The translations under genes were made by a program, and so were the position numbers. DNA of 64,000 nucleotides from Flavobacteriaceae bacterium MAR_2009_75 (GTDB lineage: Bacteria > Bacteroidota > Bacteroidia > Flavobacteriales > Flavobacteriaceae). How positions within the stretch are numbered: position 1 is the first letter of the stretch; each line of letters opens with the position of its first letter. The notes beneath the pieces were generated by a model. The model worked only from the letters and a program-made list of their open reading frames with translations, was not told where the DNA came from and searched no databases. This document shows, in pieces, positions 1 through 64,000 of the stretch. Location: NCBI GenBank assembly GCA_002813285.1, contig PHTZ01000001.1:2479501-2543500 (forward strand), read 5' to 3'.

Positions 1-210
1 TGGGTGCTGAGCAAAACCGTGTAGTTCGGTACGATTACAAGTAGATGTAACTAAAAGACCATCAATGCCTTGGGCCTTGGCCTGCATCAAAACCTGATCT
101 ATAGCGGTAGGGTCTAGGCTAAATTTGCCGCGGACTTCGGCATCGGCCTTTTGGTAACTTAGACCAATGGTGTAGAACGAGTTATGTTTTGAAATGTGGT
201 AATCTTTCAT
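1..210 (-). CDS. hemA: Glutamyl-tRNA reductase HemA, N-terminal part only (cut by window edge)
   Basis: The first 70 codons of a gene running off the left edge. HemA reduces glutamyl-tRNA(Glu) to glutamate-1-semialdehyde, the first committed step of C5 tetrapyrrole synthesis in the cytoplasm. Translation from the ATG at 208-210 begins MKDYHISKHNSFYTIGLSY and contains STCNRTE at about residues 60-66, the family signature that holds the catalytic cysteine and the glutamate-recognition residues. The gene is divergent from the AraC regulator at 415, an arrangement common in Flavobacteriia, with hemH and hemJ further on. A TATTTTTG -7-like element lies on the minus strand at 231-238. Identification is firm; the rest of the protein is not visible. 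Confidence 0.9.
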   Translation of the reverse strand, partial: MKDYHISKHNSFYTIGLSYQKADAEVRGKFSLDPTAIDQVLMQAKAQGIDGLLVTSTCNRTELHGFAQHP

Positions 211-414
211 GAAAGCCTTCAAAGCGGGAACAAAAATAAAGGGCTATTGCCTATAAAAATAACGCTAGCGGTACAATTAATGTCGTTTCGGGTTTTTTTA
301 GATGTATTAAGATGTAAATCCGCTGAAAACCAATATTTTTGTAGTAAGTACTACGCTTCACGAATTATCTATTTAGAAGCGTTCTAAATAAATTGATCTT
401 AAATTGTTTGGCTT
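211..414. promoter_or_regulatory. Divergent hemA / araC promoter region
   Basis: About 200 bp between divergently transcribed hemA and the AraC regulator. It carries one TAnnTTTG match for each direction: TATTTTTG on the plus strand at 334-341 and on the minus strand at 231-238. That octamer is the known -7 consensus of the Bacteroidota primary sigma factor. No convincing TTG -33 partner was found at 17-23 bp for either, so the promoters are probable rather than proven. A short ORF that spans the gap has no protein-like features. Confidence 0.45.
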
Positions 415-1305
415 ATGGCTGATAAAAATGTCGCTGAAGGTTCGTTTCAAGAAGTTTTGATTGAAGATGGTTTTTTTGTGCTGAAGATTCAAAACGATGG
501 GCCCCAGATACAGAAAGTAGTACGAGATATCAATAGTTCGTTCATTCAATTTCATTTTTGTCTGAAGGGCAGTGCCAAATTTATTTTCAATGATGGACGC
601 TATGCTCTAGACGTGTCAGAAGAGAATTCACTTTTGCTGTATAATACTCAAATGGATTTACCGATGAACCTAGAACTTAATCCCAATTCATGGTTGGTTT
701 CAGTGGTGATGACCATACGTAAATTCCATTCACTTTTTTCAAAAGAGGCCGATTATATCCCTTTTCTAAGTGCAGATAATAAAGACAAGAAGTACTATTC
801 TCAAGAAGGTGTGAACCCGGCTATTGCAGTGGTTCTAAGTCAAGTGATGAATTACAACCTGCATCCCTCTATAAAAGAACTATACATCAAGGGCAAAGTG
901 TACGAACTTATCGCCCTCTATTTTAATAAAAGTGACGATGCCGATATAGAACAGTGTCCTTTTCTTGTAGACGAAGATAATGTAAGGCGCATCCGCAAAG
1001 CAAAAGAAATTATTATTTCGAGAATGGCAGAGCCACCAACACTTAGCGAACTATCGGAAGAAATAGGGCTGTCGCTCAAAAAACTAAAAGAGGGCTTTAA
1101 ACAGATTTACGGTGATTCGGTCTTTAGTTTTCTTTTTGATTATAAAATGGAGTATGCCCGAAAAATGCTGGAAACTGGTCAGCATAACGTTAATGAAGTG
1201 GGACTAAAAGTGGGGTATAGTACGGCGAGCCATTTTATTTCGGCTTTTAAAAAGAAGTATGGTACTACACCCAAGAAATATTTAATGGCGCTGGCGAATG
1301 GCTAA
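415..1305 (+). CDS. AraC-family transcriptional regulator
   Basis: A 296-residue cytoplasmic DNA-binding regulator. Residues about 192-290 form the double helix-turn-helix AraC domain, with a recognisable second half VGLKVGYSTASHFISAFKKK followed by GTTPKKYL. The N-terminal 180 residues look like a cupin-type sensor fold (FIQFHFCLKGSAKF region) but show no ligand motif I can name. It is divergent from hemA. Flavobacteria frequently keep an AraC gene beside hemA and hemH, so control of heme genes is a reasonable guess but not shown by sequence. The ATG at 415 is the only start that keeps the full N-terminal domain. Confidence 0.88.
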   Translation: MADKNVAEGSFQEVLIEDGFFVLKIQNDGPQIQKVVRDINSSFIQFHFCLKGSAKFIFNDGRYALDVSEENSLLLYNTQMDLPMNLELNPNSWLVSVVMTIRKFHSLFSKEADYIPFLSADNKDKKYYSQEGVNPAIAVVLSQVMNYNLHPSIKELYIKGKVYELIALYFNKSDDADIEQCPFLVDEDNVRRIRKAKEIIISRMAEPPTLSELSEEIGLSLKKLKEGFKQIYGDSVFSFLFDYKMEYARKMLETGQHNVNEVGLKVGYSTASHFISAFKKKYGTTPKKYLMALANG

Positions 1306-1492
1306 ATCTTGAAAAAAAAGTTATATGTTCACTTTTTTGATGATTAGTTGCTGATTTTCAATTATTTCAGCACCAAATTATTTTTTCGTCAAAAAAATTA
1401 GCTATAAGGTTAGTTTTTATCGACGAAATTCAGACCTTCGTATTCCGAGAAACTATAGCTTGGTATTTATCCCCTAAACCCTCCACTTGAGA

Positions 1493-4288
1493 ATGAAAGA
1501 AAGACCTTTCTTTGGCCTGCTTTCCCTAACACTTATTTTATTGTCCATACTCTTTTTTGCCGCATGCGAAAAAGACGAAGAAGTAGTTCCTGAGTCGGTA
1601 GTCAAGCCCGATAGGGTAGCCCCTGAGCCTCCAAGAGAATTGATAGCCACAGATATTACCGATTCTTCGGCAGTCGTATCATGGCAAAAGGCAAAAGACA
1701 ATATCAAAGTAAAGGATTACGTAGTTTTCCGCGATAGCACCGAAGTTTTCCGTGATACGGTTACTACTTATCTAGCTAATAAATTGGAGCCTGATACGTC
1801 ATACATGTTTTCGGTTCGTGCTACCGATGAGGCCGGTAACATCTCTGATTTCAGTGAAGCGGTCGAGATAGTAACTAAGGCGGCGGACACTATTGACATT
1901 GATAGTTTAAACCCTTATAGTTTGATATTACTAAGGCCGAAACTAGAACTGGATAGTGTTTCTTCTACATCTGTTGATTTAAGCTGGAAATCGGAATCAA
2001 GTAGCTCGGCAATCGAAGAATATCGAATCTACCAAGACAGTACCCACTTGGTTTCGTTGGTCAAGAATTATTATTCAATTGATAATTTAACTCCTGAAAA
2101 AGCCTACTCTTTTTGGGTTGTGGCTGTTGATGCGGCAGATAAAGAAACAAAACCGAGTAATGTTATAGATGTTTTGACCTTGGCGGAAGAACAGAAAGAT
2201 ACGATTGCACCTCCTGCGCCTACGGGATTAAAATTTGATGGGGTTACGACTCACACGATAGATTTATCGTGGCAGCCTTCGGCAGATAGCTTAGAGGTTG
2301 TAGTCTATAGCATTTATAGTGATACGCTGCTGCTGACCACCACTGAAGAAAACGCTTTTCAAATTCAAGATTTGGAGCCTAATACCGAATATAATTTTAG
2401 TGTTACCGCTTGGGACGAAGCTGAAAATGAATCTAAACCTTCCGATATTTTGTCGGTCAAGACTGAAAAGGAAGATGAGATAGACAACGATTCGTTATCG
2501 CCCGGCCCTCCCATAAATTTAAAAATTATCGAGGTCACAAGCGATATAGTGCACTTTGAGTGGGAAAGCGCTTCGGATAGTACGAAAGTCAGTGAATACC
2601 GAATTTATCAAGATGAAGTACTTGTTGGCAGTACTACCCAAATGGAATTTCAAGTATCTGAATTGATTGCCAATACCGAGTATCATTTTGCCGTGGCAAC
2701 AGTAGACGATAAAGACCAAGAGTCAGATCTTAGTGAATCTTTGGTAGTAACTACAGAGGCTCATGAAGAGCGTCCGGTACCGAATTCGATTCCCGTGAAT
2801 TTATCCGCTTCTGAAATTACCCTGACCTCTTTAGAGCTAAGTTGGGAAACTGATAAAGATTCGTTAAGTTCGACTGAATTTAAGGTTTATCAAGATGGAA
2901 CATTTTTCGCAACAGTTTCTGAATCTCGCATTGAGGTTTCAGGGTTGTCACCGAACTCCGAATATAGTTTTTCAGTTTCTACGATAGATGAAAATAACAA
3001 TGAATCGGAGAGAAGTAATCCACTGACCGTATCAACAAAGGAAGAAGACAAACCGGCAATCGACACAACCGCCCCTAGTGTGCCCAATGATTTGGTAGCG
3101 GGAGAGGTTACTGAAACTTCAATCGATTTAAGCTGGAGCCCTTCAACGGATAGTGTAGGCGTTACCGGTTATAAAATCTATCAGAACGAAAGTTTTATAG
3201 CTTCCGTCAAAGAAGTTAATTACAGGGTTGATGGCCTCGCAAACGGCACCGAATATTCTTTTTCGGTTTCGGCTTTTGACGCTGCAGAGAATGAATCTGA
3301 ACTTAGTGAAGCGTTGATTGTTTCTACACGTAAAGAAGTTGTGGTAGATGACACGCCGCCTTCTGTACCTCAAAACTTAAGTGTGCAAGAAACTACCCAA
3401 ACTACCGTAAGTTTGGTTTGGGAGCCGGCTTCTGACGATTTTGGGGTCTCAGGCTATATTATCTATCAAGATGGTGAAAGCATTTTGACCACGACATCCA
3501 CAGCGTATCAGGTCACTGCATTGACTCCTCAAACTACCTATCGGTATAAAGTTTCGGCCTTTGATGAAGAAAATAATGAGTCTGGCCAAAGTTTGGGCGT
3601 ATCGGCCTTGACCCTAAAGGAAGAACCTCAAGAAACTTCAGATAAAATTTTGGTATTTACCAAAACAGCAGCATTTAGGCATGGCTCTATTGAGAAAGGC
3701 GTGGCTACTTTTCAGGCACTGGGTCAAACCAATGATTTTGAAGTGGTACAAACGGAGAATAGTGGGGATTTCAACATAACTAACCTTGCCCAATATAAAG
3801 TAGTGGTCTTTTTAAATACAACAGGAGATGTACTAAACAACACCCAACAAGCAGCTTTTGAAAATTATATTCAATCAGGGGGGAGCTTTATGGGCGTGCA
3901 TGCTGCAACTGATACCGAATACGATTGGCCTTGGTACGGAGAATTGGTCGGTGCCTACTTCAACGGGCACCCAAGTATTCAAGAAGCCACTTTAAATGTG
4001 GTCGATCAAAATCACCGATCTACTACCCATTTACCAAGCACTTGGACACGAAGCGAAGAGTGGTACAATTTTAAGGATATCTACTCAGGTATTATTCCAT
4101 TAGTCATGCTTGATGAAAGCAGTTATAATGGTGGTACTAATGGAGAAAACCATCCTTTTTCATGGTATCATGAATTCGATGGTGGAAAATCATTTTATAC
4201 GGGCGGAGGGCATTCTAATTCGTCCTATGACGAGCCTGAATTTAGGCAGCACCTCTTAGGCGGGCTCTTCTATTGTTTGGGGCGATAA
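1493..4288 (+). CDS. Lipoprotein with seven fibronectin type III repeats and a C-terminal ThuA-like domain
   Basis: A 931-residue secreted lipoprotein. It has a hydrophobic signal with the lipobox FFAAC at about residues 20-24, then EKDEE. Residues about 40-707 hold seven Fn3 modules, each with the LSW core, a YxIYxD strand and a YxFSVxAxD strand near its end. Residues 718-931 match the ThuA (trehalose utilisation) fold: ILVFTKTAAFRHGS, GGSFMGVHAATDTE and a final FYTGGGHSNSSYDEPEF. ThuA proteins are class I glutamine-amidotransferase-like and act on sugars, including 3-keto-sugar metabolism in Agrobacterium. The ATG at 1493 is preferred over the TTG at 1487. It is monocistronic, ending in a strong terminator. 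The enzymatic reaction of this member is unknown. Confidence 0.85.
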   Translation: MKERPFFGLLSLTLILLSILFFAACEKDEEVVPESVVKPDRVAPEPPRELIATDITDSSAVVSWQKAKDNIKVKDYVVFRDSTEVFRDTVTTYLANKLEPDTSYMFSVRATDEAGNISDFSEAVEIVTKAADTIDIDSLNPYSLILLRPKLELDSVSSTSVDLSWKSESSSSAIEEYRIYQDSTHLVSLVKNYYSIDNLTPEKAYSFWVVAVDAADKETKPSNVIDVLTLAEEQKDTIAPPAPTGLKFDGVTTHTIDLSWQPSADSLEVVVYSIYSDTLLLTTTEENAFQIQDLEPNTEYNFSVTAWDEAENESKPSDILSVKTEKEDEIDNDSLSPGPPINLKIIEVTSDIVHFEWESASDSTKVSEYRIYQDEVLVGSTTQMEFQVSELIANTEYHFAVATVDDKDQESDLSESLVVTTEAHEERPVPNSIPVNLSASEITLTSLELSWETDKDSLSSTEFKVYQDGTFFATVSESRIEVSGLSPNSEYSFSVSTIDENNNESERSNPLTVSTKEEDKPAIDTTAPSVPNDLVAGEVTETSIDLSWSPSTDSVGVTGYKIYQNESFIASVKEVNYRVDGLANGTEYSFSVSAFDAAENESELSEALIVSTRKEVVVDDTPPSVPQNLSVQETTQTTVSLVWEPASDDFGVSGYIIYQDGESILTTTSTAYQVTALTPQTTYRYKVSAFDEENNESGQSLGVSALTLKEEPQETSDKILVFTKTAAFRHGSIEKGVATFQALGQTNDFEVVQTENSGDFNITNLAQYKVVVFLNTTGDVLNNTQQAAFENYIQSGGSFMGVHAATDTEYDWPWYGELVGAYFNGHPSIQEATLNVVDQNHRSTTHLPSTWTRSEEWYNFKDIYSGIIPLVMLDESSYNGGTNGENHPFSWYHEFDGGKSFYTGGGHSNSSYDEPEFRQHLLGGLFYCLGR

Positions 4289-4304
4289 AACTCAGTGCAA
4301 AAGT

Positions 4305-4332
4305 AAAAAACCGACTTGTGAGTCGGTTTTTT
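4305..4332. terminator. Bidirectional intrinsic terminator
   Basis: A stem of AAAAAACCGACT, a TGTG loop and AGTCGGTTTTTT. The A/T flanks make it a terminator on both strands. It serves the Fn3-ThuA gene on plus and sits between it and the convergent DUF1460 gene. Confidence 0.85.
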
Positions 4333-4463
4333 AAATCTGAATAATCCATCTTTTTGAATTACTGATGGATGAGATTACCCATTCTTTCGGTATATGGTGA
4401 AATTTATTGGTTTCGATGGATTATCTAATCTACGAATAGACTACTTGGTTTATTAAAGTGGAC

Positions 4464-5300
4464 TTACAAAGGCCGGGCAACCATAATGCCGGTATTCTTT
4501 TTGATGCTTTTGAGGTATTCTGTTAGGGGCTTTTTAGATACTTCTACTTCCATGGATCCTGTAGAGGCATGGAGCAAATGAATCCGGCCATCTTTTTCTC
4601 TGGTAGCAAACCCGGTATGGGTGATATCCAATCCGTTAATGGATGTTGTCAAGGCAATAATATCTCCACTTTTAATAAGATGTTCGTTAGCGGCAATTTG
4701 GTCCTGAGGTAGAATACAAATACTTTGATTGTTGAGGTAAGCTTCGGATGCTTTTATTTTTTCAAAGTTCTCATCCTCCGAAAGGAAAGGATATAAATCT
4801 CTATGGGTGCTCATAAAGTTGATATCCTTTTTAATTTCTTTGCCTCCGATTTCAGAGGTAATGTCTTTTATCAGACCTTTCTTTTCGTTGTTGGCAATCC
4901 ATTCTGAAAAGTAATGTAGTCGGGAGGCATATCCTACCAATTGCCCATCTTTATATCGAATGGTTTCAAGAGTTTCAACAAAGTCATCAAAGTTGGTTTT
5001 ATCTTGCTTTAAGAGAGCTCCAAAGGCCAATACATTTTCTACGTAAGTGGTACAGTCCAGTCCCAGTAGGTTAACGACCACAGTTTCGGTATCGCCAATT
5101 TCAAGAGTTTTGGCAACATAGGGGGTTTTTAGAAAAGTCTTTCCAATTGCCGTTAGAGTCTTGCCAAAATCGTCTTTCAGAAGCCCATCGATTTCTTTCA
5201 TTTTTTCCTCTACGGCCTTTTTATCAGCTGGTGAACAGGTAATTTGTTGGGCGCTCGATAATTGAATAACAAGAAGCAATAAAAAGGTGGCTATCCTCAT
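4464..5300 (-). CDS. Exported DUF1460 family protein (NlpC/P60-like amidase)
   Basis: A 278-residue protein with a signal peptide (MRIATFLLLLVIQLSSAQQ). DUF1460 proteins have a papain-like NlpC/P60 fold and are annotated as N-acetylmuramoyl-L-alanine amidase-like cell-wall enzymes of the periplasm. The nucleophile region LDCTTYVENV has Cys83. The partner histidine is probably His228 in THTGF, followed by IHLLHAS. The gene is convergent with the ThuA lipoprotein and lies upstream of, and in the same direction as, none of the heme genes. Family assignment rests on these motifs and on length; the actual peptide substrate is not known. Confidence 0.8.
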   Translation of the reverse strand: MRIATFLLLLVIQLSSAQQITCSPADKKAVEEKMKEIDGLLKDDFGKTLTAIGKTFLKTPYVAKTLEIGDTETVVVNLLGLDCTTYVENVLAFGALLKQDKTNFDDFVETLETIRYKDGQLVGYASRLHYFSEWIANNEKKGLIKDITSEIGGKEIKKDINFMSTHRDLYPFLSEDENFEKIKASEAYLNNQSICILPQDQIAANEHLIKSGDIIALTTSINGLDITHTGFATREKDGRIHLLHASTGSMEVEVSKKPLTEYLKSIKKNTGIMVARPL

Positions 5301-5413
5301 GGATTGGATGTTTGCGTAAAAATAAGGAATTCCACAACGAAAGTTTCATAAGGTTTTTAAAGTAGACTGAATTCCGTTAGTATGGATTATCGCTTCTTCA
5401 ATACGTTATCAAT

Positions 5414-6484
5414 CTATTTTTCTTTTTCCACAGCCAAGGAGCTTTCAAAACTTACTCGAGTACGAGCTAAACTCTGTGGGTAATTTTGCTGCAAAAAAGT
5501 GATTAATTTTTCTCGCACATGTACCCTAAGATCCCAGGCCGTGGGGGAATCTTTAGCACTCATAAGCGCCCTAGTTTCTACATAGTTGGCTTTCGTGTCG
5601 GTTACCTGTAAAACATTCACCTCTTTATCCCATAGGTCTGTTGACTCTAAAATTCGAGTCAGCTCTTTACGCAGAGCATCGAACGGAACATTATAATCGG
5701 TGTAGAGAAAAACCGTCCCTAGAATATCGGCAGATGATTTGGTCCAATTTTGAAAAGGCTTTTCAATAAAATAAGTGGTGGGTACAATTAACCTTCTCTT
5801 GTCCCATATCTTAACCACAACGTAGGTGAGCATTATTTTTTCGATGCGGCCCCACTCACCCTCCACGATTACGACATCATCGATTTTGATGGGCTGGGCA
5901 ATGGCAATTTGAATACCTGCCAATATGGTGCCTATCAATTTTTGGGCGGAAAAACCGATAATGATACCTGCAACCCCTGCCGAGGCAAATATGCTCACAC
6001 CGATTTCCCTGATACCCTCAAAGCTCATTAAGGCGATACCTATTGCAAGAATAATGACTATAAAAATTATGATACGCTCTAGAATATTGAATTGCGTAGT
6101 GACTTTTCGGGCCTTAAAATTATCGCTTGATTGTAAATCGTATTTACCAACAACATGATGCTTAATTACTTTAATGGCACTTAAGATTAACCACGTGAAA
6201 GCAAATATGAACAGTAGCGTACTCGATTTTCGAAACCAGTACATATAATCTTGTAGCCCAAGAAGGTTGCGAAGTGATTCTAACCGAATAAAAATAGAAA
6301 ATAAAATAAGTGCTATTGGGGCACTGACCGATTTTACTGTTTCTAAGGGAATCAGATATTTAGGATTCTTGCCTAATCGTTTAATTACTCGCAGGAGCAC
6401 AAAATATGCGATAAAAAGTACAGCAAGGGTACTTAACAAATACAAGAATGAGTTGCTGTTTATATCTATATATTCATTCAACAT
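5414..6484 (-). CDS. Small-conductance mechanosensitive channel family protein (MscS-like)
   Basis: A 356-residue inner-membrane channel that releases osmolytes under membrane tension. There are about four hydrophobic helices before residue 165. The pore-lining helix is seen as FASAGVAGIIIGFSAQKLIG, followed by the beta domain start IAQPIKIDDVVIVEGEWGRI, both diagnostic of MscS. The C-terminal 150 residues match the MscS alpha/beta cage. It is transcribed away from hemH, with a 220-bp gap between them. Nothing is missing relative to the family. Confidence 0.9.
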   Translation of the reverse strand: MLNEYIDINSNSFLYLLSTLAVLFIAYFVLLRVIKRLGKNPKYLIPLETVKSVSAPIALILFSIFIRLESLRNLLGLQDYMYWFRKSSTLLFIFAFTWLILSAIKVIKHHVVGKYDLQSSDNFKARKVTTQFNILERIIIFIVIILAIGIALMSFEGIREIGVSIFASAGVAGIIIGFSAQKLIGTILAGIQIAIAQPIKIDDVVIVEGEWGRIEKIMLTYVVVKIWDKRRLIVPTTYFIEKPFQNWTKSSADILGTVFLYTDYNVPFDALRKELTRILESTDLWDKEVNVLQVTDTKANYVETRALMSAKDSPTAWDLRVHVREKLITFLQQNYPQSLARTRVSFESSLAVEKEK

Positions 6485-6592
6485 ATTGTTTTCTTTTGTA
6501 CGTAAAGAATACTAAAAATCTAGCGTTCATGAACCATATTTATCTTAAAATTGATGTTAACTATGGTATCATCAAAAAGTATTTCCTTATTC

Positions 6593-6626
6593 TGTCAATA
6601 TGATTGACAATCAACCATTATTTTTG
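6593..6626 (+). promoter_or_regulatory. Putative operator palindrome and -7 element upstream of hemH
   Basis: A 17-bp inverted repeat TGTCAAT-ATG-ATTGACA at 6593-6609 lies immediately before TATTTTTG at 6619-6626, a perfect TAnnTTTG -7 element. The palindrome therefore covers the place where RNA polymerase would bind, about 80 bp before the hemH start. The binding protein is not known; it is not a standard FNR or Fur box. Confidence 0.45.
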
Positions 6627-6704
6627 CAGTTGGAAACAGCATTTTCTTCGTTTGTTCGTATTGAAAGGGTTTGATATAAAAGGAAGTGCAGTATAATTCA
6701 AAAG

Positions 6705-7736
6705 ATGAAAGGAGTTTTACTCGTTAATTTGGGTTCCCCTGATAGCCCAACGCCAAAAGATGTTAAGCCGTATCTCGACGAATTCTTGATGGATGAGCGT
6801 GTGATCGATGTAAACAAACTTTGGCGAAATATATTGGTCAGAGGCATTATTTTGCAGACCAGACCAAAGAAATCGGCCGAAGCATATGCTAAAATTTGGT
6901 GGGATGAAGGTTCTCCACTAATCGTTATATCTGAACGATTTACAGAAAAACTGAAAACCCAAACCGAGATGCCAGTTGCACTGGGTATGCGCTATGGCTC
7001 TATGACTATAAAAAACGCGCTTCAAGAGTTACATGATAAAGGTGTGGATGATGTGCTATTGGTACCTTTATACCCGCATTACGCTATGTCATCTTTTGAA
7101 ACGGTAGTGGTCAAAGTGATGGAAGAACAAAAACAGTTTTTCCCTCATATTAAACTGACCACCTTACAGGCATTTTATAAAAATCCAGATTACATCAAAG
7201 TGCTTTCGCAACTGATTGCCGAAGAACTCAAAGACTTTGAATACGATCATATTCTGTTTTCTTATCACGGTATTCCCGAGCGGCACGTTCGCAAGTCTGA
7301 TCCGACCAATTTTCACTGTAAAATCGATGGTAGTTGCTGTAGTACGAACTCCGTGGCACATAACACATGCTATCGACACCAAGTTTATGACACCACAGAA
7401 TTGGTCAAGGCTGAACTTGGCCTATCTGAAGAAAAGGTGAGTTCTTCATTTCAATCAAGATTGGCAGGTGATCCATGGTTAAAACCCTATACCGATTATG
7501 AGTTCGAGCGTTTTCCGAAGGAGGGAAAAAAACGATTGGCGGTCATAACTCCCGCTTTTGTATCTGATTGCTTAGAGACTTTGGAGGAGATAGCTATGGA
7601 AGGAAAAGAACAGTTTCTAGAAGCCGGTGGTACCGATTATAAGCACATTCCATGTTTGAACGATAACGATGCTTGGGTAGAACTTATGGGCAAATGGGTC
7701 AATGATTGGCAAGAGACCGGTGCGTTGCCCAGCTAG
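6705..7736 (+). CDS. hemH: Ferrochelatase
   Basis: A 343-residue enzyme that inserts ferrous iron into protoporphyrin IX, the last step of heme b synthesis. It opens with the family start GVLLVNLGSPDSPTP. It has the catalytic SYHGIPERH (His188) and the later FQSRLAGDPWLKPYTD and PAFVSDCLETLEEI stretches. Residues 205-222 carry four cysteines (C205, C211, C212, C222), resembling the internal iron-sulfur ligands known in some bacterial ferrochelatases. That part is inference. The gene stands alone, with hemA about 6.5 kb upstream. It has an upstream palindrome that may regulate it. Confidence 0.95.
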   Translation: MKGVLLVNLGSPDSPTPKDVKPYLDEFLMDERVIDVNKLWRNILVRGIILQTRPKKSAEAYAKIWWDEGSPLIVISERFTEKLKTQTEMPVALGMRYGSMTIKNALQELHDKGVDDVLLVPLYPHYAMSSFETVVVKVMEEQKQFFPHIKLTTLQAFYKNPDYIKVLSQLIAEELKDFEYDHILFSYHGIPERHVRKSDPTNFHCKIDGSCCSTNSVAHNTCYRHQVYDTTELVKAELGLSEEKVSSSFQSRLAGDPWLKPYTDYEFERFPKEGKKRLAVITPAFVSDCLETLEEIAMEGKEQFLEAGGTDYKHIPCLNDNDAWVELMGKWVNDWQETGALPS

Positions 7737-7815
7737 TGTAAACCCTAATGTGAATCAAAGATAAAGTCATAGCCCTGTTATAAAACCCATAGATTAAGTA
7801 CGATTCAAGATATAG

Positions 7816-9200
7816 ATGGCAAAAGTTTCTGCAGAACAACTCGGGTCTGAACCTATAGGTAAACTTCTGGTAAAGCAGGCCGTACCTGCCTCTATCGGTA
7901 TTTTGGTGATGTCGCTCAATATTTTGGTCGATTCTATTTTTGTAGGTAATTGGATCGGTGCCATTGCCATTGCCGCCATCAACGTAGTACTGCCCGTTTC
8001 TTTTTTTATTGGGGCCTTGGGCATGGCAATCGGTATTGGTGGGTCTAGTATTATTTCAAGGGCCTTAGGTTCGAACAATCATGCAAAAGCCGTCAAAACG
8101 TTTGGTAACCAAATTACGCTGACCTTTTTGATTACGATCACGATGGCGGCACTCGGACTCTATTTTGTAGATGACCTTATACCAGCCTTTGGGGTAAGGG
8201 TTCAATATTTGAATTGGCCAAGATTTATTATACTATCGTACTATATGGCATTCCGTTTTTAGCATTTAGTATGATGGGCAATACCGTAATTCGTGCGGAG
8301 GGCAAGCCTAAATTCGCCATGATCGCCATGATTATTCCCTCGGTGGGCAATTTAATTTTAGACTATGTATTTATCTTCATTTTCGATTGGGGAATGCATG
8401 GGGCAGCTTGGGCAACCACGGGCGGATATATATTGTGCTTTGCGTATATCGCTTACTTCTTTTTCTCTAAAAAATCAGAACTTAAGTTCACTGCTCAAAG
8501 TTTAAGGCTTGACCTACCGATTATTAAAGAAATCGGTTCTTTAGGTTTTGTGACCTTGGCACGACAGGCAACAACTAGTGTGGTTTACCTTTTAATGAAC
8601 AATATACTTTTTGGCTTTGGAGGAGAGCCGTTGGTCGCAGTGTACGGTATTATCGGTCGAATGCAGATGTTCGCACTATTCCCCGTATTTGGGGTGACCC
8701 AGGGTTTTTTACCTATTGCCGGGTTTAATTATGGCGCTAAAAAATACCAAAGAGTACGAAAATCGATTAATACGGCAATAAAATATGCTTCACTGTTGGC
8801 TGCCATTGTATTTATTCTACTAATGGTTTTTCCCCAAGAGATAGCGTCTCTTTTTTTAAGTGACAGGGCAGACCAGTCCGCAGCCGATCTGGCGATGAAT
8901 ACTTTCGTGCTCGAAAATATTCCAACGGCCATGCGGTTGGTTTTCGCCGCTGTGCCAATTATAGCTTTACAATTGATAGGGTCTGCTTATTTTCAGGCGA
9001 TCGGAAAGGCAGTACCTGCCTTTCTACTAACCCTAACACGACAAGGCTTCTTTTTTATTCCTTTGATATTGATTCTGCCCACCTATTTCGATGAACTTGG
9101 GGTTTGGCTTTCTTTCCCGATTGCCGATGCTCTTGCCACAATTGTGACCGGCATTTACTTATGGAGGGAAGTGAGAAGAACCCTCGTGCCTAAATCTTAA
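7816..9200 (+). pseudogene. MATE-family efflux transporter interrupted by a one-base frameshift
   Basis: Two overlapping frames together make one MATE antiporter of about 461 residues. The first (7816-8262) gives helices 1 to 4 and then ends in nonsense after DDLIPAFG. The second continues, without an initiator of its own, as GKGSIFELAKIYYTIVLYGI through SMMGNTVIRAEGKPKF to the end. The crossover is at the GGGG run at 8191-8194: adding one G restores ...PAFGGKGSIFELAKIYY, exactly the MATE pattern after helix 4. Either a real deletion has inactivated the gene, the tract is a phase-variable switch, or it is a sequencing error. The intact protein would export cationic drugs or metabolites using H+ or Na+. 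Confidence 0.85.
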
Positions 9201-10511
9201 TTAATTTGCTTTCTCGGCATATATTAATTCCATTCCCGTAGATGACCTCGGCTTAAAGCCCGGCCAGTCTTTTTCATTGGAGTTTTTCGAAATATTCAAA
9301 TATTCAGTATAATCCTTTCCTTTTAAATAGGTACCCAAAAATGCGGTTACAAAATGTTGGTTGATATTATTGATTTTACGTTGATCCCAAGAAGGTTCTG
9401 CATACCGATAATATTCATCAATACTTAGACCGGGCTGCAGTGCTTCGGCGGGTGGTGGATTGGGCGCTACATTATGCCTGGCATTTTTATAGGTCAGCAG
9501 ATAACGGTCTGTATTTACACTTCCTTCATATATTGCCTTTATTCCTTTTTCATAACCCGAAATGTCATCTTGGTCCCCTGCTACAAAGAAAGTGGGTGTT
9601 TTTAACCCTTTTAATCCATCTAAATCCCATACCCCACGCTCCATGCCCCAAGGTGCAAAAGCCACTACGGCCTTGATTCTTTCATCTTTTTGACTCTTGT
9701 ACTCTGGGTTGCTGGCAACCAAATCAGTTATAGCTTTACTACCTCCGGTCATTTGGGCAAAAAATGCGGTAAGTCCGTCACTATACCCAGCTCCGGCCAC
9801 GTTGAGTACACCGTAACCGCCCATAGAATATCCTATTATACCAATAGTATTGCTGTCTATGTTTTTGGCCCAAGCTTCATTTGGCTTTTTCTTCTTCAAA
9901 GCTGCCATTTCATTGATTACGAATTTGATGTCTTTAGCTCTGTTCAGTAGTGTACTGTAAAAAGCATTTGCATCTCTGAAAGTAGAATCGGTGTGGTCGA
10001 TAGCGACCACTATGTAGCCTTTCGAGGCTAAATTTTCGGTCAAATAGGTCATTAAGTATCTAGACCCGACATAACCATGCGAAACGACAATTAATGGATA
10101 GGGTTGAGAAGTTTTGGTGGGTTCTGCATTCCTTAAAGCCCTTCCTTTAAACTGAAAAGGAATTAACGGGCGCAAAGAATCACCACGGGTACCCATAACC
10201 TCTTCATAAGTAATAGTGGGGGCATTACTTGATGAAACATCCGCCGGATACCAGACTTCTACGCTCAACGGTCGGTCATATCTTACTTCTTTACCATCTT
10301 TTGAATTAAGTATGTCTATTTGGTTCGGGTTCACAAGTTGCAACGTTCGTACGCCAACCTTAAATTCACCTCGAGCGGATAGAACAGGGGCGTCGGGTAA
10401 TGGGTCTCCATAAAGAAATGCTTGACTACTTACGTGAAGTGTAGTTAGAAAAGATAAGAAAACTAAAAATGAACTAACCCGGCCGAGGTTTATTGGAACT
10501 TTGATTTTCAT
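9201..10511 (-). CDS. Secreted alpha/beta hydrolase (PAF-acetylhydrolase / dienelactone hydrolase-like)
   Basis: A 436-residue protein with a signal peptide ending near SSQA. A nucleophile elbow GYSMGG holds Ser229, an acid lies in VAGDQDDISG (Asp313-316) and the histidine is His346 in NARHNVAP, giving a complete catalytic triad. An earlier oxyanion strand is VVSHGYVGSRY. Closest families are plasma PAF-acetylhydrolase and chlorophyllase-like esterases; the substrate cannot be read from sequence. Its stop codon abuts that of the convergent MATE gene with no space between. No neighbouring genes point to a pathway. Confidence 0.82.
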   Translation of the reverse strand: MKIKVPINLGRVSSFLVFLSFLTTLHVSSQAFLYGDPLPDAPVLSARGEFKVGVRTLQLVNPNQIDILNSKDGKEVRYDRPLSVEVWYPADVSSSNAPTITYEEVMGTRGDSLRPLIPFQFKGRALRNAEPTKTSQPYPLIVVSHGYVGSRYLMTYLTENLASKGYIVVAIDHTDSTFRDANAFYSTLLNRAKDIKFVINEMAALKKKKPNEAWAKNIDSNTIGIIGYSMGGYGVLNVAGAGYSDGLTAFFAQMTGGSKAITDLVASNPEYKSQKDERIKAVVAFAPWGMERGVWDLDGLKGLKTPTFFVAGDQDDISGYEKGIKAIYEGSVNTDRYLLTYKNARHNVAPNPPPAEALQPGLSIDEYYRYAEPSWDQRKINNINQHFVTAFLGTYLKGKDYTEYLNISKNSNEKDWPGFKPRSSTGMELIYAEKAN

Positions 10512-10595
10512 GAGCGGTAGAATTGAGTTGATTTTAAATGTACATAATAAAAACTAATGACCGCCGTAACTTTTGACCAACCTCCTTTGACCGTA

Positions 10596-11021
10596 TTAAT
10601 TAGGCAGTAGGGTAGCTGCCTTGCTGATTATTTTCCAATTGCCTTCTAGCTTTTTTAAAAGAAACAGGTCTATGAATCGTAGGTTTTGATCTTTAATCAA
10701 GATTTCTACTTTGGCCGTAGCTATGTCATTGGCAATATCAATTGACAATATCGAACCTTCGCGCCCATTAAACTTTCCTTTTTCTCTTTTCTCGAATAGC
10801 TGGGCGTATTCTTTTGCTGAAAGAATATATATAGGCTGCCCCTTTTTTGACAGGAACATAAGGGCGTCTTCATAGAACGGAGCGGTAATTTTATCTGGTT
10901 CACTATATGAGGTGCCATCAATATACATTTGAAGATTTTTTCGAATATCATCTTCCTCATTTTGTGCATGACAGGCACCAACTAAGAATAACGATACTAA
11001 AGTAAGATAGATGATTTTCAT
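10596..11021 (-). CDS. Exported NTF2-like protein (putative lumazine-binding family)
   Basis: A 141-residue protein with a signal region MKIIYLTLVSLFLVGACHAQ that could be cleaved as a lipoprotein (VGAC) or by signal peptidase I. The body has the SnoaL/NTF2 layout: helix IRKNLQMYIDGTSYSEPDKI, ALMFLSKKGQPIYILSAKEY, and strands ending in KKLEGNWKIISKAATLLP. It matches the putative lumazine-binding DUF. It lies 20 bp upstream of the sugar dehydrogenase gene start-to-stop and is read in the same direction, so co-transcription with the next gene is likely. Function unknown. Confidence 0.7.
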   Translation of the reverse strand: MKIIYLTLVSLFLVGACHAQNEEDDIRKNLQMYIDGTSYSEPDKITAPFYEDALMFLSKKGQPIYILSAKEYAQLFEKREKGKFNGREGSILSIDIANDIATAKVEILIKDQNLRFIDLFLLKKLEGNWKIISKAATLLPN

Positions 11022-11041
11022 AAGACTTGATATTTATTAAT

Positions 11042-12265
11042 TTATAATTGTGGTTTTATCCTAATGATTTTGCCGTTTTTTTGGTGTTCAAGATTTTCGG
11101 TTAATAGGAATAGTTTACCCTCAGGACTCATTATCGCTTTACGGGAGCGGTGACGTTCGTCGATGAAAAGCTCTTCCATGCTTTTTACGGTCTCTCCTTC
11201 TAAGCGAATTCTCCAGAGACTTCCACGCGAAAGTCCTGGTACTATAAGATTGCCTTTCCAATCGGGAAACTCGTTGCCCGTATAAAATGTAAGTCCGGTA
11301 GGGGCAACGGTTTGAAGCCAAGACCAGGCCGGATCAGTATAATCATCATCTAGGTTTTTTTTAGGAAAAAAATTAACTCCCCTGTATTTACCCGTTGTTA
11401 TCATTGGCCAACCATAGTTGGCTCCGGGGCGTAAGATGTTGATTTCATCACCTTGGTGAGTGCCATGTTCGCTAAACCAAATCTTTCCTGTTTTGGGTTC
11501 CATTTTTATGCCTTGTGCGGCGCGTATGCCGATTGCATAAAGTCCTTCGACAGCTTCAGGACCAAAGTCAGGGTTATCATCAGGTATCGTACCATCTGAA
11601 TTTATACGATAAATTTTTCCTCGTCTGTCCGTCTTATCTTGGGCAATAGGCGTTTCGGGTTGATTATCTTCGTTAAAGAGTCTTTCTCCAACAGTGATGT
11701 ATAGTTTACCATCGCTACCGAAAGTCATACCGCCCCCGTAATGGTAAAGACCATGTGAATAGGGTAGAGCTAATAGTAATGGCTTAATATTTTGTAGCGA
11801 ATCGTTTTGAAGTTCGGCACGTATAACTTTGGTTGTCGAACCTTGTGTGCCTTTGCTGACATAAGAAATATATACATGACGGTTTTTTTCAAATTTGGAA
11901 TCTAGAAGTATTTCAAAAATACCTGCGTTGAAAGTGTATTTTTTATTGTCGGTTATACGGCTCGGGAATGTGCCCAATCTATAATCGGACTTACGGTACA
12001 GAAGACTATCTAACCTATCGTCAGGAAAACCTTTGACAATGTGCTTCTTTTTGGTGCTGAGGTTTATTCGTAAAAGATCACCATCCTTTTCAGAAAGCAA
12101 TACTTCGTTTTCAGAAATAAAGGCCATACTCCAAGGGCGGGCCAAGCTATCTATTACGGTTTCTTTCTGAGGAAGAGTTATTGAAGTGCGGTTTTCTTCA
12201 CTTTTCGGTTTTGTGGGAGTGCATCCGACGATAGACGCAAATACCAAGAAGATCAAGATTTTCAT
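11042..12265 (-). CDS. PQQ-type sugar dehydrogenase lipoprotein (aldose sugar dehydrogenase family)
   Basis: A 407-residue lipoprotein (MKILIFLVFASIVGC). It has the six-bladed beta-propeller of the glucose/sorbosone dehydrogenase family, which oxidises aldoses in the periplasm using PQQ in characterised members. Visible signatures are LARPWSMAFISENEVLLSEK near the N-terminus, GGGMTFGSDGKLYITVGE and GKIYRINSDGTIPDDNPDF in the middle, and IWFSEHGTHQGDEINILRPG followed by YGWP. PQQ synthesis genes are not in the window. It probably shares an operon with the NTF2-like gene downstream. Confidence 0.87.
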   Translation of the reverse strand: MKILIFLVFASIVGCTPTKPKSEENRTSITLPQKETVIDSLARPWSMAFISENEVLLSEKDGDLLRINLSTKKKHIVKGFPDDRLDSLLYRKSDYRLGTFPSRITDNKKYTFNAGIFEILLDSKFEKNRHVYISYVSKGTQGSTTKVIRAELQNDSLQNIKPLLLALPYSHGLYHYGGGMTFGSDGKLYITVGERLFNEDNQPETPIAQDKTDRRGKIYRINSDGTIPDDNPDFGPEAVEGLYAIGIRAAQGIKMEPKTGKIWFSEHGTHQGDEINILRPGANYGWPMITTGKYRGVNFFPKKNLDDDYTDPAWSWLQTVAPTGLTFYTGNEFPDWKGNLIVPGLSRGSLWRIRLEGETVKSMEELFIDERHRSRKAIMSPEGKLFLLTENLEHQKNGKIIRIKPQL

Positions 12266-12352
12266 GAAAGGGATTTTTTTATTTCTGAGGACAAATTCCC
12301 AAGAAATAACTCAAAATCCTTTAAAAATCACGATTCTTAAAACGAAAGTTTT

Positions 12353-13366
12353 CTAAACAGGTTTGAATTGGTTTCTATATTGTGAAGGGGTTAGCTGGGT
12401 TTCTGCCTTAAAAGCGAGATTGAACGAGGTAACATTACCGAAACCACAATCATAGGCAATCGTAGCTATTTTCTCTTTAAGATAAGCGGTATCTGCTAAC
12501 AGGGCCTTTGCCTTTTGAATTCGGTAGGCATTAACAAATTCTGAGAAGTTTTTCCCTTGGTTTTCATTTATAGCTCTAGAAACATCACGAGGAGAACATT
12601 CAATTCTTTCGGCCACTTTCGATAAAGAAATGGTAGAATCGAGATATAGTTCTTCTACTTTGAATAATTGTTTTAAGGCGATAAACAGTTTTTTAGATGT
12701 GGCTACGTCAATATTAGAGGTACTATATTTTTCGAGGCTAAAATCGTGTCGTTGTAGTAGAAGAAATGAAAAAGTATATACTAAAAAGGAAAAGAAAATT
12801 GCTCCGCCGATGTATAGGGGAATTATGCCCGTGATATTCCCGATATAGAATAGCCAGATGAGACTTGTGCCAAAAATGAGGTTTCTATACCATTTCGAGA
12901 TGCGGCGGTGTGCTTTGCCCCTGGTTTTTGAGAGCACGTGAACTGAAAGAAGGATGTAGATACTCAAATGAAAAAATACGCCCAAGTAAAAAACATACGC
13001 CCAATAACTACCGTCATTGGGAACAAAAGCACATAAGATAGCAAAGAGAAGAAAAGGGAGAAGGTGAATGTAGGTTATTGTATTGAATGTTTTTGGTTTT
13101 TGCAATAGTGCTTTCCCATAAAACCATAGGCAAGGCCCGGCGAGCAACATCCCTGAGATACCAAGATTACGTTGCCAAGGCGATAAATCTAAATAAACAT
13201 TGAGAATCGATTTTCCGATACGAATAGTTAAGCCAAGAAGTAAAAGAGCCAAGAAAATATTGGCTCTTCGGTTTCCTTTTCTAAGAGTGAAAAGATAAAA
13301 GCAAAGAAATAATGCTTGGGCGATACCCAAAGAACTTATTACCAGTATCACGGCATTTCCTTCCAT
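12353..13366 (-). CDS. AraC-family regulator with N-terminal membrane domain
   Basis: A 337-residue protein. About seven hydrophobic helices fill residues 5-210, then a cytoplasmic AraC DNA-binding domain occupies residues 235-337 (VAERIECSPRDVSRAINENQ, IAYDCGFGNVTSFNLAFKAE, LTPSQYRNQF). This membrane-AraC layout is typical of Bacteroidota. It lies upstream of and co-directional with the sugar dehydrogenase, about 90 bp away, so it may regulate that gene, but there is no direct evidence of this. Confidence 0.87.
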   Translation of the reverse strand: MEGNAVILVISSLGIAQALFLCFYLFTLRKGNRRANIFLALLLLGLTIRIGKSILNVYLDLSPWQRNLGISGMLLAGPCLWFYGKALLQKPKTFNTITYIHLLPFLLFAILCAFVPNDGSYWAYVFYLGVFFHLSIYILLSVHVLSKTRGKAHRRISKWYRNLIFGTSLIWLFYIGNITGIIPLYIGGAIFFSFLVYTFSFLLLQRHDFSLEKYSTSNIDVATSKKLFIALKQLFKVEELYLDSTISLSKVAERIECSPRDVSRAINENQGKNFSEFVNAYRIQKAKALLADTAYLKEKIATIAYDCGFGNVTSFNLAFKAETQLTPSQYRNQFKPV

Positions 13367-13425
13367 GAATTAAAAATAGAAAGAATCAATTGATCTTTGA
13401 GGCCTAATTACTTATTAAAGTCAAT

Positions 13426-14232
13426 CTAACGTACGGCTAAACCTTCATAACTGTCCCTGACCAATGCTTCTCCATATTTGCGTTCCAATCTTCTGATGCT
13501 GAAATGGGCTTGAGCCATATTCTGAAAATGCTGAATAAAGGCAAGATTGATAGATGCCCCACCAACGGCACCCACCACCGGAATAGCTTGGGCAACAAAT
13601 TTTTCCGATACTTGAACGCTAAATCGTGAAGCTACGATGGAAACCAATCTTAAAAGAGGGTTAGCAGAGGTCACCAGAAGCCCCTCGATAAGCTTGCTCG
13701 ACGACCCTTTGACAGCAGCATTAAGAGCTATTCTTGTGGCAAAATAACCTGTATCTAAGCTATCGTCATGTTTGGTTTTACCGCCAAGAGCAAATACCTG
13801 CAAACAGGCCAATTGAGTATCTAATTCGTTTAAGTCTTCCCCTTCGCTTCGACCGATGTCCATGATTGAGCGCATCATTAATTTGGTGGTAAGCCCCAAA
13901 TCTACTGCGAAAGCGGTAGCCCCAAAGGCACCACCAATAGCGCCCGAAGAGGTGACCATCGCTTTATAGAGCAAGTTCGAAGGTACTTTGGGCTGCTTAT
14001 TTTTCATTGAAATTAGATTGGACTTTACCACGGTGTGTAAAACGTTATACGAAATTTGTTGCAGCCACTTTTGCTGTTTCTGAGGTAGTAAATCTATTCG
14101 CTTATCGATAATATTACCAATCTGGTTAAGGCCCTGCATAGCCCAACCGATTTCTTCCATTTTTATTTTTGCATTTTGAAGCACTAATTCGTCTTCTACA
14201 CTAAGTTTCTCTGTGAAGGTATTACTGACCAT
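13426..14232 (-). CDS. EcsC family protein
   Basis: A 268-residue protein from the ATG at 14230-14232. A longer in-frame start at 14271 adds 13 residues but looks less natural. It matches the EcsC family: KMEEIGWAMQGLNQIGNIID, then a Gly-Ala-rich central part TSSGAIGGAFGATAFAVDLG and the TKLMMRSIMDIGRSEGEDL segment. EcsC was named for a locus affecting secretion in Bacillus, but its biochemical role is unknown. The glycine-alanine segments could insert in a membrane. It stands alone and is divergent from hemJ. Confidence 0.78.
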   Translation of the reverse strand: MVSNTFTEKLSVEDELVLQNAKIKMEEIGWAMQGLNQIGNIIDKRIDLLPQKQQKWLQQISYNVLHTVVKSNLISMKNKQPKVPSNLLYKAMVTSSGAIGGAFGATAFAVDLGLTTKLMMRSIMDIGRSEGEDLNELDTQLACLQVFALGGKTKHDDSLDTGYFATRIALNAAVKGSSSKLIEGLLVTSANPLLRLVSIVASRFSVQVSEKFVAQAIPVVGAVGGASINLAFIQHFQNMAQAHFSIRRLERKYGEALVRDSYEGLAVR

Positions 14233-14366
14233 AACAACTTTTATTTGTTGATAAGTAAGATAGGGGAGCATTTTGTTACGAAAAAATGCTCAACATAATT
14301 TTTTTAACTCGATTGGGTAGGTATAGATTTGCTGAACAGCTTATTTTTCTAGTTTGACCTTTTGAC

Positions 14367-14374
14367 TAACTTTG
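14367..14374 (+). promoter_or_regulatory. Probable -7 element of the hemJ promoter
   Basis: TAACTTTG fits TAnnTTTG and lies 18 bp before the GTG start of hemJ. No well-spaced TTG -33 partner is visible. Confidence 0.4.
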
Positions 14375-14391
14375 AACTTAAATAAAAACGG

Positions 14392-14943
14392 GTGTCAGAA
14401 TACTACAATTATATCAAGGCTCTTCATCTCATTTTCGTGATTACTTGGTTTGCCGGCCTTTTTTATATTCCCCGTTTATTTATTTACCACATTGAGGCTT
14501 CTCAAAAGCCATCTCCCGAAAAGGAAATCCTTACCAATCAACTACAACTGATGACCAAACGTTTGTGGTACATCATCACATGGCCCTCTGCCGTGCTTGC
14601 TGTGCTGTTTGCAGTATGGTTATTAATTTTGGCCCCGCATTTTCTGCAACAACCATGGATGCATGTCAAGCTTGGTTTTGTAGCGCTTCTGATAGCCTAC
14701 CATCTTAAAAACCATCAGATATTCAATCAACTACAGCGCAATGAGGTAAAATACACCTCAAATTATATGCGTATTTGGAACGAGGGAGCCACCCTTATTC
14801 TATTTGCCATTGTTTTCTTGGTTATCTTGAAAAGTGCCTTTAATTGGATTTTCGGAGTCGTGGGTATTATTGTATTGGGTATTCTGCTCATGCTTGGCAT
14901 TAAACTGTATAAACGTATCAGAAACAAAAACCCGAAAGCTTAA
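14392..14943 (+). CDS. hemJ: Protoporphyrinogen IX oxidase HemJ
   Basis: A 183-residue inner-membrane protein with four to five helices, starting at GTG. HemJ oxidises protoporphyrinogen IX to protoporphyrin IX, the step before HemH. The conserved first helix KALHLIFVITWFAGLFYIPR contains the essential His12 and the W-x-A-G-L-F-Y-x-P-R motif. The second conserved stretch is LWYIITWPSAVLAV and the third WMHVKLGFVALLIAYH with its Lys. Earlier databases call this family UPF0093 or CopD-like. It sits between EcsC and a histidine kinase, near hemA and hemH. Confidence 0.9.
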   Translation: MSEYYNYIKALHLIFVITWFAGLFYIPRLFIYHIEASQKPSPEKEILTNQLQLMTKRLWYIITWPSAVLAVLFAVWLLILAPHFLQQPWMHVKLGFVALLIAYHLKNHQIFNQLQRNEVKYTSNYMRIWNEGATLILFAIVFLVILKSAFNWIFGVVGIIVLGILLMLGIKLYKRIRNKNPKA

Positions 14944-15019
14944 CGAATTGCTGCCTGAACCATCACGACATAAAACCTAATTTTTGATTACAAACCGCCC
15001 AAAAGTTTTGGTGTGATAT

Positions 15020-16504
15020 TTGCTACCTTTGATAGCAAACCTATTTCCATTGCTTACCAAATTATCGCTTAGGTCTCGAATATTCGTGTCAATGATACTT
15101 TTAGTGGTCATTGCGTCTATATTGATAGCGGGGGTTCTTGTATTTCAATATCACGAGCAATCAAAAGATTATCATAAGGGCCGTTTAGAGCGTAAAGAAG
15201 AACAGGTAAGGCAGAGTGTAGAATATGTGCTTAGAGAAACTACCTACCCGGTAACCACTGAGAATTTGCACAATATTTTTCATATGGAAATATACCGCAT
15301 AGCGAATGTGCAAAATCAGAGATTGAACATTTATGACCTAGAAGGGCAGTTACTTAAAAGTTCTAGGCCGAAATTCGAGGTCGATTCCGTATCAAATTGC
15401 CTTCGCCCTTATATTCTCAATCAACTTGAAGCAAGCCCGACCAAACGTTTTGTCGACGAAAAGGCGGTTGCAGGTGATAATTATAGGGCATCTTACACTT
15501 ATATCAACGATAATAAATTCAAACCCATTGGTATATTGAATTTGCCTTATTACGAAGATGATTCTTTTAGTAATATGGAGCTTCGAGAACTTTTGACACG
15601 TTTGGCAGGTGTCTATCTGCTGATGTTGCTTATCGCCATTAGTTTGGCCTATTTTATTTCTACTTACATAACGCGTTCTCTACAGACGATTTCAGATATG
15701 TTGGGTAGAACGCATCTTACTAGACGAAACGAGAAAATTTTGATTCAAAACCCCAGTGAAGAGATAAAAAAATTGGTCACTTCTTACAATGCCATGATCG
15801 ATGAGCTTGAACAAAGTGCAGTAAAACTGGCTAGAAGCGAACGGGAACAGGCTTGGCGTGAAATGGCCAAGCAGGTAGCCCATGAAATAAAAAACCCGCT
15901 GACACCAATGCGACTGAGTATTCAAAGTTTTGAACGCAAGTTCGACCCTCAAGACCCTGATATTGTGAGAAAGGTCCATGAATATTCGAAAACATTGATA
16001 CAACAAATCGATACCATGAGCAGTATTGCTTCTGCATTCTCGAATTTTGCAGAAATGCCTGCGCAGCAGAACGAGACCTTGAACGTGGTCAAAATTGTAA
16101 AATTGGCCCTTGATATTTTTAATGAAGATTATATTCATTTTATTTCTGAAGAAGATGAGGTCATTGCCAAAATGGATCGTACACAACTTATTCGTATAGT
16201 TACCAATTTGGTGAAAAATGCGATTCAGGCGGTACCCGAAGTAGACTCGCCCCGAATTTTAGTGTCTGTTGCCACAGATAAAGATTTTGTGAAAATTTGT
16301 GTTGCCGACAATGGGATCGGTATCGAAGATGAATTCAGGGAGAAAATTTTTGAACCTAAATTTACTACCAAATCGAGTGGTATGGGCCTTGGGTTGGGAA
16401 TGGTCAAGAATATTGTTGAAACATACAAAGGCAGCATCGATTTTACCTCACAACCTGGTAAGGGCACTGTCTTTTCGGTGAAGTTGCCCAAAGAAAATAA
16501 CTAA
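15020..16504 (+). CDS. Sensor histidine kinase (NtrY-like, HAMP-HisKA-HATPase)
   Basis: A membrane kinase of up to 494 residues. One helix lies at about residues 22-44, then a periplasmic sensor of about 150 residues, and a second helix at 195-215. HAMP follows (SRSLQTISDMLG region), then HisKA with the phospho-acceptor His288 in VAHEIKNPLTPMR, and an ATPase domain with NLVKNAIQAV (N box), DNGIGIEDEF (G1) and GMGLGLGMVKNIVE (G2). The start is uncertain: a TACCTTTG -7-like site at 15024-15031 lies inside the longest ORF, so TTG at 15050 is possible. No response regulator is adjacent, so it is an orphan here. Confidence 0.87.
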   Translation: MLPLIANLFPLLTKLSLRSRIFVSMILLVVIASILIAGVLVFQYHEQSKDYHKGRLERKEEQVRQSVEYVLRETTYPVTTENLHNIFHMEIYRIANVQNQRLNIYDLEGQLLKSSRPKFEVDSVSNCLRPYILNQLEASPTKRFVDEKAVAGDNYRASYTYINDNKFKPIGILNLPYYEDDSFSNMELRELLTRLAGVYLLMLLIAISLAYFISTYITRSLQTISDMLGRTHLTRRNEKILIQNPSEEIKKLVTSYNAMIDELEQSAVKLARSEREQAWREMAKQVAHEIKNPLTPMRLSIQSFERKFDPQDPDIVRKVHEYSKTLIQQIDTMSSIASAFSNFAEMPAQQNETLNVVKIVKLALDIFNEDYIHFISEEDEVIAKMDRTQLIRIVTNLVKNAIQAVPEVDSPRILVSVATDKDFVKICVADNGIGIEDEFREKIFEPKFTTKSSGMGLGLGMVKNIVETYKGSIDFTSQPGKGTVFSVKLPKENN

Positions 16505-16549
16505 TTATTTAAGCCTAGATATTATTTTAATCCCTTAGTCCGATAACAA

Positions 16550-17329
16550 ATGAGCTACACTAATATTCTTGTCACTACTAAAAACAATATTGCACAGGTC
16601 ACCATTGCCCGACCCAAGAAATTAAATGCTTTAAACCGTGATACCCTTCAAGAACTTCATGAGGCATTTACCGATTTGGAAACTAATACTGAGGTTCAGG
16701 TAATCATACTTACCGGTAGCGGCGAAAAGGCCTTTGTCGCTGGTGCAGATATCTCTGAATTCGCCGATTTTTCTGAAGAAGAAGGAGGGCAATTGGCAGC
16801 GGAGGGCCAAGAACTTGTTTTTAATCTCGTTGAAAACCTGTCAAAACCTGTTATCGCAGCTGTTAACGGATTTGCCTTAGGGGGCGGACTCGAATTAGCA
16901 ATGGCATGCCATTTTAGAGTGGCCAGCGACAACGCTAGAATGGGTTTGCCCGAAGTATCATTAGGTGTAATACCCGGCTACGGAGGCACACAGCGTTTAC
17001 CACAGCTTATAGGTAAGGGTCGAGCTTTGGAGTTGATCATGACCGCTGGTATGATCGATGCCGATAAGGCTTTGAGTTATGGTTTGGTGAACCATGTAGT
17101 TTCTCAAGAAGATCTTTTAGGGTTTTGCGAACAGCTGGCAGGTAAGATATCGAATAATTCACCGGTGGCGATTAGCTATGCAATAAAAGCGGTAAATGCT
17201 GGTTTTAAGAATAGTAATGGATATGCTGCAGAGATTTCCGCATTCGGTGCCTGTTTTGGTACTGCGGATTTTGAGGAAGGTACGACCGCTTTTTTAGAAA
17301 AGCGGAAAGCCAATTTTCCGGGCAAGTAG
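16550..17329 (+). CDS. Enoyl-CoA hydratase / isomerase family protein
   Basis: A 259-residue crotonase-fold cytoplasmic enzyme, probably hydrating trans-2-enoyl-CoA in beta-oxidation. It shows the oxyanion-hole stretch KAFVAGADISEF, then NGFALGGGLELAMACHFRVA, and the second catalytic segment LPEVSLGVIPGYGGTQRLP with the glutamates expected of hydratases. Length and ends fit the family. It lies 45 bp after the kinase and 22 bp before the next gene, all in the same direction. Confidence 0.9.
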   Translation: MSYTNILVTTKNNIAQVTIARPKKLNALNRDTLQELHEAFTDLETNTEVQVIILTGSGEKAFVAGADISEFADFSEEEGGQLAAEGQELVFNLVENLSKPVIAAVNGFALGGGLELAMACHFRVASDNARMGLPEVSLGVIPGYGGTQRLPQLIGKGRALELIMTAGMIDADKALSYGLVNHVVSQEDLLGFCEQLAGKISNNSPVAISYAIKAVNAGFKNSNGYAAEISAFGACFGTADFEEGTTAFLEKRKANFPGK

Positions 17330-17351
17330 CATACTCGCAAAATACCTACTT

Positions 17352-18902
17352 ATGCGAATTCGAAGAAGCGTGGTAGCCCTTATCTTTTGGGCTTCCCTGA
17401 CCAGTATTTGTGCTCAGGAAATTCCTGTTGATTATAGCTTGGGCGAAAATTATTCCGATAGACATAAATATTCAACCGTACTTTCCATAGAGAGTGCAAC
17501 CAAAGGGGAAACCGTATTGATACGTACGTATTATGGTGGTTTTCCGTTACGTCCAAAAGGGCATTTTATTGAAGTCTATGACGCCGATTTAAACTTAAGG
17601 GCCGACTTTAATTACAAGCAAGCGGGTGACCACATGGTTGACGGTTTTGTAAAAAATGGTCAGTTGTACCTGTTAGAATTAAGATACGACATTAACAGTT
17701 CAGCTTATTCATATATCGTACATCAGAGTCCGATCAGTGAGTTCAACTTTACCGAACGTCGACTATTGTCAATTCCTTCCAAAGAAGTAATCAATCCACT
17801 GGCGGTAAATAAGTACAGTCGCAATTTCGGTAACGGCTTTTCGACTGCCACTCATTTTAACGATGACCGTTCGGCCTTTGCGATTACCGTTCATCATCGA
17901 GAGGGTCGGGAGCAAAGATATAGGGTCTTTCTCTTTGGAACGGATTTAAAAAAACGGTTGGAATACGATTTCACCGAGGCTATCGAGGAAAAGAATTATG
18001 CATTTGAAAATATTGAGGTTTCCAGAGACTTATCATCACTGTACTTAATGGGTAAAGCTTATTTCAAAAAGCGGAGGTCTGACCTTAAAGAACGCAGATT
18101 TCAGTATGAATTGGTAAAGATTTCTGCTTCGGGCCATAAAACACAAGAATTCGTCGATGCCGGAAGATTTCCAGAATCACTTAAACCTATATTGGTCAAC
18201 GATAACCTGAAGGTAGTGGGTTTTTATGCGGATAGAAAGGATAATCGTTATAACGGACTCGTCTATTTTAACTTAGATGTAAATTCTTTGAATGTACGTT
18301 CAAAAAAGTACAATCCTTTTTCAGACCAGTTCATGCTAGACAAATTTGGGCGTGAGATCGATGCGGAAATCAAGAACTTGATTTTTAAAAGTGTACATAT
18401 AACTCCTGACGAGAATATCCTCTTCAGTGCTGAAGAATATTTTGTGACCAAAGGTGAAGATATTAGCTCTGGGGGTACACAAATCACTGATCGTTATCAC
18501 TATAATGATATTGTCTTGGCAAAGCTCGATGCACTCGGTAATATGGCTTGGGCCCGTAATATCAATAAGACCGAAGTCACCCAAGGCGATGCCTCTTATG
18601 CCTCATATACGGCATACGGGCATGGCGAAAACATGTATTTTTTCATTAATTCAGGTGAAAACCCACAGAAATTGAGCAACGAACGTATACTGTTCAAACA
18701 GGGCTTTAGCAGAAACCCCAACATGTTCGTAATCAAGGTTGATGCTTCAGGAGACCTCTCATATAAAAAATTGGTCGACGATAAAGAATTACGCTTGCCA
18801 GTCATGGTCTCTCGACCATTGATTGATAATACGGGCGATAAGCTATTGTTCTATGCTAAAAGGGGGACGAAAAAACAAATGCTTCAGGTGACTGTTAATT
18901 AA
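17352..18902 (+). CDS. Conserved exported protein of unknown function
   Basis: A 516-residue protein with a signal peptide MRIRRSVVALIFWASLTSICAQ. The body is rich in short beta strands with polar turns (GQLYLLELRY, SSLYLMGKAYFKKRR, NVLFSAEEYF type segments), consistent with a beta-propeller or similar all-beta fold. I see no catalytic motif and recognise no named family. The tight spacing after the enoyl-CoA hydratase gene suggests co-transcription. It has no sorting domain or lipobox. Confidence 0.6.
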   Translation: MRIRRSVVALIFWASLTSICAQEIPVDYSLGENYSDRHKYSTVLSIESATKGETVLIRTYYGGFPLRPKGHFIEVYDADLNLRADFNYKQAGDHMVDGFVKNGQLYLLELRYDINSSAYSYIVHQSPISEFNFTERRLLSIPSKEVINPLAVNKYSRNFGNGFSTATHFNDDRSAFAITVHHREGREQRYRVFLFGTDLKKRLEYDFTEAIEEKNYAFENIEVSRDLSSLYLMGKAYFKKRRSDLKERRFQYELVKISASGHKTQEFVDAGRFPESLKPILVNDNLKVVGFYADRKDNRYNGLVYFNLDVNSLNVRSKKYNPFSDQFMLDKFGREIDAEIKNLIFKSVHITPDENILFSAEEYFVTKGEDISSGGTQITDRYHYNDIVLAKLDALGNMAWARNINKTEVTQGDASYASYTAYGHGENMYFFINSGENPQKLSNERILFKQGFSRNPNMFVIKVDASGDLSYKKLVDDKELRLPVMVSRPLIDNTGDKLLFYAKRGTKKQMLQVTVN

Positions 18903-18935
18903 GATTTCTTAGTTCATATTATTGGAATTAATCCA

Positions 18936-18955
18936 TAAATTTGGATAAAATCCAA
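18936..18955 (+). promoter_or_regulatory. -7-like element overlapping an inverted repeat upstream of the radical SAM gene
   Basis: TAAATTTG (18936-18943) matches TAnnTTTG and overlaps TTGGAT-AAA-ATCCAA at 18941-18955, just before the GTG start at 18961. Related half-sites ATTGGA and ATCCA occur slightly upstream. It could be an operator or a coincidence in AT-rich DNA. Confidence 0.3.
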
Positions 18956-18960
18956 TATTC

Positions 18961-20034
18961 GTGAGAGATGATGATTTTATCAAAGGTCGTGGTGCACAGC
19001 AAAATGTACCGAACAAGTTTCTAGAACATAGCTATGAAACTCGAGACGACTTTTTGGAGTTTTGTAGAATAGAGGGGGAAGAGGCCGATAAGAACAAGAC
19101 CCAATACATTTCTATTTTCCCGAAAACGATTGTGAACAAGTTCACAAGCCCAGATGTGGGTATGACGTTTTCAATGAATCCCTATCAGGGGTGTGAACAT
19201 GGGTGTATTTATTGTTATGCTCGCAACACTCATGAATTTTGGGGTTACGGTGCCGGTCTTGACTTCGAACGGAAAATTTTAGTGAAAAAATCAGCTCCGC
19301 AACTTCTCGAAGAAAAATTAAAAAGCAAGAGGTGGCAAGCCCGAACAATTGTACTTTCAGGTAATACCGATTGTTATCAACCTGCTGAAAAGAGGTTCAA
19401 AATTACCCGGGCGTGTCTTGAGGTTTTTTTGAAATATAGGCATCCCGTAGGTATCATCACAAAAAATGCCCTAGTGCTCCGAGACCTTGATATTCTAAAA
19501 GAATTGGGAAAATATGGGCTTATAGGGGTTAACGTATCGGTAACTTCTTTGTCTGAAGAAACACGCAGAATTCTAGAACCTCGAACAACGACCATAAAAA
19601 AGAGATTGGAAACTATTCGCATTTTGTCTGAAAACGGCATTCCTGTAAATGCGATGCTCGCTCCTATAATACCCGGTATTAACAGTCATGAAATTTTGAA
19701 TCTGGCCAAAGCGGTCTCAGAAAACGGAGCGCTTTCTTTTGGTTTTACAGTGGTGCGGCTCAATGGTGCCATTGGTCAGGTTTTTTCTGATTGGATTAGA
19801 AAAGCATTGCCAGATAGAGCCGATAAAGTATTGCATCAGATTGAAGAATGTCATGGCGGTAGCTTGAACGATAGTCGCTTCGGGGTGAGAAACCGTGGGG
19901 AAGGCAAGATTGCCACTCAAGTTCATGATTTGGTCAAATTAGCCAAACAGACTTATTTTAAAGAAAAGACTTTTCCTGTTTTGAACCACGATATGCATGC
20001 CGAATATAAAGATGGGCAGCTTAGTCTATTTTGA
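18961..20034 (+). CDS. PA0069-type radical SAM protein (spore photoproduct lyase-like)
   Basis: A 357-residue protein with a GTG start. The iron-sulfur site is C78-x3-C82-x2-C85 within NPYQGCEHGCIYCYARN, the hallmark of the PA0069/Rv2578c branch of radical SAM enzymes related to spore photoproduct lyase. A following FWGYGAGLDFERKILVK and the STxTxx-like NVSVTSLSEETRR stretch agree. The reaction is unknown; DNA-lesion or tRNA chemistry has been suggested for relatives. The C-terminus ends in GQLSLF, also usual for the family. Confidence 0.88.
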   Translation: MRDDDFIKGRGAQQNVPNKFLEHSYETRDDFLEFCRIEGEEADKNKTQYISIFPKTIVNKFTSPDVGMTFSMNPYQGCEHGCIYCYARNTHEFWGYGAGLDFERKILVKKSAPQLLEEKLKSKRWQARTIVLSGNTDCYQPAEKRFKITRACLEVFLKYRHPVGIITKNALVLRDLDILKELGKYGLIGVNVSVTSLSEETRRILEPRTTTIKKRLETIRILSENGIPVNAMLAPIIPGINSHEILNLAKAVSENGALSFGFTVVRLNGAIGQVFSDWIRKALPDRADKVLHQIEECHGGSLNDSRFGVRNRGEGKIATQVHDLVKLAKQTYFKEKTFPVLNHDMHAEYKDGQLSLF

Positions 20035-20116
20035 TAGAAAATAATTTTTTCATACTCCTTGTTAACCTTTTTGTTCTTCCGGTATCAATAGGTGAAACAA
20101 TCGAATAAATTATAGT

Positions 20117-20671
20117 ATGAAAAAATTAGTATGCATTTTTACGTTGGTACTGACCGTTTACCAAATGAATGCCCAAGATTTTAGTTTTGGTGCAAAAGCA
20201 GGTATTAATATCGCCAACGTAGGCGGTTACAATTATGGCGGCTTAGGTAGCCTAGGGTCGAAAGTAGGTTTTCATCTTGGCGCGGTGGCTGAAGTGCCCA
20301 TTTCAGATAAAATGGCAGTACAGCCCGAATTACTGTATTCTTCACAAGGTTCAAATTGGAGCTTTGGTACCAATGGTGATAACCTGAAACTTGATTATGT
20401 GAACCTGCCCGTGCTAGCGAAATATTATTTCATAGAAGGGCTTAGTGCCGAAGCAGGGCCATTGGTCGGGTTTTTGGTCTCTACGAACGCTGATGACGAC
20501 CTATTTAAAAGTCTTGATATTGCTTTTGCCATAGGAGCGTCTTACAAACTGAATGAGAACATTTTTTTCAGTCTTAGGTATAACAAGGGGATATCGAACA
20601 TCAATACAGATGATGTTGGTGGCAGTAGCCAGAACAACGTAGTGCAGATTTCGGCAGGGTATGCCTTTTAA
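20117..20671 (+). CDS. Outer-membrane beta-barrel protein (porin family)
   Basis: A 184-residue protein with the signal peptide MKKLVCIFTLVLTVYQMNAQ. It continues with FSFGAKAGINIANVGG and alternating hydrophobic strands to a terminal FxxSAGYAF, the OmpA/PorT-like beta-barrel pattern PF13568. About eight strands can be counted. It is expected in the outer membrane; function is unknown. It ends in a terminator shared with the convergent oxidoreductase gene. Confidence 0.85.
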   Translation: MKKLVCIFTLVLTVYQMNAQDFSFGAKAGINIANVGGYNYGGLGSLGSKVGFHLGAVAEVPISDKMAVQPELLYSSQGSNWSFGTNGDNLKLDYVNLPVLAKYYFIEGLSAEAGPLVGFLVSTNADDDLFKSLDIAFAIGASYKLNENIFFSLRYNKGISNINTDDVGGSSQNNVVQISAGYAF

Positions 20672-20690
20672 CGATAGTTAGTGTTGGTTG

Positions 20691-20746
20691 AAAACTGAAG
20701 GCATAGAAAAATAGGAAATATTTTTTGTCGACGCCTTCAGTTTTTT
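20691..20746. terminator. Intrinsic terminator between convergent genes
   Basis: A 12-bp stem AAAACTGAAGGC / GCCTTCAGTTTT with a 30-nt loop, followed by a T run on plus and preceded by A residues for the minus direction. Confidence 0.75.
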
Positions 20747-20751
20747 ATTTG

Positions 20752-22176
20752 TTAAGATAGCTCCCAGCCCTTGCGGTAACTTCCTTTGACCCATTCATTG
20801 GCCATATCCCAATTGGTTACTTTCATATTTTCACCGTCCCAAAGGATTTTTCTTCGTCCTGGGTATTCAAAAGGATCCCAATCTCCCAATTTTTTTCCTT
20901 CTTTCAACTTTTTATATTGAAAAGCTTTGATAGCCAAATTGCCCATAAGAACGGCTTCCGTAAGAGGCCCTGAACGTTTGAAATCAGATGAGGTTTCTAC
21001 ACCGTTTAAACAGCCTTCAACAAAATTCGCTTGATGTCCGCCTACATCACCATCAATTCTTTTCAAATATGGCGCTGGAGCTTTGAACATATCCATATTC
21101 TTGCTCGGTAGCAATCTAGCATTTCTAGAATAGGTATCCGCTACTAAAATACCTTTGGTTCCGTAGAATACAGATCCCCCACCACTATCGCCAATGGTTT
21201 CTCCATCGGCAAGTTCATCAGGTAAATCGGGCATTAAGCCGCCATCATACCAGTTTAAAGCTATGTCACCATGTTCTTCGGTGTTGAATTTTAAGCGAAC
21301 AATCGATGAAGCGGGGCAAGATTCACTATAATCGGCTTCGACGAAATCGCCAATCCAATTGGTCGTACAACTGGCCTCGGCCTCGGTAGGGTAGCCTAAA
21401 TCAAGAACACCGAACGGAGTTTCCATAATATGGCAACCCATATCACCTAAAGCACCGGTTCCAAAATCCCAAAAGCCTCTCCATTTGAAAGGTAGGTATG
21501 CGGCGTTATAATCGCGCATTTTGGCGACACCGAGCCATAAGTCCCAATCCAACCCCTTAGGTACGGGTTGTTTTTCTGTAGGTAAGGGCACGCCTTGTGG
21601 CCATACGGGTCTGTTCGTCCAGCAATCAACCTTATAAACCTTGCCGATAATACCTGATTGAATCCATTCTTTGGCCTGGCGACTACCATCACTTGACGCA
21701 CCTTGGTTTCCCATCTGTGTAACAATGCCGTTTTGTTGTGCCACCGAGGTCATGAGACGTGCTTCATTGATATTATGTGTTAATGGCTTTTCTACATAAG
21801 CATGTTTTTTGGCCTTCATAAAAGGTAAGGCGATAGAAGCATGCATATGGTCAGGCGTGGCCACCATAATAGCGTCGATATCTTTGATATGCTTATCATA
21901 GACTTTTCTAAAGTCTTTATATTGTTTTGCCTTCGGATATTTCTTGTAAGAATCTGCCGCTCTACGGTCATCTACATCACATAAGGTTACGAATTTGACC
22001 TTGCCGGTTTCGTTCAGACCGTTCATAACGCTAGAACCTCTTCCCCCAACACCAAAAGCTGCCATGTACAAGGTGTCACTAGGGGGTACATGGTTTTTGC
22101 CCATTACATAACTGGGTACGATTGAAAATGCGGTAGATGCTGCAGCGGCGTTTTTAATAAACTTTCGTCTTTGCAT
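20752..22176 (-). CDS. Tat-exported Gfo/Idh/MocA family oxidoreductase
   Basis: A 474-residue protein. The twin-arginine signal MQRRKFIKNAAAAST is followed by a Rossmann fold with AAFGVGGRGSSVM and the EKPLTHN motif of the Gfo/Idh/MocA family, which binds NAD(P) and oxidises sugars or sugar derivatives. The length, with the C-terminal extension FEYPGRRKILWDGENMKVTN, matches the periplasmic Bacteroidota subgroup rather than cytoplasmic inositol dehydrogenases. It stands alone, 25 kb from the sugar-oxidation cluster at 48-58 kb, to which it could contribute functionally. Confidence 0.88.
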   Translation of the reverse strand: MQRRKFIKNAAAASTAFSIVPSYVMGKNHVPPSDTLYMAAFGVGGRGSSVMNGLNETGKVKFVTLCDVDDRRAADSYKKYPKAKQYKDFRKVYDKHIKDIDAIMVATPDHMHASIALPFMKAKKHAYVEKPLTHNINEARLMTSVAQQNGIVTQMGNQGASSDGSRQAKEWIQSGIIGKVYKVDCWTNRPVWPQGVPLPTEKQPVPKGLDWDLWLGVAKMRDYNAAYLPFKWRGFWDFGTGALGDMGCHIMETPFGVLDLGYPTEAEASCTTNWIGDFVEADYSESCPASSIVRLKFNTEEHGDIALNWYDGGLMPDLPDELADGETIGDSGGGSVFYGTKGILVADTYSRNARLLPSKNMDMFKAPAPYLKRIDGDVGGHQANFVEGCLNGVETSSDFKRSGPLTEAVLMGNLAIKAFQYKKLKEGKKLGDWDPFEYPGRRKILWDGENMKVTNWDMANEWVKGSYRKGWELS

Positions 22177-22248
22177 AGTATTTAAGTGAGTTTAGTATGA
22201 GCCTAGGAAGGTACAAAAAATATAAATTTTGTTTGGCTCGCCCGCGTA

Positions 22249-22929
22249 CTATTCAATCGTTGAAGAGGTGGCTAATGGATTCCACTCTCTGTAAAATTGC
22301 TCAAGATAGTCTAACATATATTTATGCCGTTTTTCCGCTATTTTTTTTCCGGTCGTTGTATTCATTTTATCTTTTAGAAGAAGCAATTTTTCATAAAAAT
22401 GATTGAGTGTAGGTGCGCTCGACTTTTTATACTCTTCTTTAGTCATTTTAAGGTTGGGTGGTACTTCTGGGTTATAGAGTTCTCTATTCTTAAACCCACC
22501 ATAGTTAAAGGCACGGGCGATACCAATGGCACCCAAGGCATCTAATCTGTCGGCATCTTGTACGACTTGAAGTTCTTTTGAATTAAAAGGTCGACCAGGT
22601 TTTTTTTTGAGAGAGTTCTTAAAAGAAATATTCTCGATAATTTTCACTACATGTGTAATAGTTTTCTTTTTTACCTTGAGTCCACTCAAAAAGGTACGGG
22701 CCAATTGTGGGCCGATCGTTTCGTCTCCATCGTTGAATTTGGCATCGGCTATATCGTGTAGAAGAGCGGCTAGACTTACTGTGAGAATATCTACCTTTTC
22801 TTCTTTTGCGATCAAAAGCGTATTCTTGAAAACCCTTTGAATATGAAACCAATCATGGCCACCCTCTGCACCTTGTAGAGTTTCTTTAACGAAAGCTATG
22901 GTCTGTTCTACTATTTCTGCGTCGTTCAT
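22249..22929 (-). CDS. HD-domain phosphohydrolase
   Basis: A 226-residue cytoplasmic protein. Metal ligands of the HD superfamily are visible: HDWFHIQRV (His25/His29), LLHDIADAKF (His58, Asp59) and VQDADRLDALGAIG (Asp near 134). This layout matches the YedJ/YpgQ type, metal-dependent nucleotide or phosphate hydrolases. The start overlaps the stop of the upstream acyltransferase by four bases (ATGA), so the two are translationally coupled. Confidence 0.88.
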   Translation of the reverse strand: MNDAEIVEQTIAFVKETLQGAEGGHDWFHIQRVFKNTLLIAKEEKVDILTVSLAALLHDIADAKFNDGDETIGPQLARTFLSGLKVKKKTITHVVKIIENISFKNSLKKKPGRPFNSKELQVVQDADRLDALGAIGIARAFNYGGFKNRELYNPEVPPNLKMTKEEYKKSSAPTLNHFYEKLLLLKDKMNTTTGKKIAEKRHKYMLDYLEQFYREWNPLATSSTIE

Positions 22930-23672
22930 AGGGGTGTTCGAAAAGAGGTTAGGGCAGAAACTATGGCTTTTTCAGTTTGTGCTATAACTTCATCTAAATT
23001 TTGTTTGACTTCAATCGGCTCATGTACGGTAAATGTAAGATGGTTGCCTATACCACTCGGAAATTTACCATAGCGCAGCATTTTCCAAGAATTATCAATA
23101 GTAATGGGTACTATAAGTGCCGATGGTGCATTTTTCATCAGTATTTTAAGGCCCATTGTTTTGAAAGGTTTTGTATAACCAGTTCTACTACGGGTACCTT
23201 CGGGAAAAATTACGGCGCAACGATTGTGTTTTTCTATATACTTGCCTAGTTTGGCAATTTCAACAAGAGCCTGTTTGGTATTTTTTCTATCGATTAAGGC
23301 AGAACCTCCCTTTCGGAGGTTGTAGGAAACGCTCGGTATACCCTTGCCCAACTCTTTTTTACTCACAAATTTTGGATGATGGTCACGCATATTCCAAATA
23401 ATAGGTGGTATATCGTGCATGCTTTGATGGTTGGCAACGATAATTAATGGGCGTTCTATAGGTATGTGATGAGGATTTTTAAATGTATAAGTAGTGCCCA
23501 AAATATGGGTACATCGCATCAAGCTAAGATTCAATAAGCTAACACTTGCCTTATGGGCATGATAACCAAAAACATTGTAGCAGACCCACTGTATGGGGTG
23601 AAATACCAACAACGTCAACCCGAAAAAAATCTGGTAGAGCAAGGTCAGTGGGTAAGCTAAGAGTTTTTGCAT
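22926..23672 (-). CDS. plsC: 1-acyl-sn-glycerol-3-phosphate acyltransferase
   Basis: A 248-residue membrane-associated enzyme that makes phosphatidic acid from lysophosphatidate. Motif I NHQSMHD (His82, Asp87) is the catalytic HX4D, motif III is FPEGTRSR at about residues 157-163, and a hydrophobic N-terminal segment anchors the protein. It is the first gene of a two-gene operon with the HD hydrolase. The gene symbol is given by family; a paralogue elsewhere in the genome cannot be excluded. Confidence 0.88.
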   Translation of the reverse strand: MQKLLAYPLTLLYQIFFGLTLLVFHPIQWVCYNVFGYHAHKASVSLLNLSLMRCTHILGTTYTFKNPHHIPIERPLIIVANHQSMHDIPPIIWNMRDHHPKFVSKKELGKGIPSVSYNLRKGGSALIDRKNTKQALVEIAKLGKYIEKHNRCAVIFPEGTRSRTGYTKPFKTMGLKILMKNAPSALIVPITIDNSWKMLRYGKFPSGIGNHLTFTVHEPIEVKQNLDEVIAQTEKAIVSALTSFRTPL

Positions 23673-23765
23673 AGGGCAAAAATAAGACTATTCACAATTT
23701 TGTTAAAAACAAGACTGTATTTTAATAGGCTAGGGGGTTGATTTTAGTGAGAGGAAGTACATAAA

Positions 23766-23798
23766 CCAAAAACGGACTTCCTATTTCTGGGAAGTCCG
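23766..23798 (-). terminator. Intrinsic terminator of the bacilliredoxin gene
   Basis: The stem CGGACTTCC / GGAAGTCCG (23773-23781 and 23790-23798) is followed on the minus strand by five U residues. It lies 28 bp after the stop codon. Confidence 0.75.
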
Positions 23799-23826
23799 CT
23801 GTGTAATTTTACAATCGTAGTCGGTA

Positions 23827-24240
23827 CTAAGAGCAGAACTCTTCGTAAGCACCGATCAAGTTCTCTGCAATCAATTCTGCAGGTCTGCCTTCGATGTGAT
23901 GACGTTCGATCATATGAACCAACTCCCCATCTTTAAAAAGGGCCATACTAGGTGAAGAAGGAGGAAAAGGAACCATTAGGTTTCTTGCCTTGTTCACCGC
24001 TTCGGTATCGACACCCGCAAAAACCGTTACGGCATGGTCCGGTCTTTTAGCGTTCTGAAGACTCAATTTAGCAGCAGGTCGAGCATTGGCAGCGGCACAG
24101 CCACAAACCGAATTGACCACAACCAAAGTAGTACCTTCTTTGTTGATTGCATTTTCGACCGCTTCGGCCGTATATAATTCTTCAAACCCGGCTGATGCCA
24201 AGTCTTGTCTCATAGGTTTTACCAATTCTTCCGGATACAT
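23827..24240 (-). CDS. BrxA/BrxB family bacilliredoxin
   Basis: A 137-residue cytoplasmic thiol-disulfide protein of the YphP/YqiW family, which removes bacillithiol from proteins in Firmicutes and is widespread in Bacteroidota. The CGC redox motif in VVNSVCGCAAANARPA (Cys46, Cys48) and the start MYPEELVKPMRQDL are diagnostic. The ATG at 24240 is preferred over a TTG three codons upstream. Bacillithiol use by this organism is inferred from the family only. Confidence 0.92.
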   Translation of the reverse strand: MYPEELVKPMRQDLASAGFEELYTAEAVENAINKEGTTLVVVNSVCGCAAANARPAAKLSLQNAKRPDHAVTVFAGVDTEAVNKARNLMVPFPPSSPSMALFKDGELVHMIERHHIEGRPAELIAENLIGAYEEFCS

Positions 24241-24426
24241 AAATATCAATTTTATTTAGGATAACAAAGATACTTAATTTGTCGCATTTTATTGGTGCAC
24301 TTAACATTACCTTATGTTAGTCTGCTTTTTATTTTGCGAATGCTGTAATATGAGATTTTAATTATTAATTTTCTCAGAACAAGACTTTTGTCCTTTTCAT
24401 TGGGAACAATTAAAATAGAGCATAAA

Positions 24427-24792
24427 ATGAGAGAAAGTATAAGTGATAGAATACTCAAAATTTATGAATACAAAGGTTTTCATCAATATTCCCAGTTTGC
24501 TAAAGCAACGGGATTAATTGATCAAACGGCGGCCAATTATATTAAAGGAAAGCAAAAACCTGACTCAGAAAAAATGGAGAAGATTATTAGAGCGTTTGAG
24601 GAAATTGATGAACGCTGGCTGTTAACAGGGGAAGGTAATATGTTGAAAAGCGAAACCTCGCTTCAATCCAACCCAAATAAAATGGTACTCTCTGATTTTT
24701 CAGACCTAGAAATAACAGAATATATCGCGCAAAACTTAAACAGGTTTAAGTCATTTGCCACCTTTAGAATAGTTGTAGGTCTAGAGAATTGA
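24427..24792 (+). CDS. Small helix-turn-helix regulator
   Basis: A 121-residue protein beginning MRESISDRILKIYEYKGFHQ. A lambda-repressor-like HTH lies at about residues 17-60 (YSQFAKATGLIDQTAANYIK, KPDSEKMEKIIRAF), and ERWLLTGEGNML follows, a phrase common in phage-like CI repressors. The C-terminus is short and lacks a peptidase domain. A longer TTG-start frame exists but the ATG at 24427 is better. There is no phage context nearby. Target genes are unknown. Confidence 0.75.
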   Translation: MRESISDRILKIYEYKGFHQYSQFAKATGLIDQTAANYIKGKQKPDSEKMEKIIRAFEEIDERWLLTGEGNMLKSETSLQSNPNKMVLSDFSDLEITEYIAQNLNRFKSFATFRIVVGLEN

Positions 24793-24845
24793 TTTTAGCC
24801 GTGAAAACCTGTTTTTGCAACCCCCGTCATTCTAAGTGCTTTTAA

Positions 24846-24853
24846 TATCTTTG
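24846..24853 (+). promoter_or_regulatory. -7 element upstream of the DjlA-like gene
   Basis: TATCTTTG, a perfect TAnnTTTG match, 20 bp before the start codon at 24873. Confidence 0.45.
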
Positions 24854-24872
24854 CCAAAATTTTTTACACGAT

Positions 24873-25610
24873 ATGATTAAATGGTTCGCGGCCATTCTTG
24901 GGTATTATCTCTTCCGGTTTCCGGGAGCTATCTTAGGATTTTTAGTTGGCAGTTTTGTAGATAACCTAAGTGGTGGCGGTAGAAACGCCCAGACCATTTT
25001 TCAAGACATGACCCGGCAGAATGTTTCGCCTGCCGATTTCGAGTTGAACCTTCTTTCGCTCTGCTCCATTGTGATCAAGGCTGATGGTAAGGTGAGCCAG
25101 CGTGAGATGGACTATGTTCGACAATATTTTGTCAGCACTTATGGTAAAGATAGGGCGAATGCTATTTTTCGTACGTTCAATGAGGTCAATAAGAAACACG
25201 AAATTTCTGCCCAGCGTATTTGCACTTATTTGAACCAACGCACACGATACGAGGTGCGCTTGCAGTTGTTGCATTTTCTGTTCGGTATAGCCCAGGCCGA
25301 TGGTTCGGTGAGTGGCCCTGAGGTCAATAAAATTAAAGAAATATCCGGCTATCTAAGGGTGAATCTCCGTGATTTTGAAAGTATTATGGCCATGTTCATT
25401 AAATCGGCCAATAACGCGTATAAAATTCTAGAGATTGAAAAATCGGCTACCGACGATGAGGTGAAAAAAGCGTACCGTTCTATGGCTAAAAAGTATCATC
25501 CCGATAGGGTAAATACAGAGAACGAGGCCATTAAGAAAGGTGCCGAAGAGAAGTTTAAAGAAGTACAAAAGGCTTACGAAGAAATTCAGTCAGAGAGAGG
25601 CATTGGATAA
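24873..25610 (+). CDS. TerB/DnaJ-domain membrane protein (DjlA-like)
   Basis: A 245-residue protein. A short N-terminal hydrophobic part ([20 protein letters not shown]) is followed by a TerB-like helical domain at about 55-150 ([37 protein letters not shown]). A C-terminal J domain (about 180-245) carries the HPD motif in [10 protein letters not shown]. This is the DjlA co-chaperone architecture: a membrane-anchored partner of DnaK. It is monocistronic with a clear -7 element in front. Confidence 0.9.
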
Positions 25611-25672
25611 AATATGTTGCTAGTCTGCATATCGCTATTTAAGAAGGTTTATGATAATAATTAACTGATGAA

Positions 25673-26257
25673 ATGCAAGATTTTTGGTTCTATTTACAAC
25701 TTGGGTTAGGGCACGTGCTTGACATCAATGCCTATGATCATGTTCTGTTTTTAGCAGCATTGGCTCTGCCTTTCACGTTTAAAAGCTGGAAGAGTGTACT
25801 GATGCTGGCTACAGTTTTTACACTTACCCACTGCCTTTCATTGGCGCTAAGCACATACGAATTAGTTCTTATGGATGTTGGATTGATCGAGTTTTTGATT
25901 CCGGTTACCATAGCAATGACCGCCATATTTAATTTATTGTTTATTAAGCTACCCACTGATAAGAAAAACATTGGACTGCACCTGATAGCAACGGCCTTTT
26001 TTGGTCTTATACACGGCTTTGGGTTTAGTAATTACTTCAAAATGTTAATGGCAGAGGAAGAGAATAAGGTGGTTCCGTTACTGGGTTTCGCCACAGGAAT
26101 CGAGTTTTCTCAAGTGTTGATAGTTCTTCTGGTTTTAACCATAACATATATCGTGGTTTCCATGATTAAACTTGCAAAGAAACGCTATGTTATTGTCACC
26201 TCTACTTTAATACTGCTGCTTACAATACCTATGCTAGTTCGTACGTTTCCTTTATAG
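25673..26257 (+). CDS. HupE/UreJ family membrane protein
   Basis: A 194-residue inner-membrane protein with six hydrophobic helices. The family motif is visible: LGLGHVLDINAYDHVLFLAAL in the first part, FTLTHCLSLALS in the third helix, and FFGLIHGFGFSNYF later, with the histidines that bind metal in HupE/UreJ nickel transporters. In Flavobacteriia this member is not tied to hydrogenase or urease genes and is found beside dCMP deaminase and CtpA as here. The metal transported is unknown. Confidence 0.88.
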   Translation: MQDFWFYLQLGLGHVLDINAYDHVLFLAALALPFTFKSWKSVLMLATVFTLTHCLSLALSTYELVLMDVGLIEFLIPVTIAMTAIFNLLFIKLPTDKKNIGLHLIATAFFGLIHGFGFSNYFKMLMAEEENKVVPLLGFATGIEFSQVLIVLLVLTITYIVVSMIKLAKKRYVIVTSTLILLLTIPMLVRTFPL

Positions 26258-26341
26258 CAAGCCCTTGTTTTTGCTTAATATTAACTTCAAAATAATTGTT
26301 GGGCTTTTTTAAAGCAGGTATCTTAGTACTTTTCTAAACGA

Positions 26342-26779
26342 ATGAAAGACAGCAAACAAGAGAAATATGATAGGGCTTATTTGAGAATGGCCCAAGAATG
26401 GGGCAAACTTTCGTATTGTATACGTAAACAGGTAGGTGCTATAATCGTAAAAGATAGAATGATTATTTCTGATGGGTATAATGGTACACCTACAGGCTTT
26501 GAGAATATTTGTGAAGATGATGAAGGGTACACAAAATGGTATGTTTTACACGCTGAAGCCAATGCAATAAGTAAAGTTGCATCTTCAACCCAGTCTTGTG
26601 AGAATGCTACCCTTTACATTACGTTATCGCCGTGCAGAGAATGTAGTAAGCTTATTCACCAGTCTGGCATCAAACGTGTAGTATATCAAACCGCTTACAA
26701 AGATAATTCGGGCTTGACATTTCTGAAAAAGGCCGGTATCGAACTGGTTCATATGCCAGAAATCGAAGCTTTGGTTTAA
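26342..26779 (+). CDS. Deoxycytidylate deaminase (dCMP deaminase)
   Basis: A 145-residue zinc enzyme converting dCMP to dUMP for dTTP synthesis. The catalytic signature is VLHAEANAI (His70, Glu72) and LSPCRECSK (Cys98, Cys101). The length and the insert DGYNGTPTGFENICEDDEGY, as in ComEB-type deaminases, support dCMP over cytosine or tRNA deaminase. It lies 10 bp before the S41 peptidase gene, so the two are co-transcribed. Confidence 0.88.
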   Translation: MKDSKQEKYDRAYLRMAQEWGKLSYCIRKQVGAIIVKDRMIISDGYNGTPTGFENICEDDEGYTKWYVLHAEANAISKVASSTQSCENATLYITLSPCRECSKLIHQSGIKRVVYQTAYKDNSGLTFLKKAGIELVHMPEIEALV

Positions 26780-26789
26780 AACTCAATAA

Positions 26790-28415
26790 ATGAAGGGTAA
26801 ATTCAGTTATATATGGCCAACAATAATTGCTGCGGCGCTCGCCTTAGGCATTTTTGTTGGTGGAAAACTGCATTTTAACGACACTCCTGAAAAACTGTTC
26901 ACTACCAATTCAAAAAAAGATAAGCTGAATAGGCTTATCGATTATATCGATTATGAATATGTAGATGAAATTGATACCGATAGTATCGTCGATGTAACCG
27001 TAAATCAGATTTTAGAAAAATTAGACCCACATTCGGTTTACATTCCAAAAAAGGAAATGAAACGGGTCGCCGAAAATATGAAAGGCGATTTTGTAGGTAT
27101 CGGCATCAACTTTTACGCTTATAACGATACCATTGCAGTTATACGAACCATACCGAACGGCCCCAGCGAAAGCAAAGGTATTAAAGCCGGTGATCGTATT
27201 TTAATGGCCGGCCTAGATACTCTTTATGGTAAGAACCTTGGCAGCGATGCTATCGTTCAAAAACTAAAAGGTGAAAAGGGCAGTTCGGTCAAGCTTAAGG
27301 TGTATCGTAAAGAAGATAATGAAACTTTTTCGGTGAACGTAAAACGTGGGGTAGTGCCTATAAAAAGCGTAGAATCATATTATATGTTGACCGATGATAT
27401 GGGCTATATAAAAGTGAACCGCTTTGCCGAATCAACATATAAAGAATTTAAAAAGGCTTTACGGGAATTAAGAAAACAGGGTGCGCAAAAATTGACTTTA
27501 GATTTAAGGGATAACCCTGGCGGATACTTGGGCGTTGCGGAAAAAATGGCAGATGAGTTTCTAGAAGAGGGTAAGCTTATACTTTTTACAAAGAACAAAA
27601 AGGGAAAAATAGATAACATTTACGCAACGGATAAGGGTACATTTGAAGATAAGCCCATTTATGTGTTGATTAACGAACGATCAGCTTCTGCCAGTGAAAT
27701 AATAGCTGGCGCCTTACAAGACAATGATATAGGCACTATTGTTGGTCGTCGCTCTTTTGGAAAAGGTCTGGTACAACGTGAAATGGAACTAGGTGATGGT
27801 TCCGCAGTTCGGTTGACAGTTTCAAGGTACTATACGCCTACCGGAAGAAGCATTCAAAAAACTTATGAAAATGGTACTAAAGACTATTACAAAAGATTTA
27901 CTGAACGCTATCATAATGGTGAGCTGGTATCGGTAGACAGTATCAAGGTAGCCGATTCTTTAAAATTCACCACGCCTAAAGGAAAAGTGGTTTACGGTGG
28001 AGGTGGCATCATACCTGATATTTTCGTACCTATTGGAACCAACGAAGAAGAGGCAGTTGAAAGTATGGATAGCTATGGATGGATGTCTTACTTCATTTTC
28101 GAACATTTAGATGGTGAACGTACTAAGTATCAAGACTACACAGAGAAAGATTTTGTAGAGAATTATACCGTTGACGATATTCTTTTTCAAGAGTTTGTAG
28201 AGTATTCACTCAATAGAAATCTAAAAATGGATTTCTATGCACATGAAAAAAGTATAAAGGTGTATCTAAAGGCTGCGCTTGCCGAACAACTCTTCGGAGC
28301 GAATGTGCATGCCAAAATAAAGAGTAGCGAAGACGCCATGCTTCGTGAAGTACTCGAGCTAGACGACCCAATCGTTAAACAAACGGAAGCCAGCGGCATC
28401 GATGCCAATAATTAA
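26790..28415 (+). CDS. S41 family carboxy-terminal processing peptidase
   Basis: A 541-residue exported protease anchored by an N-terminal helix (SYIWPTIIAAALALGIFVGG). A PDZ domain spans about 85-170 (GDFVGIGINFYAYNDTIAVI through LKGEKGSSVKLKV), then the S41 catalytic core with SASASE at about 298-303, the serine nucleophile, and RSFGKGLVQ, the lysine. Ctp enzymes trim C-termini of envelope proteins in the periplasm. It is co-directional with the dCMP deaminase. Its stop codon overlaps that of the small gene downstream on the opposite strand. Confidence 0.9.
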   Translation: MKGKFSYIWPTIIAAALALGIFVGGKLHFNDTPEKLFTTNSKKDKLNRLIDYIDYEYVDEIDTDSIVDVTVNQILEKLDPHSVYIPKKEMKRVAENMKGDFVGIGINFYAYNDTIAVIRTIPNGPSESKGIKAGDRILMAGLDTLYGKNLGSDAIVQKLKGEKGSSVKLKVYRKEDNETFSVNVKRGVVPIKSVESYYMLTDDMGYIKVNRFAESTYKEFKKALRELRKQGAQKLTLDLRDNPGGYLGVAEKMADEFLEEGKLILFTKNKKGKIDNIYATDKGTFEDKPIYVLINERSASASEIIAGALQDNDIGTIVGRRSFGKGLVQREMELGDGSAVRLTVSRYYTPTGRSIQKTYENGTKDYYKRFTERYHNGELVSVDSIKVADSLKFTTPKGKVVYGGGGIIPDIFVPIGTNEEEAVESMDSYGWMSYFIFEHLDGERTKYQDYTEKDFVENYTVDDILFQEFVEYSLNRNLKMDFYAHEKSIKVYLKAALAEQLFGANVHAKIKSSEDAMLREVLELDDPIVKQTEASGIDANN

Positions 28416-28615
28416 TTTCGATTTATTTTATCTTGGATCTTTCTGCTTGTTCTATAGATCAGAAGCAAAAGTATGGCGCAGAGCGGGGCTAGTATTCCGA
28501 TGATGGCAACGCTGCTATCTCCCACTAAAGGGTTTTCAAAATCGATTTTAGTAGTGTTGTAAGCCATCAATGCTATGGCCAATACGACTAAAATAATAGT
28601 GAGTGTTTTGCTCAT
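28412..28615 (-). CDS. Small two-helix membrane protein of unknown function
   Basis: A 67-residue protein with two hydrophobic helices (TLTIILVVLAIALMAYNTT and VAIIGILAPLCAILLLLIY) and a basic tail RTSRKIQDKINRN. Similar small membrane proteins occur widely in Flavobacteriia, but no function is known to me. It lies 18 bp downstream of marC on the same strand, with a tail-to-tail stop-codon overlap with the peptidase. Coding is supported by the membrane pattern and tight spacing. Confidence 0.7.
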   Translation of the reverse strand: MSKTLTIILVVLAIALMAYNTTKIDFENPLVGDSSVAIIGILAPLCAILLLLIYRTSRKIQDKINRN

Positions 28616-28632
28616 TTTTTCTCTATTTTTTC

Positions 28633-29211
28633 TTAGAAGAGTTCATTTATGTTGGCAGCGAACAGTTTTACAGCTATCGCCAATAGAATTACGCCAAATA
28701 CTTTTCTAATAATGTTGAGTCCATTCTTACCAAGTACTTTTTCAATCTTTTTTGAGGATTTAAGTACAAGGTAGACGAAAATTGTATTGACAAAGATAGC
28801 AATTATGATATTTTCTACATGGTATTCGGCCCTAAGTGATAAAAGAGCGGTCAACGTTCCTGCACCAGCGATCAAAGGAAATGCTATAGGTACGATAGAA
28901 GCACTTTCGGGTTCATCTTCTTTATAAAGTGTTATGCCCAAAATCATTTCAATCGCCAAGAAAAAAATTATAAACGAACCGGCCACGGCGAATGAATAAA
29001 CATCGATACCGATCAGGTTTAAAATTTCTTCACCGACGAATAAAAATGCGACCATGATTATCGATGAAACGAAAGAGGCCTTTTCAGATTCAATGTGCCC
29101 TACTTTTTTACGTAAACCGATAATTATAGGTACACTGCCCAAAATGTCGATAACGGCAAAAAGAACCATCGTAGCTGTCGCTACTTCACGAAAATCAAAA
29201 TGGAATTCCAT
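28633..29211 (-). CDS. MarC family membrane protein (NAAT transporter family)
   Basis: A 192-residue inner-membrane protein with six helices. It matches MarC/SnatA: AVIDILGSVPIIIGLRKKVG at the start, GEEILNLIGIDVYSFAVAGS, VPIAFPLIAGAGTLTALLSL with the invariant P-L-x-A-G-G/A-x, and a C-terminal FAANINELF. The family is implicated in amino-acid export; the substrate here is not known. The ATG at 29211 is preferred over one nine codons upstream. It is probably in an operon with the 67-residue gene that follows. Confidence 0.88.
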   Translation of the reverse strand: MEFHFDFREVATATMVLFAVIDILGSVPIIIGLRKKVGHIESEKASFVSSIIMVAFLFVGEEILNLIGIDVYSFAVAGSFIIFFLAIEMILGITLYKEDEPESASIVPIAFPLIAGAGTLTALLSLRAEYHVENIIIAIFVNTIFVYLVLKSSKKIEKVLGKNGLNIIRKVFGVILLAIAVKLFAANINELF

Positions 29212-29304
29212 GTCTTCAAATTTTCGGCAAAAGTACATTTATTCGAAGAGGTTTTTGGCATAGAGCTTCCGATAAATTACTGTTAAATAAATACTATTTA
29301 AAAG

Positions 29305-29312
29305 TATCTTTG
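29305..29312 (+). promoter_or_regulatory. -7 element of the DUF3109 promoter
   Basis: TATCTTTG, a perfect TAnnTTTG, 19 bp before the start codon at 29331. Confidence 0.45.
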
Positions 29313-29330
29313 TAAGGATAAAACGTAGTC

Positions 29331-29903
29331 ATGTTTCAATTAGGAAAAACCATAGTATCCGAAGAAATCATAGAGAATGATTTTGTATGTAACCTTAGTG
29401 CCTGTAAGGGTGCTTGCTGCGTCGATGGTAATGCTGGTGCGCCGTTAGAAGATGATGAAACAATTATCTTAAACGATATTTATGAAAGAGTTAAACCATT
29501 TCTTCGCGTTGAGGGTATAGCGGCTATAGAAAATCAAGGTACATTTATAAAGGGTGAAGATGGGGAGTGGGAGACCCCGTTGGTCAACGGTAGTGAATGT
29601 GCCTACGCCACTTTTTCAAAAGATGGAACTGCTAAATGTGGAATAGAAGAAGCCTATAATGAAGGAGCGGTCAACTGGAAAAAGCCTGTTTCGTGCCATA
29701 TGTATCCCGTTCGAGTTCGAGAGTATACCGAATTGACGGCTGTCAATTACCATAGATGGGAAATTTGTGATGCAGCCTGTGCATTGGGTGAAGAATTGCA
29801 AGTGCCAATCTATAAGTTTGTGAAACAGGCCTTGATCAGAAAATTTGGCACAGCGTGGTACGAACAGTTAGAGGTAGTGGCCAAAGAGCATCTTAAGCAG
29901 TAG
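29331..29903 (+). CDS. DUF3109 family cysteine-rich protein
   Basis: A 190-residue cytoplasmic protein. The conserved N-terminal cysteine block FVCNLSACKGACCVDG (C20, C25, C29, C30) and later CHMYPVRV and ICDAACALG cysteines are the family pattern and suggest metal or iron-sulfur binding. The biological role has not been described to my knowledge. It is the standard DUF3109 gene seen across Bacteroidota. Its end overlaps the convergent kinase gene by 11 bp. Confidence 0.85.
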   Translation: MFQLGKTIVSEEIIENDFVCNLSACKGACCVDGNAGAPLEDDETIILNDIYERVKPFLRVEGIAAIENQGTFIKGEDGEWETPLVNGSECAYATFSKDGTAKCGIEEAYNEGAVNWKKPVSCHMYPVRVREYTELTAVNYHRWEICDAACALGEELQVPIYKFVKQALIRKFGTAWYEQLEVVAKEHLKQ

Positions 29904-31779
29904 GTATGTGAAGAATTACTTGTGTTCCAGAGGCATTGTCATTCGAATCATAAAGGTCTACAATTTCTACATCGAACGAGTTCAAATAATCTTTAGAGAA
30001 ATTGGCCAATCGTTCTTTGGTGATTTCAATACCTACCGATTTTCGTTTTAATACTTTATTCTGCTTGATTTTTTCAGCAGCTGCTCGCCCAATACCGTTG
30101 TCGATAATAGATATGTCGATAAAGTCTTTGACTTTCTTCGTAATGTTAAGCTCAATTCTCTTTTCACCAAGTTTGGGAGAGAGTCCGTGCCACAAGGCAT
30201 TTTCAAGAAAGGGCTGTAGAATCAATGAAGGTATACGAATGGTATGGGGGTCTATATTTTTATCGATATTTATTTTGAAATCTATTTCATTCGAAAATCG
30301 AATATTTTCTATATTCATATAGAGTTCTACCGTCTCCAATTCTTCTGCTAATGGAATTTCTCGCATTGATGAAGATTCCAATATTTTCCGTACCAGTTTA
30401 GAGAATTTGTTCAGATAATGAACTGCATTTTTCTGCTCATTATTTATAATATATAACTTGATAGAATTTAAAGAGTTGAATAAAAAATGAGGATTCATTT
30501 GGCTTCTCAGCATACTTTGTTCGAGCGTCAAAAGCTTCTTGTCATTTTTCAATTGATATTGACGATATAAAATATAGAATATGCCGGCGAGTAATGCTAT
30601 TGCAATACCTGATACCAGAAGTCTGGTGTTATTTTTTCTCAATTGTTGATTGATGGTCGTGACACGGGCCTCATTATCTTTTTTTATTATCGAACTGTAT
30701 ACATAGCGAACGTTCTTATTGTTTCGTATTTGCGATTCGACATCTAGAGATGTCTTAAAATATTTAAGTGCCTTTTCGTAGTCTCCTTTAGCGATTGAAA
30801 GGTCTGAGAGATAAGAATAGGCTTCTGCCCTAGTGTGTAACAGATTATATTTTTTAGCTAATTCCAATCCTTTAAAAAGGTGTTTTTCAGCTTCCTCAAA
30901 ATTCTCAAGATCGGTTAGGGCCCAGCCTAATGTAAGATGAACCGAAGAAATAGGCCCAGGTTCACCTAAGTCTGTGGCTTGAATGAGGGCCTCGTTTAAT
31001 ATGAGTATTGCCTCATCAACTTTTCCATCATGAACATAAATATGGGCAATGCCATTTTCACATAATATTTTACCCCGTTTATTATTTAGCTTTTTATTAT
31101 AATCCAAGGCAATATTATAATTTTCTAAGGCGGTTTTTAACTTACCTTGGGCTTCGAGGCATTCGCCAATATTTTGGTAGTTACTGGCCAGCTCCAACCT
31201 ATTATCTAGAGCCTCTTCGAATTCCATTGCCTTTTTGAATTGCTCTATAGCTAAATCATATTGCCCCAAAACCCTGTAGATTTGACCAATATTATTTAAA
31301 GAAGTGCTTATGGCGCTTTTGATTGCAACGTTTGGGTTTTCTACTTTCTCAGCTATATCTAAAGCTTTGTAAGTGTGGTCAAGAGCAGCGGTAATGGCGT
31401 CGATTCTTCTATAGAGAATGCCCAGCATATTTAAGCTCAATATTTCGAGCTCGATGTTCGATGTGGTTTTCGCTATTTCTAATGCTTCGGTATGTTTCTC
31501 AAGGGCTTGGTTAAAATGGGAAAGAAAACGAAGTCGTTGCCCGATATGGTTCAATGCATAAACTTGGCCGTCTTTGTAGTTTTGTATGGCAGCTGTTTCG
31601 GCCAAATAAGACATTTTGATGGTGTCTGAACTATAATTTCCGATAGCGGTGTGTATCTCGTGATATGTTTTTGGTGCATAATTAATTAGGCTATCGACTG
31701 TATTTTTGAAATTTTCTTCAATATCTTGAGCATTTACTGAATGTAGTGATAGAACCAAAAAAAACGTAACGAGACGCAT
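29893..31779 (-). CDS. TPR-containing sensor histidine kinase (LytS/YehU type)
   Basis: A 628-residue membrane kinase. It has a signal peptide (MRLVTFFLVLSLHSVNAQD), a TPR-rich periplasmic sensor of about 370 residues (repeats such as LGQYDLAIEQFKKAMEFEE), then a helix LLVSGIAIALLAGIFYIL. The cytoplasmic His_kinase domain shows SQMNPHFLFNSLNSIKLYI with the phospho-acceptor histidine and the DNGIGRAAAEKI ATP site. The ATG at 31779 gives the signal peptide; the longer ORF adds 19 residues of unlikely sequence. It pairs with the LytTR regulator immediately upstream. Confidence 0.88.
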   Translation of the reverse strand: MRLVTFFLVLSLHSVNAQDIEENFKNTVDSLINYAPKTYHEIHTAIGNYSSDTIKMSYLAETAAIQNYKDGQVYALNHIGQRLRFLSHFNQALEKHTEALEIAKTTSNIELEILSLNMLGILYRRIDAITAALDHTYKALDIAEKVENPNVAIKSAISTSLNNIGQIYRVLGQYDLAIEQFKKAMEFEEALDNRLELASNYQNIGECLEAQGKLKTALENYNIALDYNKKLNNKRGKILCENGIAHIYVHDGKVDEAILILNEALIQATDLGEPGPISSVHLTLGWALTDLENFEEAEKHLFKGLELAKKYNLLHTRAEAYSYLSDLSIAKGDYEKALKYFKTSLDVESQIRNNKNVRYVYSSIIKKDNEARVTTINQQLRKNNTRLLVSGIAIALLAGIFYILYRQYQLKNDKKLLTLEQSMLRSQMNPHFLFNSLNSIKLYIINNEQKNAVHYLNKFSKLVRKILESSSMREIPLAEELETVELYMNIENIRFSNEIDFKINIDKNIDPHTIRIPSLILQPFLENALWHGLSPKLGEKRIELNITKKVKDFIDISIIDNGIGRAAAEKIKQNKVLKRKSVGIEITKERLANFSKDYLNSFDVEIVDLYDSNDNASGTQVILHIPTA

Positions 31780-31842
31780 TAAGCGTATGGCACACGCAAA
31801 TGGGGAACTTGGAGTGTATGTAATATGGAATTGCATTTAAGT

Positions 31843-32577
31843 TTAGAGCATATCCAGAAAGTCAGATTTTTTCTGTCGTGATACAGGTATTTTATGGTTC
31901 GACTCTAAAATTACGTATCCATCAGTTTTCAGAAATTCTTTTATCTTATTTAAGTTGATTATATATGAATTATGAATTCTAAAGAAAGAACTTTCCGGAA
32001 GAAGTTCATTAACCTCTTTTAGTTTTTTGGTGAGTACAATTTTATGCCCATCATTTAAAAAAACCGTACTGTAGTTACCATCAGATTCGGCATATAGAAT
32101 ATCATCACTATTTAGAAAAACCAATTTTCCATCGGTATTAAGGGTTATTTTCTTGTGCTTAGGGTTGGCATTGAAACTGAGCAATATTTTTTCTAAACGT
32201 TCAGCGGTATAATTCTTCGCATTGAATTTTCTGATTTTTACAATAGTATCTTTTAGATCATCGGTGTCGATCGGTTTTAAAAGGTAATCGATGGCCTCAT
32301 TTTTTAGGGCCTTAATGGCATACTGATTATAGGCAGTTGTGATAACTACCGGAAAGTTTTTATTGGTCAATTTTTGAATAAACTGAAAACCGTCCATAGT
32401 CGGCATTTCAATATCTAAAAAGAGACAATCGGGCGTATTTTTCTCTAAATAGGTCAGAGCTTCAAAGGGATCCGTAAACGATGCATCCACATTAATTTCA
32501 TCACTAAAGTTGGTAAGTTCCCAAGTGAGGCTCTGCAAGGCCTTGATTTCGTCGTCTACGATTACTGCATCTAACAT
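31843..32577 (-). CDS. LytTR-family response regulator
   Basis: A 244-residue regulator. The receiver domain shows VDD at 7-9, phospho-accepting Asp55 in DCLFLDIEMPTMDG and LLKPID near residue 100. The C-terminal LytTR DNA-binding domain (about 145-244) contains GNYSTVFLNDGHKIVLTKKL and FFRIHNSYIINLNKIKEFLK. It lies 63 bp from the TPR kinase start and is the first gene of a two-component operon. The divergent small ORF and secreted gene from 32934 are possible targets. Confidence 0.9.
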   Translation of the reverse strand: MLDAVIVDDEIKALQSLTWELTNFSDEINVDASFTDPFEALTYLEKNTPDCLFLDIEMPTMDGFQFIQKLTNKNFPVVITTAYNQYAIKALKNEAIDYLLKPIDTDDLKDTIVKIRKFNAKNYTAERLEKILLSFNANPKHKKITLNTDGKLVFLNSDDILYAESDGNYSTVFLNDGHKIVLTKKLKEVNELLPESSFFRIHNSYIINLNKIKEFLKTDGYVILESNHKIPVSRQKKSDFLDML

Positions 32578-32933
32578 AATACTTTGCTTTATGGTAAATT
32601 AATCAAATTTAATCGTATGGTTCAGATTACGAAAGAAACATGTGCCGATTGTGATGTTAACCGTATAAATGGTAAGAAATAATGATTTTTTGGATATTGA
32701 AATTAAAATATTACAATTATAATAAGAAAAAAGTTACAAAAATTATTTTGATAACAGTTGTTCTTTTCATCTTAGAAATAGGTTAAGCAAACTATACATT
32801 AAAAAAGACCATCTACACATAACGACCATCATATTTGGGGTTCTCAGATTACTTTTAATTCGTAGTTAGAATAGCATAGAAAAGTTTCTCCATCATTAAA
32901 AATAAAACTCCTGTAGTAAACTAATTCTTAATT
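32578..32933. other. AT-rich intergenic region between lytR-type operon and small secreted genes
   Basis: 356 bp without a gene. On the minus strand TAAATTTG at 32604-32611 fits the -7 consensus and would serve the response regulator. No hairpin, repeat or RNA-like structure stands out, and no -33 partner is evident. Confidence 0.4.
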
Positions 32934-33113
32934 ATGATGAAAAAGTGTGCGATTATGTTCTGCATATTGGTTGTTGTTCTAGCCCTAGCGGTAATTACCG
33001 ATAACAAAGAGGAGTTTTCTGTTGATGAATTGGCCATTATTGAGGGGGAAGAAGAAAATATCGTTTATGGAGAATCGAAAAATGATAATTTAAAAAATTA
33101 TAGTCCTGATTGA
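32934..33113 (+). CDS. Small single-helix protein of 59 residues
   Basis: A short ORF, too short for usual ORF calling, starting with a double ATG. It reads MMKKCAIMFCILVVVLALAV at the N-terminus, a membrane helix or signal, then an acidic tail rich in Glu and Asn. It lies 16 bp before the next secreted protein and in the same direction, which supports translation. The function is unknown. It may be a small secreted or membrane peptide under control of the adjacent LytR-type system. Confidence 0.5.
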   Translation: MMKKCAIMFCILVVVLALAVITDNKEEFSVDELAIIEGEEENIVYGESKNDNLKNYSPD

Positions 33114-33129
33114 TTTAATTTCAGCAGCA

Positions 33130-33684
33130 ATGAATCTTTTTATACGAACTACAAAGAATACGTTTTGGCTCTTTCTGTCGATGGCCTTTATATCAAATAC
33201 GGCCCCAATCGATAAAATTCTTCTTGTTGATAATTATGTCGAGAATGGGAGTTACAATTTGAAATCAGAAGATATTTCGGCCGGCAGCTTTGAAGGTTGT
33301 GCAGTTTTCAAATCAATACCGCCTGCTTATAATGCCAATCAAAAATACTCAAGTACTGAACTCGTTTTCAAGCCTAGTGACAATAGCCACAGTGTACGGC
33401 TGGTACTTACGAAAGCAGATAAAGAAGGGGGCAATTGGGTCGGCTCTTACAAGGTTAGTCAGGAGACCTTAGGTATTTATACTAAGGAGGGTGTTTTTGG
33501 TTTTGTCGATATCAATGAGTTGGGAGAACAGCCTTTCTTTACTGAAAAAGGTGTTGTCAAAATAATACGAACGGACGGGAGCCAGATCTATGGTCTAATA
33601 CATTTTAGCCTTAGAAATTTTAAGGGTAAGGTAATTAAGGTATCAGGTCATTTTATAGCTAAAGATGAAAATATTAGGTGCTAA
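33130..33684 (+). CDS. Exported protein of unknown function
   Basis: A 184-residue protein with an N-terminal hydrophobic stretch (FWLFLSMAFISNTA) that looks like a signal peptide, then a soluble beta-rich region (VENGSYNLKSEDISAGSFEG, LVFKPSDNSHSVRLVLTKAD). Two cysteines only, no lipobox. I recognise no family. It is probably co-transcribed with the 59-residue gene just upstream. An 860-bp gap follows, so its operon ends here. Confidence 0.65.
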   Translation: MNLFIRTTKNTFWLFLSMAFISNTAPIDKILLVDNYVENGSYNLKSEDISAGSFEGCAVFKSIPPAYNANQKYSSTELVFKPSDNSHSVRLVLTKADKEGGNWVGSYKVSQETLGIYTKEGVFGFVDINELGEQPFFTEKGVVKIIRTDGSQIYGLIHFSLRNFKGKVIKVSGHFIAKDENIRC

Positions 33685-34546
33685 ATCGATTAATAAAACA
33701 CGATGATTTAATAGAAGTGTAACACACTATTTTTGATTGGGTTAGGTTCATTATTATAATGCCTTTATAGTGGTGGTTTTCAGGAAAATATTTATTTTTA
33801 CCTCCCCCGATCGGTTCATCCGAAATAAAAGTAAACTTAACTACTGATAATTTTTGTTCAATACAAGTACAAAAACCATAAATGGGGAACAAGCAAAAAA
33901 TGTAATGAAACTGCCAATCCACTAAGTGCGGCTCTAATCGAAAAAGTCATTTTAATGGCAATTTTGTAAATCTGAAGTAGCCTTGAGGACACATCACCAA
34001 TCTATTGGAACGAGTGATATGCTCGATTATAGGTTTCGGGGGAACTACCTGAATCAGCACCCTAGGTAAAATCGATTTTGATACATCAGTGGGGTCGTAC
34101 GGTTTGGCAGTATCATTATATATTTATAGAATTATTGACGGTAACTGATGAGTTCATATTCTTATACACATCAGGGCTCAATGATTAATTTCTGTAAACG
34201 AGCGCATTCTTTATCAAGATTCCAAAAAACTGAGATTAAAAAAATAAATTGTTTTGTAAGAATCTCGCTGACCCATATAAGACCACACAAACCCATCTTT
34301 ACCATTCAGATAATTGATCTGACTTTTACCAACGAGGCCGCATACCTCTTCTTCAGTTCTCAATCGATTTAACCATACGGTTTAGATTGTAAACAATGTG
34401 TTCATCGCCTTTCAAAAGAGATTATTCAAATTTTATTGTTAACCTTTTAAATCGAATGCCATTAAGAGGCGTAGCCCGTTTGAAACTGGGTGTATTTCCA
34501 ATCGATAACGGTAAGAAATCTAATTGATTAACCAATAAAAATTATC
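33685..34546. other. Long intergenic gap without a supported gene
   Basis: 860 bp with stops in all frames except a poor ORF (34148-34372) lacking protein-like features. No tRNA, rRNA, repeat or terminator hairpin was found. The lipoprotein gene's promoter must lie near its end. The stretch could hold a decayed gene or a long untranslated or small RNA region. Confidence 0.4.
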
Positions 34547-34894
34547 ATGAGAACTACTAAAAAAACAAAGCTATTTTTTTTCGTATACGTGGCCGTTATC
34601 GGCCTCTTAACTCAGGGCTGTGAAAAAGACAATCCATTGAACCCGACAGGAAACTGTTTTGGCGGTAATTGGGCCCAAGGGTATGCAGATGAGTTACAGG
34701 CATGGTCAAATGCCGCTACCGCTTATTCTGAAGACCCCAGTTCTGAGAATTGTGCAGAATATAAAAATGCCGCCAAAGGCTATTTAGACGCGCTTGATAA
34801 CATTTATGATTGCGTGCCCACTACGAATAGGGCAGAAATTGACCAGGCTATCAAAGAAGCAAAGACAGAAATAGATAGCGAAAGTTGTGGTTAA
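34547..34894 (+). CDS. Small lipoprotein of unknown function
   Basis: A 115-residue lipoprotein: hydrophobic FFFVYVAVIGLLTQGC with the lipobox LTQGC, then EKDNPLNPTGNC. Five cysteines in the mature part (positions such as GNCFGG, SENCAEY, IYDCVP, DSESCG) may form disulfides in the periplasm or on the cell surface. A helix-rich segment (AWSNAATAYSEDPSSEN) follows the N-terminal region. No named family. It starts an accessory run of small membrane and secreted proteins. Confidence 0.7.
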   Translation: MRTTKKTKLFFFVYVAVIGLLTQGCEKDNPLNPTGNCFGGNWAQGYADELQAWSNAATAYSEDPSSENCAEYKNAAKGYLDALDNIYDCVPTTNRAEIDQAIKEAKTEIDSESCG

Positions 34895-35001
34895 GAAATA
34901 GTAAACATTTACTTAACGGTACTGGGCAGGTTGCAAGAATAAAATTACCATGTTCAAGTGAAATGGTAGAGGAGAAAAGGGAATAAATATTAAAAGTAAA
35001 A

Positions 35002-35367
35002 ATGGAAATGATGAGTACAGAAATTAAGCACGAAAGAACGGACCACTTAGCTGATGAAGAGGCCAAACGAATAGCTGTAATTAGCTATATCACCATTATT
35101 GGAATGGTAATCGCTTTTGTAATGAACAACGAGAAAAAGTTTGGTTTTGCAAGTTACCACATTCGGCAGTCGATAGGGCTTTGCGTCACTGGCTTGGCCT
35201 TAGGGGTTGTCGGAGTAGTGCCAATAATAGGTTGGTTGATTAACATCTTAGGTGTTTTTGTGCTTCTATATATGTGGATAATGGCACTTATGAATGCTAT
35301 TAATGCTAAAGAGAAGCCAGCTCCTATTTTAGGAAAAAAATATGAAGAATGGTTTAAGGGCATCTAA
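35002..35367 (+). CDS. DUF4870-like membrane protein
   Basis: A 121-residue inner-membrane protein with three hydrophobic helices (IAVISYITIIGMVIAFVM, SIGLCVTGLALGVVGVVPII, and ILGVFVLLYMWIMALMNAI). The pattern KKFGFASYHIRQSIGL is the DUF4870 signature, in which polar residues precede the helix pair. Function unknown. It lies between two small secreted genes. Confidence 0.8.
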   Translation: MEMMSTEIKHERTDHLADEEAKRIAVISYITIIGMVIAFVMNNEKKFGFASYHIRQSIGLCVTGLALGVVGVVPIIGWLINILGVFVLLYMWIMALMNAINAKEKPAPILGKKYEEWFKGI

Positions 35368-35658
35368 TAGAAAATTTGCTTTCAAATACTAAGGGTTTTT
35401 CTTTCAGGAAAAGCTCTTTTTTTAATATCTGGTTTCTCAAACAATTTAATGATTCATGCCATCCTTACAAAAGAAGGGGTCAACCATACAAATTTTTACC
35501 TGAGTTTATTTTTTAGAAGTAATTTGAATTTGATTTAAGTCGCTTTAAACGAGTTATCTACAAATAAATTTTCCCCTAATTGCTATTTTAAAATGTACTA
35601 CATGCTTCTTTGTGCCTTGATAGGTAGAACACTAGTGCCAATACCTAAAATTACGATT

Positions 35659-35892
35659 ATGAAAACCTCTTTGATTTTTTTGTTAGCCCTTGTTTTGAAC
35701 ACGACGCTCATTTTCGCAGAGCCTCTTTTGACCTTTGTTCAAGCCATTAATCCTGTCTTTTTGATAATTCTCGAGGGGGCTCTGCTAGGGGGTTATGCTA
35801 TTAACAGATTTTTGGGCGATTTTTCGAAAGCGGTAGAAATAAGCTTTGATTCTATCGAAGTTTTTATCTACAAAAAAAAGCGTCGAAGATAA
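35659..35892 (+). CDS. Small membrane or secreted protein
   Basis: 77 residues from the ATG at 35659 (MKTSLIFLLALVLNTTLIFA), chosen over a longer ORF because it gives a standard signal-like N-terminus. A second hydrophobic stretch NPVFLIILEGALLGGYAI is followed by a basic end IYKKKRRR. No family recognised. Coding is plausible but only moderately supported. Confidence 0.5.
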   Translation: MKTSLIFLLALVLNTTLIFAEPLLTFVQAINPVFLIILEGALLGGYAINRFLGDFSKAVEISFDSIEVFIYKKKRRR

Positions 35893-35967
35893 TTTCCGGC
35901 TCAAAGAGAAGTGGGTTGATGTTAACCTTTCTTTTGACAAAACATCAATTAAAAATACGAACGTATT

Positions 35968-36444
35968 ATGAGAACACTTTTCACCTTGTTGTTTCTTTAT
36001 ATGGGTATGCTGATGTTCGGTCAAACTTCCGACAGAACCGTAATTGCCAGTGCAGGGGGGCAATTGGTTTCAAAATTCCAAAATGTAAGTTTTACCATTG
36101 GTGAAAGTGCTGTAGGCTATGTCTCAGATGTGCTTTCTATAGACCAAGGGTTTTGGGCAAGTGAGGGCATATTGGTAATTCCTATATCGCCGGAAGAACC
36201 AGAATTGCAAATTAGGGTATTTCCAAATCCGGTAGTCGAAGAGCTAACGGTCACCACGGCTGGTAATGAGCTATTGGCCATGCACATTTTCAGTGTCAAT
36301 TCGAAAAGGGTACTGGTTCAATTAGTTCAAGAAACCAGGCTAGAACACAAAATAGATGTGAGCCACATTACCAAAGGGGTCTACATTCTTCAACTTTTTA
36401 TTAAAGGGAAAGGACTTAAAGAATATAAAATTATCAAGAACTAG
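35968..36444 (+). CDS. T9SS-sorted secreted protein
   Basis: A 158-residue protein with a signal peptide (MRTLFTLLFLYMGMLMFGQ). Residues about 25-75 (ASAGGQLVSKFQNVSFTIGE) form a short mature part. The C-terminal domain from about residue 83 (IRVFPNPVVEELTV, then HITKGVYILQLFIKG) is a type A sorting domain for the type IX secretion system of Bacteroidota, which exports and anchors or releases the protein at the surface. It lies 5 bp before the repetitive protein and is likely co-transcribed with it. Confidence 0.82.
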   Translation: MRTLFTLLFLYMGMLMFGQTSDRTVIASAGGQLVSKFQNVSFTIGESAVGYVSDVLSIDQGFWASEGILVIPISPEEPELQIRVFPNPVVEELTVTTAGNELLAMHIFSVNSKRVLVQLVQETRLEHKIDVSHITKGVYILQLFIKGKGLKEYKIIKN

Positions 36445-36449
36445 AAATT

Positions 36450-38579
36450 ATGGGAAAGAACTACATTTTTTGGTTGATGTCGGTCATTTTACTGTTTGTC
36501 GGTGAATCGTATGCTCAGGCACAACAAAAAAAATTCATCAATTACCAGGGTGTTGCTAGAAATGCTGAGAACGAACCTATGGTAGATGAAGCACTGACCG
36601 TTGACATTGCCCTGCGATTTGGCAGCCCTAATGCTACCGTAGTATATGAAGAATCGCATGCTATTAGTACTGATGCGAACGGGGTGTTCAGCTTGCAAAT
36701 CGGCAATGGTGATGGGGTTAGCGGTATTTACGATAATCTTCCATGGGGGGGTGCTACCTTTTTGACCGTTTCTCTAAATGGACAGGAAGTGGGCACTACC
36801 GAGTTGATGGCCGTGCCTTATGCTATAGCGTCTGGTGATAAACAATGGGAATTGAATGGGTCTGATATCGAAAATGTCAACGAAGGAAATGTTTTGGTGC
36901 AAAATGATTTTAAAGTCAATGGAGGGTTTAACCTTAGCGTGGGTAATCAGGTCAACGAGATTTCCGACAATGGTACACTATCGGAAAATAGTAATGGTAT
37001 ACTTCCGACTCAAAGAGCGGTCAAGACTTATGTCGATAACCGTTTTTTTAGTGGAGGTGGTATAGAACAGACAGCTGCCGAGGTTCCCTACGACAATATG
37101 GCCTCTGGTTTGGTAGCTAATAATACCCAAGAAGCCATCGATGAGCTGGCCGCTGGAACTGGGGGTGCCGATGCCGATGCCGATCCGGCCAACGAAATTC
37201 AAGATATTAGCCTGTCGGGAACTGATTTAAGCATTACCGATGGGTCAACTATAGATTTATCCGCAATCTTACCACCTGGGGGTACAGACGACCAGAATGC
37301 CTCTGAAGTGCCTTTTGACAATACGGGAACGGGTCTTGCAGCTGCTGATGCCCAAGCCGCAATTGAAGAATTGGCCGCTGCTGGGTTAGTAGATACAGAT
37401 AATCAAGATTTATCGCTTTTGGGTACCACACTACAAATTACAGATGGTGCAAGTGTAGATTTGTCTACAATAATTCCACCGGGAGGGACCGATGACCAAG
37501 AGGCTTCCGAAGTACCTTTTGACAATACGGGAACAGGTCTTGTGGCTGCGGATACCCAGGCAGCTATCGAAGAATTAGCAGCTGGTGGATTAGTAGATAC
37601 CGATGATCAAGGTTTGGTTCTAACAGGTGATGTACTTTCTATTGAAGATGGTGTCGGAAGTGTTGACCTAAGCGATTATTTTAATAGAACTACGAGGCAC
37701 GGTCTTCTTATAGGTGATGACGGAATAGTTGATGGCCTAGTTGGAACAGCTGACGGTCAAGTGGCCAAATGGGATGCAGCACTAGGCAATTGGGTTGCTG
37801 GCACCGATGAAGTTGGGGCTGGAGGAAGTTCTTTATGGGAAGAAAATGGAGATGATATTTATTTTGACAGTGGTAACATAGGTATTGGAAACTTAAACCC
37901 GGGTACCGAAACTGGTGCCGGAAAATATCTTACAGTAGCTACTGGTACAAGCCCCGCCGACAACAGTTTTGCCTCTATAGAGATTCAAGGAGGTCAAGGA
38001 ACACAAAATCGACCTGTTGGAAGATTGGATTTCATTTCTAACTCTGCACCTGGTAATTCGGCGATTGGGCGAATTGAGTCACGTACAAGTAGTGGTGCAC
38101 AGTTTCGGGGTGACCTTGCCTTTTCTACACAGGAAGGAGATGCTTTCGCAAGTCGATCTTTAAAAGAAAGGATGACCATTAAAAGTAATGGTAATGTAGG
38201 TGTTGGAACGATAAACCCCACTACAAAATTAGATGTGAGTGGAGATATTAAGATTTCGGGAGAAATGAGAAGAGAAAATACAGGTACTACAGATATGTTG
38301 CCTATTGCCTATGGTTATGTTGATGATAACGCTGACATATTCTCCGGAAGTGGAAATTTTACTGTAACAAGGTCCGGAACAGGGCTCTATACCATAACAA
38401 TACCAAATGAAGAAGATCCTGAAAACTGGACAGTGCTAACGACTATTAACCATACTGTGCCAGCGGTTGCATCAGTTTCGCATTTTGCTTCAGGAGCCAA
38501 AAAGTTCATTGTAAATACTTGGTCACTTAATTCTACTCGTAGTGATTTCAGCTTTTCTTTCGTTGTTTATAAAAAATAA
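36450..38579 (+). CDS. Large repetitive secreted protein with tail-fibre-like repeats
   Basis: A 709-residue exported protein (signal MGKNYIFWLMSVILLFVGESYA). Its N-terminus KFINYQGVARNAENEPM and MAVPYAIAS segments are typical of flavobacterial phage tail collar-like surface proteins. The middle, about residues 205-405, holds repeats of EVPFDNTGTGLxAADxQAAIEELAA followed by a beta strand block. Its C-terminal half carries GNVGVGTINPTTKLDVSGDI, a phrase of tail-spike and chaperone-like domains. No sorting domain is seen at the C-terminus, unlike the preceding gene. Role unknown; surface adhesion or a fibre is likely. It ends in a 17-bp terminator. Confidence 0.75.
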   Translation: MGKNYIFWLMSVILLFVGESYAQAQQKKFINYQGVARNAENEPMVDEALTVDIALRFGSPNATVVYEESHAISTDANGVFSLQIGNGDGVSGIYDNLPWGGATFLTVSLNGQEVGTTELMAVPYAIASGDKQWELNGSDIENVNEGNVLVQNDFKVNGGFNLSVGNQVNEISDNGTLSENSNGILPTQRAVKTYVDNRFFSGGGIEQTAAEVPYDNMASGLVANNTQEAIDELAAGTGGADADADPANEIQDISLSGTDLSITDGSTIDLSAILPPGGTDDQNASEVPFDNTGTGLAAADAQAAIEELAAAGLVDTDNQDLSLLGTTLQITDGASVDLSTIIPPGGTDDQEASEVPFDNTGTGLVAADTQAAIEELAAGGLVDTDDQGLVLTGDVLSIEDGVGSVDLSDYFNRTTRHGLLIGDDGIVDGLVGTADGQVAKWDAALGNWVAGTDEVGAGGSSLWEENGDDIYFDSGNIGIGNLNPGTETGAGKYLTVATGTSPADNSFASIEIQGGQGTQNRPVGRLDFISNSAPGNSAIGRIESRTSSGAQFRGDLAFSTQEGDAFASRSLKERMTIKSNGNVGVGTINPTTKLDVSGDIKISGEMRRENTGTTDMLPIAYGYVDDNADIFSGSGNFTVTRSGTGLYTITIPNEEDPENWTVLTTINHTVPAVASVSHFASGAKKFIVNTWSLNSTRSDFSFSFVVYKK
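37074..37650 (+). repeat. Three tandem in-frame repeats in the tail-fibre-like gene
   Basis: Three copies of a unit coding EVP-Y/F-DN-x-GL and (A/E)xAIxELAA. Unit starts are near 37074, 37299 and 37503, giving periods of 225 and 204 bp (75 and 68 residues), all multiples of three. Copies two and three are the most alike. They are parts of the protein, not CRISPR or mobile DNA. Confidence 0.8.
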
Positions 38580-38590
38580 TTGGCGATTTA

Positions 38591-38670
38591 TTGGTAAAAC
38601 TTACCAAATTGGTCCAGTACGGTTTAAACCAAAAAGTATATTTAAAACATACTTTTTGGTTTAAATTTTT
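38591..38670 (+). terminator. Strong intrinsic terminator after the fibre-like gene
   Basis: A 17-bp perfect stem (38623-38639 with 38649-38665) with an ATTTAAAAC loop and a TTTTT tail at 38666-38670. A smaller hairpin TTGGTAA-AAC-TTACCAA lies just upstream at 38591-38607. The rest of the gap up to nrdB (38878) shows only AT-rich promoter-like DNA. Confidence 0.85.
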
Positions 38671-38877
38671 TAACCTATTTCCCTTTGTTTAAGCCCATTT
38701 TCTCTTAGGGCAATGTACATCACTACTCAACCCAGATTTCAACAATTGGTGTTAAAAACTTTGTGATTGAAAAGATGGTATTGTTTTATGAAACCGCCAC
38801 TTTTTTATACATCTTTGTTAACCTGTCACTAGGGAAGTTTTTCATCCCCTCACAAGAATTTATTTAAAAATATAGAT

Positions 38878-39864
38878 ATGTCCACAGCTGTAGAGCCTAT
38901 TTTGGAAGAAAATGATGACCGCTTTGTAATCTTCCCAATTAAACATCACGATTTATGGGAATGGTACAAAAAATGCGAGGCTTGTTTTTGGACAGCCGAA
39001 GAAATAGACTTGCACGAAGACCTTAATGATTGGAACAATAAGCTTAACGACGACGAGAAATATTTCATCAAACACATTTTAGCGTTCTTTGCTGCTTCCG
39101 ACGGTATTGTGAATGAAAATTTGGCCGAAAACTTTGTTAGTGAGGTGCAGTACGCCGAAGCTAAATTCTTTTATGGTTTTCAGATTATGATGGAAAACAT
39201 TCATTCTGAAACCTACTCCCTGCTCATCGATACTTATGTAAAAGATGAAAAAGAAAAAGGCATACTTTTTAAGGCTTTGGAGAATTTTCCCGCCATTAAG
39301 AAGAAAGCCGATTGGGCTTTGAACTGGATCGAGTCACCTAGTTTCGCAGAGCGATTGATTGCTTTTGCCGCTGTAGAGGGTATTTTCTTTTCAGGGGCAT
39401 TCTGCTCTATCTTTTGGTTGAAGAAAAGAGGTTTAATGCCTGGTCTTACTTTTTCAAATGAGCTGATTTCAAGAGATGAGGGTATGCATTGCGATTATGC
39501 CGTGCATCTTCACAATAAGCATCTGGTCAACAAAGTACCAAAAGAGCGGATTACTGAAATTTTGACAAACGCCCTAGATATCGAAAGAGAGTTTATTACA
39601 GAATCGTTACCGGTAAGTCTTATAGGAATGAACGCTAAACTCATGACGCAGTACTTAGAGTTCGTAACCGACAGGTTATTGGTCGAACTTGAATGTGATA
39701 AGGTGTACAATGCAACGAACCCTTTTGACTTTATGGACATGATTTCACTTCAAGGAAAAACGAATTTCTTTGAAAAGAGGGTGTCTGAATATCAAAAGGC
39801 GGGAGTATTGAACAAAGATAAAGATGAAGATTCACAAAAAATCAGTTTTGACGCCGATTTTTAG
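38878..39864 (+). CDS. nrdB: Ribonucleoside-diphosphate reductase small subunit (class Ia)
   Basis: A 328-residue subunit that holds the di-metal centre and tyrosyl radical for deoxyribonucleotide synthesis. Ligands and the radical site are intact: Asp75 in [13 protein letters not shown]; Glu106, His109 and the radical Tyr113 in [14 protein letters not shown]; then the later VEGIFFSG and [10 protein letters not shown] glutamates and histidine. The sequence resembles eukaryotic R2 more than E. coli NrdB, as is usual in Bacteroidota. It precedes nrdA, with an intrinsic terminator between the two. Confidence 0.95.
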
Positions 39865-39888
39865 ATAGTCGTATTGAAATAAGCAGAG

Positions 39889-39913
39889 CCCCTTTTTCGC
39901 AAAAGGGGTTTTT
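39889..39913 (+). terminator. Terminator or attenuator between nrdB and nrdA
   Basis: CCCCTTTT / AAAAGGGG stem (39889-39896 and 39901-39908) with a TCGC-type loop and TTTTT, 25 bp after the nrdB stop. An AT-rich inverted repeat TGTTAA-N5-TTAACA at 39931-39947 follows before nrdA and may mark a separate promoter or operator. Confidence 0.7.
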
Positions 39914-39992
39914 GCGCCCATTACTTAAATTGTTAAAAAAATTAACAGTATTACGATTCATAAAACAAGTATCATCTTAAAAAAAGTAGCCA

Positions 39993-42488
39993 ATGTTTGT
40001 AATTAAAAGAGACGGTAGAAAAGAGATGGTCATGTTCGATAAGATCACGGCCAGAGTAAGAAAATTGTGTTATGGGCTAAACAGCCTCGTTGACCCTTTG
40101 AAGGTTGCTATGCGGGTAATTGAAGGGCTATACGACGGGGTTACGACATCTGAGCTAGATAATCTTGCTGCGGAAATTGCCGCTACTATGACTACTACGC
40201 ATCCCGATTATGCCAAATTGGCCGCTCGTATTTCGGTTTCAAACTTGCATAAGAACACGAAGAAGTTGTTCTCTGAAACGATGAAAGACCTCTACGAATA
40301 CGAGAACCCGAGAACAAATAAAAAAGCTCCTTTGCTTTCTGATGAAGTATACAAAGTTATAGAGGAGAACAAAGATAGATTAGACTCTACCATCATTTAT
40401 AATCGTGATTTTGGCTATGATTATTTCGGATTTAAAACTTTGGAGAGGTCTTACCTTTTGAAAATTAATGGTAAAATCGCCGAGCGTCCTCAGCACATGT
40501 TAATGCGTGTTTCGGTAGGTATTCACCTGAATGATATCGATGCTGCTATTGAGACCTACGAATTAATGTCTAAAAAGTATTTTACCCATGCTACGCCGAC
40601 CCTATTCAATTCTGGTACTCCCAAACCGCAAATGTCGTCATGTTTCTTGTTGGCTATGCAAGATGACAGTATTGATGGTATCTATGATACTTTAAAACAG
40701 ACGGCTAAAATTTCCCAGTCTGCGGGGGGCATAGGCCTTTCTATTCATAATGTTAGGGCTACAGGCTCCTATATTGCAGGTACGAACGGTACATCAAATG
40801 GTATTGTACCGATGCTTAAGGTATTTAACGATACAGCCCGGTACGTGGATCAAGGTGGCGGTAAGCGTAAGGGTAGTTTTGCTATCTATATGGAGCCTTG
40901 GCATGCCGATATTTATGACTTTCTCGATTTGAAAAAAAATCATGGTAAAGAAGAAATGCGTGCTAGAGATTTGTTCTATGCCATGTGGATTTCCGATTTG
41001 TTCATGAAAAGAGTGGAGGCCAATGAAGAGTGGACGTTAATGTGCCCTAACGAATGCCCTGGTCTATTTACCAACCATAGTGAAGAGTTCGAAAAACTCT
41101 ATACGAAGTATGAAACGGAAGGTAAAGGTCGTAAAACCGTTAAAGCCCGCGACCTTTGGGAGAAAATATTAGAATCTCAAATAGAGACCGGTACGCCTTA
41201 CATGTTGTACAAAGATGCAGCGAACCGTAAGAGCAACCAGAAAAATTTGGGTACGATTCGTTCTTCTAACTTATGTACCGAGATTATGGAATATACCTCT
41301 CCTGATGAGGTAGCGGTATGTAACTTGGCGTCGATCGCATTACCCATGTTCATCAAAAACGGAAGTTTTGACCATAAAGAATTGTTCAGGGTAACGAAAA
41401 GGGTGACCAGAAACTTGAACCGTGTCATTGATAGAAATTACTATCCGGTAAAAGAAGCTGAGAATTCGAATATGCGTCACCGACCGATCGGTCTTGGGGT
41501 GCAGGGGCTTGCAGATGCTTTTATTATGTTGCGCTTACCTTTTACGAGCGAAGAGGCTAAAAAGTTGAACCAAGAAATTTTTGAAACACTTTATTTTGCC
41601 GCTGTTACTGCTTCTATGGAAATGGCCAAAGAAGAAGGTGCATATTCGACCTATGAAGGGTCGCCAATCTCGCAGGGTGATTTTCAGTATAACTTATGGG
41701 GCATAAAAGACGAAGAACTTTCCGGAAGATGGGATTGGACAAAACTTCGTAAAGAAGTTCAGAAAAACGGGGTTCGTAACTCTCTATTGGTCGCCCCAAT
41801 GCCGACGGCCTCTACTTCACAGATTTTAGGTAATAACGAATGTTTTGAACCTTATACCTCGAATATCTATACCAGAAGGGTATTGTCCGGTGAGTTCATT
41901 GTGGTGAACAAGCACCTTTTAGAAGACTTGGTCGCTTTAGGTATGTGGAACGAAAATATGAAGCAAGAGTTGATGCGTGCCAATGGTTCTATTCAGCATA
42001 TTGAAACCATACCCCAAGAAATTCGTGATTTGTACAAAACTGTCTGGGAACTGAGTATGAAAGACATTATCGATATGAGCCGTCAAAGAGGGTATTTCAT
42101 TGATCAAAGTCAATCTTTGAACTTGTTTATGGAGAATGCTAACTATTCCAAGTTGACCTCTATGCATTTTTATGCGTGGAAGAGCGGACTTAAAACAGGT
42201 ATGTATTATTTAAGAACCAAGGCGGCAGTCGATGCTATCAAGTTCACATTGGATAATAGTAAAAAGAAAGGCGCCCCGGTCAGTGTGGCAGCCGAAGCAG
42301 AGGCCGAGGCAACTATGGCTAAGGCACCAGCAGTTGAAACCGCTGTGACCATGGAGGTTAAAGAGACTCAAGTAACTGCTCAGCAAGAGGTTGATATTCA
42401 ACCGATGAGTCCTCAAGAAATGAAAGAGATGATAGCAAGGGCCAAAGAAGGTCAAGCAGATGACGATTGCCTTATGTGTGGATCATAA
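39993..42488 (+). CDS. nrdA: Ribonucleoside-diphosphate reductase large subunit (class Ia)
   Basis: An 831-residue catalytic subunit. An N-terminal ATP-cone ([19 protein letters not shown]) provides allosteric control. The active-site cysteines are Cys217 in MSSCFLLAM, Cys428 in [10 protein letters not shown] (radical cysteine with adjacent Asn and Glu) and Cys443 in AVCNLASI, and a C-terminal CLMCG pair recycles the disulfide. A low-complexity Ala/Glu/Val linker of about 50 residues ([17 protein letters not shown]) precedes that tail, as in many relatives. It is intact and ends in a hairpin terminator at 42510. Confidence 0.95.
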
Positions 42489-42509
42489 CTTAGTTAATAT
42501 AGATTTTAG

Positions 42510-42537
42510 AAACCCTGGTCGTAATGACTGGGGTTTT
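42510..42537 (+). terminator. Intrinsic terminator of nrdA
   Basis: A stem AAACCCTGGTC / GACTGGGGTTT with two G-T wobble pairs and a GTAAT loop, followed by T residues, 22 bp after the nrdA stop. Confidence 0.8.
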
Positions 42538-42895
42538 CTGTTGGATAAAACAAGAAAGTAAGTTTTATCCTATATTTTACTATATGGCTAAAAATTTAAG
42601 ATAGAAGAAGGTGTTTAAGATAATAGATACAATGCAAGACAAATTAGACCTATCTTTCAATATAAGGTCTTGCTATGGCCGAAAAAAGATAAGCCAAAAT
42701 ATATATGATTAATATAGCGATATATTTATCCATTGCCCTAAGATGTCTTATATATACGTCGTAAAGTTAGCGTAAAGATTACGTCAAGTTCTTAAAAATG
42801 AACATTTTGACAAAATTTTAGCATTTCAACGCTCATTATTGCGTTAGTTGAGATGAAAATTGAAATTACTGCTTCGTTAAAGTAGGTGTTGATTA

Positions 42896-42988
42896 TTACT
42901 TCTGTTTTTTTAAATACCAATGATATGCAACTTTTGACACCATCAAAAGTGAGCCATAGGTCAAGAGTAAGTAGATGTGCGTAGCCAT
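42896..42988 (-). CDS. Possible 30-residue transmembrane peptide
   Basis: A short minus-strand frame reading MATHIYLLLTYGSLLMVSK then VAYHWYLKKQK, a hydrophobic helix followed by a basic cytoplasmic end. This composition matches tiny membrane-peptide subunits. It is below normal ORF length and I found no -7 element in front, so coding is uncertain. It overlaps a longer but less protein-like frame in another phase (42792-42995). Confidence 0.25.
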   Translation of the reverse strand: MATHIYLLLTYGSLLMVSKVAYHWYLKKQK

Positions 42989-43156
42989 ACTTCAAGAACG
43001 CAATTTGTGGCTCATGTCTTACATTTTGTGTTTCTTTTTAGATGAGTAACATCTCAATTTTCGATATGAGGTTGAAAGTTCGATAAAGAGATGGTCAATT
43101 ACCCGGTAAACGAGTTCTTTTCCTATATTTAATGGACCATCAATTTTAGACACCTT

Positions 43157-44524
43157 ATGAAACAACGAAAATTTACACTTGAAGAAAATGAGATTCCGGA
43201 AAATTGGTACAATATCGTAGCAGATATGCCGAATAAACCACTTCCGCCCTTAAACCCTGGTACATTAGAACCTATCGGCCCCGAGGCATTGGCTCCTTTG
43301 TTTCCCATGGCATTGATAGAACAAGAGGTGAGTACTGAAAAATGGATAACCATACCTGATGAGGTAAGGCATATTTATTCTATGTGGCGCCCTACTCCGC
43401 TGTATAGGGCGTATGGACTGGAAAAGGCCTTGGATACCCCGGCTAAAATTTACTACAAATATGAAGGTGTGAGTCCGTCAGGGTCGCACAAACCGAATAC
43501 TGCCGTTCCGCAGGCCTACTATAACAAAAAGGAGGGTGTAAAGCGTATAACGACCGAAACCGGTGCGGGGCAATGGGGCAGCGCTTTGAGTTTCGCCTGT
43601 CAACATTTCGATATTGATTGCGATGTCTACATGGTAAAATTGTCTTATCATCATAAACCTTACAGAAAATCTATGATGAATGCATGGGGCGCCAACGTTT
43701 TTGCATCGCCCACCAACCTTACCGAGGCCGGAAGAAAGATTTTGGCAGAGAACCCTGATAGCCCTGGTTCATTAGGCATCGCCATTAGTGAGGCAGTGGA
43801 AATGGCCGCCCAGCGAGAAGATACCAAATATGCTTTGGGTAGTGTTCTGAACCATGTAAAACTACATCAGACCATTATTGGCCAAGAGGCTATCAAGCAA
43901 ATGGAAAAGGCCGGCGATATGCCCGATATTGTTATTGCACCGTTCGGGGGTGGTTCTAATTTCGCCGGATTGACATTTCCGTTTTTGCGTTTGAATCTTG
44001 AAGAAGGTAAAAACATTCGTTGCATTGCCAGCGAGCCCACTTCTTGTCCGAAATTGACTCGCGGGGTGTTTCGTTATGACTTTGGTGATACGGGCGGCAT
44101 GACCCCTCTATTGCCTATGTACACCTTGGGTCATGATTTCGTACCTGCCCCCATTCATGCTGGTGGACTCCGTTATCACGGGGCCGGTGTAATCGTAAGT
44201 CAATTGTTGAAAGATAAATTAATAGAAGCCGTCGCCCATGACAACCTAGAGGTTTTCGATGCGGGGGTACTTTTTGCAAAAGCGGAAGGCATAATACCTG
44301 CGCCCGAGGCCACCCATGGTATCGCTACAGTTGTGGCAGAGGCCAAAAAATGTAAAGAGGAAGGGGTTTCAAAAACCATACTCTTCAACCTCTGCGGCCA
44401 TGGTAATTTCGATATGAAGGCCTACGATGATTATTTCGACGGAAAGATCGTTCGCCATGAATTGACCCAAGAAGAAATAAACGCTTCCATTGCCAAATTG
44501 AATACGCCTGAGATACCGCAATAG
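43157..44524 (+). CDS. Tryptophan synthase beta chain-like enzyme (TrpB2 type)
   Basis: A 455-residue PLP enzyme that condenses indole with serine. PLP Lys112 lies in SGSHKPNTAVPQA, the GGGSN phosphate loop is at about residues 264-268, and the catalytic Glu lies in ETGAGQWGSA. The Trp in GQWG, where TrpB1 has His, and the longer N-terminus (EEALAPLFPMALI region) indicate the TrpB2 group. No trpA or other trp gene is adjacent. TrpB2 often functions alone, salvaging indole. Confidence 0.9.
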   Translation: MKQRKFTLEENEIPENWYNIVADMPNKPLPPLNPGTLEPIGPEALAPLFPMALIEQEVSTEKWITIPDEVRHIYSMWRPTPLYRAYGLEKALDTPAKIYYKYEGVSPSGSHKPNTAVPQAYYNKKEGVKRITTETGAGQWGSALSFACQHFDIDCDVYMVKLSYHHKPYRKSMMNAWGANVFASPTNLTEAGRKILAENPDSPGSLGIAISEAVEMAAQREDTKYALGSVLNHVKLHQTIIGQEAIKQMEKAGDMPDIVIAPFGGGSNFAGLTFPFLRLNLEEGKNIRCIASEPTSCPKLTRGVFRYDFGDTGGMTPLLPMYTLGHDFVPAPIHAGGLRYHGAGVIVSQLLKDKLIEAVAHDNLEVFDAGVLFAKAEGIIPAPEATHGIATVVAEAKKCKEEGVSKTILFNLCGHGNFDMKAYDDYFDGKIVRHELTQEEINASIAKLNTPEIPQ

Positions 44525-44551
44525 GGTATATTGGTTTATTGAGATAACACA

Positions 44552-44584
44552 GGCCCTAATTTATGATTAGGGCCCATTTGTTTT
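44552..44584. terminator. Bidirectional terminator between trpB2 and the restriction gene
   Basis: The stem GGCCCTAAT / ATTAGGGCC (44552-44560 and 44566-44574) with loop TTATG, followed by a T-rich stretch on plus. It separates convergent genes. Confidence 0.65.
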
Positions 44585-44625
44585 AGGGTGACTGTAGATT
44601 TTTGCGCTGTAAAATAGGGGTGATT

Positions 44626-47600
44626 TTAGGGCATGGCTTCTTCTACGATTTGAATTTCTTCGTCAGTAAGCCCATAGAGTTCGTATACCATAGCATCGAT
44701 TTCGCTGTCGGTTTTGTCTATTTCTGCCTTTAATTCGGTCGCTTTTTGTTTTTGCTCGTTAAAATACTGCATCCATTCGGCTTCTTCAGATAAGGCAAGG
44801 GGTTGAAACCCCTTGTTGGCGTTTTTCGCCTCTTTTTTACGTAATTTTTCCAACTCTTTTAGAAACTCTCCAAAGTCTAATTCGTGCCAGTTTTGGAGTT
44901 TTTTTGAGAACTTATTAATTGAAAATTTGGAATTAAGCAAATTCAATAATATTGATAGATTCTTGTAAAAAACTTTATTTAGCTCAATAATTACTTCAAC
45001 CTTTTTAACTAATACCTTCTTTTTATCTTTGCAAGTTTGCTTGTATGGTAACCTTTCAACGAACACAACTTTTACTTCAGCAAGCGGTTTATCCACCATA
45101 TGAAAGTTTTGATGCCTGAAATACCAATTTAATAGTCTGGAGTTTATTAATGCTAAAAGATATTTTAAATCTTCTTTTTCACTTTGAATTGTATGGACTG
45201 AATTAATTGCTACGAATTTTTGATTATCATACGTACACATTAGATTATCGTCTGTTCTTCTAATAAGTAATTTCGGTTCAAAGAAAATTTCAGGTTTTCT
45301 TGGCTCTGCCAACCAAGGTCCATATTTAATATATTCACCATCCCATTTCGTCAAATATCTATTTACTTGAGTGCCCCGAATTAGCGGATACCAGTCATTA
45401 TCTTTATGATAGGAAGTAAAAGGTTTGTTTTTTACAACATCAGTTGTTTGTTTTGGTATGCCTTTCCCTTTTTGATACGGCTTTATTCCAGTTGTAACAT
45501 TTGCAACGGACAATAGTTGTAAAGAGGATGACTCAATTTTTTTAAATAGAATGCCTTCTTCCTTCGATTCTCTATAGTTAAATATTAGTTTTTCATTATT
45601 TAAAAGAGTATCGTATGAGAACTTATTTTCTGCTGCATTTTTAGTTTTTCTATTTTCTAACTTAACTTTAAAGACATCATTTGAATTGGGTCTCAGCTTT
45701 TTTATAATTATGTTCATGGGCTCAACTACAGCATCTGGAAACACATTGAATGTTTCAAACAATTCAATTAAAGTATTTTCCTGAAATAAATATTTACGAA
45801 GTAAAGTGCCATTTTCAACAACTAAGAAAGTATTAGGTGTTATGAAACCCAAGTACATTTCTTCCTTTAAAATGTCAATTGATTTTTCAAAGAAGAAATT
45901 GTACGTATCGTAATTGTACTCGGTAACCTTGTAATTAATTTTATAATATTTTTTTTCTGTTTTAGAAACAAATGCCCCATAAGGAGGATTCCCAATCACT
46001 ACATCAAAACCACCTTTGTATTCTACGGCAAAGGCTTGATCGTAAGTTTGGTTTAGTATTGGGTTGCTTACAAGGGGCTGAAGCCCCTTGATGGTAGGTA
46101 ACTCGTGTTTTTGTCTGTTGGTTTGTATATAATTTATGGTGTTGCGCAGTTGCTCATCATCTTTTATTTCTTTACTACCATATTTTTGTGTCCACAGCGA
46201 TACCGATTTTTCGTTTCTTTCTCGTACAAGGGGATTAATCCCATTGGCGCTATTGTGTGCCCTAGCGGTTCTTCCTTTTATATGTTTTACAAGGGTTGCA
46301 AGCTCGTCTTCTTCACATACCAATAACAGATGTATATGGTCACCACAAATGTTATAGCTCATTATGTGCAATTGCTTTTCTTCGGCTACGGCTATAATCT
46401 CTTTTGTGATAATTACCTCTTCTTCTGGCTCAAGCTTGGTATAATTTGGCAACGGATTAGTGCCTAATTCTCTTCGTTCCCTAACTTTATAATCTATCAT
46501 ACGTTGCGATGTTCTACTATCGTGCAAGGCAGTAGTTATATGGTAGGCTTTTTTGTTTTTTTCTGTAAAAATATCAGGAAACTCACTTTGCCAATGAAAT
46601 GCTTTGTCTGCTGCAACGCTGGGGTCATCGATTAAACTGTTGCCACATTTAATATTATGGTTTAAAGCGGTTAATTTTCTCCCTTTTTGTGCGGTACGCA
46701 GCCAAAGCGAAAGTTTGGCGATTTCTACACTTTCTTCATTGATATCTACACCGAACAAATTGTTTTCTAAAATGGCGTTTTCAACCTCGCTTAAAATCAT
46801 GGCATCACCGAACAATTTGGCTTGCAGTTCATCAATGTACCTGTGTTCTGCAATTAGAAATTCTAGGGCTTGGTTTAGAAAAGCACCACTACCGCAAGCG
46901 GGGTCACAAATGGTCAGCTGTAACAACCATTTTCTGTAATCTTCTAGCTTTTGAGTTAACTTTTTTAGGGTCGCTTTTTGTCGCCCTTTACGTTCTTTCT
47001 CGTATTCGGCTTCATGTATGTCGAGTTCGGTTTTCTTTTCTTCACAAAGTTTGCCTACGGTATTATCTACGATGTATTTGGTAATGTATTTTGGGGTGTA
47101 GAAAACACCGTCTTTTTTGCGTTTGGTTTTGGCCTGTTCAGTTGAAACCCCTTGTATTTCGGCCTGTATCTCGTCAATGTCGTTTAACGAGTGTTCAAAA
47201 ATATGCCCCAGAATATTAACGCTTACTTCACTTTCAAAATCGTAGTTACTTAAATTAAGCGTGTGTTTGTAAAGTAAATCGTCATTGATTTTGATGTTAT
47301 CTAAAACCTCGTCGGGTGCAAACAAACCACCATTGTAAGCAAAAATGTCGTGTTGCTGCCCTTTGTGCCCCGTGTTCATATAACCGAAATACTTTTTAAA
47401 TCGGTCGTACAACGGAAAATACTCGTCATATTTATCTCGTAAATCAGTCCATTGGTTAACGATGGAACGAATGGAGTTTGGTGGTAACAACAGTCTATCT
47501 TCCGCGAAAAAGATAAATAGAAAACGGTCGAGTAATTTCTGTGTTTTCTTGAATAAGGTGAGTTTATCGTATTCTGGGTTTTCTTTTTGAATGGCATCAA

Positions 47601-48240
47601 AAATCTCGTTTCTAAATGAAGCGTAATCTTTATATAATTTTTTAGTGACGTTTTCTTCTTGAGTTAAAGATTCGTCTTTAATCTTTTTCGGAATGTCTTT
47701 CAACAAATATTCAGACGACAGGCAAAGCCAAAGAAGTTCGAAACGTTCTTTTGAAAGCTGAAACAGGTTAAACTCTTCAAAGTCAACGGCGTTGTCAATG
47801 TAAAAACGCAACTTTTCAAAGTTTGAAGTAATCACATAGTTACAGCCGGGTTGGTTGTTTTTATAGCCAAAGGCTTGGGTTTCTACTTTGCTTAAATCGG
47901 TTGTGTTTGTTCCTTTCAGTTCAATTACCGCAAGTGCTGTTGCCAAGGGGTTTAAACCCCTTGATAGAATAGCTCCATCAGTTTTTTTTGAGCCTTTTAT
48001 GTTTTTTAATTCGGTGGTGAGATTAAAGTTGGGCGTCGGGTTTTTGGTGTAGCCCAAAACATTTACAAAAAGGTCAATTAGAAATTCGCCTTGATACTGT
48101 TCCTCTTTCGAGTTTCTAATGTTTTCCTGTATGGTAGGATTATGAAAATGGTTTGTAAATCGCTCGTATGCTTGATCAACTTTTTCATGCTCCAATCCCT
48201 TCAAATATTTGTTTAGAACAGAGTTCTGAAATAAGCTCAT
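44626..48240 (-). CDS. Type IIG restriction-methyltransferase (Eco57I type) with embedded HUH/Y1 transposase domain
   Basis: A 1204-residue enzyme from the ATG at 48238-48240 (MSLFQNSVLNKYL); the longer ORF start lies inside an upstream terminator. The N-terminal nuclease shows Asp88 in TDGAIL and Glu107-x-Lys109 in IELKG (PD-(D/E)XK). The N6-adenine methyltransferase has KDGVFYTPKYITKYIVD (motif X), DPACGSGAF (motif I, from 446), GVDINEESVEIAK (II), KCGNSLIDDP (III) and GNPPY (IV, Asn751). The C-terminus is a TaqI-like target-recognition region. Between motifs III and IV, residues about 563-740 form a complete-looking REP-associated Y1 transposase domain with GDHIHLLL (His635, His637) and NYIQTNRQKH (Tyr704). 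Uninterrupted relatives have only a short linker there. Four REP-like palindromes lie within the gene. No separate methylase or specificity gene is adjacent. Confidence 0.85.
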   Translation of the reverse strand: MSLFQNSVLNKYLKGLEHEKVDQAYERFTNHFHNPTIQENIRNSKEEQYQGEFLIDLFVNVLGYTKNPTPNFNLTTELKNIKGSKKTDGAILSRGLNPLATALAVIELKGTNTTDLSKVETQAFGYKNNQPGCNYVITSNFEKLRFYIDNAVDFEEFNLFQLSKERFELLWLCLSSEYLLKDIPKKIKDESLTQEENVTKKLYKDYASFRNEIFDAIQKENPEYDKLTLFKKTQKLLDRFLFIFFAEDRLLLPPNSIRSIVNQWTDLRDKYDEYFPLYDRFKKYFGYMNTGHKGQQHDIFAYNGGLFAPDEVLDNIKINDDLLYKHTLNLSNYDFESEVSVNILGHIFEHSLNDIDEIQAEIQGVSTEQAKTKRKKDGVFYTPKYITKYIVDNTVGKLCEEKKTELDIHEAEYEKERKGRQKATLKKLTQKLEDYRKWLLQLTICDPACGSGAFLNQALEFLIAEHRYIDELQAKLFGDAMILSEVENAILENNLFGVDINEESVEIAKLSLWLRTAQKGRKLTALNHNIKCGNSLIDDPSVAADKAFHWQSEFPDIFTEKNKKAYHITTALHDSRTSQRMIDYKVRERRELGTNPLPNYTKLEPEEEVIITKEIIAVAEEKQLHIMSYNICGDHIHLLLVCEEDELATLVKHIKGRTARAHNSANGINPLVRERNEKSVSLWTQKYGSKEIKDDEQLRNTINYIQTNRQKHELPTIKGLQPLVSNPILNQTYDQAFAVEYKGGFDVVIGNPPYGAFVSKTEKKYYKINYKVTEYNYDTYNFFFEKSIDILKEEMYLGFITPNTFLVVENGTLLRKYLFQENTLIELFETFNVFPDAVVEPMNIIIKKLRPNSNDVFKVKLENRKTKNAAENKFSYDTLLNNEKLIFNYRESKEEGILFKKIESSSLQLLSVANVTTGIKPYQKGKGIPKQTTDVVKNKPFTSYHKDNDWYPLIRGTQVNRYLTKWDGEYIKYGPWLAEPRKPEIFFEPKLLIRRTDDNLMCTYDNQKFVAINSVHTIQSEKEDLKYLLALINSRLLNWYFRHQNFHMVDKPLAEVKVVFVERLPYKQTCKDKKKVLVKKVEVIIELNKVFYKNLSILLNLLNSKFSINKFSKKLQNWHELDFGEFLKELEKLRKKEAKNANKGFQPLALSEEAEWMQYFNEQKQKATELKAEIDKTDSEIDAMVYELYGLTDEEIQIVEEAMP
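44796..44815. repeat. REP-like palindrome A (20 bp)
   Basis: CAAGGGGTT-GA-AACCCCTTG, near the 3' end of the restriction gene (residues about 1142-1148), encoding KGFQPL. Confidence 0.85.
46071..46090. repeat. REP-like palindrome B (20 bp)
   Basis: CAAGGGGCT-GA-AGCCCCTTG with perfect 9-bp arms, at the C-terminal end of the RAYT segment (residues about 717-723), encoding KGLQPL. Confidence 0.9.
46227..46246. repeat. REP-like palindrome C (20 bp, degenerate)
   Basis: CAAGGGGAT-TA-ATCCCATTG, one arm mismatch, inside the RAYT segment (residues about 665-671), encoding NGINPL. Confidence 0.75.
47944..47963. repeat. REP-like palindrome D (20 bp, perfect)
   Basis: CAAGGGGTTT/AAACCCCTTG, a perfect palindrome in the nuclease domain (residues about 93-99), encoding RGLNPL between the Asp88 and Glu107-x-Lys109 catalytic residues. 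Confidence 0.9.
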
Positions 48241-48328
48241 GTGCGAACGATTTTTATTTTTTAAAAAGGATATAGGGGAAGTTTTAAAAATACAATATTC
48301 ATAGTAATGAAAAAAAATAGCCATTAAC

Positions 48329-48356
48329 AAAAAAGCAGCTACGTAAGCGTAGCTGC
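48329..48356 (-). terminator. Intrinsic terminator of the TIM-barrel gene upstream of the restriction gene
   Basis: GCAGCTACG / CGTAGCTGC stem with a TAAG loop. On the minus strand it is followed by a U run (TTTTTTG). It terminates the gene at 48383-49300, and shows that the restriction gene has its own promoter between about 48240 and 48330. Confidence 0.8.
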
Positions 48357-48382
48357 CTTATTGTTTTGCTGAAACTCTTGGT

Positions 48383-49300
48383 CTACAGAAAATTATCTTC
48401 TTGTTTATAGGCATCAATAACCGCCTGCTCGCCTGCTTTACCAGATTTTGAATTGCCATGCTCCATACCAAGTACGCCATCGAATCCTTTTTCATGAATC
48501 CATTTGAACACATTTTTATAGTTGATTTCGCCCGTTGTCGGCTCTTTACGGCCCGGGTTGTCGCCAATTTGAATATAGGCGATCTCATCCCAAGTGAGTC
48601 CCATATTATGAATCAGATGACCTTCGGTCTTTTGCAAATGATATACATCGTACAAAATTTTACAGGCAGGGCTATCTACACCTTTACAGATCATATACGT
48701 CTGGTCTGAATTCTGTAAGTACAGGTCAGGTGAGTCAGATAACGGTTCTAAAACCATGACTAGTCCGTGAGGCTCTAAAATTTCGGCTCCTCGCTTCAGG
48801 GCCTCGATAACGTTTGCGTCTTGAACGCCAATAGGTAGCCTTCTCTCGTATCCGCCGGGTACAACGGTCATCCACTTGGCATTACAACGCTTGGCAACGT
48901 CAACGGCGCGTTTGCAGCCATTTAAAAAAATATCAATATGTTCTTGTTTGCCCGCTGCTAACGTATTGGCCATATTACCCCCTTTATCTACTACAAAAAC
49001 GCCCATGGTCATACCCCGTTTGGCCAAAGTTTCGCCCATTTTGGTTTGCATGGCTACATCTCTCTTCATCATTCCATTATCTTCAAAAGCTGTAAACCCT
49101 TGGTCGGCCATAAAATTGATTTGATCGATAGGATCTTCCCCTGCCAATTCTTTGAACATGCCAAGATGAGGGGCATATTTCAAATTGAATTTATGAGGAG
49201 CTGAGCTTGCAGCAGTTCCGTTGGCCATAGCAAACGAGCTACCTAGAGACAAGGCTCCGCCGGTAAGTGCCGATTTCTGTATAAAATTTCTTCTTTTCAT
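48383..49300 (-). CDS. Tat-exported hydroxypyruvate isomerase-like TIM-barrel protein
   Basis: A 305-residue protein with a twin-arginine signal (MKRRNFIQKSALTGGALSLG) and the xylose-isomerase-like AP-endonuclease-2 TIM barrel. Typical strands are YAPHLGMFKELAGEDPID, LEPHGLVMVLEPLSDSPDLY with a metal-ligand Glu, and ILYDVYHLQKTEGHLIHNM with Asp/His ligands, ending in GVLGMEHGNSKSG. It would isomerise or epimerise a sugar acid or keto-sugar in the periplasm. It leads the sugar-oxidation cluster and has its own terminator. Confidence 0.82.
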   Translation of the reverse strand: MKRRNFIQKSALTGGALSLGSSFAMANGTAASSAPHKFNLKYAPHLGMFKELAGEDPIDQINFMADQGFTAFEDNGMMKRDVAMQTKMGETLAKRGMTMGVFVVDKGGNMANTLAAGKQEHIDIFLNGCKRAVDVAKRCNAKWMTVVPGGYERRLPIGVQDANVIEALKRGAEILEPHGLVMVLEPLSDSPDLYLQNSDQTYMICKGVDSPACKILYDVYHLQKTEGHLIHNMGLTWDEIAYIQIGDNPGRKEPTTGEINYKNVFKWIHEKGFDGVLGMEHGNSKSGKAGEQAVIDAYKQEDNFL

Positions 49301-49336
49301 CTTGGTGTAAGTTTGGTTATAGTTTAAAATTGAAGT

Positions 49337-49381
49337 TAAAAAAAAGAGTTGAAGGCAATTAGATGTAGGCCCTCAACTCTT
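49337..49381 (-). terminator. Intrinsic terminator of the GMC operon
   Basis: AAGAGTTGA / TCAACTCTT stem (49344-49352 and 49373-49381). On the minus strand it is followed by a U run from the A-tract at 49337-49343. Confidence 0.7.
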
Positions 49382-49403
49382 AAGTCATTGATTTAAATAG
49401 CTT

Positions 49404-50051
49404 TTAAAGCGACCATGCCTTGCCGCCGGTCAATTCTTGTGGGTCTGCACAGGCTATATATTCACCAGGTACAGGTAAATAGGCCAACACCTCTTCACCG
49501 ACATACTCTGAACTCTTATAGCCCAAAATAGTCAAACCTCGAAGGTTATTGGCAAACGCAAAACGCGAAATGCCATCATCTAAAAGAGGTTCTTTGCCCT
49601 CTGCAATGGCTTCATGGTACTGTTTTATAGCCTCAAAATTTTGAGCTTCATTATCTTTCGACACTTTTAAGGCATCCGCTAAAACAGGTTCGAGCTCTTC
49701 TATGGTCAATTCTCCCGCTTTTTCTTTTCCAGAATCCTTTAGTGCTTTTTCCATAAATCTGCCCATAGACATTTTCACGAAATTTTGCTGGTCTTCTTTC
49801 ATTACCTGATCTGCAAAACGGTCAATAAAAAGATGTACTTGGGTCTCGGAAGCTGAAGGGGTATCTGTTTTAGGAAGAATAATATCTACTAATTTCGTCA
49901 GAACCGCTCCCTCATCTTTGCTGAAAAAGTCCGGGGTCCATTCAAAAACGGTTTCCTCTTTACAACTTTGAACGACGCTGATCAAAGTTGGGGTGGCAAC
50001 GGTATAACCGAGCGCCAGCCCCATATTTTTGAGTGCTTTTCTTCTATCCAT
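49404..50051 (-). CDS. Gluconate 2-dehydrogenase subunit 3 family protein (small subunit)
   Basis: A 215-residue Tat-exported protein: MDRRKALKNMGLALGYTVATP with a possible lipobox VVQSC. The body, FEWTPDFFSKDEGAVLTKLVDIILPKTDTPSASE, is the subunit-3 pattern. It helps export and fold the GMC subunit, which has no signal of its own, and so pairs with the gene upstream. Its start shares one base with the GMC stop, confirming an operon. Confidence 0.88.
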   Translation of the reverse strand: MDRRKALKNMGLALGYTVATPTLISVVQSCKEETVFEWTPDFFSKDEGAVLTKLVDIILPKTDTPSASETQVHLFIDRFADQVMKEDQQNFVKMSMGRFMEKALKDSGKEKAGELTIEELEPVLADALKVSKDNEAQNFEAIKQYHEAIAEGKEPLLDDGISRFAFANNLRGLTILGYKSSEYVGEEVLAYLPVPGEYIACADPQELTGGKAWSL

Positions 50052-51760
50052 TATATATTTCCTTTTTTAAGTTCTTTCACCGCATGATCTGCTGCTCTAG
50101 CGGTAAATGCCATATAGGTCAATGAGGGGTTCACGCAACTTGCAGAGGTCATAAAAGACCCATCTGTAACGTACACGTTAGGTACATCGTGCAGCGCATT
50201 ATTAGCGTTAAGAACCGATGTTCTTCTGTTTCTGCCCATTCGTGCGGTACCCATTTCGTGAATGCCCAGACCAAGCGCCCCGGGATTATCGTACGGGGTA
50301 ACATCTCTCATGCCGGCAGCTTCGAGCATTTCAACGGCCGACTCTTTCATGTCTTCACGCATCTTCCATTCATTCTCTTTGAACTCTGCATCAAAGGTGG
50401 CGGTAGGCAAGCCCCATTGGTCTAATTTTTCATAGTCGAGGGTAAACCTGTTTTCTTCGTAAGGCAGTACTTCACCAAAACCGGTCATGCCAAATGACCA
50501 GCCCCCTGGTTTAAGAATTGCGTCTTTAAGATCGGCACCGTATGAAAGTTCGGCAACGGTTTCTTCCCAATTACCTCTAGAGGCACCTCCTTGGTATCCG
50601 AAACCGCGCTTGTACTCCCGGTTTGAGTCTCCTCCTAGGTTTCTAAACCTTGGAATGTAAAAACCACTTGGTTTTCTTCCTTTGTAATATTTGTCTTCAA
50701 AACCATCGAATTTACCACGTGCACCCACACCTAAGTGGTGATCCATAATATTACGCCCTAACTGATCTGAGTCGTTACCCATTCCGTTGGGAAAACGGTC
50801 CGATTTCGATTGCATCAATATCGACGTCGAAGCTATAGCTGAGGCACAAAGGAAAATGACCTTGGCCTTGAATTCGTAATGTTCTTTGGTTACGCGGTCG
50901 ATTACTTTAACACCAACGGCCTTTTTTGTATCGGCATCGTACATAATTTCGTGTACGATCGAATCTGGTCGCAAAGTCATATTACCAGTCGCCTCGGCAG
51001 CAGGCAAGGTAGAAGATAGACTGCTGAAGTAAGCCCCAAAAGGACATCCTCTGATACATCTATTTCTAAATTGACATTTAGTTCTGCCATCAAACTCTTT
51101 GGTACCTGTAATATGAGCAGTTCTACCCGGAGTTACAACACGACCTCCAAAACTATCTGAAACCTTTTCCCTAAAATGTTGCTCAAGGCAGTTAAGCTCC
51201 ATTGGGGGCAAGAAGTCACTGTCAGGTAGTTGAGGTAAATTTAAAGCCTCACCACTAACACCGATATAGTTTTCAACCTTGGCGTACCAGGGTGCAATAT
51301 CTTTATATCGAACCGGCCAATCGATAGAGATCCCTTCTCGGGCATTCGCGCCGAAATCTATATCGCTCCACCGATAACTTTGTCGGCCCCACTGTAATGA
51401 ACGGCCGCCGACATGGTAACCTCGCATCCAGTCAAAACGTTTGGTTTCATTATAAGGGTGTTCTAAATCGTTTACAAACCACATGTGACTAGCTTGGCTT
51501 GTAGTATAGCCTGTTCTATTTTGCTTGGGCTGTTTTTCTATAATTTCTTTTGTAGCGGCTCCTGCATTGGGAAAATCCCACGGGTCTTTATTTGCGGTTT
51601 CGTAATCATCGATATGCTTTACCATTCTGCCACGTTCCAATACCAAGGTTTTCAGTCCGCTCTCACAAAGTTCCTTTGCGGCCCATCCGCCACTAATTCC
51701 AGTACCGACCACGATAGCATCATAAGATTCTTGCTCTTCGTTGTAATAAAATTTGCTCAT
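50051..51760 (-). CDS. GMC-family oxidoreductase (sugar dehydrogenase catalytic subunit)
   Basis: A 569-residue FAD enzyme. The ADP-binding GxGxxG motif is in AIVVGTGISGGWAAKELCES. The catalytic C-terminal pair is GIHEMGTARMG (His) with SCVNPSLTYMAF (Asn). A cysteine cluster CQFRNRCIRGCPFGAY fits the [3Fe-4S]-binding site of multi-subunit fructose or glucose dehydrogenases. It has no signal peptide and probably travels with the small subunit. It likely oxidises a glycoside at a hydroxyl, most plausibly C3, since a DUF1080 3-keto-disaccharide hydrolase lies nearby. Confidence 0.88.
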   Translation of the reverse strand: MSKFYYNEEQESYDAIVVGTGISGGWAAKELCESGLKTLVLERGRMVKHIDDYETANKDPWDFPNAGAATKEIIEKQPKQNRTGYTTSQASHMWFVNDLEHPYNETKRFDWMRGYHVGGRSLQWGRQSYRWSDIDFGANAREGISIDWPVRYKDIAPWYAKVENYIGVSGEALNLPQLPDSDFLPPMELNCLEQHFREKVSDSFGGRVVTPGRTAHITGTKEFDGRTKCQFRNRCIRGCPFGAYFSSLSSTLPAAEATGNMTLRPDSIVHEIMYDADTKKAVGVKVIDRVTKEHYEFKAKVIFLCASAIASTSILMQSKSDRFPNGMGNDSDQLGRNIMDHHLGVGARGKFDGFEDKYYKGRKPSGFYIPRFRNLGGDSNREYKRGFGYQGGASRGNWEETVAELSYGADLKDAILKPGGWSFGMTGFGEVLPYEENRFTLDYEKLDQWGLPTATFDAEFKENEWKMREDMKESAVEMLEAAGMRDVTPYDNPGALGLGIHEMGTARMGRNRRTSVLNANNALHDVPNVYVTDGSFMTSASCVNPSLTYMAFTARAADHAVKELKKGNI

Positions 51761-51900
51761 TTACAAGATTGTTTAGTCCATAAATTTATTAAATATTAAA
51801 TTAATTTTCTACATTTATTCGCCATATACCTTAATAGTATCGCATATTCGCATGCGATGAGACTCCAAATCCTTTAAAGACAATTAACTAATCAAAACAA

Positions 51901-52896
51901 ATGAAAAGAAGAAGGTTTATTCAAAATAGTTCAAAAGCAGGTGTTGCATTATCGATAATGGGTGTTTACGCTTGTAAAGAAACTAAAAAGAAAGATGGTG
52001 AAAGCGCAGAAAGTTCAGAGATGGAAATGGAAGCTGCCGATCCTTTTTTCAAACTCTCTTTAGCTCAATGGTCAATTCATAAAATGATTCGTGAAGATGG
52101 TGTAGATCCTTACACATTCGCTGAAAAAGCGAAAAATTGGGGCTTTACCGGTCTCGAGTATGTGAGTCAGCTTTACCCTGCTGATTTAGAAAACAATGAC
52201 TATTCACCAGAGGCTATGGCCGCTTTTGTTGAGAAGTCTAATGCCGAAGCTGAAAAGCACGGTATGCAGAACGTTCTGATTATGATCGATCGACAGGGGA
52301 ATCTTGCGGTTAGTGATGAGAACGAGAGAAATGAAACTGTAGAAAAACATAAAAAGTGGGTCGATGCCGCTCAAGCAATGGGATGCCATGCCATTCGTGT
52401 GAACCTGAACGGAAGCGATAATCCCGAAGAATGGAAAAAGAATTCTATCGATGGTCTTACCAAGTTAAGTACCTATGCTAAAAGCAAGGGAATTAATGTA
52501 CTTGTAGAAAACCACGGCGGACTATCATCTAACGGAGCACTTCATGCCGAAGTAATGAAGGCCGTCAATATGGATAATTGTGGTACACTACCTGATTTTG
52601 GTAATTTCTGTATTAAGAGAAAAGAAGGTACTTGGGACTGTGAAGATATGTACGACATCTATAAAGGAGTAGAAGAACTGATGCCTTATGCCAAGGCGGT
52701 AAGTGCCAAATCACATGATTTTGATGCAGAAGGCAATGAAACAGAAATCGATTATGTAAAAATGCTTGAAATCGTAAAGGATCACGGTTATACCGGCTAT
52801 GTGGGGGTAGAATATGAAGGCAGCGAATTAGACGAAGAGGCCGGTATAATTGCAACTAAAGAGCTCTTGATCGAGGCGGCCAAGAAGCTGGGCTAA
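51901..52896 (+). CDS. Exported TIM-barrel sugar phosphate isomerase/epimerase-like lipoprotein
   Basis: A 331-residue protein with a Tat-like start MKRRRFIQNSSKAGVALSIM and a possible lipobox GVYAC. The AP-endonuclease-2 fold is seen in LSLAQWSIHKMIREDG, NVLIMIDRQGNL, INVLVENHGGLSSNG (metal Glu) and LPDFGNFCIKRKEG, ending in YTGYVGVEYEGSELDEE. Substrate is unknown, but relatives process sugars. It is divergent from the GMC operon with about 140 bp between them, a shared promoter region. Confidence 0.8.
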   Translation: MKRRRFIQNSSKAGVALSIMGVYACKETKKKDGESAESSEMEMEAADPFFKLSLAQWSIHKMIREDGVDPYTFAEKAKNWGFTGLEYVSQLYPADLENNDYSPEAMAAFVEKSNAEAEKHGMQNVLIMIDRQGNLAVSDENERNETVEKHKKWVDAAQAMGCHAIRVNLNGSDNPEEWKKNSIDGLTKLSTYAKSKGINVLVENHGGLSSNGALHAEVMKAVNMDNCGTLPDFGNFCIKRKEGTWDCEDMYDIYKGVEELMPYAKAVSAKSHDFDAEGNETEIDYVKMLEIVKDHGYTGYVGVEYEGSELDEEAGIIATKELLIEAAKKLG

Positions 52897-52929
52897 TATT
52901 AACACCAAAACCAAAGACCAAAATCTCTA

Positions 52930-53373
52930 GTGAAATCATTTTTCAACCAACTGTTCGATTACAATTTCTTTTGTAACAAGAAGATTATTGAGTATTGTGA
53001 AACGCTCGATATTGTGCCCGAAAAAAGTATTTGGCTATTTAGTCATTTGCTCAATGCGCATCATATCTGGAATGCAAGATTACTTGAAGATCAACCAGAA
53101 TATGGGGTTTTTCAAATTCATGAGTTGAATGCTTGGCACGATATACATTATGAGAATCAGCGAAGTTCTTTTCATATTGTCTCGAGCATAGATGATTTTG
53201 AGCGACGTATAGATTACGAAGATTCGAATGGTGGGCTGTATACGAATACCGTTCACGACATGCTCTTTCATATCATCAATCATTCTACCCATCATAGAGG
53301 TCAGATTGCCACGAATTTTAGAATGAATGACATTGAGCCCTTGGTGACTGACTATGTATTTTATAAGAGATAG
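52930..53373 (+). CDS. DinB family protein
   Basis: A 147-residue four-helix-bundle protein with a GTG start. Metal-binding histidines fit DinB/YfiT: HLLNAHHIWNARLL in helix two and IINHSTHHRGQIATNFR in helix four. DinB family members are often thiol-dependent metal hydrolases or transferases; the name does not imply DNA-damage control here. It lies 33 bp after the TIM-barrel gene on the same strand. Confidence 0.88.
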   Translation: MKSFFNQLFDYNFFCNKKIIEYCETLDIVPEKSIWLFSHLLNAHHIWNARLLEDQPEYGVFQIHELNAWHDIHYENQRSSFHIVSSIDDFERRIDYEDSNGGLYTNTVHDMLFHIINHSTHHRGQIATNFRMNDIEPLVTDYVFYKR

Positions 53374-53756
53374 TGGGTTTAAAGCAACAGGGTAGCTTTT
53401 AAAATAAAACCTCTCAAATTTATGTGTTGAACATCTGGTTCGACATAAGCTTAAATAATATGATTAAATCAGGGCGCTTTACTGGCGCCCTTTGCAATTG
53501 AACCGATTGCTAAACTGTAGTTCTACACCAATTGGTTTGTAGTGGTCTAAAAAATCGCGACGATTATATATTGCCCGAGGCAACGCAGATAGGACTAATC
53601 TATCTAAAATATTGTGCGGCTTTAGTACTTATTAGTGTTAGTTTTATATTTCATTTTGCTCAAAAACGAAAAAATAGCCCATAAATCGTGGCTATTTTAT
53701 TAAATTGTTACCCTTAAATCAAAAACAACTTTTCACTCATTAAATAGGATTTACAA
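53374..53756. other. Intergenic gap with two hairpins
   Basis: 380 bp without a gene. A GC-rich hairpin AGGGCGC-N7-GCGCCCT lies at 53471-53491, with only a short T tail. A second hairpin AAAATAGCC / GGCTATTTT lies at 53671-53698, followed by AT-rich DNA. The first probably ends the DinB transcript. The second is close to the start of the next gene and could be a terminator or 5' leader element. Confidence 0.45.
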
Positions 53757-54896
53757 ATGCCAAAGAAAATTAGATTAGGAATTTTAGGAGGTGGAGGCGA
53801 TTCACTTATAGGTGTGCTTCACCGAGTGGCTTCACACATTAATGACAATTATGAAATAGTAGGTGCGGTATTCAACCCAGATTATAAAGAGAATATAAAA
53901 TTTGCAGAGGAAATCGATGTGCCTACGAATAGAATATACACCGATTTCGATACCATGGTCGAGGAAGAAATGAAACTTCCGGAAGATGAGCGAATTCAGG
54001 TGTGCTCTATTCTTACGCCTAATTTTCTTCACTTTCCGATGGCCAAAAAATTACTGGAGAATGGTTTTCACGTAATCTGTGAAAAACCAATGACGACTAC
54101 GCTGCAAGAGGCTAAAATATTGGAAGAGACCCATAAGAAGGCAGGAACCGTATTTGCTCTTACTCATACATATACCGGTTACCCGATGGTACGTCAAATG
54201 CGTGAAATGATCAAAGAAGGGGTCTTGGGCAAAATACATAAAATCGATGCCAGATATTACCAAGGTTGGATCAACCCAATTATTCATGATAAAGAAAAGA
54301 GATCTAGTGTTTGGAGGTTAGACCCTAAAAAAGCAGGTATAAGTTCTTGTATGGGCGATATCGGGGTGCACGCCTTCAATATGGTCGAATACACTACTGG
54401 GCTTGAGGTAAAATCACTTTTATGTGATTTCAATTATCTGTATGAAGACAATCAAATGGATGTTGATGGTACAGTGTTAATTCGTATGGGTGACCATGTG
54501 AAAGGGGTTATTCGCGGCAGTCAAGTAGCTACAGGTGAAGAAAATGGCTTGGCCATTTCAATTTACGGAGAGAAAGCTTCATTCAGATGGGAGCAGGAAA
54601 AACCGAACTTTCTGTATGTAATGAGCGATACCGAACCCACCAAAATTTACAAACCAGGCCATGCCTACAATAGCGAGTTCTCTTTAGACGGTACGAAGCT
54701 TCCGGCAGGCCACCCTGAGGGAATTTTTGACTCTATGGCCAATATTTATTTGGGGGTCGCGCGTGCTATTCGAGGTGAGAGCCAAAGTGATGGTGCTTAC
54801 CCTACGATGAAAGACGGGGTAAGGGGAATGAATTTTATTGAGGCCACCGTAGAATCTCATAAAAATGGCAACACATGGGTAGAAATGGAAGATTAA
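53757..54896 (+). CDS. Gfo/Idh/MocA family oxidoreductase (cytoplasmic)
   Basis: A 379-residue NAD(P)-dependent sugar dehydrogenase without a signal peptide. The Rossmann motif is LGILGGGGDSLIGVL, the family EKP is in VICEKPMTTTLQEA, and the catalytic-side motif DIGVHAFNM follows (Asp and His). Relatives oxidise 3-keto sugars, inositol or related polyols. Its position between the TIM-barrel genes supports a shared pathway. A bidirectional terminator ends it. Confidence 0.9.
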   Translation: MPKKIRLGILGGGGDSLIGVLHRVASHINDNYEIVGAVFNPDYKENIKFAEEIDVPTNRIYTDFDTMVEEEMKLPEDERIQVCSILTPNFLHFPMAKKLLENGFHVICEKPMTTTLQEAKILEETHKKAGTVFALTHTYTGYPMVRQMREMIKEGVLGKIHKIDARYYQGWINPIIHDKEKRSSVWRLDPKKAGISSCMGDIGVHAFNMVEYTTGLEVKSLLCDFNYLYEDNQMDVDGTVLIRMGDHVKGVIRGSQVATGEENGLAISIYGEKASFRWEQEKPNFLYVMSDTEPTKIYKPGHAYNSEFSLDGTKLPAGHPEGIFDSMANIYLGVARAIRGESQSDGAYPTMKDGVRGMNFIEATVESHKNGNTWVEMED

Positions 54897-54924
54897 TAAT
54901 CTACCTAATTATTTAAATTGATAT

Positions 54925-54956
54925 AATAACCCCGAAAATTTTCGGGGTTATTTTTT
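54925..54956. terminator. Bidirectional intrinsic terminator
   Basis: A perfect inverted repeat AATAACCCCGAAAA/TTTTCGGGGTTATT followed by T residues, between convergent genes. Confidence 0.85.
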
Positions 54957-54967
54957 GTGCAAGGTTT

Positions 54968-55432
54968 TTAACGCTCAAAAACTTTTTCGAATTCTTGACA
55001 GACCACTATCATACTTTCATTGGGCTTGCGATGATAGGGTTCCAGTTCTTTTTTGTAATATTCCCAATGCACTTTTTTCCAAAAGGCTAAACTCTTGTCA
55101 CCTTCTCCTTCAAGCCGCGCATAGGCCTCGTCGATGCTAAAAAAAGGTTTGAGCCGCACTGATTTGGTAAGTACAAGACATTGAGCTTCTCCCTCCCAAT
55201 CGGTTACTACCATAAAATCTCCTATTCTAGGTAAACGTTCTTTGCGGTATTGTAGCCCTAGAAGAGACGGTGAGGTTGCTTTTTTTATGCCCTTTCTTAC
55301 AAGAGTGGCGCATTCGTTGGCATCGAGCTGGTTATTGCAAAAGTGAATGACCTTTGGTGCTTCGACAAAAGCATACTCTAAATGTTTGTCTAAATAATCT
55401 CCCCAGAGATTTCGAGCTGAAGCATTTTCCAT
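54968..55432 (-). CDS. ASCH-domain protein
   Basis: A 154-residue cytoplasmic protein. The ASCH fold (PUA-like, RNA- or nucleoside-binding) is recognisable in ATLVRKGIKKATSPSLLGLQ, PRIGDFMVVTDWEGEAQCLV and KSVRLKPFFSIDEAYA, ending in YHRKPNESMIVVCQEFEKVF. Some ASCH proteins bind modified pyrimidines or act as ribonucleases; the role here is unknown. It stands alone between sugar genes and is not clearly part of that cluster. Confidence 0.82.
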   Translation of the reverse strand: MENASARNLWGDYLDKHLEYAFVEAPKVIHFCNNQLDANECATLVRKGIKKATSPSLLGLQYRKERLPRIGDFMVVTDWEGEAQCLVLTKSVRLKPFFSIDEAYARLEGEGDKSLAFWKKVHWEYYKKELEPYHRKPNESMIVVCQEFEKVFER

Positions 55433-55784
55433 AGGTCAATATACTTTTTGAATTTCTCTTGTCAAACAATTAATTGATATAGAGTCGGGTTTATCGGTTA
55501 ATAGGTTAATTGTTCTTGGTGAAAATCAAGATATGGTTGATATTTATTTTTAAGGATGCGTATGAATGTTTGAACATTGCCGTCATACATAAGTGTTGTA
55601 ACATCTTGTAGTTACTGGTATTCCTATGCATATTTCTTGTTTAAATACTAACGGATTTCCTATATTTATGACTTCCCAAAAATCTATGGTTTAAGGGAAG
55701 TTGATAGTATTAAATATAAGGTTTATTCTCAAATTGCTCGCTATTAAGACTTAAGAGCCGTATTAAGGAACAAATAACAACAAA
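55433..55784. other. Promoter-rich intergenic region before a TIM-barrel gene
   Basis: 350 bp between divergent genes. The sequence TTTCCTATATTTA near 55658 is one base off the TAnnTTTG -7 pattern and resembles the one before trpB2. No other feature is evident. Confidence 0.4.
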
Positions 55785-56837
55785 ATGAAAACAATTAAAG
55801 GACCGGCCGTGTTTTTGGCCCAATTCGTAGACAATAAGGCACCTTTCAATTCTTTGGATGGAATGTGCAAATGGGCCTCAGATTTGGGGTATAAAGGAAT
55901 TCAAATACCAACTTGGGAAAGTTTTCTGATCGATTTGGATAAAGCGGCAGAGAGTCAAGATTATTGCGATGAGCTAAAGGGCAAGGTAAATTCATACGGA
56001 TTGGAAATCACTGAACTTTCAACGCACTTACAAGGGCAATTGGTCGCCGTGCACCCAGCCTATGACCTTATGTTCGATAATTTTGCGCCCGATGCGGTAA
56101 AGAATAATCCGAAGGCCAGAACAGAATGGGCTGTTGATGTGGTCAAAAAGGCCGCTACGGCGAGTAGAAGGTTGGGCATATCGGCCCACGCCACATTTTC
56201 AGGGGCACTTCTCTGGCACACTTGGCACCCTTGGCCACAGCGTCCGCCCGGACTCGTAGAGATGGGATTTGAAGAATTGGCCAAAAGATGGATGCCCATT
56301 TTGAACCATTTTGATGAAGAAGGCGTTGACGTATGTTATGAAATTCACCCAGGTGAAGATTTGCACGATGGTGATACTTTTGAACGGTTTTTGAAGGCTA
56401 CGGGCAACCACAAGCGAGTGAACATATTATATGATCCAAGTCATTTTGTCTTGCAACAATTAGACTATATCTCCTACATAGACCATTATCATGAATTTAT
56501 TAAATCTTTTCATGTAAAAGATTCTGAGTTTAACCCTACCGGAAAGAAAGGAGCTTTCGGAGGTTACAATGATTGGGGCGATAGAGCGGGCCGTTATCGT
56601 TCTTTAGGCGATGGTCAAATCGATTTTAAAACCATTTTTTCTAAACTGACCCAGTATGGCTGTGATGTTTGGGCGGTAATGGAATGGGAGTGTTGCATTA
56701 AAAGCCCGGAACAAGGTGCACGTGAGGGCGCCAAGTTTATTCAAGACCATATCATCGAAGCTACCGAAAAGACTTTTGACGATTTCGCAGGTGCGGCAAT
56801 TGATAAAGAGGTACTAAAAAAGATTTTAGGAACTTAA
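55785..56837 (+). CDS. Sugar phosphate isomerase/epimerase (TIM barrel)
   Basis: A 350-residue cytoplasmic TIM-barrel protein of the AP-endonuclease-2 superfamily, without a signal peptide. Metal-site residues appear in EGVDVCYEIHPGEDLHDG, NILYDPSHFVLQQLDY, FIKSFHVKDSEFNPTG and VWAVMEWECCIKSPEQG, spaced as in the family. It most likely isomerises or epimerises the keto-sugar made by the Gfo/Idh or GMC dehydrogenases of the region. It lies in front of the DUF1080 lipoprotein gene and is likely co-regulated with it. Confidence 0.85.
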   Translation: MKTIKGPAVFLAQFVDNKAPFNSLDGMCKWASDLGYKGIQIPTWESFLIDLDKAAESQDYCDELKGKVNSYGLEITELSTHLQGQLVAVHPAYDLMFDNFAPDAVKNNPKARTEWAVDVVKKAATASRRLGISAHATFSGALLWHTWHPWPQRPPGLVEMGFEELAKRWMPILNHFDEEGVDVCYEIHPGEDLHDGDTFERFLKATGNHKRVNILYDPSHFVLQQLDYISYIDHYHEFIKSFHVKDSEFNPTGKKGAFGGYNDWGDRAGRYRSLGDGQIDFKTIFSKLTQYGCDVWAVMEWECCIKSPEQGAREGAKFIQDHIIEATEKTFDDFAGAAIDKEVLKKILGT

Positions 56838-56843
56838 ACAGAT

Positions 56844-56865
56844 AGGGGGCCTTTTGGCCCCTTAA
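56844..56865 (+). terminator. Weak terminator-like hairpin
   Basis: GGGGCC-TTTT-GGCCCC (56846-56861) with a short AT-rich tail, 10 bp after the TIM-barrel stop. It may attenuate transcription into the DUF1080 gene. Confidence 0.55.
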
Positions 56866-56910
56866 TTATATTTAGCAATTAATTCAAACAACTAGTAAAT
56901 CCATACCTTA

Positions 56911-57663
56911 ATGAAAAAACTAACCCTAATGGCATGTTGTGCACTACTGGCCTTCGCATGCAAAGAAAAAGCTGAAAAGAAGACCGCTGAAGAGGCAGCG
57001 CCGGTTGCAGAGGCAAAAATGGCTAATGAATCATCCGATTGGACCATGCTCTTTGATGGCTCGTCTTTTGATGGCTGGAAAGAATATATGAAAGACGGAG
57101 TTTCTGACAATTGGAAAATAGAGGATGAAGCCCTGGTTTTTTATCCTCCCGAGAATCGTGAAAGAGGAGAGATTTTTGACCTGGTTACCGAAAAGGAGTA
57201 TACCGATTTCGTTCTTTCTTTAGATTGGAAAATTTCTGAAGGTGGTAATAGCGGAGTGTTTTGGGGAGTAAATGAGAAAGTAGAGCAGGGTAAGCCCTAT
57301 GCTACCGGGCCAGAAGTTCAGGTTTTAGACGATGAGAGGCATCCAGATGCTAAAAATGGTGAGTCTCATCAATCAGGGGCATTGTACGATATGGTCGCAC
57401 CCTCTAAGAAAGTTGTTAAGCCTGCTGGGGAGTGGAATACTATGGTCATTACCATTAACCATAAAGAACAAAAAGGCAGTGTAGAACTCAACGGAACCAA
57501 GGTGGTCGATTTTCCGCTTGCTAACGATGAATGGAACGAAATGGTCTCTAAATCGAAGTTCGCGAATTGGGAACATTTTGGCAAGTACGCTACAGGTCGA
57601 TTGGGTCTTCAGGATCATGGTGATCAAGTCGCCTATAAAAATATAAAGATTAAAGAGCTCTAA
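56911..57663 (+). CDS. DUF1080 / 3-keto-disaccharide hydrolase family lipoprotein
   Basis: A 250-residue lipoprotein (MKKLTLMACCALLAFAC). A Lys/Glu/Ala-rich linker is followed by the DUF1080 concanavalin-like domain: WTMLFDGSSFDGWKEYM, YTDFVLSLDWKISEGGNSGV, GPEVQVLDDERHPDA, and RLGLQDHGDQVAYKNIKIKE at the end. Family members hydrolyse 3-keto-glycosides in the periplasm or outer membrane. It is the hydrolase partner for the GMC dehydrogenase system. A good terminator follows. Confidence 0.88.
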   Translation: MKKLTLMACCALLAFACKEKAEKKTAEEAAPVAEAKMANESSDWTMLFDGSSFDGWKEYMKDGVSDNWKIEDEALVFYPPENRERGEIFDLVTEKEYTDFVLSLDWKISEGGNSGVFWGVNEKVEQGKPYATGPEVQVLDDERHPDAKNGESHQSGALYDMVAPSKKVVKPAGEWNTMVITINHKEQKGSVELNGTKVVDFPLANDEWNEMVSKSKFANWEHFGKYATGRLGLQDHGDQVAYKNIKIKEL

Positions 57664-57673
57664 TGACAGTTCG

Positions 57674-57703
57674 GCCGCTGTAGATGTACAGCGGCATTTT
57701 TTA
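57674..57703 (+). terminator. Intrinsic terminator of the DUF1080 gene
   Basis: GCCGCTGTA / TACAGCGGC stem (57674-57682 and 57687-57695) with loop GATG, followed by a T run. Confidence 0.85.
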
Positions 57704-57771
57704 TCACAGACTCGTTTTGTTATCTCTACAAATTGGCTTCATACTTTTTTAAATTAGTAGGTAATAGCCTA

Positions 57772-57803
57772 TTGCCACACTTCACCTAATTAAGTTACCT
57801 TTG
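57772..57803 (+). promoter_or_regulatory. Promoter of the yicC-gmk-nadD operon
   Basis: TTG at 57772-57774 and TACCTTTG at 57796-57803, a complete Bacteroidota TTG-N21-TAnnTTTG promoter, 19 bp before the yicC start codon. Confidence 0.55.
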
Positions 57804-57822
57804 CCAAAATTCAAGAAAACCT

Positions 57823-58680
57823 ATGATTCAATCTATGACAGGGTTCGGCAAGCACGTGATTCAGCTTCCGACTAAGAAAATTACTGTTGAACTCAAATCG
57901 TTGAACAGTAAAAGCTTGGATCTTAATGCCAGAATGCCTTCTGCCTACCGTGAAAAAGAGCTTGAAATTCGTAAGAATATTGCTAGTTCTTTGGTCAGGG
58001 GCAAAGTTGATTTTGGTTTGTATGTAGAGTTTACAGGTGACGAAACTTCCGCAGAGGTTAACGAACCGGCAGTCAAAAATTATATGAAACAGCTCAAAGC
58101 TATCGCCGATGGTGATGATCTTCGATTGTTGGATATGGCGCTGAGAATGCCAGATGCATTACGAACCGAGCGAGAAGATATCGATGAGAAAGAATATGCC
58201 CATATTCAAATAGCTGTCAACGAGGCGTTAAAAGAAATAAATAATTTTAGGTCTGAGGAAGGTAGTGTGTTGGAAAAGGATTTTCTACAGCGCATAAATA
58301 ATCTTCAAAGCTTGTTAGACCAGGTTGAAAAAATGGATCCTGATCGTCAATCTGATGTGCGAGAGCGGTTGAACAAAGCAGTTGCCGATTTGAGCGCAGA
58401 ATTAGATGCAAATCGATTTGAACAAGAATTGATCTACTATTTAGAGAAATATGACATTACAGAAGAAAAAGTGCGTCTAGCCAATCACTTAAAGTATTTT
58501 GCAAGCACACTTGATTCTTCAGATTCTAACGGAAAAAAACTCGGTTTTATCTCTCAAGAAATCGGTCGTGAAATAAATACTATCGGTTCTAAGGCGAACT
58601 ATGCGCCGATGCAACAATTGGTAGTACAGATGAAAGATGAACTAGAGAAAATAAAAGAACAGATGCTCAATGTGCTTTAA
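57823..58680 (+). CDS. yicC: YicC family endoribonuclease
   Basis: A 285-residue protein. The N-terminal IQSMTGFGKHVIQLPTKK and SLNSKSLDLNARMPSAY motifs and C-terminal LGFISQEIGREINTIGSKAN are diagnostic. YicC proteins are endoribonucleases that cleave small RNAs or mRNA in E. coli. It is first in the conserved yicC-gmk-nadD operon and has a clear promoter. Confidence 0.92.
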   Translation: MIQSMTGFGKHVIQLPTKKITVELKSLNSKSLDLNARMPSAYREKELEIRKNIASSLVRGKVDFGLYVEFTGDETSAEVNEPAVKNYMKQLKAIADGDDLRLLDMALRMPDALRTEREDIDEKEYAHIQIAVNEALKEINNFRSEEGSVLEKDFLQRINNLQSLLDQVEKMDPDRQSDVRERLNKAVADLSAELDANRFEQELIYYLEKYDITEEKVRLANHLKYFASTLDSSDSNGKKLGFISQEIGREINTIGSKANYAPMQQLVVQMKDELEKIKEQMLNVL

Positions 58681-58711
58681 AAAGCAGGGTTGATCATTCA
58701 ATAAATTTACA

Positions 58712-59302
58712 ATGAAAGGCGGTAAACTTATAATATTCTCGGCACCTTCAGGCAGTGGCAAGACCACTATAGTTCGGCATCTTTTAGAAAAATCTGATTT
58801 AAATTTGGCATTCTCCGTTTCTGCAACTTCCCGTCCTCGAAGAGCAAAAGAAAAGAATGGTGAACATTATTACTTCATGTCTATTTCAGAATTTAAGAAC
58901 CATATTAAAGGTGATGATTTTTTAGAGTGGGAAGAAGTATACCGTGACAACTTCTATGGTACCTTAAAAAGTGAAATTGAGCGCTTATGGGCAGAGGGCA
59001 AGAACGTTATCTTTGATATTGATGTGGCCGGCGGATTACGTATCAAACGCAAATTTCCTGATTTAACTTTAGCAGTTTTCGTTAAACCGCCAAGTATTGA
59101 CGAGCTTAAGATACGTTTGAAGAAACGAAGTACAGAGAGCGAAGATAAAATCAACATGCGTATCGCCAAAGCTTCTGTAGAACTGGCAACTGCACCCCAG
59201 TTCGATAAAGTAATCAAAAACTATGACCTCGATACGGCACTCGAGGAGGCCTATCACTTGGTTGCCGATTTTGTAGGTAGTGAAAATGGGAACGGAGCGT
59301 AG
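58712..59302 (+). CDS. gmk: Guanylate kinase
   Basis: A 196-residue enzyme phosphorylating GMP to GDP. The P-loop APSGSGKTTIVRHL is at about residues 11-24, followed by SATSRPRRAKEKNGEHYYF, the GMP-binding loop, then GTLKSEIE and NVIFDIDVAGGLRIKRKFP. Standard length. It lies four bases before nadD. Confidence 0.95.
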   Translation: MKGGKLIIFSAPSGSGKTTIVRHLLEKSDLNLAFSVSATSRPRRAKEKNGEHYYFMSISEFKNHIKGDDFLEWEEVYRDNFYGTLKSEIERLWAEGKNVIFDIDVAGGLRIKRKFPDLTLAVFVKPPSIDELKIRLKKRSTESEDKINMRIAKASVELATAPQFDKVIKNYDLDTALEEAYHLVADFVGSENGNGA

Positions 59303-59305
59303 GTC

Positions 59306-59890
59306 ATGAAAAAGGTAGGACTTTATTTCGGTACCTTTAATCCTATTCATATTGGTCATTTGGTAATTGCCAATCACATGGCCGAGCATTCAGAGCTCGA
59401 TGAAATTTGGTTCGTCGTAACTCCTCAAAGTCCGTTCAAGAAAAAAAAGTCCTTACTCGATAATCACCACCGGTATGAAATGGTGTATGAGGCAACGAAA
59501 GAGTACCCGAAACTAAAGCCAAGCAAAATAGAATTTGATTTACCTCAACCCAATTATACGGTAAATACATTGGTTCATTTGGGTGAGAAGTATGGCAATC
59601 GATACCATTTCAGTTTGATAATGGGTGAGGATAACCTTAAATCACTACATAAATGGAAAAACTATGAAGTGATTTTAGAAAACCATGATATTTTTGTCTA
59701 CCCTAGAATTTCTGAGGGAAGGGTAGAAAATATTTTTAGCGACCACCCTAGAATAAAAACGGTGATGGCACCGATTATTGAAATCTCGTCGACCTTTATT
59801 CGCAAAAATCACCAAGAAGGTAAAAATATTAGACCCTTACTACCTGAAGCCGTCTGGGTCTATATGGATGAAATGAACTTCTACCGATAA
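59306..59890 (+). CDS. nadD: Nicotinate-nucleotide adenylyltransferase
   Basis: A 194-residue enzyme adding AMP to nicotinate mononucleotide in NAD synthesis. The nucleotidyltransferase motif GTFNPIHIGHLVIANH (HIGH at 15-18) and the C-terminal EISSTFIRKNHQEGKNI (ISSTxIR) are clear. It is the last gene of the yicC-gmk-nadD operon, directly overlapping in spacing with gmk. Confidence 0.94.
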   Translation: MKKVGLYFGTFNPIHIGHLVIANHMAEHSELDEIWFVVTPQSPFKKKKSLLDNHHRYEMVYEATKEYPKLKPSKIEFDLPQPNYTVNTLVHLGEKYGNRYHFSLIMGEDNLKSLHKWKNYEVILENHDIFVYPRISEGRVENIFSDHPRIKTVMAPIIEISSTFIRKNHQEGKNIRPLLPEAVWVYMDEMNFYR

Positions 59891-59903
59891 AATATTTTAT
59901 TTT

Positions 59904-60851
59904 CTAATTCTCGTCGGAAGCATCGATTACAACTACTTCGTACTCGAAATCGGTTTCTTCTCCGTTAATACCCACCGAATTTAATGTGACCACAAAAACT
60001 GTGTCTGAATCTATGATATTCAAGTTGAAGTCGGGTTGCCAAACAATGGTGTTGTCGGCGAAAGCTCCACTTAATTCTTCAGTTTGTAAACTGACTGCAC
60101 CACCATTTTTGTATCTCATTCTGACTGTAGTAGTACTAAAATCAGCATTAGCTATTGAAAATGACCAACGTGGATACACTACTTGCTTTGGTATAAAACC
60201 TTCAGGAGGCCAAGCAATAAAATCGGGAGCATCTGCAGGTGTCGTTCCGGGGTTGCCAATCACCCAAAGCGCATTATATCGGCTAGTATTGCCTATGCCC
60301 ATTTCTTGTAGTCTTGGCCATAAAAGCCACCTTCTGTGACCTACAGCTGCGTTTTCAGCACCTTGATCGCGAATGTAAGAGTCGATGGCAGCTGCCCCAC
60401 TAATCGAAGTCAATAAAGAATTTGCAGCGGCTTCTTTTCCTGCATCGGTGAAACATTTCCAGCTATTCGGTGGAAAGTGATTGAGGCTTCCGTTGGCATG
60501 CATCATTAAAGCGGCATCTTGAGCCTTGGTACTTTTTGAATCGTTCTCGGTTAAGGTGTTATTGAGTCCAACAGCCTTTCTGTAATAATCAAGGCGAAGA
60601 AAAATTTTGTCTTTAATCGTTTGAGGTGTTGTGCCCGGGTTGCAAGATGGTTCATCGCCTGTCCATAATTCCGATGATGTCGATGTTGATGAAGCCAGAT
60701 AAAAATCTTGATACAGATTAATGGCTTCTAATCTTGCACTATTGCTTAGGTCGATCGATAGCTCTTCATTTTCAAGAGTTGGCTCATCGTTACTGCAGCT
60801 GAGAAATAGAAAACTACCTAAAGCAAAGCTTATTAAAATTGAAGAACGCAT
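59904..60851 (-). CDS. CAP/SCP-domain lipoprotein
   Basis: A 315-residue lipoprotein (MRSSILISFALGSFLFLSC) from the ATG at 60851; a longer start adds ten residues. The CAP (cysteine-rich secretory protein, SCP/PR1) domain is seen in IKDKIFLRLDYYRKAVGLNN, AQDAALMMHANGSLNHFP, and AVGHRRWLLWPRLQEMGIGN with the conserved histidines. A beta domain of about 100 residues follows (VYPRWSFSIANADFSTTTVR). Surface-localised; activity unknown. Two cysteines suggest one disulfide. Confidence 0.85.
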   Translation of the reverse strand: MRSSILISFALGSFLFLSCSNDEPTLENEELSIDLSNSARLEAINLYQDFYLASSTSTSSELWTGDEPSCNPGTTPQTIKDKIFLRLDYYRKAVGLNNTLTENDSKSTKAQDAALMMHANGSLNHFPPNSWKCFTDAGKEAAANSLLTSISGAAAIDSYIRDQGAENAAVGHRRWLLWPRLQEMGIGNTSRYNALWVIGNPGTTPADAPDFIAWPPEGFIPKQVVYPRWSFSIANADFSTTTVRMRYKNGGAVSLQTEELSGAFADNTIVWQPDFNLNIIDSDTVFVVTLNSVGINGEETDFEYEVVVIDASDEN

Positions 60852-60961
60852 AATACTAAATGTTTGAACTTTAGTATACAACGGTTTTCGTGGTCGAAGA
60901 GGTATAATTTTTCGACAAACGGTATTTCTGAATAATTTAAAAAAGTACAGTTGAACGTCGC

Positions 60962-63211
60962 CTAAACCTTTACATTGGCATGCCCATCATAGGTCTCTAA
61001 TAAATTCATGGTGGCCACCAGTAAATCTTTAGTTTCTAATAATAGACTAAAGTATAGCGCAGTGTTCTTAGGGCTCGATTCATCGGTACGGGTACGTTCT
61101 ACCTGCTTTTGAATTTTGAGATCAAGTTTTTGAAAAAGCTCTTGTTTATTGACAATCAATTCGGTCAATTTCAAGAAATCTTGCGTTTCGAAAATTAACT
61201 TAATTTCACTAAACAAGTCATCAATATACCCATCGGTTTCCTTAAGGTCTTTTATCTGATTGAACCTTAATTTTTTGTGGTTGTTATGCACATGCTTATA
61301 ACCCGCTTTAGCTATATACTCCAATGACTGGGTCATATCTTGAAGATAACTTAGTATCGTGAGGTAAAAATTACTTGTACCAACACTCGATTCATCAAGA
61401 TTTTTGATGAAATAGAAGATATTATCTCTAAGGCCTTCAACTTCTTTATTTAGTTTAGAGATGCCCTTTTTGCTTTTTCTAAGCGTGTCAATATCATGTT
61501 TGGCCAGCCCGTCGATACTTTGGGTGTAAATTTTATTGGCCCTATTGATTGCCAACGATATGTTCGCCGAGCTCTCTTCAATAACACCGATAATCGAGTT
61601 GCTTTCGGCCTTTTCAAGTTTTTCCTCTAGCTTGGTCTCTTTGACTTTTTTAGAGTGTGACAAATAGTTCTTTCCAATAAGCAAGAATGCGATTATAAGT
61701 AAAGTACCTATAGCCCAAATACCACCTAAATGAATAATGTATGCAATTATCGCTGCCGCGGTAAAAGCGCTTATGGCTGTAAAGAACCAACCCCCGATTA
61801 CATTTAAAACGCCCGCCACACGATATACGGCACTTTCAGGCCCCCAAGCCCGATCGGCCAGAGATGAGCCCATAGCCACCATAAAAGTCACGTAAGTGGT
61901 AGAGAGGGGTAATTTCATCGATGTAGCCAAAGAAATAAGAACGCTTGCAACCATCAGGTTTACTGCGGCTCTAACAAAATCAAAAGCGGGCAAGTCTTGT
62001 ATACGGCTCTTAGGAATATAAACATATGGCTTTTCAAACTGAGTGTCGATTCTTTTTGACCAAGCACTAGGCAAAATGCCTCCAAGATTTTCAGAAGCGC
62101 TTATACTGAATTTGACGATTTGCCTAGATAAAAAATTTGGCTGAAACCGTTCATCACCTTCATCTTGTCTAGATAAGTCTACACTAGTTTTTACAACGTT
62201 CTTAGCTTTAGATGAGAACCAAAGGGTGATTACCATAATTATACCTGAAAGTAGCAGCAAATGGGTAGGTGTTTGAACAGCGGTTGAAAGACCCTCCATT
62301 GTATACTGATCGGCAGCAATGGTAGATTGGCTCCATGCTTCATAGGATGCTAGGGCCGCAAGGGGAACGCCAATAAAATTGACCAAATCATTTCCGGCGA
62401 AGGCCATAGCCAAGGCAAAGGTTCCTAATATGATTACAATTACATAAATATTCCATTTAAAAATAGTAGATGCTAGCAGTGAAAGAATGGTCCAAGCAAC
62501 GAAATTCAATAAAAGAAATATTTCAGGGTTGCTACTAATGAATTCCATTACAGACGGACTGAAAAGCGCGGCGCTCTTTAAACCTTTTACAATAATAAAG
62601 TAGATAATCGATGTAATAGCGAACCCGCCAAATATCGCCCCGACCCACTTTGGCTTCTGATCGAACTTAAATGAAATTAAGAGACGCGATATAAACTGAA
62701 CAATGGCGCCCACTGAAAAGGCCACAACTACCGAGAGTAATATGCCGATGATTATTTCAGTGGCTTTCTCAGTATTTATATAAGACCCAAGAGCCGATAA
62801 TGAATCGTTATTATTGAAAATTTTGACGATTGATACGGCAACCGCGGCTCCCAAAAGTTCAAAAACAATTGAGACCGTAGTCGAAGTTGGCATACCCAAC
62901 GTATTGAAAAAATCCAAAAGAAGTATATCGGTAATCATTACCGCCATGAAAATGATCATGATTTCGGAAAAGACGAACTCTGAAGGATTGAAAATGCCTT
63001 TTCGGGCTACCTCCATCATGCCGTTAGATGACATGGCCCCAAGTGCTATGCCTACACTGGCAACTATCATTATAGTTCGGAAAGAAATTGCCTTCGAGCC
63101 AATGGCCGAATTCAAGAAATTTACCGCATCATTACTTACTCCAACGACTAAGTCCGTTATGGCTAGCACAGCTAGTGCTATAATCATAAATAGATAAAGA
63201 TTCTCGCCCAT
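60962..63211 (-). CDS. Inorganic phosphate transporter (PiT family) with PhoU-like C-terminal region
   Basis: A 749-residue inner-membrane transporter from the ATG at 63211. The PiT signature GVSNDAVNFLNSAIGSKAIS occurs near residue 25 and its repeat FVRAAVNLMVASVLISLATS later, with about ten to twelve helices overall. Residues about 530-749 are cytoplasmic and helical (ISLAINRANKIYTQSIDGLA, FYLTILSYLQDMTQSLEYIA), resembling PhoU-type regulatory domains fused in one chain. It imports phosphate with protons or sodium. It is divergent from the MORN-like gene. Confidence 0.88.
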   Translation of the reverse strand: MGENLYLFMIIALAVLAITDLVVGVSNDAVNFLNSAIGSKAISFRTIMIVASVGIALGAMSSNGMMEVARKGIFNPSEFVFSEIMIIFMAVMITDILLLDFFNTLGMPTSTTVSIVFELLGAAVAVSIVKIFNNNDSLSALGSYINTEKATEIIIGILLSVVVAFSVGAIVQFISRLLISFKFDQKPKWVGAIFGGFAITSIIYFIIVKGLKSAALFSPSVMEFISSNPEIFLLLNFVAWTILSLLASTIFKWNIYVIVIILGTFALAMAFAGNDLVNFIGVPLAALASYEAWSQSTIAADQYTMEGLSTAVQTPTHLLLLSGIIMVITLWFSSKAKNVVKTSVDLSRQDEGDERFQPNFLSRQIVKFSISASENLGGILPSAWSKRIDTQFEKPYVYIPKSRIQDLPAFDFVRAAVNLMVASVLISLATSMKLPLSTTYVTFMVAMGSSLADRAWGPESAVYRVAGVLNVIGGWFFTAISAFTAAAIIAYIIHLGGIWAIGTLLIIAFLLIGKNYLSHSKKVKETKLEEKLEKAESNSIIGVIEESSANISLAINRANKIYTQSIDGLAKHDIDTLRKSKKGISKLNKEVEGLRDNIFYFIKNLDESSVGTSNFYLTILSYLQDMTQSLEYIAKAGYKHVHNNHKKLRFNQIKDLKETDGYIDDLFSEIKLIFETQDFLKLTELIVNKQELFQKLDLKIQKQVERTRTDESSPKNTALYFSLLLETKDLLVATMNLLETYDGHANVKV

Positions 63212-63572
63212 CAAATTTCAAATAAGCACAAAAATGCTACTATAATTTATGAAGTAGGTTAAAAAAAGGTTATGAAGTAATTATTTACTCCTGAGATGTG
63301 ACGGTATTTGACGGTTAGAAATTTATCTTTATTTCCAATTGAATAAATCTGATAAGACTAACCCAGATAATGATATTCTTAATGAAAATTTCTTAAAATG
63401 TTAGATATCAATAGGATGAAAATCGGTCTTCACAAAAAAATGTTATTACGAATATCGCAAAACGAACACAATAAAGAAGATTGTTCGACGTTTTCAATGT
63501 AAATTTAATGTTAAGCAATAGTGTTATTAACGTAAATTTTTTGTAAATTTGTTTTAACAAAATAAAGATATT
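63212..63572. other. Intergenic region between divergent PiT and MORN-like genes
   Basis: 360 bp, AT-rich, no gene. A TAAATTTG -7 element (63544-63551) lies 21 bp before the start codon of the MORN-like gene. No clear TTG -33 partner is seen, only GTGTTATT at a suitable distance. No hairpins of note. Confidence 0.45.
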
Positions 63573-63932
63573 ATGAAAAACATAGCCATATTAGCCGTAA
63601 TGATGATGACTTTATCGGTAGGGTTTAGTCAAAAGAACAAAGAGGTCAAATTAAATGAGGAGACTAATCTTATAGAGGCTACATATTTTCATGACAATGG
63701 TGAAATAAGTCAAAAGGGAACTTTTGATTTAGATGGAAAACTTCATGGTGATTGGAGCAAATTCAATGAAGAGGGTGATAAGATATCTGAAGGAACCTAT
63801 ACTAAGGGAATACGCACAGGCAAGTGGATGTTCGTTAGCAACGGTGTGGTTAAAGAGGTCGAGTTTGACAATAATATTATTGCTAGTGTAGTAGACCGAA
63901 AGAATAAATCTTCTGTGGTTTCTAAAGATTAG
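63573..63932 (+). CDS. Exported MORN-repeat-like protein
   Basis: A 119-residue protein with a signal peptide (MKNIAILAVMMMTLSVGFSQ). Three short MORN-type units follow: ATYFHDNGEISQKGTFD, LDGKLHGDWSKFNEEGDKI and GTYTKGIRTGKWMFVSNGVV, the pattern of YwqK-family toxin-like and MORN proteins of Bacteroidota. Function unknown. It ends in a strong terminator. Confidence 0.78.
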   Translation: MKNIAILAVMMMTLSVGFSQKNKEVKLNEETNLIEATYFHDNGEISQKGTFDLDGKLHGDWSKFNEEGDKISEGTYTKGIRTGKWMFVSNGVVKEVEFDNNIIASVVDRKNKSSVVSKD

Positions 63933-63949
63933 AAAATACTAAGTGTCAA

Positions 63950-63992
63950 AAATAAAAAGAGCAGTACTGTTTAAGTACTGCTCTTTTTATTT
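63950..63992. terminator. Strong bidirectional terminator at the right edge
   Basis: A long stem with core GCAGTACT / AGTACTGC (63961-63968 and 63974-63981), loop GTTTA, extended by AAATAAAAAGA / TCTTTTTATTT. Confidence 0.85.
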
Positions 63993-64000
63993 CTATCGCA

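What the first reader, a model, noticed from the sequence alone, without database searches (positions are those of the whole stretch)
44626..48240. HUH/Y1 (RAYT) transposase domain embedded inside a type IIG restriction-methyltransferase
Seen in sequence: one uninterrupted frame of 1204 codons has PD-(D/E)XK (Asp88, Glu107, Lys109), motif I DPACGSGAF at 446, motif III NSLIDDP, then about 177 residues with GDHIHLLL (His635/His637) and NYIQTNRQKH (Tyr704), then GFDVVIGNPPYGAF. Established: RAYT proteins are HUH endonucleases that nick and join single-stranded REP palindromes; Eco57I-type enzymes methylate adenine and cut from one chain. Inference: this is a single enzyme with two distinct DNA-cleaving chemistries and one methylating one. 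It may have been built by RAYT insertion at a tolerant loop and kept because the open frame is intact. Such a machine could link REP spreading to host defence.
Basis: partly seen in the sequence, partly recalled or inferred. Interest (0 to 1): 0.87.

Follow-up and report, generated by a model that had tools for sequence, protein, structure and literature searches.

The report
Palindrome-hopping nuclease inside restriction enzyme
A bacterial restriction-modification enzyme carries a complete transposase-like nuclease domain in one of its loops, and the short DNA palindromes that such nucleases normally spread are scattered, without breaking the reading frame, through this same gene, which suggests a mobile element that lives inside another protein.

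Summary
One 1204-aa frame carries PD-(D/E)XK, Eco57I-type N6-methyltransferase and TaqI_C domains, with a complete Y1/HUH (RAYT) domain between methyltransferase motifs III and IV. Pfam, NCBIfam, AlphaFold2 and Foldseek (best hit 4er8, a RAYT bound to a REP hairpin) agree. H635, H637, Y704, D88, E107 and K109 are invariant across homologues; RAYT dN/dS is 0.06-0.25.

The gene contains four copies of a 20-bp palindrome, CAAGGGG-N6-CCCCTTG; all three exact copies in the 4.76-Mb genome lie in it. Homologues with the RAYT in several phyla carry 1-10 such palindromes in frame, in all three reading frames, with covarying arms. RAYT-less enzymes (up to 94% identical) have none. On the host-gene tree RAYT presence changes at least 19 times at one exact site, and RAYT and host trees conflict.

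Best reading: a RAYT-REP module living as an in-frame mobile passenger of type IIG genes, its REPs inserted mainly in the host gene itself. Nicking, transposition and homing are inferred, not shown. RAYT activity, REPs inside RAYT genes and in-frame intragenic REPs are known; a RAYT embedded in a restriction enzyme was not found in the papers searched.

The parts
44626..48240 (-). Type IIG (Eco57I-type) restriction-methyltransferase gene with embedded RAYT domain, 1204 aa
47914..47979 (-). PD-(D/E)XK site: D88, E107, K109 (the loop between D88 and E107 holds palindrome copy 1)
   Evidence: invariant in 26 full-length homologues
46879..46905 (-). N6-methyltransferase motif I, DPACGSGAF (residues 446-454)
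45979..45990 (-). N6-methyltransferase motif IV, NPPY (residues 751-754)
46015..46566 (-). RAYT (Y1/HUH) cassette, residues about 559-742, inserted between ...FPDIF and KGGFDVVIGNPPY
46330..46338 (-). HUH motif His635-Ile-His637
   Evidence: 40/40 homologues
46129..46131 (-). Catalytic tyrosine Tyr704 (YIQTNRQKH)
   Evidence: 38/38 homologues
45046..45387 (-). TaqI_C target-recognition domain (residues 952-1065)
47944..47963 (.). REP-like palindrome copy 1, CAAGGGGTTTAAACCCCTTG, in frame in the REase loop (codons 93-99); absent from RAYT-less sibling genes
46227..46246 (.). REP-like palindrome copy 2 (one mismatch), in the loop between the HUH and Tyr motifs of the RAYT domain
46071..46090 (.). 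REP-like palindrome copy 3, at the C-terminal edge of the RAYT cassette
44796..44815 (.). REP-like palindrome copy 4, in the C-terminal tail between two predicted helices

Best explanation
The gene is a type IIG restriction-modification enzyme that carries, as an in-frame passenger in one surface loop of its methyltransferase, a REP-associated tyrosine transposase domain together with that domain's own REP-like palindromes. In effect it is a REPtron collapsed into another protein's open reading frame. Shown by sequence: intact HUH/Tyr site under purifying selection; palindromes strictly tied to the presence of the domain; palindromes in every reading frame with covarying arms and within-gene homogenisation; repeated gain/loss of the domain at one site and exchange between divergent host genes. 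Inferred: the domain recognises the palindrome as a single-strand hairpin, Tyr704 nicks beside it by forming a 5'-phosphotyrosine, and strand transfer pastes copies into nearby single-stranded DNA. Insertions that keep the frame and fall in loops survive, so many copies sit in the host gene; in some genomes copies also reach other loci. The cassette spreads between IIG alleles either by HUH-driven conversion (homing-like) or by ordinary recombination in the conserved flanks. The restriction enzyme is the host, not necessarily the user, of the domain.
For: RAYT identity. Catalytic residues invariant and RAYT dN/dS 0.06-0.25. Palindromes: all 3 exact copies in the 4.76-Mb genome lie in this gene, against about 4e-10 expected if three copies fell at random. 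In RAYT+ loci, 103 outer-arm matches inside the genes (149 kb) vs 15 outside (271 kb), 95 of the 103 with at least 4 of 5 free inner pairs complementary; RAYT-less genes give 3 chance matches in 122 kb, with at most 2 of 5 inner pairs complementary; 0 palindromes in 41 RAYT-less loci, 174 kb. All 46 RAYT+ genes have at least one by a palindrome-based definition; phases 58/50/5 show the DNA, not a peptide, is kept; copies in one gene share arm type (0.42 vs 0.15 at the same site in other loci, 0/5000 shuffles). Over 43 genomes 87 of 276 copies lie in this one gene, and in 16 of 36 genomes with copies all do. Mobility: RAYT+/- needs 23 changes on the host N-terminal tree, at least 19 by supported branches; clean pairs with both flanks kept (L067/L095: N 93%, TRD 87%; L055/L092: 85/85); RAYT of L047 is 76% identical to that of L065 in a 60%-identical host but 56% to OWN in a 92%-identical host; host data reject the RAYT groupings (AU p 3e-4 and 4e-46); RAYT dS is 2-5 times below host dS in four close pairs. 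Independent case: a RAYT of this clade fused to CobB (L212) also has its palindrome in frame in the CobB part.
Against: No biochemistry, and no insertion event caught within a species. Gain/loss and swapping of the cassette could be ordinary homologous recombination between IIG alleles without RAYT activity. The palindrome lacks the GT[AG]G foot of typical REPs (6 of 98 copies have one nearby), so recognition by this RAYT is inferred from co-occurrence. Some genomes have many intergenic copies, so cis restriction is not absolute. RAYT data alone do not reject grouping OWN with L047 and L081 (AU p 0.11). Clades tested by AU were chosen after seeing a tree.
Confidence: 0.62

Rival explanations
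1. The RAYT domain has been domesticated by the restriction enzyme: it works in defence (for example cutting single-stranded or hairpin phage DNA) or binds palindromic hairpins in its own gene or mRNA to control expression.
For: Catalytic and structural residues are strictly conserved; a palindrome lies in the RAYT loop 41 times, the most constant site; restriction enzymes need expression control (own knowledge).
Against: Enzymes 90-94% identical in the N-terminal half lack domain and palindromes entirely; number and place of palindromes vary from 1 to 10; the cassette is exchanged between host lineages; related RAYTs sit in CobB or stand alone.
Confidence: 0.2
2. RAYT and palindromes serve to shuffle the target-recognition domain, since palindromes often lie at both edges of it.
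For: Palindromes cluster at the RAYT C-edge (19) and in the C-tail (16), which bracket the TRD; TRDs diverge while N-termini stay over 90% identical.
Against: TRD turnover is just as strong in RAYT-less pairs (L078/L079 N 95%, TRD 31%; L120/L121 N 91%, TRD 23%) and linkers tolerate insertions anyway.
Confidence: 0.08
3. An ancient single insertion with repeated precise loss and allelic recombination; the domain now does little and the palindromes are old remnants.
For: One exact insertion site; most embedded RAYTs form a group apart from CobB-fused and stand-alone relatives.
Against: Invariant active sites and dN/dS well below 1; palindromes homogenised within genes and with different arms at the same site in close relatives; lower dS in RAYT than in its host.
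Confidence: 0.1

Closest known systems
RAYT / TnpA_REP and REPtrons (E. coli TnpA_REP, PDB 4er8)
   Same: Y1 HUH fold and active site, cognate palindromes next to or within the gene, one REP family per RAYT
   Different: Known RAYTs are free-standing genes of about 150-325 aa; here the domain is an insert in a restriction enzyme, the palindrome has no GT[AG]G foot, and the tyrosine motif reads Y---NR-KH rather than Y---NP
TnpA_REP subclass 2.4 (Quentin et al. 2018, PMC6006769)
   Different: In those the REPs decorate the RAYT gene itself, with GT[AG]G feet; here they also decorate the host enzyme's REase, linker and C-tail. That survey discarded long fused proteins
In-frame intragenic REPs and Rickettsia palindromic elements (PMC3733652)
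   Same: Short palindromes kept in frame in protein loops
   Different: There they are spread over many unrelated genes with no mobilising domain in the same protein
Type IIG enzymes, PADLOC PDLC03609 / Eco57I group
   Same: REase-MTase-TRD order in one chain, all motifs
   Different: An extra RAYT cassette of 165-264 codons before motif IV
Inteins and homing endonucleases in host genes (own knowledge)
   Same: In-frame nuclease at one conserved site, patchy presence, tree conflict with host
   Different: No splicing domain, a different nuclease class, and it carries its own palindromes

Membership tests
Y1 HUH transposase / RAYT | HUH plus single Tyr in a Y1 fold | tested here: met
Y1 HUH transposase / RAYT | NCBIfam REP_Tyr_transpos equivalog cut-off (80 bits) | tested here: not met
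   58.7 bits; clear homology (E 6e-16) but below the equivalog cut-off
Y1 HUH transposase / RAYT | Class 2 tyrosine motif Y---NP | tested here: not met
   Y---NR-KH, N708 and R709 conserved 38/38; motif definition from PMC6006769
Y1 HUH transposase / RAYT | Cognate REP family at the gene | tested here: met
   CAAGGGG-N6-CCCCTTG family tied to the domain
Y1 HUH transposase / RAYT | GT[AG]G foot of canonical REPs | tested here: not met
   6 of 98 copies
Y1 HUH transposase / RAYT | REP nicking and strand transfer | not testable with these tools
   needs a cleavage and strand-transfer assay
TnpA_REP subclass 2.4 | REPs inserted in frame between HuH and Y motifs of the RAYT | tested here: met
   41 of 113 copies; but the HUH motif is DHIH, not NH[IFV]H, and the Y motif lacks NP, so it is not filed as a member
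Type IIG restriction-modification | PD-(D/E)XK, N6-MTase motifs I and IV and TRD in one chain | tested here: met
Type IIG restriction-modification | Cleavage and methylation activity | not testable with these tools
   none
Intein / homing element | Protein-splicing domain | tested here: not met
   only Y1_Tnp and RM domains found by Pfam
Intein / homing element | Patchy presence at one conserved site and conflict with the host tree | tested here: met

The most novel reading that the evidence does not exclude
A new class of protein-embedded mobile element: a HUH nuclease domain that homes, without splicing, into one loop of type IIG enzymes and seeds its own palindromes in frame through the host gene in which it is translated, so that host and element are one polypeptide.
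Probability: 0.4. Interest if true: 0.92.

Novelty: new variant of a known kind. Interest (0 to 1): 0.82.

Why it matters
How RAYTs and REPs persist and move is an open question, usually complicated by many dispersed copies and no assayable phenotype. Here nuclease, substrates and a scorable host activity sit in one gene; siblings with and without the cassette are 94% identical over the N-terminal half, and in the genome at hand all exact copies lie in the gene, so transposition, cis preference and fitness effects become testable. It also suggests that a mobile element can live as a non-splicing domain of a defence enzyme and travel with it between phyla.

Tried and rejected
Coding repeat (KG-x-x-PL peptide) rather than DNA element: rejected, all three frames are used and RAYT-less siblings lack it. 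RAYT-driven TRD shuffling: not supported. Chance palindromes: rejected. Phage or plasmid carriage: no relative in PLSDB plasmids or viral contigs. RNA family in the window: none in Rfam at gathering scores. Pattern AAGGGGNTTNAANCCCCTT had the wrong spacing and was replaced. The RAYT tree alone could not reject grouping OWN with L047/L081. An AU test of OWN with L041 and L062 on the host tree did not finish.
Full report
OBSERVATION. The finding's coordinates are right but its strand is not given: the 1204-codon frame is on the minus strand, ATG at 48240, stop at 44626-44628. Pfam places Eco57I, N6_Mtase, MmeI_Mtase and TaqI_C along the chain and Y1_Tnp at 615-707 (38.8 bits, 42.4 for the segment alone, cut-off 23); NCBIfam REP_Tyr_transpos gives E 6e-16; PADLOC calls it REase_MTase_IIG at 1345 bits. 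The RAYT segment alone folds in AlphaFold2 at pLDDT 89.7 with the complete Y1 order of elements and its best PDB match is 4er8, a RAYT bound to a REP hairpin. The full-length model is moderate (pLDDT 77.6).

CONSERVATION. A scan of genome contigs found 45 loci, nearly all with the same fusion, in Bacteroidota, Chlorobiota, Ignavibacteriota, Balneolota, Neomarinimicrobiota (Fidelibacterota) and one gammaproteobacterial MAG (lineages). H635, H637 and Y704 are conserved in 40/40, 40/40 and 38/38; D88, E107, K109 and both methyltransferase motifs in 26/26 full-length rows. dN/dS in the RAYT part is 0.06-0.25. All three active sites therefore look maintained by selection.

THE PALINDROMES. The gene holds four copies of CAAGGGG-N6-CCCCTTG (one with a mismatch), at codons 93, 665, 717 and 1142, all compatible with the frame. 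In the whole 4.76-Mb genome there are three exact copies, all here. In homologous fusions the same element recurs 1-10 times per gene. Its consensus, about TAACAAGGGRNYW-WRNYCCCTTGTC, falls to background outside positions -3 to +21. It is read in phases 2, 1 and 0 (58, 50, 5 copies); phase 0 would often put TAA in frame, so DNA and not peptide is what is kept. With only the outer arms fixed, 95 of 103 in-gene copies have at least four of five inner pairs complementary, against none of 3 chance matches in RAYT-less genes. Copies within a gene share their arm type far more often than copies at the same site in other genes (0.42 vs 0.15, 0 of 5000 shuffles) (that set was selected partly for self-complementarity). 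Near codon 95 this gene, L047 and L081 carry palindromes with different arms, while RAYT-less L078, L079, L080, L082 and L083 have none.

THE CONTROL. Forty-one RAYT-less loci of the same IIG family (up to 94% identical to this protein over the N-terminal half) contain no such palindrome in 174 kb. Among 201 genera of the family, the five genomes with a RAYT of this clade have 1-5 copies; matches elsewhere are few and mostly not self-complementary.

WHERE THEY SIT. 41 copies lie in the RAYT loop between HUH and Tyr, 19 at the RAYT C-edge, 16 in the C-tail, the rest in REase and linker regions, 2 in the TRD. In the full-length model of this protein residues 96-98 and 673-678 are below pLDDT 50 and 1141-1149 is an inter-helix loop. 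Over 43 genomes, 87 of 276 copies are in this one gene and in 16 of 36 all are. Other genomes spread them more widely: mostly between genes in G309 and G124; in frame in SpoIIE-phosphatase genes, two MmeI-type IIG genes, a type ISP enzyme, a subtilase and giant repeat genes elsewhere.

MOBILITY OF THE CASSETTE. It always sits between ...F-x-x-(V/I)F and GGFDVVIGNPPY. On a tree of the host N-terminal 557 residues (82 rows) RAYT presence needs 23 changes, at least 19 forced by well supported branches. L067/L095 and L055/L092 differ by the cassette while both N-terminus and TRD are kept. L047 has a host 92% identical to this one but a RAYT only 56% identical, whereas its RAYT is 76% identical to that of L065, whose host is 60% identical; host data reject the RAYT groupings L050+L056 and L047+L081+L055 (AU p 3e-4, 4e-46; chosen after seeing the trees). 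RAYT dS is 2-5 times lower than host dS in four close pairs. TRD turnover is the same without RAYT.

OTHER HOSTS. One RAYT of the clade is fused to a CobB-type amidotransferase and has a palindrome in frame in the CobB part (L212). Another sits in an IIG with an HSDR_N nuclease (L155). A stand-alone relative, L072, has the palindromes just outside its gene, the normal REPtron layout. Otherwise this clade is found almost only inside IIG genes.

MECHANISM. Shown: association, covariation, homogenisation, gain/loss, selection. Inferred from RAYT biochemistry (PMC8266576): hairpin recognition on ssDNA, Tyr704 5'-phosphotyrosine, strand transfer. In-gene concentration may reflect cis action or survival in loops; cassette spread may be HUH-driven or plain recombination in conserved flanks. 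I put 0.62 on the mobile-passenger reading.

KNOWN WORK. REPs in frame inside RAYT genes are known for subclass 2.4 (PMC6006769), a survey that discarded unexpectedly long proteins such as fusions; in-frame REPs in other genes are known (PMC3733652). Searches of the held papers gave no report of a RAYT in a restriction enzyme; this library is partial, so absence there is weak evidence of novelty.

Noticed in passing
L155:1937-5569 (-): A second IIG architecture (HSDR_N nuclease + Eco57I + TaqI_C, 1211 aa) with a RAYT inserted before motif IV and several degenerate palindromes in the RAYT loop, in the same genome as L034.
   Followed up: partly
L212:10399-12261 (-): RAYT of the same clade fused to the C-terminus of a CobB/CbiA amidotransferase in a cobalamin operon, with an in-frame palindrome in the CobB part and another at the end of a neighbouring CbiG/methylase gene.
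   Followed up: partly
L167:449-3481, L168:622-3522: Palindromes of the same family in frame in two MmeI-type IIG genes without RAYT, in the genome that also holds the RAYT-IIG fusion L058.
   Followed up: partly
L156-L162: SpoIIE-phosphatase genes of one genome, several with the palindrome in frame, often just before the LLIVAVAD strand.
   Followed up: partly
L123 / L218: A distant IIG (about 42% identical) has a different RAYT variant (DHVHCIV ... YIDNNHLKHE) at the same site, with no palindrome of this family; the N-terminal match holds one in-frame TAA.
   Followed up: no
L066 (two overlapping frames 1959-3989 and 3910-5430); L073: Fusion alleles split by a frameshift in or near the RAYT part; could be decay, phase variation or assembly error.
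   Followed up: no
L078-L083: The specificity half of this IIG family is replaced wholesale while the N-terminal half stays over 90% identical, with or without RAYT.
   Followed up: partly
window 44626-48330: The gene is low in G+C (28-39%) between neighbours of 40-47%, in line with horizontal arrival.
   Followed up: no
L002 (G000:C1:2370281-2370565): The only other Y1_Tnp match in this genome is a short stretch interrupted by two stops.
   Followed up: no
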